Source: Candidatus Fermentibacterales bacterium
GTDB lineage: Bacteria > Fermentibacterota > Fermentibacteria > Fermentibacterales > JAFGKQ01
Length of the DNA stretch: 16,795 bases
Reading direction: 5' to 3'
NCBI GenBank assembly: GCA_016928495.1
Contig: JAFGKQ010000280.1
Location: forward strand, 1-16,795
Shown here: piece after piece, positions 1 to 16,795 of the stretch
How positions within the stretch are numbered: position 1 is the first letter of the stretch
Layout: each line of letters opens with the position of its first letter
Position numbers and translations under genes: made by a program
Notes under the pieces: model-generated
The model's database searches: none
Told to the model about the DNA's origin: nothing
Seen by the model: only the letters and a program-made list of their open reading frames with translations

Positions 1-64
1 CTGCCTGAAGACAGAGGCCCGTCTCATGACCACCCTCGGAAGGCATCCGAGGCTGGGGGAGTAG
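1..64 (+). CDS. C-terminal end of an upstream gene (partial)
   Basis: The frame beginning at base 2 is open from the window edge to a TAG at 62-64 and gives about 20 residues, starting CLKTEARL and ending RLGE. Its third codon positions are mostly G or C, like the real genes here. The other frame that stays open (to a TGA at 70-72) has mixed third positions and looks less like coding sequence. The fragment is too short to identify. Its stop lies 4 bases before a possible CTG start of the next gene, which suggests one transcript. Inference from codon bias only. Confidence 0.45.
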   Translation, partial: CLKTEARLMTTLGRHPRLGE

Positions 65-68
65 CAGC

Positions 69-2627
69 CTGAAGCGCAGCCGCATTCCTATGCTGGGAAC
101 CTGCTCCTTCGTGGCAGGGGTCGGGCTGCTGCTGTCCCAGATAGTCTGGAACCGTCAGATGCTCATCCTCGTCGGAGGAAGCGTCGACGCGGCTGCCTCC
201 GTTCTCTCGGCGTTCATGCTGGGCCTGGCGGCGGGCAGCATGCTTCTGGGGCGGCTGGCGCAGCGGTCCAGGCGGCCCGCGTCGCTCCTGAGGGCGGTCC
301 TGCTCCTTGCCTCCGGCTTCTCTCTGCTGCCGTACGTGCTATCGGTCCCCGCCCTGGGAGCCTACTCGGCCCTTCGGGGCTCCTTCCTGCCGCATTCCCT
401 TCTCAGGCTGGCCGTGAGCCTCCTGATCGTGTTCCCGGCCACCTTCTGCGCGGGCGGCATCATCCCCATCATGGCCAGGCTCATCCAGCGCGGCCCGCGC
501 CCCGCGGCCCGAGAGAGCGGCAGGCTCTACGGGCTCCACACCCTCGGATCCGCTCTGGGGGGTCTGGCGGCGGGTTTCGTGCTGCTCGAGCTGATGGGCG
601 CGCTGTTGACACTGCTCTCGGGCATGGCGCTGCTGCTCGCGTCCGCGGTCATCGCACCCTCCGGCGCCGCCGGGGAGAGCGGGGGTGGTGGGGTGGAAGA
701 GCGCCGGGGCACGTCCCGCGGCTCCGGTCCGGGTGCGTTCTTCCTTGCTGTCTACGGTTTCAGCGGCATGCTCGCCCTCGGGTACGAGCTGGTCTGGACC
801 AGGCAGCTCACCTTCGTCCTGGGCAACAGCACCTACGCCTTCGCGCTGATGGGCTCGGTGGTTCTCGCCGGCCTGGGGTCCGGCGCCCTGCTGGGCCAGG
901 CGATGATCGCGAGGACATCGAGGCCCGTGTCGAGCCTCGGATTGGTCGAGATCGTGCTGGGCATCTCCAGCCTGCTTCCGCTCGTCAGCCTCGGGTGGTT
1001 CCAGCCCTTTGCGGACCAGATCTACTCCGGTGCAAGCTGGGAGCTCTCGATGACAGCGCGGCTCGTCGCAGTCCTGCTCTTCATGCTTCCTTCGACTGCC
1101 TGCATGGGTGCGACCTTCCCTCTGATGGTCGGCGCCTCTGCCCGGAGGGACAGGATGGGAGAGGACGTCGGCGCCCTGTCGATGGCGAACTCCCTGGGAG
1201 CGGCAGTGGGGCCGGTGCTCGCCTCGATGGTCCTGTTCAGGGTCTTCGGGGTCACGTCGACGACAGGAGTCCTGGCCTCGGGCAGCCTCCTGATCGGCGG
1301 CGCGCTGCTCCTTCGCGACGGACGAAAGCTCGCGGCTGCCCTGGCCGTGGCTCCAGGGATCCCCGTCGTCTGGCTGCTGGTCGGAGCTGGGACCCCTCCC
1401 GGCACTATCTCCCCGTTTCCCGATGGTGAGTTGCTCTTCTTCGAGGAGGACAGGACTGCCACGATATCGGTCTTCGGAAGGGAGTGGGACGGCTACCGCA
1501 GCCTCAGGATCAATGGCGTGGAAGAGGTCCCCATCGATCAGGCCTCCCTCGAAGCGTTCTACCTGCTCGGCAACCTGCCATTCTCCTACGCTCCGGGAGC
1601 GGACAGAGTGCTGGTGGTCGCACTCGGCGGCGGCATTACGGCCGGGGCCGTGCTGGACCATCCCGTGGACACGCTCGTCTGCGTCGAGCTGTGCCCCGCG
1701 CTGGTCGAGGCCTCCGCTCTGTTCGAGCGCGAGAACGGACGTCCCGAGAGGGACCCTCGCTTCCGTCTCGTCGGGGATGATGGCAGGAACTACATGGCTG
1801 CCGGCGGCTCGGGTGACTGGGACATCGTGGTGTGTGACGCGACCCATCCCGGGTCCGCCGATAGCTGGGTCCTCTATACGGAGGAGTTCTACGAGGATGT
1901 CCGGGAACGGCTGTGCCCGGGCGGGATCGCCGCGCAGTGGGTGCCTCTCCATCAGCTGCCGTGCAGGGAGCTCGAGCGGATACTGGCCACCTGGGCCCGC
2001 TGCTTCGATCACTGCGCCGTCCATCTTGCGGGAGGCCGGCATGCCATACTGATCGGCTCGAGAGACCCTCTCGTGATGGATATCCACGCCATGCTCCCGG
2101 GGGATGCTCTCGACAGACTCGAGAGCGTGGCGCTCACGCCGGGCGACCGGGACTACATGGCCCCGGTCATCGGAGCGGAGGACATGGTGCGTATCAGGGA
2201 CCTCCCCGTTCGCTCGAACACCGATGATCTCGCCCCATGCCAGTTCCTCAGGCGGAGGGTGCCTCGGGATCCGCAGGCCACGATCTCGCCCAACGCCGCG
2301 CTTCTGATCTCGCTTGGCGGCTCGTCCTCCCAGGTCGGCCAGGCATCCAGGGTAAGGGAGGGCCAGATCCTGTACTGGATGGCCGAGCTTCCCGCCGCGG
2401 CAGAGGTCCTGTCGACGGCGACCGGACGCATTGCCTCCAGATGGCAGTCGGTCTGTCTCACCAGCGCGGCCGAGACGGCGCTGCTCGCCGGCAGGACGCA
2501 GGACGCGCTCCTCCTGTGTTCCGGGGCTGTCGAGGCCGACAGCAGCTTCCAGCGGGCGCGGGACCTCCAGATCCGGATCCGGAATGCCTGCGAGGGTAGC
2601 GAGCGGGCCTCCTCCCCTCCATACTAG
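69..2627 (+). CDS. Membrane-fused spermidine synthase-like protein
   Basis: A large inner-membrane protein with a cytosolic SpeE-like Rossmann domain. Residues are counted from ATG 90. Residues 1-190 and 215-430 hold about 12-13 hydrophobic helices in two related halves (15-81 resembles 231-297, with VWNRQ matching VWTRQ). The halves are joined by a polar Gly/Glu/Arg linker. The methyltransferase-like core follows: nucleotide-binding ALGGG (511-515), VELCP, GDDGRNY, then DIVVCDATHP (578-587). In true spermidine synthases the last motif reads D-x-x-D; here the second Asp is His586, so classical aminopropyl transfer is doubtful. The last 100 residues are helical and TPR-like. Start: ATG 90 has no ribosome site, whereas GGGGA at 56-60 sits 8 bases before an in-frame CTG at 69. 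That start would add a basic KRSR segment before helix 1. I chose CTG 69; ATG 90 is the conservative alternative. Known relatives are common in GC-rich bacteria, with unclear substrates. Confidence 0.8.
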   Translation: MKRSRIPMLGTCSFVAGVGLLLSQIVWNRQMLILVGGSVDAAASVLSAFMLGLAAGSMLLGRLAQRSRRPASLLRAVLLLASGFSLLPYVLSVPALGAYSALRGSFLPHSLLRLAVSLLIVFPATFCAGGIIPIMARLIQRGPRPAARESGRLYGLHTLGSALGGLAAGFVLLELMGALLTLLSGMALLLASAVIAPSGAAGESGGGGVEERRGTSRGSGPGAFFLAVYGFSGMLALGYELVWTRQLTFVLGNSTYAFALMGSVVLAGLGSGALLGQAMIARTSRPVSSLGLVEIVLGISSLLPLVSLGWFQPFADQIYSGASWELSMTARLVAVLLFMLPSTACMGATFPLMVGASARRDRMGEDVGALSMANSLGAAVGPVLASMVLFRVFGVTSTTGVLASGSLLIGGALLLRDGRKLAAALAVAPGIPVVWLLVGAGTPPGTISPFPDGELLFFEEDRTATISVFGREWDGYRSLRINGVEEVPIDQASLEAFYLLGNLPFSYAPGADRVLVVALGGGITAGAVLDHPVDTLVCVELCPALVEASALFERENGRPERDPRFRLVGDDGRNYMAAGGSGDWDIVVCDATHPGSADSWVLYTEEFYEDVRERLCPGGIAAQWVPLHQLPCRELERILATWARCFDHCAVHLAGGRHAILIGSRDPLVMDIHAMLPGDALDRLESVALTPGDRDYMAPVIGAEDMVRIRDLPVRSNTDDLAPCQFLRRRVPRDPQATISPNAALLISLGGSSSQVGQASRVREGQILYWMAELPAAAEVLSTATGRIASRWQSVCLTSAAETALLAGRTQDALLLCSGAVEADSSFQRARDLQIRIRNACEGSERASSPPY

Positions 2628-2642
2628 TCCGGGAAGCCGAAC

Positions 2643-2664
2643 GCCCTGGCGACCGCGCCAGGGC
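2643..2664 (+). terminator. GC-rich hairpin after the SpeE-like gene
   Basis: GCCCTGGCG (2643-2651) pairs perfectly with CGCCAGGGC (2656-2664) around the tetraloop ACCG. It starts 15 bases after the stop of the SpeE-like gene and ends 26 bases before the GYD gene. No run of T follows, so it is either a terminator of the non-U-tract kind, an mRNA-stabilising stem, or a partial attenuator between the two genes. Confidence 0.45.
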
Positions 2665-2690
2665 AGGACAGATCAGGGAGGACCGGGATC

Positions 2691-2993
2691 ATGCCGACTT
2701 TCGTACTGATGACCAGACTCACCGCCGATGCCATCAGGGATGCCCAGGGCAGGAAGGCGGCGGGCAAGGAATGGATCAGAAGGGTCAGGGAGCTCTGTCC
2801 GGACGTGGTGTGGAAGGCCCACTACGCGATACTGGGCCCCTACGACTTCATGGACATCTACGAGGCCCCCGACGCGGAGACCGCGCACAAGGTCTCTCTC
2901 ATATCGAGGTCGGGGGGCGCCATCGTTGCCGAGAGCTGGCTCGCCGAGCCATATGACGGGTTCCTGAAGCTGCTGGAGCAGGTGCAGAGCTAG
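2691..2993 (+). CDS. GYD-domain small protein
   Basis: A complete 100-residue protein. It opens with the typical MPTFVLMTRLT strand and has HYAILGPYDFMDIYEAPD near residues 43-60, where GPYD corresponds to the GYD signature of PF08734. The fold is a ferredoxin-like alpha/beta sandwich related to the Lrp/AsnC ligand-binding (RAM) and dimeric alpha-beta-barrel families. No DNA-binding domain is present. The ribosome site AGGGAGGA (2675-2682) lies 8 bases before ATG 2691. The molecular role of GYD proteins is not established; small-ligand sensing or a subunit role is only inference. It follows the SpeE-like gene after a hairpin and may share its transcript. Confidence 0.85.
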   Translation: MPTFVLMTRLTADAIRDAQGRKAAGKEWIRRVRELCPDVVWKAHYAILGPYDFMDIYEAPDAETAHKVSLISRSGGAIVAESWLAEPYDGFLKLLEQVQS

Positions 2994-3009
2994 GCCGACC
3001 CGAGAATCT

Positions 3010-3038
3010 GTTACACAGTGTTACTTCCCGTGTATAGA
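3010..3038 (+). promoter_or_regulatory. Candidate sigma-70 promoter with direct-repeat operator
   Basis: An AT-richer island in a GC-rich window, ahead of the Spy-like gene. GTTACA (3010-3015, four of six to TTGACA) and TATAGA (3033-3038, five of six to TATAAT) are 17 bases apart. Overlapping the -35 is a direct repeat, GTTAC (3010-3014) and GTTAC (3020-3024), separated by 5 bases and so in 10-bp register. That is the architecture of OmpR/CpxR-type sites, although the half-site differs from the E. coli CpxR GTAAA. The same bases also form an imperfect inverted repeat, GTTACAC-A-GTGTTAC. Predicted by eye. Confidence 0.45.
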
Positions 3039-3088
3039 AGGTTTTCCCCGGGCCAGGATCTTCCCGGTGAAGGGAAAGGAGGCCGTTC

Positions 3089-3649
3089 ATGAAAACGCAA
3101 CACGGCCCGAAGATACTAACCGAAGGCTCCGGTCGCTCTCGTTCCCCGCTCTGCGTCGTGCTCGCGCTGGTCCTGTTGCTTCCGGCCTCGGCTCTCGCCC
3201 AGGGATACGGTCCCCCGCCCGGGGGAGGCATGGGGCCCGGCCCGGGCACGCATCACGAGATGCGCGAGGGGCCCGGTCCGGAAGGCGGCATGCCGATGGA
3301 GTTCCAGAGGCTCCATCGTCTGCTCGCGGTCCTCGATCTGACCGAGGACCAGAGGGAGTCGATCGAGCAGATAGTCGCCTCCGCCAGAGAGGGGATCGCG
3401 GCGATAAGGGAGTCCCGCGAGGGAGAGGTGTTCTCCCCGTCAGACTTCGGGGTTCTCTTCGCGCGCGAGGACCTGAGCATCGCGGATCTCGAGCAGTACT
3501 TCGACAGAGGCTCGGACTTCCGCGAGGAAGTGCTCTCCGTCGTTCTGGAGAGCCTGGTCGACATACATGATGTGCTCGACTCGGAGCAGCTTTCGCGGAT
3601 CGAGCTGCTCTGCGAGCTCGCCGAGATCGCGGGCCCCGGGAGGATCTGA
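3089..3649 (+). CDS. Spy/CpxP-like periplasmic protein (LTxxQ motif)
   Basis: A 186-residue secreted protein. A basic N-terminus is followed by the hydrophobic stretch LCVVLALVLLLPASALA and a probable signal-peptidase I cut after Ala37 (ALA-Q). The mature protein begins with a flexible Gly/Pro/Met/His-rich segment (about 40-70). It continues as a helical domain with LDLTEDQRESIEQIV, whose LTEDQ (84-88) is the LTxxQ signature of Spy, CpxP and related periplasmic chaperones or metal-stress proteins. A second, degenerate copy, LDSEQLSRI, lies at 163-171, as expected for this family's paired motifs. A strong ribosome site AAAGGAGG (3075-3082) sits 6 bases before ATG 3089. It has its own candidate promoter and a hairpin after it, so it is probably monocistronic and stress-regulated. 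Chaperone versus metal-binding role cannot be told apart here. Confidence 0.8.
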   Translation: MKTQHGPKILTEGSGRSRSPLCVVLALVLLLPASALAQGYGPPPGGGMGPGPGTHHEMREGPGPEGGMPMEFQRLHRLLAVLDLTEDQRESIEQIVASAREGIAAIRESREGEVFSPSDFGVLFAREDLSIADLEQYFDRGSDFREEVLSVVLESLVDIHDVLDSEQLSRIELLCELAEIAGPGRI

Positions 3650-3679
3650 CCGGCAGCCCACAGCGCCTGCTACGCACGG

Positions 3680-3717
3680 GCGCTTCCGGGCCGGGCATAG
3701 ACCCGGCCCGGAAGCGC
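3680..3717 (+). terminator. Perfect 16-bp hairpin after the Spy-like gene
   Basis: GCGCTTCCGGGCCGGG (3680-3695) is exactly complementary to 3702-3717 across the loop CATAGA. It lies 30 bases after the Spy-like stop and 26 bases before the lipoprotein start. It has the strength of an intrinsic terminator but no T-run on either side. It probably ends the Spy-like transcript or protects its 3' end. Confidence 0.6.
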
Positions 3718-3743
3718 GCATCGATGGACGGGGGTGGATCGAG

Positions 3744-4631
3744 ATGACTGGGAAGTTCCCGATCGCCGCATGGGCGGCAGCGATCCTCGCGGCGGTTCTG
3801 GCCGGCTGCGCGCAGGGTCCGGAGATGAGCGACGATGACTACATCTACCAGCTTCTCTGGCAGAGCGATGTTGCAGGGATGAGCGCGCTGGACGGGTATG
3901 GGGGAACCGATGGCGGGGACCGTGATGTCGCCGTTCCCCAGTCCTGGTACAGACAGCAGACCTCCTATGGCGGTTTCTCGGTCCAGCTCGAGAACGACCC
4001 GGCGATGGGCGTCTGCACCGTCACCGTCAGTCACGGACTGGTGGGTGAGCTGCTAATAGACGTGGTCTGGGACGACACCCTGGACTACGGCGAGAAGCCG
4101 GTGAACGTCATGCGCACGCGAAGAGCGATCGTCGAGAGGAGGGAGGAGTCCACCCAGTATGGAGGCTGGGTCCTCACTCACATCACCGCCGCGGACTACC
4201 TGCTTCAGGGCTCTGTGCAACAGGAGGTCTCGATAACCTCGATGCGCTTCTACGTGGACGGAGAGCTGGCCTGGGAGTGTGATGACCCCGGCGCCTTCTA
4301 CGATGTCGAGACCGGGCTTCCCGAGCTCTCCGAAGGGCAGCTTGTCAGCTTCGAGGCGACAGCCTCGCACTCGAGCCCGGTGTACGTCCCGGAGTTCTTC
4401 GTCTACGTTCATGGGCCATGCCCGGTCTGGCCGAGGCATCTGATGTACGATGACGGGAACTACGGCGACCAGACGGCGGGGGACGGCATCTACACCTACC
4501 AGTGGCACGTGGAGGACACGCTGGAGGACTGGGGCATCGCGGCGGACGTCGTCGATGCCGATACCTTCGCGGATCAGACGGAGGAAGACTACGACTCGGG
4601 CGCCTGGGGGATGCCGGTGAGGAGGATCTGA
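3744..4631 (+). CDS. Lipoprotein of unknown function
   Basis: A 295-residue exported lipoprotein. The frame stays open further upstream, but that part overlaps the Spy-like gene and the hairpin. ATG 3744 is preceded by GGGGGTGG (3730-3737) and begins MTGKFPIAAW, a proper lipoprotein signal whose lipobox LAGC places the acylated Cys at residue 22. Residue +2 is Ala, not Asp, which favours outer-membrane sorting in the E. coli-type Lol rule. The mature part is beta-rich and acidic with many Trp and Tyr. YDDGNYGDQTAGDGIYT (235-251) resembles the Asp/Gly calcium-loop-like segment of choice-of-anchor-X and Ig-like surface domains. I do not recognise a full family. It ends 10 bases before the converging aldo/keto reductase gene. 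Confidence 0.8.
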   Translation: MTGKFPIAAWAAAILAAVLAGCAQGPEMSDDDYIYQLLWQSDVAGMSALDGYGGTDGGDRDVAVPQSWYRQQTSYGGFSVQLENDPAMGVCTVTVSHGLVGELLIDVVWDDTLDYGEKPVNVMRTRRAIVERREESTQYGGWVLTHITAADYLLQGSVQQEVSITSMRFYVDGELAWECDDPGAFYDVETGLPELSEGQLVSFEATASHSSPVYVPEFFVYVHGPCPVWPRHLMYDDGNYGDQTAGDGIYTYQWHVEDTLEDWGIAADVVDADTFADQTEEDYDSGAWGMPVRRI

Positions 4632-4641
4632 GGCCACTCGC

Positions 4642-5784
4642 TCAGCCGGATCCCAGCCTCTCGTGCACCCTGGCGAGGAGCTCCGGGACCCTCAGGCCCT
4701 GTGGGCACCTGCTCTCGCAGTGGCCGCAGGAAGTGCAGGCGTCGGCGCGTGCCTCCCTGCGGATCCAGCCGTATGCGCGCCTCATCCCGTCTAGATCGTC
4801 GTAGAGGTAGGCGCTGTTGAACAGATCGAAGAGGTACGGGATGAGAATCTGCTCTGGACAGGGCAGGCAGTAGCCGCACCCCGTGCAGTCTATGGCCGAC
4901 AGCTTCCTGTACTCGCTCCTCACCTCAGCGACAAGCCCGCGCTCCGGGTCGGAGAGCGTGCCCGGCCCGCTCCTGCAGGCGAACTCGACGTTCTGGCGGA
5001 CCTGCTCCATGCTGGCCATGCCGCTCAGCAGCAGGGATACCTCGGGCTGGTCCCAGACCCACTGCAGCGCCCACTCGACCGCCGACATCCTCCTCGCAGA
5101 GGCCTCCCACAGTCTTCGGACCCCCTCGGGGGGCCGCCGTGAGAGCTGGCCTCCGCGCAGAGGCTCCATCGCGATCACCGCGATGCCCCTGGATGCGGCA
5201 TACCTGACGCCGTCGGCGCCGGCCTGTCTGTCCACGTCCATGTAGTTGTACTGGAGCATGCAGCAGGACCAGCCGTCCCAGGCATCGATGATGTGCCTGA
5301 AGTCCTCCGGACCATCGTGGAAAGAGAAGCCGAGCCTCGAGATCTCTCCGTCCGCCATTCTCCGCGCCGCCCAGTCGAGCACCCCGAGGCCCGAGAGCTT
5401 CTCCCAGCTCTGGTGATCCAGACCATGGAGCAGATAGATATCGAAGCTGTCCCTCCTCAGACGGGCCAGTTGTTCCTCGAAGAACCTGTCCATGTCGTCT
5501 CGAGACTCGATCTTCCAGGACGGGAGCTTGGTGGAGAGCAAGACATGCCCGGGTCGGCGCCGCTCGAGGTACCTGCCCAGGAACCTCTCGCTCTCTCCTG
5601 CATGGTAGGGATAGGCGGTATCCAGGAGGTTGACGCCGTGATCAATAGCATAGTCGAGCATCGCGGAGGACAGGTCCTCGTCGATGCTGGAAGGGCTGCC
5701 GGGCTTCAGGAGCGGAAGACGCATGGCTCCGAAGCCGAGAGCGGACGGGTGCCACTCCTCGCTGCCGAATGATCTGTAACGCAT
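4642..5784 (-). CDS. Aldo/keto reductase with C-terminal 2x[4Fe-4S] ferredoxin domain
   Basis: A 380-residue oxidoreductase. The TIM-barrel has the expected catalytic tetrad: Asp55 (LLDTAYPY), Tyr60 (Tyr58 less likely), Lys86 (STKLP) and His120 (LLHGLD). The NAD(P)H-binding end carries SLLLSGMASMEQVRQN. After about residue 295 comes a ferredoxin-like tail with two Cys clusters: Cys300, 303, 306 and 309 (CTGCGYCLPCP) and Cys350, 353, 356 and 360 (CTSCGHCESRCP). This architecture is a known AKR subgroup in anaerobes and facultative bacteria, usually labelled 4Fe-4S-binding aldo/keto reductase. The substrate is unknown. The Fe-S tail suggests electron exchange with a ferredoxin-type partner. The start is ATG 5784, with AGG overlapping the stop of the DUF1232 gene just upstream (8-base gap), so the two genes form an operon. 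Confidence 0.93.
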   Translation of the reverse strand: MRYRSFGSEEWHPSALGFGAMRLPLLKPGSPSSIDEDLSSAMLDYAIDHGVNLLDTAYPYHAGESERFLGRYLERRRPGHVLLSTKLPSWKIESRDDMDRFFEEQLARLRRDSFDIYLLHGLDHQSWEKLSGLGVLDWAARRMADGEISRLGFSFHDGPEDFRHIIDAWDGWSCCMLQYNYMDVDRQAGADGVRYAASRGIAVIAMEPLRGGQLSRRPPEGVRRLWEASARRMSAVEWALQWVWDQPEVSLLLSGMASMEQVRQNVEFACRSGPGTLSDPERGLVAEVRSEYRKLSAIDCTGCGYCLPCPEQILIPYLFDLFNSAYLYDDLDGMRRAYGWIRREARADACTSCGHCESRCPQGLRVPELLARVHERLGSG

Positions 5785-5792
5785 TTGCTGGC

Positions 5793-6296
5793 CTACCTGG
5801 CCGCTCTCCTGAGAAGGCCCCGGAAGGCCGGAAGGAACCTCTCGGGGATGAAACTGATGGCGGACTCCAGGGTTGCCAGCAGGTGCCTGAGCGTATCCAG
5901 TATCTCGTCGCTGCCGGTCCAGTGCCTGCGGATCGCCTCGGCGACCTCGGGGCTGTCCCTGTCCAGCAGCCTGTTGAGCGCGATGATGACGATGAAGAGG
6001 TCATCGAGGCAGCCCAGGACAGGGACGAACTCCGGAATGAGATCGACCGGGGAGGCAACGTAGGCAGCCGCAGCGATTAGAGGGCCTTTGAGGCGCGCCG
6101 GGACCTGTCGGTCCAGGAGCAGCCTCATGCACAGGTGAAGCAGGTCCGGCAGGAGCGCAATGCACTCCATGAGAGCCCTCTGGTCGGCGGTCAGAGGGTG
6201 GCCGCCGTCCGACCTCCTCCTGGCGATGTCTCTGAAGACACGTCTCCTGACGACCGAGTAGAGGCCCTCCTTCGTGTTCCTCGCTCGTGCGGTCAT
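5793..6296 (-). CDS. DUF1232 (YkvA-like) membrane protein
   Basis: A 167-residue protein with the DUF1232 core: AAYVASPVDLIPEFVPVLGCLDDLFIVIIALNRLL at about residues 77-111. This includes the hallmark SPVDLIPE (82-89) and the Asp pair 98-99. The core forms one or two membrane-associated helices. The N-terminal third is basic with scattered Arg, the C-terminus (about 130-167) amphipathic. The biochemical role of the family is not established. The start ATG 6296 is preceded on the minus strand by GAGAGG about 7 bases away. It is the first gene of the operon with the Fe-S aldo/keto reductase and is transcribed divergently from fabD. Confidence 0.88.
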   Translation of the reverse strand: MTARARNTKEGLYSVVRRRVFRDIARRRSDGGHPLTADQRALMECIALLPDLLHLCMRLLLDRQVPARLKGPLIAAAAYVASPVDLIPEFVPVLGCLDDLFIVIIALNRLLDRDSPEVAEAIRRHWTGSDEILDTLRHLLATLESAISFIPERFLPAFRGLLRRAAR

Positions 6297-6489
6297 TCCG
6301 AACCTCTCTTGCTGATTCTCCGGGCCCGCGGGCCCGATGGACGTCGAAGCTGGATATGGTCCATGAGCGGTCCCGGGGCAAGAGCCTTGCGCGCGCGCTC
6401 CGGGCTGGTCAGAATCCCCACGTGCGCGAGCGCGGCCGATCGATGGCCGGCAGTAGCTTGGGAACGCTTACCAGAGGGAGTCTGATCCG
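6297..6489. other. Divergent intergenic region between DUF1232 gene and fabD
   Basis: This 193-base gap must carry the promoters for both directions. I see no convincing -35/-10 pair on either strand and no good small gene. The one clear structure is a perfect 16-bp palindrome, CGGGCCCGCGGGCCCG, at 6321-6336, annotated separately. GGGAG (6476-6480) is the fabD ribosome site. Confidence 0.6.
6321..6336. repeat. Perfect 16-bp GC palindrome
   Basis: CGGGCCCGCGGGCCCG equals its own reverse complement and is also two head-to-tail copies of CGGGCCCG. It sits 24 bases upstream of the DUF1232 start and 153 bases upstream of fabD. It could be a dimer-binding operator or simply GC-rich chance. Confidence 0.45.
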
Positions 6490-7416
6490 ATGTCTGGAAC
6501 CGCATTCGTCTTTCCCGGTCAGGGGTCGCAATCCGTGGGCATGGACCGTCATCTCCGAGGCTTTCCTGCCGCGGCGGAGCTGCTGGACAGAACCGACGAG
6601 CTCACCGGAGTGGAGGGGCTGGCCGAGATGATATCCGCCGGCCCCATCGAGGACCTGACCCGCACTGACAGGGTGCAGCCGGCAATCACGATCGTCAGCC
6701 TGGCTGCGCTTGCCGTGCTCGGCTCGCACGGCATTCGGCCCACCGTGGTGGCGGGACACAGCCTGGGGGAGTATTCGGCTCTCGTGGCAGCCGGCGCGCT
6801 GAGGAGGGAGGACGCTCTCCTGCTGGTGCGCCATCGGGGCAGGCTGATGCAGGAGTGCGCCGACAGGCATCCCGGGGGAATGGCGGCCCTGATAGGAGCG
6901 GACAGAGAGGCGGCGGAGAGAGTCGTCTCGGAGGCATCGGAGGCTGGGGCCATCGGCATCGCCAACATCAACTCGAACGGGCAGGTAGTCATATCCGGAT
7001 GCTCGGAGGCCATCGATCTTGCGGGCAAGCTGGCGGCCGAGGCAGGGATCAGGCGCTTCATACCGCTCAGAGTCTCGGGAGCGTGGCACTCCCCCCTCAT
7101 GTCCGAGGCTGCCGCGGGTCTTCGCAGCTATCTCGATCGGGTCGAATTCCGTGATCCGTCCCTGGAAGTCGTCGCGAACGTCACCGCCTCGAGGATCGCC
7201 AGCGGCGCCGAGAGCAGGGACCTGCTGGAGAGACAGGTCACCTCCCCGGTGCTCTGGTCCGACAGCATCCGCTCGATGGTCGAGAGCGGAATCGACCACT
7301 TCGTGGAGGTTGGCCCCGGGAAGGTTCTCCAGGGCCTCTTCCGTGATTACCCGGGAGTCCGGGTCTCGGGAACGGAGTCCCTCGAGGCCATCACTGGCCT
7401 GGTCAGGGAGTCCTGA
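6490..7416 (+). CDS. fabD: Malonyl-CoA:ACP transacylase FabD
   Basis: A full-length 308-residue FabD. It moves the malonyl group from CoA to acyl carrier protein to supply type II fatty-acid synthesis in the cytosol. Signatures: FVFPGQGSQ at the N-terminus, the nucleophile Ser91 in GHSLGEY, Arg116 for malonyl carboxylate binding (RHRGRLMQ), NSNGQVVISG (161-170), catalytic His200 in GAWHSPLM, and EVGPGKVLQGL near the C-terminus. The ribosome site GGGAG (6476-6480) is 9 bases before ATG 6490. Unlike the usual fabH-fabD-fabG-acpP cluster, it stands alone between two minus-strand operons. No fab partner is in the window. Confidence 0.97.
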   Translation: MSGTAFVFPGQGSQSVGMDRHLRGFPAAAELLDRTDELTGVEGLAEMISAGPIEDLTRTDRVQPAITIVSLAALAVLGSHGIRPTVVAGHSLGEYSALVAAGALRREDALLLVRHRGRLMQECADRHPGGMAALIGADREAAERVVSEASEAGAIGIANINSNGQVVISGCSEAIDLAGKLAAEAGIRRFIPLRVSGAWHSPLMSEAAAGLRSYLDRVEFRDPSLEVVANVTASRIASGAESRDLLERQVTSPVLWSDSIRSMVESGIDHFVEVGPGKVLQGLFRDYPGVRVSGTESLEAITGLVRES

Positions 7417-7425
7417 GCCGACCTG

Positions 7426-7638
7426 CTACCTGGCCCAGCCCGATCCCTTGCACCCGGCGCAGGGAGACTCCTCTTCCGTGACCTCGTTGCGCACCCTGCC
7501 GGTGCCCTTGCACCTTCCACAGGGAGTGGGAGGATCCGGGACCCTCACGTAGCCGTCCCCTCCACATGCGTCGCAGGGAGAGCCCCCGGGGCCGTCCACT
7601 CCCGTTCCTCCGCACCATGCGCACTTGGCCATGGCCAT
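7426..7638 (-). CDS. Stand-alone DnaJ-type zinc-finger protein
   Basis: A 70-residue protein made almost only of four CxxCxGxG modules: CAWCGGTG (6-13), CDACGGDG (22-29), CGRCKGTG (40-47) and CAGCKGSG (60-67). This is the full cysteine-rich domain of DnaJ/Hsp40, which binds two zinc ions through motif pairs 1-4 and 2-3. The J-domain and substrate-binding domains are missing. A strong ribosome site AGGAG lies 6 bases before ATG 7638, so the ORF is expressed as its own protein. It follows the ThiD-Nudix gene by 18 bases on the same strand. Known free-standing proteins of this type include BSD2-like chaperones and anti-TRAP; its actual partner is unknown. It ends 9 bases from the converging fabD stop. 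Confidence 0.85.
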   Translation of the reverse strand: MAMAKCAWCGGTGVDGPGGSPCDACGGDGYVRVPDPPTPCGRCKGTGRVRNEVTEEESPCAGCKGSGWAR

Positions 7639-7656
7639 TGTCGTCTCCTCTCGGGT

Positions 7657-9009
7657 TCAGCCCGGGCGGCGGCCGTGCGAAGCGGCCAGGCGCGCGACCA
7701 GGCGATCGTGTGATGGGAACGCCAGCTCGGGCACCGAGTCGATCCGCGTCCAGATGACCTCTGACGCGTCGTCTCCCGGTGCTGCCTCTCCATTCCAGGT
7801 GCTGCTTCTCATGGCTACGAGGACTATGTCCCCGTAGGCGGTCCTGTCGCTCTCCACAGTCTCCAGTGCGAGCTCTCCGGCTTCGAGCCCGGTCTCCTCC
7901 AGAAGCTCCCTTCTCGCGCACTGCTCGATCGTCTCGCCCCGCTCGAGGAAGCCCCCCGGGAGCGAGAGCATGCCCCTGCCGGGCTGGATGGCCCGCCTGA
8001 CGAGCAGCACGGAGTCTCTGCTCGCGTCCAACAGGAGAAGGGCAACGGCAGGGAGGGGGTTCCGGTAGTGGACCAGCCCGCAGGATCGGCAGACGAGGTG
8101 TGCCGGCTGGTCGGCGAGGGTGCCCATGACGGCACCGCAGCGCGAGCAGTAGCGGGGGCTCTCGTAGAATGCCTCTCCATCCGGCAGGGGCGGCCCGGGA
8201 AGCAGGGGCGGCATATGGCCGGGCAGGAGGCCGTCGCCCGAGCGGAAGCTCGAGTCGATGGCCGTCTGGAGACGGCGGCGGCCTGCCGCCACCGCCTCTT
8301 CGAGGGAGGCTCCCGCCGCGATATAGGAGGCTATGGCCGAGGCAAGAGCGCATCCCGTTCCGTGCACATGCCCCCCGGCCGGGGGCCTCCTTCCCTCGAA
8401 CCAGAGCCTGGAGCCGCTTCGCGTCACCAGGAGATCTCTGGGAAGCCCTGCCAGATGGCCGCCCTTTACCATCACAGCCGCCGCCCCGCGCGCCAGGATC
8501 TCTTCCCCGGCAAGCTCCATGTCGCGGGGCGTGGACACGCTCCCGAGGCCGGCGAGCCACGCGGCCTCCTCGAGGTTTGGGGTGACCAGGAGCGCTCTCG
8601 GGAGAAGGAGCTCGATGACGAGTGCCTCGGGGTCCGCTGCCTCGCGGAGGGATTTGCCGGAGCTCGCCCTCGAGACGGGATCCAGGACATATGGCGTAGC
8701 GGAGAGCGGGGCGGAGGTCAGGGCACGGGCCAGCTCCCTCACGTGAGCGCCCGTGGGGAGCATCCCGCTCTTCACGGCGTCGATGCCGCCATCACGTATC
8801 ACGGCAGCGATCTGCGACGAGAAAAGCTCTGGAGGCACCGCTTCCCAGGCGTCCACCCGGGTCGAGGACTGGGCGGTGACTGCGCTGACCACCGGCGCCG
8901 GGTGAACGCCGCAGGCCGCGATCATCAGTATGTCCGCCGAGAGGCCGGCCCCGCCGCTCGGGTCGGTGCCTCCGACACACATCACGACCGGATATGGGTG
9001 TCTGGACAT
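7657..9009 (-). CDS. thiD: ThiD (HMP/HMP-P kinase) fused to zinc-ribbon Nudix hydrolase
   Basis: A 450-residue fusion. Residues 1-265 are a ribokinase-fold ThiD, which phosphorylates hydroxymethylpyrimidine (HMP) to HMP-P and HMP-PP for thiamine synthesis. It shows GGTDPSGGAGLSAD (13-26), TAQSS (46-50, pyrimidine contact), KSGMLP (80-85), DPV (110-112), TPNLEEA (143-149), VKGGH (181-185) and the HGTGC loop (216-220). After a Pro/Gly linker, four cysteines form a zinc ribbon (Cys288, 291, 307, 310). They lead into a complete Nudix box, G353-x5-E359-x7-R367-E368 with EETGL at 371-375, so both halves look active. The frame is open back to 9144, but ATG 9009 has GGAG 5 bases upstream and starts just before the first kinase strand. 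ThiD usually fuses to ThiE or ThiN; the Nudix partner is unusual. The zinc-finger gene follows by 18 bases. Confidence 0.92.
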   Translation of the reverse strand: MSRHPYPVVMCVGGTDPSGGAGLSADILMIAACGVHPAPVVSAVTAQSSTRVDAWEAVPPELFSSQIAAVIRDGGIDAVKSGMLPTGAHVRELARALTSAPLSATPYVLDPVSRASSGKSLREAADPEALVIELLLPRALLVTPNLEEAAWLAGLGSVSTPRDMELAGEEILARGAAAVMVKGGHLAGLPRDLLVTRSGSRLWFEGRRPPAGGHVHGTGCALASAIASYIAAGASLEEAVAAGRRRLQTAIDSSFRSGDGLLPGHMPPLLPGPPLPDGEAFYESPRYCSRCGAVMGTLADQPAHLVCRSCGLVHYRNPLPAVALLLLDASRDSVLLVRRAIQPGRGMLSLPGGFLERGETIEQCARRELLEETGLEAGELALETVESDRTAYGDIVLVAMRSSTWNGEAAPGDDASEVIWTRIDSVPELAFPSHDRLVARLAASHGRRPG

Positions 9010-9070
9010 GCTGCTCCAGTGGACTTTCGCGCCAGTCGCTGCGGCTTCCCACTCCGGAGCATTGGTGGTT
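9010..9070. promoter_or_regulatory. Short divergent promoter region thiD-nudix / tamA
   Basis: Sixty-one bases separate the two divergent starts. On the plus strand, TTCCCA (9046-9051) and TATGCT (9070-9075) are 18 bases apart, each matching the sigma-70 consensus at four of six. If that promoter is real, transcription would start near 9081-9083 and the ATG at 9083 could be nearly leaderless. The evidence is weak, and no terminator, riboswitch or TPP (THI-box) element can be seen before thiD. Confidence 0.25.
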
Positions 9071-10891
9071 ATGCTAAGGCCCATGAAGGGCCTCGGGAAG
9101 CTTCTCCTCGACAGCGCGAAGCTCTGCCTGCCGGCGGTCGCCATGATCGCAGCGGGCAGTGCGGATGCCGACTACATCGAACCAACTATAGACTCGATAT
9201 ACGTCACGGACAATCTTCCGGTATCCAGAGGCGACCTTCTGAGAGGAACGGGGCTGAGGGAGGGCATCCCCCAGTTCCAGGTCACCAGACGGGGAGTCCT
9301 CGACGCCGTTCTCGACAACCTGACCTCCAGGGGCTATCTCGAAGCCGACGTGAACGTGATCTGGCCATCGTGGACCGATGAGCTAGGCGTGGCGGAGATC
9401 CATGTGGCGCCTGGAAGGCGAAGCCACTACAGCGGTTTCGTGGTATCGGGCAACACGGTCTTCGAGGCCGCGGAGATCGCCCGGATGCTCGGGCTGAGCC
9501 CCGGAGACCTGCTGACCCCGGCGGCGCTGGCCGACATGGAGAGCCAGCTCCTGGACGCCTACAGGCAGAGGGGCTATGTCGGCGCGATCATAAGGGTCGT
9601 AGTTGCTCCTCCCGACACCGCGGGTCTGCCGGACACACTGTCGGAGATCGACAGGGCCGTGGAGTGCGAGGTTACCGAAGGCCAGCAGGTCCACCTGGGC
9701 GCCATCCGCGTCGAGGGACTCGACACGGTCCGTAAGAAGGTGGTGATCCGCGAGATACCTCTGGCCCGGGGCGATTCGCTGGACATGCGGATCCTCAGGG
9801 AGTCCATCTCTGACGTCTACGGACTCGGCCTCTTCCAGACGGTGAGGATCCGCTACGAGGGACTGGAGGAGGGCAGCGACACCGTTGATGTCGTCGTTTC
9901 CGTGACGGAGAGGGACTACCGGACGGTCGATCTCGGAGGCGGGTACCTCTCCCCCTCCGCGATCACGGGCAGCGCCTACTGGAACCACCCGAACCTGTTC
10001 GGCAACAACCAGCGCCTCAACATCGGGGGCAGGATCACACGATACCTGAGCTCCGGAGGAGGAGACGAGGTGGTTCCTCAGGTGTCCTACGAAGAGCCCT
10101 ACTTCATCTCGACCAGGTGGACCGCCAGGGTCACTGCCGACTACCTCTACAAGGAGCTGCCCGGCATCAGCGAGAGATCCTACGGAATAGAGACGACCTT
10201 CAGCAGGCGCTTCGGCAGGTCGCTCGAGTGGGAGGTGGGCTACAGAGTGGAGCGCTCCCGCTACGCCGAAGAGGCGGAGGAGTCGGACTGGGCGACCAGC
10301 GCCATCGTTTCCACCTCTCTCGTGCATGACACCAGGAACTCACCGTTCTCCCCCTCCCGGGGACACAGGCTCAGCGGAGGGGTGGATGCCGCCGGGCTTC
10401 TCGTGGGCGGACGGCAGTACTATCGCCTCACAGCCGAGGTGCGGGTGTTCAAGGCCGTGAAGAGGGACTTCATCCTTGCCTGGAGGCTGGGAGCGGGCAG
10501 AGTGGAGCCCTACGGTGGCGATGAGATCGTCGAGCCCGATGACAGGTTCTTCCTGGGCGGGGGCACTACTGTCAGGGGCTATGGATTCAATGACCTGGGA
10601 CCGGAGGACGAGCAGGGCAACTCGCTGGGCGGAAGGGTGATGCTCCTGGGGAACATCGAGACGAGGCTCAGGGTGATCGGCTCACTCGGGTTCGTCCTGT
10701 TCGCCGACACGGGTGGGCTCTGGGACTCTCTCTCGGATGTCTCGCTCGACAACATGGGGTTCGGTACCGGCCTCGGCCTGAGGTACGAGACGCCATTCGG
10801 GCCTCTGAGGATCGACTACGGGTTCGCCCCGACATGGCGCGAGGGTTTCCGCAGGGGAAGGGTGTACGTGGCCCTTGGGCACGCCTTCTGA
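9071..10891 (+). CDS. tamA: TamA-like outer-membrane POTRA/beta-barrel protein
   Basis: A 606-residue Omp85-family protein. A signal peptide (core LCLPAVAMIAAG, likely cut near residue 33) precedes three POTRA domains. These lie at about 36-110, 115-195 (VVSGNTVFEAAEIARML) and 205-282 (VEGLDTVRKKVVIREIP). From about residue 283 (YRTVDLGGGYLSPSA) comes a 16-strand-type barrel with the NPNLFG-like strand (HPNLFGNNQRL) and the lid-loop motif VRGY (501-504). It ends in the aromatic C-terminal residue Phe (ALGHAF). Three POTRAs and a tamB gene immediately downstream favour TamA over BamA, which usually has five. It works in outer-membrane biogenesis or lipid transport with TamB. The frame is open to 8930, but the signal peptide points to ATG 9071 (GGAG 11 bases upstream) or ATG 9083. 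Confidence 0.87.
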   Translation: MLRPMKGLGKLLLDSAKLCLPAVAMIAAGSADADYIEPTIDSIYVTDNLPVSRGDLLRGTGLREGIPQFQVTRRGVLDAVLDNLTSRGYLEADVNVIWPSWTDELGVAEIHVAPGRRSHYSGFVVSGNTVFEAAEIARMLGLSPGDLLTPAALADMESQLLDAYRQRGYVGAIIRVVVAPPDTAGLPDTLSEIDRAVECEVTEGQQVHLGAIRVEGLDTVRKKVVIREIPLARGDSLDMRILRESISDVYGLGLFQTVRIRYEGLEEGSDTVDVVVSVTERDYRTVDLGGGYLSPSAITGSAYWNHPNLFGNNQRLNIGGRITRYLSSGGGDEVVPQVSYEEPYFISTRWTARVTADYLYKELPGISERSYGIETTFSRRFGRSLEWEVGYRVERSRYAEEAEESDWATSAIVSTSLVHDTRNSPFSPSRGHRLSGGVDAAGLLVGGRQYYRLTAEVRVFKAVKRDFILAWRLGAGRVEPYGGDEIVEPDDRFFLGGGTTVRGYGFNDLGPEDEQGNSLGGRVMLLGNIETRLRVIGSLGFVLFADTGGLWDSLSDVSLDNMGFGTGLGLRYETPFGPLRIDYGFAPTWREGFRRGRVYVALGHAF

Positions 10892-10894
10892 CGA

Positions 10895-13800
10895 ATGCTA
10901 GTCTCAACGCGCTCCGAGATCTTCGGCAGGTGGCTCGCCGCCGCTTCCCTCGGGCTGTTCCTGCTGCTTCTGACCTTCTACGCGCTGTGGGCCCTCGGTT
11001 TCCTGGATCAGGCAGTCGGCATGATCATCTCTTCCGTGGCAAGCTCGGACAGCATTACCATCAGGGTGGTCTGCCCCAGGAGCGATCTCTTCTGGAGCAC
11101 CTCCGTAGATACAGTTGTGGTGCTGACGCACGACGGTGTGCGAGTGGTGGTCAGCGATGTGGACATTGACGGCTCCGCAGTCTCCTACCTCGCCGGCAGG
11201 GGTCTCAGGCGGCTCCGGGCCGGAGAGGTCGTGGTCGAGGTGCCGCTTCGTGACAGCACAGGCCCCTCCGGAACGCTGCCCGAGGTGCTCGCCTCGGTAG
11301 AGGACGGGATCGTCACCACTGTCGATTCCCTGCTGGTGGAGGCCGGCCGTGTTCGTGTCCATGGAGTGGATGTTGCCGATTCGATCTTCCTGGCCACCGG
11401 GCTGATCGTAGATAACGGGGCCGTTCTGCGGATCGACAGCCTCAGCGCCGTGGTGCCGCGCGCCGGGCGGGTCACCGCCAACGGACACCTGAGGCTTGCC
11501 AACTGCGTCCTCTCTTCCGAAGGGTTCTCCGCTGCCTCCACAGCGGGGGGCGTGGAACTGCACGGCGAGATGGACGGCATCGGACGCCTTCTGCAAGCGG
11601 AAGGCTCCGGTTGGCTGAGCCTGGTCCCCCTGCTGCCCTTCGCCTCGGGCGTGGTGAGGTTCGAGACGACGACCCACGGCAGTCTGGACCGACCCGAGCT
11701 CGTGATGAGCCTGCTCACGGAGAACCTCCGGCTCTTCGGGAGAGAGGTCCGGGCCGACCTCGACTCCCTTCACCTGGGTCTCGACAGCGTGAGGGTCTTC
11801 GAAGGGCACTTCGAGTCGGGGTCCGTGGCCGGGAGCTTCAGCGGCCGCCTCTCCTTCGGCGACGGGTGGTTCGCCAGGGCCGACCTCGCTCTTGCCGGGT
11901 TCGACCCGGCGAGCGAGCTCGGAGCCGACCTCCCGGGAATGAGGCTGACCGGCAGAGCCAGCGTCTCCGCGAGCGGATCCTTGCTGGGCCCGGGGTCGCT
12001 GTGGTTCGATTGCGACCTTGCCAGCGTGACCATGGTGGATGACGAGCTGGGACGGGTGAGGGCCAGCGGGGAGGTTTCCGCAGGGGCCTGGAGCCTCGAT
12101 GCCTCTGCCACCGGGACCTACGGAAGGGTCTCCTATCGCGGCTCGGGGGAGATGGGCGCGGACTGGCTGCCCGCCGCTCACTCGGGGAGGCTCGAGCTTG
12201 CCCTCTCGTCGCTTCCCGCCGCCCTGGGGAGGCTGCGCGGCGTCGGGGAGCTCCCGCAGGCGTCCGGGATCTCAGGCGGCCTGGATGTCTCCGGATCGCG
12301 AAGAGCGCTGCGGCTCTCCGGGTCACTGGCCATGTCGGACATGGGCTACGGCGGTCTCGCTGCCTCGGATGTCGCCCTCGAGGGGGCGATGAGTGTCGGG
12401 CCCGGAGTGACCTCCGGCAGGGCGTCGCTCGAGATCGGCAGCCTGTCGTCGCCCATCGGCGAGCTGCAGCTCCGTACCACGATGACTGCGGCGTGGCCTT
12501 CCATCGAGGTGGAGAGCCTCGAGTTGTCGACTGCCGGAGGCATCTGCGCCAGTGCGAGCGGGAGAGTGGAGCTCGCGGGGGAGAGCGGCTCGGTCAGGAT
12601 GAATGGGCTCGCGCTGAGCATGAGCAAGCTCAGGCTCGTTTCCGACGGTCTGGTGAGCCTGGTGGCCGGTCCGGAGTCCATCGTCCTCGACAGCCTCTGG
12701 CTTCAGACTCCTCATGGGCAGATACTGGCATCGCTGCGCTCAGGCCCCGGTGACACCCTGGCCCTCGCGCTGAGGCTCTCCGATCTCGACCTGGCATCGG
12801 CCTCCAGCGCGTCCGGGCTTCTCCACGGGATCTCCGGCATAGGCTCGATCGAGCTGACGGCAGTCAGGCAGGGCCCCGAGCTCCTGGCCAGTCTGGACGG
12901 GCTGATCCGGTCCCCGTCCTATGGACCGTTCTCTTCGGACAGCATCACCTTGAGCGCTTTTCTCACCAACGACTCCCTGGCGATAGAGGGGGTCTACTCC
13001 TGGCGCGAGGGCAGGAGGAGCGGGTTGCGCGCCTCGCTCGACTCCCCCTGGAGCGGGGAGAGCCCGGGCTTACGCAGGGGGAGCCTGAGGTTCATCGAGC
13101 TCGAGGTCGAGGAGCCGCTGGACTGGGTGCTGAGCCTCCTGCCAACGGGCCTGAGAACCAGGGGCGGCTACCTGTCCGCGCACCTGGAGTACGAGAGGAT
13201 AGGGCCTGATGCCGATCCGGTCGTGGATGCCGAGATCTCCGCAAGGGCGGACGAGCTCTACCTCACCTCGATGGGCATAGTCGTGCCGAACGTGTTGATC
13301 ACCGTGCAGCACTCCGACCCGGCGGAAGCCACCTTCACCACGCAGTTCAGCCTGACCGCCCTGGACGTGCTCGGGGGAAGCCTCGGCGTGAGCGGGAGCC
13401 TCGAGTTCACGGACTACCTACCTGATCCGCGGATCGGAAGCTACAGCTTCACCGGAAGGGCTTCCAGCATCAACATCGGGATCCCGAACCTCGCGAGCCT
13501 CGTGGTCGAGGGGAAGTTCTCCTGCTCGGGGCACTCCTCCTCCAAGCGTCCCCTCGTCTCGGGCGCAATTCAGGTCTCGGAGGGACTGGTGACGATCCCC
13601 GACATGGGATCCGAAGGAGCCTCGACGCCGGATCTTCCCGTGGAGCTGGATGTTTCCATCGGCGCGTCGAGGGGCCTCTGGTTCAGGTCCTCGTTCGCCG
13701 ACATCGAGCTGAACGCCGACCTGAGAGTGGTCACGAACCAGCATCGGCCGGCAGTCCTGGGCACGATCAATGCCGTTCGAGGCAGGATGTTCCTGTTGCA

Positions 13801-14401
13801 GAAGGAGTTCCAGATCATCGAGGGCTCTATCCAGTTCTTCGGGCTAGTGCCGATCAGGCCCTACGTCACGGCCATTGCGGAGACGAGGATCATCGGAGCC
13901 ATGGACAGGGAGACCTACGTCATCATGGCGCTGGTGCAGGGCTATCTGGACAACCTGGAGATGACCCTGTCCGGCACCGGGCCCGCGGGCGACCTGCTGC
14001 AGGAGGACATCATAACTCTGCTGGCGCTGGGCATCACCTACGACCAGCTCCAGCAGTTGGACACCGGCGCCCTGGAGTCCGAGCTGGAGAGCATAGCCCA
14101 GAGCTATGTCGGCCAGCTCCTGGCCAGGAGCATCCGGGAGGGCATCGGCCTGGACCAGCTCGTCCTGGATCCTGAGCTCATGGGAGAGCAGGAGGACAGG
14201 AGCCTCACGGTCAACATAGGCAAGTACGTTCTGCCCGACCTGTTCCTCTCCTACGAGGGCGACGTGCTCTCTTCCGAGCCCGGCACGATACGGGCCCAGT
14301 ACTTCCTGACAAGGGACTTCTCGGTGATAGGCAGCACGAGGTCGAGCCTCCACGGCGAGATGGAGCCCTCCCTGGAGCTCCACTACACCTTCCGGTACTG
14401 A
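10895..14401 (+). CDS. tamB: TamB-like translocation/assembly module protein (DUF490)
   Basis: A 1168-residue AsmA-like bridge protein, close to the length of E. coli TamB (1259). A single N-terminal membrane anchor lies at about 12-36. It is followed by some 750 residues of repeated, hydrophobic-polar alternating beta strands typical of the lipid-transfer groove. The C-terminal DUF490 domain includes GTINAVRGRMFLLQKEFQIIEGSIQFFG (about 956-983), ALGITYDQL and a final barrel-like NIGKYVLPDLFLSYEGD...LHYTFRY. Family knowledge: TamB spans the periplasm, contacts the TamA POTRAs and moves phospholipid to the outer membrane. ATG 10895 comes 3 bases after the tamA stop with no clear ribosome site, which indicates translational coupling. 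Its stop overlaps the glycosylase start. Confidence 0.88.
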   Translation: MLVSTRSEIFGRWLAAASLGLFLLLLTFYALWALGFLDQAVGMIISSVASSDSITIRVVCPRSDLFWSTSVDTVVVLTHDGVRVVVSDVDIDGSAVSYLAGRGLRRLRAGEVVVEVPLRDSTGPSGTLPEVLASVEDGIVTTVDSLLVEAGRVRVHGVDVADSIFLATGLIVDNGAVLRIDSLSAVVPRAGRVTANGHLRLANCVLSSEGFSAASTAGGVELHGEMDGIGRLLQAEGSGWLSLVPLLPFASGVVRFETTTHGSLDRPELVMSLLTENLRLFGREVRADLDSLHLGLDSVRVFEGHFESGSVAGSFSGRLSFGDGWFARADLALAGFDPASELGADLPGMRLTGRASVSASGSLLGPGSLWFDCDLASVTMVDDELGRVRASGEVSAGAWSLDASATGTYGRVSYRGSGEMGADWLPAAHSGRLELALSSLPAALGRLRGVGELPQASGISGGLDVSGSRRALRLSGSLAMSDMGYGGLAASDVALEGAMSVGPGVTSGRASLEIGSLSSPIGELQLRTTMTAAWPSIEVESLELSTAGGICASASGRVELAGESGSVRMNGLALSMSKLRLVSDGLVSLVAGPESIVLDSLWLQTPHGQILASLRSGPGDTLALALRLSDLDLASASSASGLLHGISGIGSIELTAVRQGPELLASLDGLIRSPSYGPFSSDSITLSAFLTNDSLAIEGVYSWREGRRSGLRASLDSPWSGESPGLRRGSLRFIELEVEEPLDWVLSLLPTGLRTRGGYLSAHLEYERIGPDADPVVDAEISARADELYLTSMGIVVPNVLITVQHSDPAEATFTTQFSLTALDVLGGSLGVSGSLEFTDYLPDPRIGSYSFTGRASSINIGIPNLASLVVEGKFSCSGHSSSKRPLVSGAIQVSEGLVTIPDMGSEGASTPDLPVELDVSIGASRGLWFRSSFADIELNADLRVVTNQHRPAVLGTINAVRGRMFLLQKEFQIIEGSIQFFGLVPIRPYVTAIAETRIIGAMDRETYVIMALVQGYLDNLEMTLSGTGPAGDLLQEDIITLLALGITYDQLQQLDTGALESELESIAQSYVGQLLARSIREGIGLDQLVLDPELMGEQEDRSLTVNIGKYVLPDLFLSYEGDVLSSEPGTIRAQYFLTRDFSVIGSTRSSLHGEMEPSLELHYTFRY

Positions 14402-15024
14402 TGTCAGGAAAGGGGATGCCGGCAGGCTCGGCACGCGGAGCCTGGCTGCTGCCCGACGAGTCCTTCTACGACGCGGGTTGCGTGGATCTTGCAGGACTCC
14501 TGATAGGCTGCCTGCTCGAGCGTGTCAGTGGTGAGGGCACCCGCCGGGGGATGATCGTCGAGACGGAGGCCTACTCCGAAGACGAGGCCTCCAGCCATTC
14601 CTTCCGTGGCAGGACGCAGCGAAACTGGCCCATGTTCGACAGGGGAGGCCTGGCCTATGTCTACATTATCTATGGCCTTCACCACTGCTTCAATGTCTCC
14701 TCGGGTCTGACCGGGCGCGGGGAGGCTGTTCTGGTGAGGGCTCTCGAGCCCCTGGAAGGCCTCGGGCTCATGCGGGAGGCCAGGGGCACCGCAAGCGTGC
14801 GGGACCTCTGCAGGGGCCCCGGAAGGCTCTGCCAGGCAATGGGGATCACTCTGGCCCAGAACGGGCATGATCTCAGGTCCGGTGATCTCCGGGTCCTGGT
14901 TCCGGCCCGGACGGGCAACCTTCGCATCGCAACGAGCCGCAGAACCGGGATCAGCAGGGCCAGGGAGCTGGAATGGCGGTTCTACCTGAACGGCTCCCCC
15001 TACGTGTCCTCGAGTCGCTCGTAG
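14401..15024 (+). CDS. mpg: DNA-3-methyladenine glycosylase (AAG/MPG family)
   Basis: A 207-residue base-excision repair enzyme that cuts alkylated purines such as 3-methyladenine from DNA. Characteristic blocks: MIVETEAYSEDEASSHSFRGRTQRNWPMF (51-79), LAYVYIIYGLHHCFNVSSG (84-102), VLVRALEPLEGL (110-121) and CRGPGRLCQAMGI (138-150). By comparison with human AAG, Glu56 is the water-activating residue, and Tyr58 and His66 line the base pocket. The length is normal for the bacterial family. Its ATG overlaps the tamB stop as TGATG, so it is translated by reinitiation from the tamAB transcript. No separate promoter is visible. The last 25 bases overlap the opposing regulator gene. Confidence 0.95.
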   Translation: MSGKGMPAGSARGAWLLPDESFYDAGCVDLAGLLIGCLLERVSGEGTRRGMIVETEAYSEDEASSHSFRGRTQRNWPMFDRGGLAYVYIIYGLHHCFNVSSGLTGRGEAVLVRALEPLEGLGLMREARGTASVRDLCRGPGRLCQAMGITLAQNGHDLRSGDLRVLVPARTGNLRIATSRRTGISRARELEWRFYLNGSPYVSSSRS

Positions 15025-16795
15025 ATACCCAGATACTTCCTCAGCGTCTTCGGGTCTACGCCGAGCATCTCCGCCGCTCTGGCCCTGTTGCCTCCGGCCA
15101 GGTCCAGGACCCTCCTCGCATGCTTGGCCATGGCGTTCGTCATGGACTCCCCGCGGACGGTCTCGCCTGCGCCGGCGCGCGGCCGTTCGAGGGCTATGTC
15201 TGATTCGGTGATGGGACCGGTTCCCCCGGTGACCACCAGGGCCCTGTGGATCACGTTGCGCAGCTCACGGACGTTGCCGGGCCACGAGTGGCCGGCCAGC
15301 TTCTCGAGCGCACCTCTGGTCATCCTCAGGGCCGCCTCCTGCTTCCCGGTCCCTGCGTCCTCCGTGAAAGAGCCCGCGAAGTGCTCCGCGAGCAGCGGGA
15401 TGTCCCGTATCCTGTCCGTGAGGTCCGGCAGCCGAAGGACGACAACGGCGATCCTGTAGTAGAGGTCCTCTCTGAACTGCCCGTCAGCCACCATGCTCAT
15501 CAGGTCCCTGTTGGTGGCGGCTATCAGCCTGAACGCGACGCTTCTCTCCCTCGTGTCACCCAGTCTCCTGAAGGTCCCCGTCTCGAGCACTCTCAGGAGC
15601 TTGGCCTGCAGCGAGAGGTGCATGTTGCCGATCTCGTCGAGGAAGAGGGTTCCTCCCTCGGCGGTCTCCAGAAGCCCCTGACGATCGTGGCGGCTATCGG
15701 TATAGGCGCCTCTCCTCGCGCCGAAGAGCTCCGACTCGAGAAGGTGCTCCGGTATGGCGCCGCAGTCGACTGCGACGAAGGGGCCGCTGGCGGATCTGCC
15801 AGTGGAGTGAATTCCTCTGGCGACCAGCTCTTTGCCCGTACCGGTGCTGCCTACTATCAACACCGGGACAGCCTGCGGGGAGATCCTCATCATGGTCCTC
15901 TTGAGATCCCTCATCGCTGCCGACCTGCCCACGAGCTCCGGATAGGGGGCACCGGGGAGATCGGGCCCGGCGCTTCGAGCCGGCGTCGAGAGAACAGCGG
16001 CGATGATGAGAGGAGCCATCATCCTGGCCGTCGCGATGTCGTCTCCTGCGGCGTAGAGGGAGACTCCTCCCGATTCCGCGAGCATCACCTCATCGGGATC
16101 GCCGCCCGGGGACGTCGCGAGATGCCGCAGGCCGAGACCGCCTGCCAGGGCTTCCAGCCCCGGGCCGTTCTCCGTCGCCTGAGCCCGGATCCATTCGGCC
16201 AGAGTCTCGATGTGCTTCTCGAGGTAGGCCGGCTCCGGGGGTGGCTGCCCGGAGCCTTCGGCGAGCGAGGCCAGGGGCTCGTTGACCCGTCGGAAACCCT
16301 CGAGGTCTTCCTCGGGCAGGGCATCGCAGAGGTCCTGAAAACTCCTGACGAGCCTGGAACGGAGCCTTCCTTCCGAGGGCACTCCGTAGGTGGAGGCCAG
16401 CTCGCAGGCCTTGAGGGGAGAGGGTAGGTCCAGCAGCTCCGCGAGCGCCGAGTCCCGCTCCGAGACGTTGCCTTCGGATGTCACGACCCGGGTCTCCAGG
16501 ATCTCGGACAACAGGCCCAGCTCCTCCGCGCGCCACCTCAGATCGCTCCTGCCCTTCCTGACCGGCCTCACCCTGGCGGTGGAGAGGTCGCACAGCAGCG
16601 CGAGATGCCTGTCCCCGAGGAGATCCGAGATGGATGCGACCCTTCTCAGGGTCTCCTCGGCGCGTGCCGTGTCGTTCTCCTGGAGGAGCAGCCGGGCGGT
16701 GTAGAGCAGGCTGAGGGCGTTGGGAAGGGCGAGCCCCTGCTCGGCGGCCATGCTGGCAGCTCTCCTCGCGTCGGGTATGGACCTCGCTCCCCTGC
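15000..16795 (-). CDS. Sigma-54-type AAA+ activator with TPR-like N-terminus (partial)
   Basis: A transcriptional activator cut by the right edge; 597 residues are visible. The frame has an ATG at 16751 but stays open through the edge with coherent helical sequence (ARRAASMAAEQG), so the true start is outside. Numbered from ATG 16751: residues 1-170 are helical and TPR-like, and 175-260 form a poorly conserved region that may be GAF-like. The AAA+ domain spans about 272-505 with Walker A GSTGTGKE (301-308), the sigma-54 contact loop GAYTDS (348-353, normally GAFTGA), Walker B TLFLDE (368-373), Arg-rich FREDLYYRI and WPGNVREL (490-497). A Fis-type helix-turn-helix, NRARAAEMLGVDPKTLRKYL, lies at 555-574. 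There is no receiver domain, so the input probably comes through the N-terminal region. Target genes are unknown. Confidence 0.92.
   Translation of the reverse strand, partial: RGARSIPDARRAASMAAEQGLALPNALSLLYTARLLLQENDTARAEETLRRVASISDLLGDRHLALLCDLSTARVRPVRKGRSDLRWRAEELGLLSEILETRVVTSEGNVSERDSALAELLDLPSPLKACELASTYGVPSEGRLRSRLVRSFQDLCDALPEEDLEGFRRVNEPLASLAEGSGQPPPEPAYLEKHIETLAEWIRAQATENGPGLEALAGGLGLRHLATSPGGDPDEVMLAESGGVSLYAAGDDIATARMMAPLIIAAVLSTPARSAGPDLPGAPYPELVGRSAAMRDLKRTMMRISPQAVPVLIVGSTGTGKELVARGIHSTGRSASGPFVAVDCGAIPEHLLESELFGARRGAYTDSRHDRQGLLETAEGGTLFLDEIGNMHLSLQAKLLRVLETGTFRRLGDTRERSVAFRLIAATNRDLMSMVADGQFREDLYYRIAVVVLRLPDLTDRIRDIPLLAEHFAGSFTEDAGTGKQEAALRMTRGALEKLAGHSWPGNVRELRNVIHRALVVTGGTGPITESDIALERPRAGAGETVRGESMTNAMAKHARRVLDLAGGNRARAAEMLGVDPKTLRKYLGIYERLEDT

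Follow-up and report, generated by a model that had tools for sequence, protein, structure and literature searches.

What does a Nudix hydrolase do on the same polypeptide as ThiD, the HMP/HMP-P kinase of thiamin synthesis? The question is raised by a gene in the window, which is the whole 16,795-nucleotide stretch of DNA that was analysed and comes from a Candidatus Fermentibacterales bacterium. According to the original prediction, both domains lie in a single reading frame. Translation confirms this with exact coordinates and places the frame on the minus strand: positions 7657-9009 hold 450 codons that begin with an ATG start (MSRHPYPV...) and contain no internal stops. The plus strand of the same interval is interrupted by stops. 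A hidden stop between residues 260 and 285 was looked for, and none is there. ThiD and Nudix are the only domains that Pfam finds in this protein. The gene and its parts are as follows.

7657..9009, minus strand: thiD-nudix fusion gene, 450 aa (translation and Pfam)
8221..8988, minus strand: ThiD (HMP/HMP-P kinase) domain, residues 8-263 (PF08543, TIGR00097, PDB match)
8350..8364, minus strand: HGTGC motif of ThiD, in which Cys220 is the presumed catalytic residue (alignment of 31 order members)
8155..8220, minus strand: inter-domain linker, residues 264-285 (low pLDDT)
8074..8154, minus strand: zinc-ribbon-like element with C288, C291, C307 and C310 (sequence and Cys conservation)
7690..8052, minus strand: Nudix hydrolase domain, residues 320-440 (PF00293 NUDIX, 77 bits)
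7885..7953, minus strand: Nudix box G353-x5-E359-x7-R367-E368-L-x-E371-E372-T-G-L (sequence and conservation)

The ThiD half matches PF08543 (Phos_pyr_kin) over residues 16-263 with 210 bits against a cut-off of 27, and its PDB match is 7r8y (E 2e-42). With the equivalog model TIGR00097 (cut-off 204.95 bits), the window copy scores 189 bits and four other members of the order reach 207-239 bits. The best 50 Foldseek matches of the full fusion model are ThiD and pyridoxal kinases only and are uninformative on the Nudix half. The ThiD half is a predicted HMP-P kinase and may also act as a pyridoxal kinase. Conservation was read from an alignment of 31 fusions from the order, two of which (L013 and L034) probably represent one genome. 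In the HGTGC motif, C220 is kept in 31/31 and T218 in 30/31 sequences. Nearly all positions of the GTGC anion hole and of the GGTDPSGGAG, DPV, TPN and KGGH motifs are conserved in 29-31 of the 31.

A short linker, predicted to be flexible (residues 258-285 have a pLDDT below 50 in the AlphaFold2 model), connects ThiD to the zinc ribbon. The ribbon follows the pattern C288-x2-C291 / C307-x2-C310, and all four cysteines are present in every one of the 31 fusions. The Nudix box of the window copy fits GX5EX7REUXEEXGU exactly, and G353, E359, R367, E368, E371 and E372 are each found in 31/31. The completeness of both active-site sets that had been claimed from the single copy is thus borne out across the fusions. 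PF14803 (Zn_ribbon_Nudix, cut-off 25.6 bits) gives no match for the window copy at E 0.001 and scores 20-31 bits on related Nudix proteins.

The fusion is not an oddity of one assembly. By our own count it is full-length in 34 of the 42 genomes of the order and lies in pieces, at contig ends or with a frame break, in 7 further ones; the only genome of the order without it is 67% complete. The fused frame was also found in four Candidatus Fermentibacteria / Candidatus Aegiribacteria contigs. A sequencing error or chimaera is ruled out by the same fused frame in the 34 genomes. The recurrence is lineage-wide within the order: among the matches listed from about 360 genomes of other lineages, where true fusions would rank first, no full-length ThiD-Nudix protein occurs. 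One candidate from a second phylum (G047) was rejected, as the alignment had run past ThiD into the linker and the protein is a plain ThiD of 305 aa.

Purifying selection acts on both halves of the fusion to a similar degree. The ThiD half and the Nudix half each have a mean pairwise identity of 0.56, and for the closest pairs dN/dS is about 0.05-0.29 in the Nudix half and similar in the ThiD half. The Nudix half has a dN/dS of 0.10 in the pair L016/L018 (G006/G010) and 0.08 in the pair L025/L027 (G029/G019); both genomes of the latter pair lack Thi4 and ThiG, and G006, the tested genome of the former, lacks both as well.

Cells of the order appear to make their own HMP-P and to require a ThiD, since ThiC is found in 39/42 and ThiE in 35/42 of their genomes (G000 among them) and TPP riboswitches stand at ThiC and at a ThiM-ThiE operon (ThiM was assigned by eye via its HHITN motif). 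The fusion gene is the sole PF08543 kinase in 25/25 genomes tested at E 1e-8, including one (G030) where a contig end or break cuts it short. A separate thiD, for which the original prediction suggested a check, was found in none of the 25.

We tentatively read the fusion as a thiamin-pathway enzyme with two activities, in which the Nudix half may perform quality control on pathway diphosphates. Put more broadly, relatives of the Nudix half in B1 gene clusters elsewhere suggest that it probably has a part in B1 synthesis, either clearing up after a step or finishing one. The ThiD half, as the cell's only ThiD, would convert HMP and HMP-P to HMP-PP for ThiE. The zinc-ribbon Nudix half would be an active diphosphatase whose diphosphate substrate belongs to that pathway too, and it would turn wrong, damaged or surplus diphosphates from the attached kinase or its product into monophosphates. 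Candidate targets are faulty thiamin diphosphate and analogues or oxidised forms of HMP-PP. As ThiD makes HMP-PP and ThiE uses it, HMP-PP is the compound that the two share. Quality control is favoured because HMP-PP and its derivatives are common to ThiD, ThiE and the genomes that lack Thi4, and because NudJ and Tnr3/NUD20 offer precedents. The lineage-wide distribution of the fusion, its standing as the sole ThiD, its intact active sites and the like selection on its halves argue for this role, as do the related Nudix genes in thiamin clusters of other phyla, taken up below. Against it, the Nudix family is broad, is mostly unlinked to thi genes and has other fusion partners, NudJ is a distant relative, and the fusion gene stands apart from other thi genes and, in the window, from any TPP riboswitch. 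The thiamin-linked Nudix genes elsewhere, moreover, share a neighbourhood with the fusion in one case and could equally mean ADT in the other.

The precedents are of several kinds. NudJ hydrolyses HMP-PP and toxic analogues (PMC5158307, PMC12359138), and oxo- and oxythiamin diphosphate are substrates of YJ9J_YEAST and NUD20_ARATH (PMC5158307). Table 4 of PMC4921024 includes Tnr3/Nudix among the thiamin fusions; as in the fusion described here, a Nudix domain is joined to a kinase whose product is a diphosphate of the thiamin pathway, and it removes faulty diphosphates (PMC4921024, PMC5158307). The partner in Tnr3, however, is thiamin pyrophosphokinase and the protein is eukaryotic, whereas Pfam finds no such domain in the fusion. 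Tnr3 and the plant and yeast thiamin Nudix enzymes were reportedly treated by Goyer et al. in 2013; we know of no zinc ribbon described in them. NudJ (YmfB) from Escherichia coli is, like the proposed Nudix half, a bacterial and HMP-PP-directed Nudix enzyme, but a stand-alone one. NudJ, which the original prediction took as its model, is only a distant relative. A profile of this Nudix group matches NudJ/YmfB with E 4e-11 over the Nudix core only, with the ribbon region excluded; NADH pyrophosphatases are matched at about 1e-18, and the zinc-ribbon Nudix protein 3cng from Nitrosomonas europaea at 4e-29 over both ribbon and core. 3cng, which has no assigned function (PMC5389931), and the NudC-type enzymes are thus the best sequence matches, and they lack a kinase fusion.

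Other known fusions pair ThiD with a different thiamin domain. In ThiD-ThiE/ThiN proteins (PRK09517, PRK08573) and yeast THI20, the partner is a synthase or TenA-like, and the NCBIfam models PRK09517 and PRK08573 cover only the ThiD half of the present fusion and stay below their cut-offs. PRK08999 has an N-terminal Nudix and a C-terminal ThiE/TenI-like domain, in contrast to the order of kinase, zinc ribbon and Nudix found here. Thiamin Nudix enzymes, ThiD fusions and a fusion of Nudix with a TMP synthase-like domain (PRK08999) are therefore kinds already known. The architecture of ThiD plus zinc-ribbon Nudix appears to be unreported: no ThiD-Nudix fusion was found in the open-access literature searched, which left aside supplementary fusion tables (PMC4921024). 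As the fusion is lineage-wide and holds the only ThiD, the thiamin role of a Nudix enzyme becomes testable with one protein.

A possible, if doubtful, alternative gives the Nudix half a general housekeeping role, the hydrolysis of nucleotides that are oxidised or linked to ADP (of the ADP-ribose, FAD, NADH or 8-oxo-dGTP type). On this account, likewise doubtful, it was fused to ThiD through neighbourhood history and has no thiamin-specific substrate. The history can be followed in part from the genes that flank the fusion, which are conserved neighbours:

6490..7416, plus strand: FabD-like acyltransferase (PF00698)
9077..10891, plus strand: divergent Omp85/BamA-like protein (PF01103)
10895..14401, plus strand: TamB-like protein (PF04357)

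The fusion gene sits between FabD and Omp85/TamB, and no other thi genes stand beside it in the order. No TPP riboswitch was found in the window, and scans for promoters and terminators found nothing. Further away in the window lie genes for an aldo/keto reductase that ends in a 4Fe-4S dicluster domain (4642-5784, minus strand) and for a protein of 845 aa (90-2627, plus strand), whose membrane half is MFS-like and whose C-terminal half, judged by eye, resembles spermidine synthase.

Another phylum (G044 and relatives; loci L119 and L145-L150) has 7 genomes in which genes for ThiD, PAP2 and a zinc-ribbon Nudix protein overlap or abut; PAP2 was assigned by Pfam in L119 and by eye elsewhere. G061 has the thiD, PAP2 and Nudix cluster between TamB/Omp85 and FabD, and these proteins match the neighbours of the fusion. 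The shared TamB/Omp85/FabD neighbourhood indicates that the fusion probably arose there from an old thiD-PAP2-Nudix arrangement by loss of the intervening PAP2 gene. The operon and the fusion are for the same reason probably not independent, and adjacency alone may explain the fusion, as a general hydrolase would have it.

The breadth of the family points the same way. Its nearest relatives outside the order (G189 and G420, 45-47% identity) have ruvX as a neighbouring gene, and their genomes contain just a weak, partial PF08543 match. Taken as a whole, the zinc-ribbon Nudix family is not specific to thiamin, because relatives occur in genomes without a PF08543 kinase (G198, G233, G349), and members are found in other fusions. 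The best named PDB matches of the Nudix half are NADH pyrophosphatases and 8-oxo-dGTPases. The identity of an NADH pyrophosphatase (NudC, NAD(H) diphosphatase) was rejected: NF001299 scores 62.8 bits against a cut-off of 158, and the SQPWPFPxS motif of NudC is absent, the fusions carrying D-x-T-x-Y-G in its place. Against a generic enzyme, at least two separate lineages link the Nudix to ThiD or ThiE, one of them under a TPP riboswitch, compared to 0/40 among other loci of related Nudix genes from many families, which were scored for ThiC, ThiD, ThiE and Thi4 within about 4 kb and some of which end at contig edges.

The second linked lineage is the f71 phylum (20 genomes), in which the Nudix gene directly follows thiE. 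Most loci have thi4 just upstream of thiE-Nudix, in an operon headed by a TPP riboswitch (L155, L156, L157, L234-L261), and in two genomes (G122 and G247) ThiE and Nudix form one protein, both above the TIGR00693 thiE cut-off. In the Nudix tree, the ThiD-fused and thiE-linked proteins form separate, well supported clades. The tree thus splits the linked groups and leaves the deep order of their origins unresolved; the separation suggests that the zinc-ribbon Nudix was probably recruited to thiamin more than once. The thiamine link of the original prediction accordingly holds in part: the riboswitch-headed thi4-thiE-Nudix operons, the ThiE-Nudix fusions and the thiD-PAP2-Nudix genes uphold it, and the relatives in kinase-less genomes do not.

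These f71 operons suggest ADT as the substrate there and bring in an account that we consider unlikely for the fusion, namely that its Nudix half is the ADT hydrolase still missing from the Thi4 route and cleaves ADT to AMP and thiazole phosphate carboxylate. The wider version, to which we give similarly little credence, has the zinc-ribbon Nudix group include the ADT hydrolase, so that a two-headed fusion could supply ThiE with thiazole phosphate as well as HMP-PP. Thi4 makes ADT, and the literature places an uncharacterised or yet-to-be-identified Nudix enzyme at the ADT step (PMC5853225, PMC4215014). NADH pyrophosphatase and other enzymes close in sequence use ADP-X substrates, which would suit ADT. 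The gene content agrees in part. ThiG is missing in 24/25 members of the order, in 7/7 genomes with the thiD-PAP2-Nudix operon and in 3/3 f71 genomes tested, against its presence in 22/39 controls, a contrast that amounts to about three lineages. The sole ThiG-bearing member of the 25 (L230, G017) has ThiG beside a second, divergent ThiE.

Thi4 itself co-occurs with the fusion inconsistently, in 8/25 members, which is not the pattern expected for an ADT hydrolase. Both Thi4 and ThiG are absent in 16/25 members, including 4/4 tested members of family f3, and yet the Nudix half is intact and under purifying selection. G122 likewise keeps its ThiE-Nudix protein without thi4, and the separate clades of the ThiD-fused and thiE-linked proteins also weigh against one common ADT function. 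ADT as sole substrate is thereby weakened, and because Thi4-less genomes keep the Nudix half it is unlikely to be the only substrate in the order. The f71 operons and ThiE-Nudix fusions are candidates for the Nudix enzyme of the Thi4 route.

A non-catalytic sensor or scaffold that tunes ThiD is very improbable: Nudix-fold regulators exist and AraR is among the PDB matches, but the Nudix box has the same catalytic residues in all 31 fusions, and binding by itself would not call for such invariance.

Related Nudix domains also occur in further arrangements. One is fused to CbiX (L179:3995-4951, minus strand, G260), with a similar frame of 321 aa in G374, and another is fused to HD (L191:4041-5036, minus strand, G161). 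At two loci, a NadA gene is followed by a zinc-ribbon Nudix gene (L151:2663-4144, NadA by Pfam; L154:3344-4815, which looks alike), and both genomes contain Thi4 and lack ThiG.
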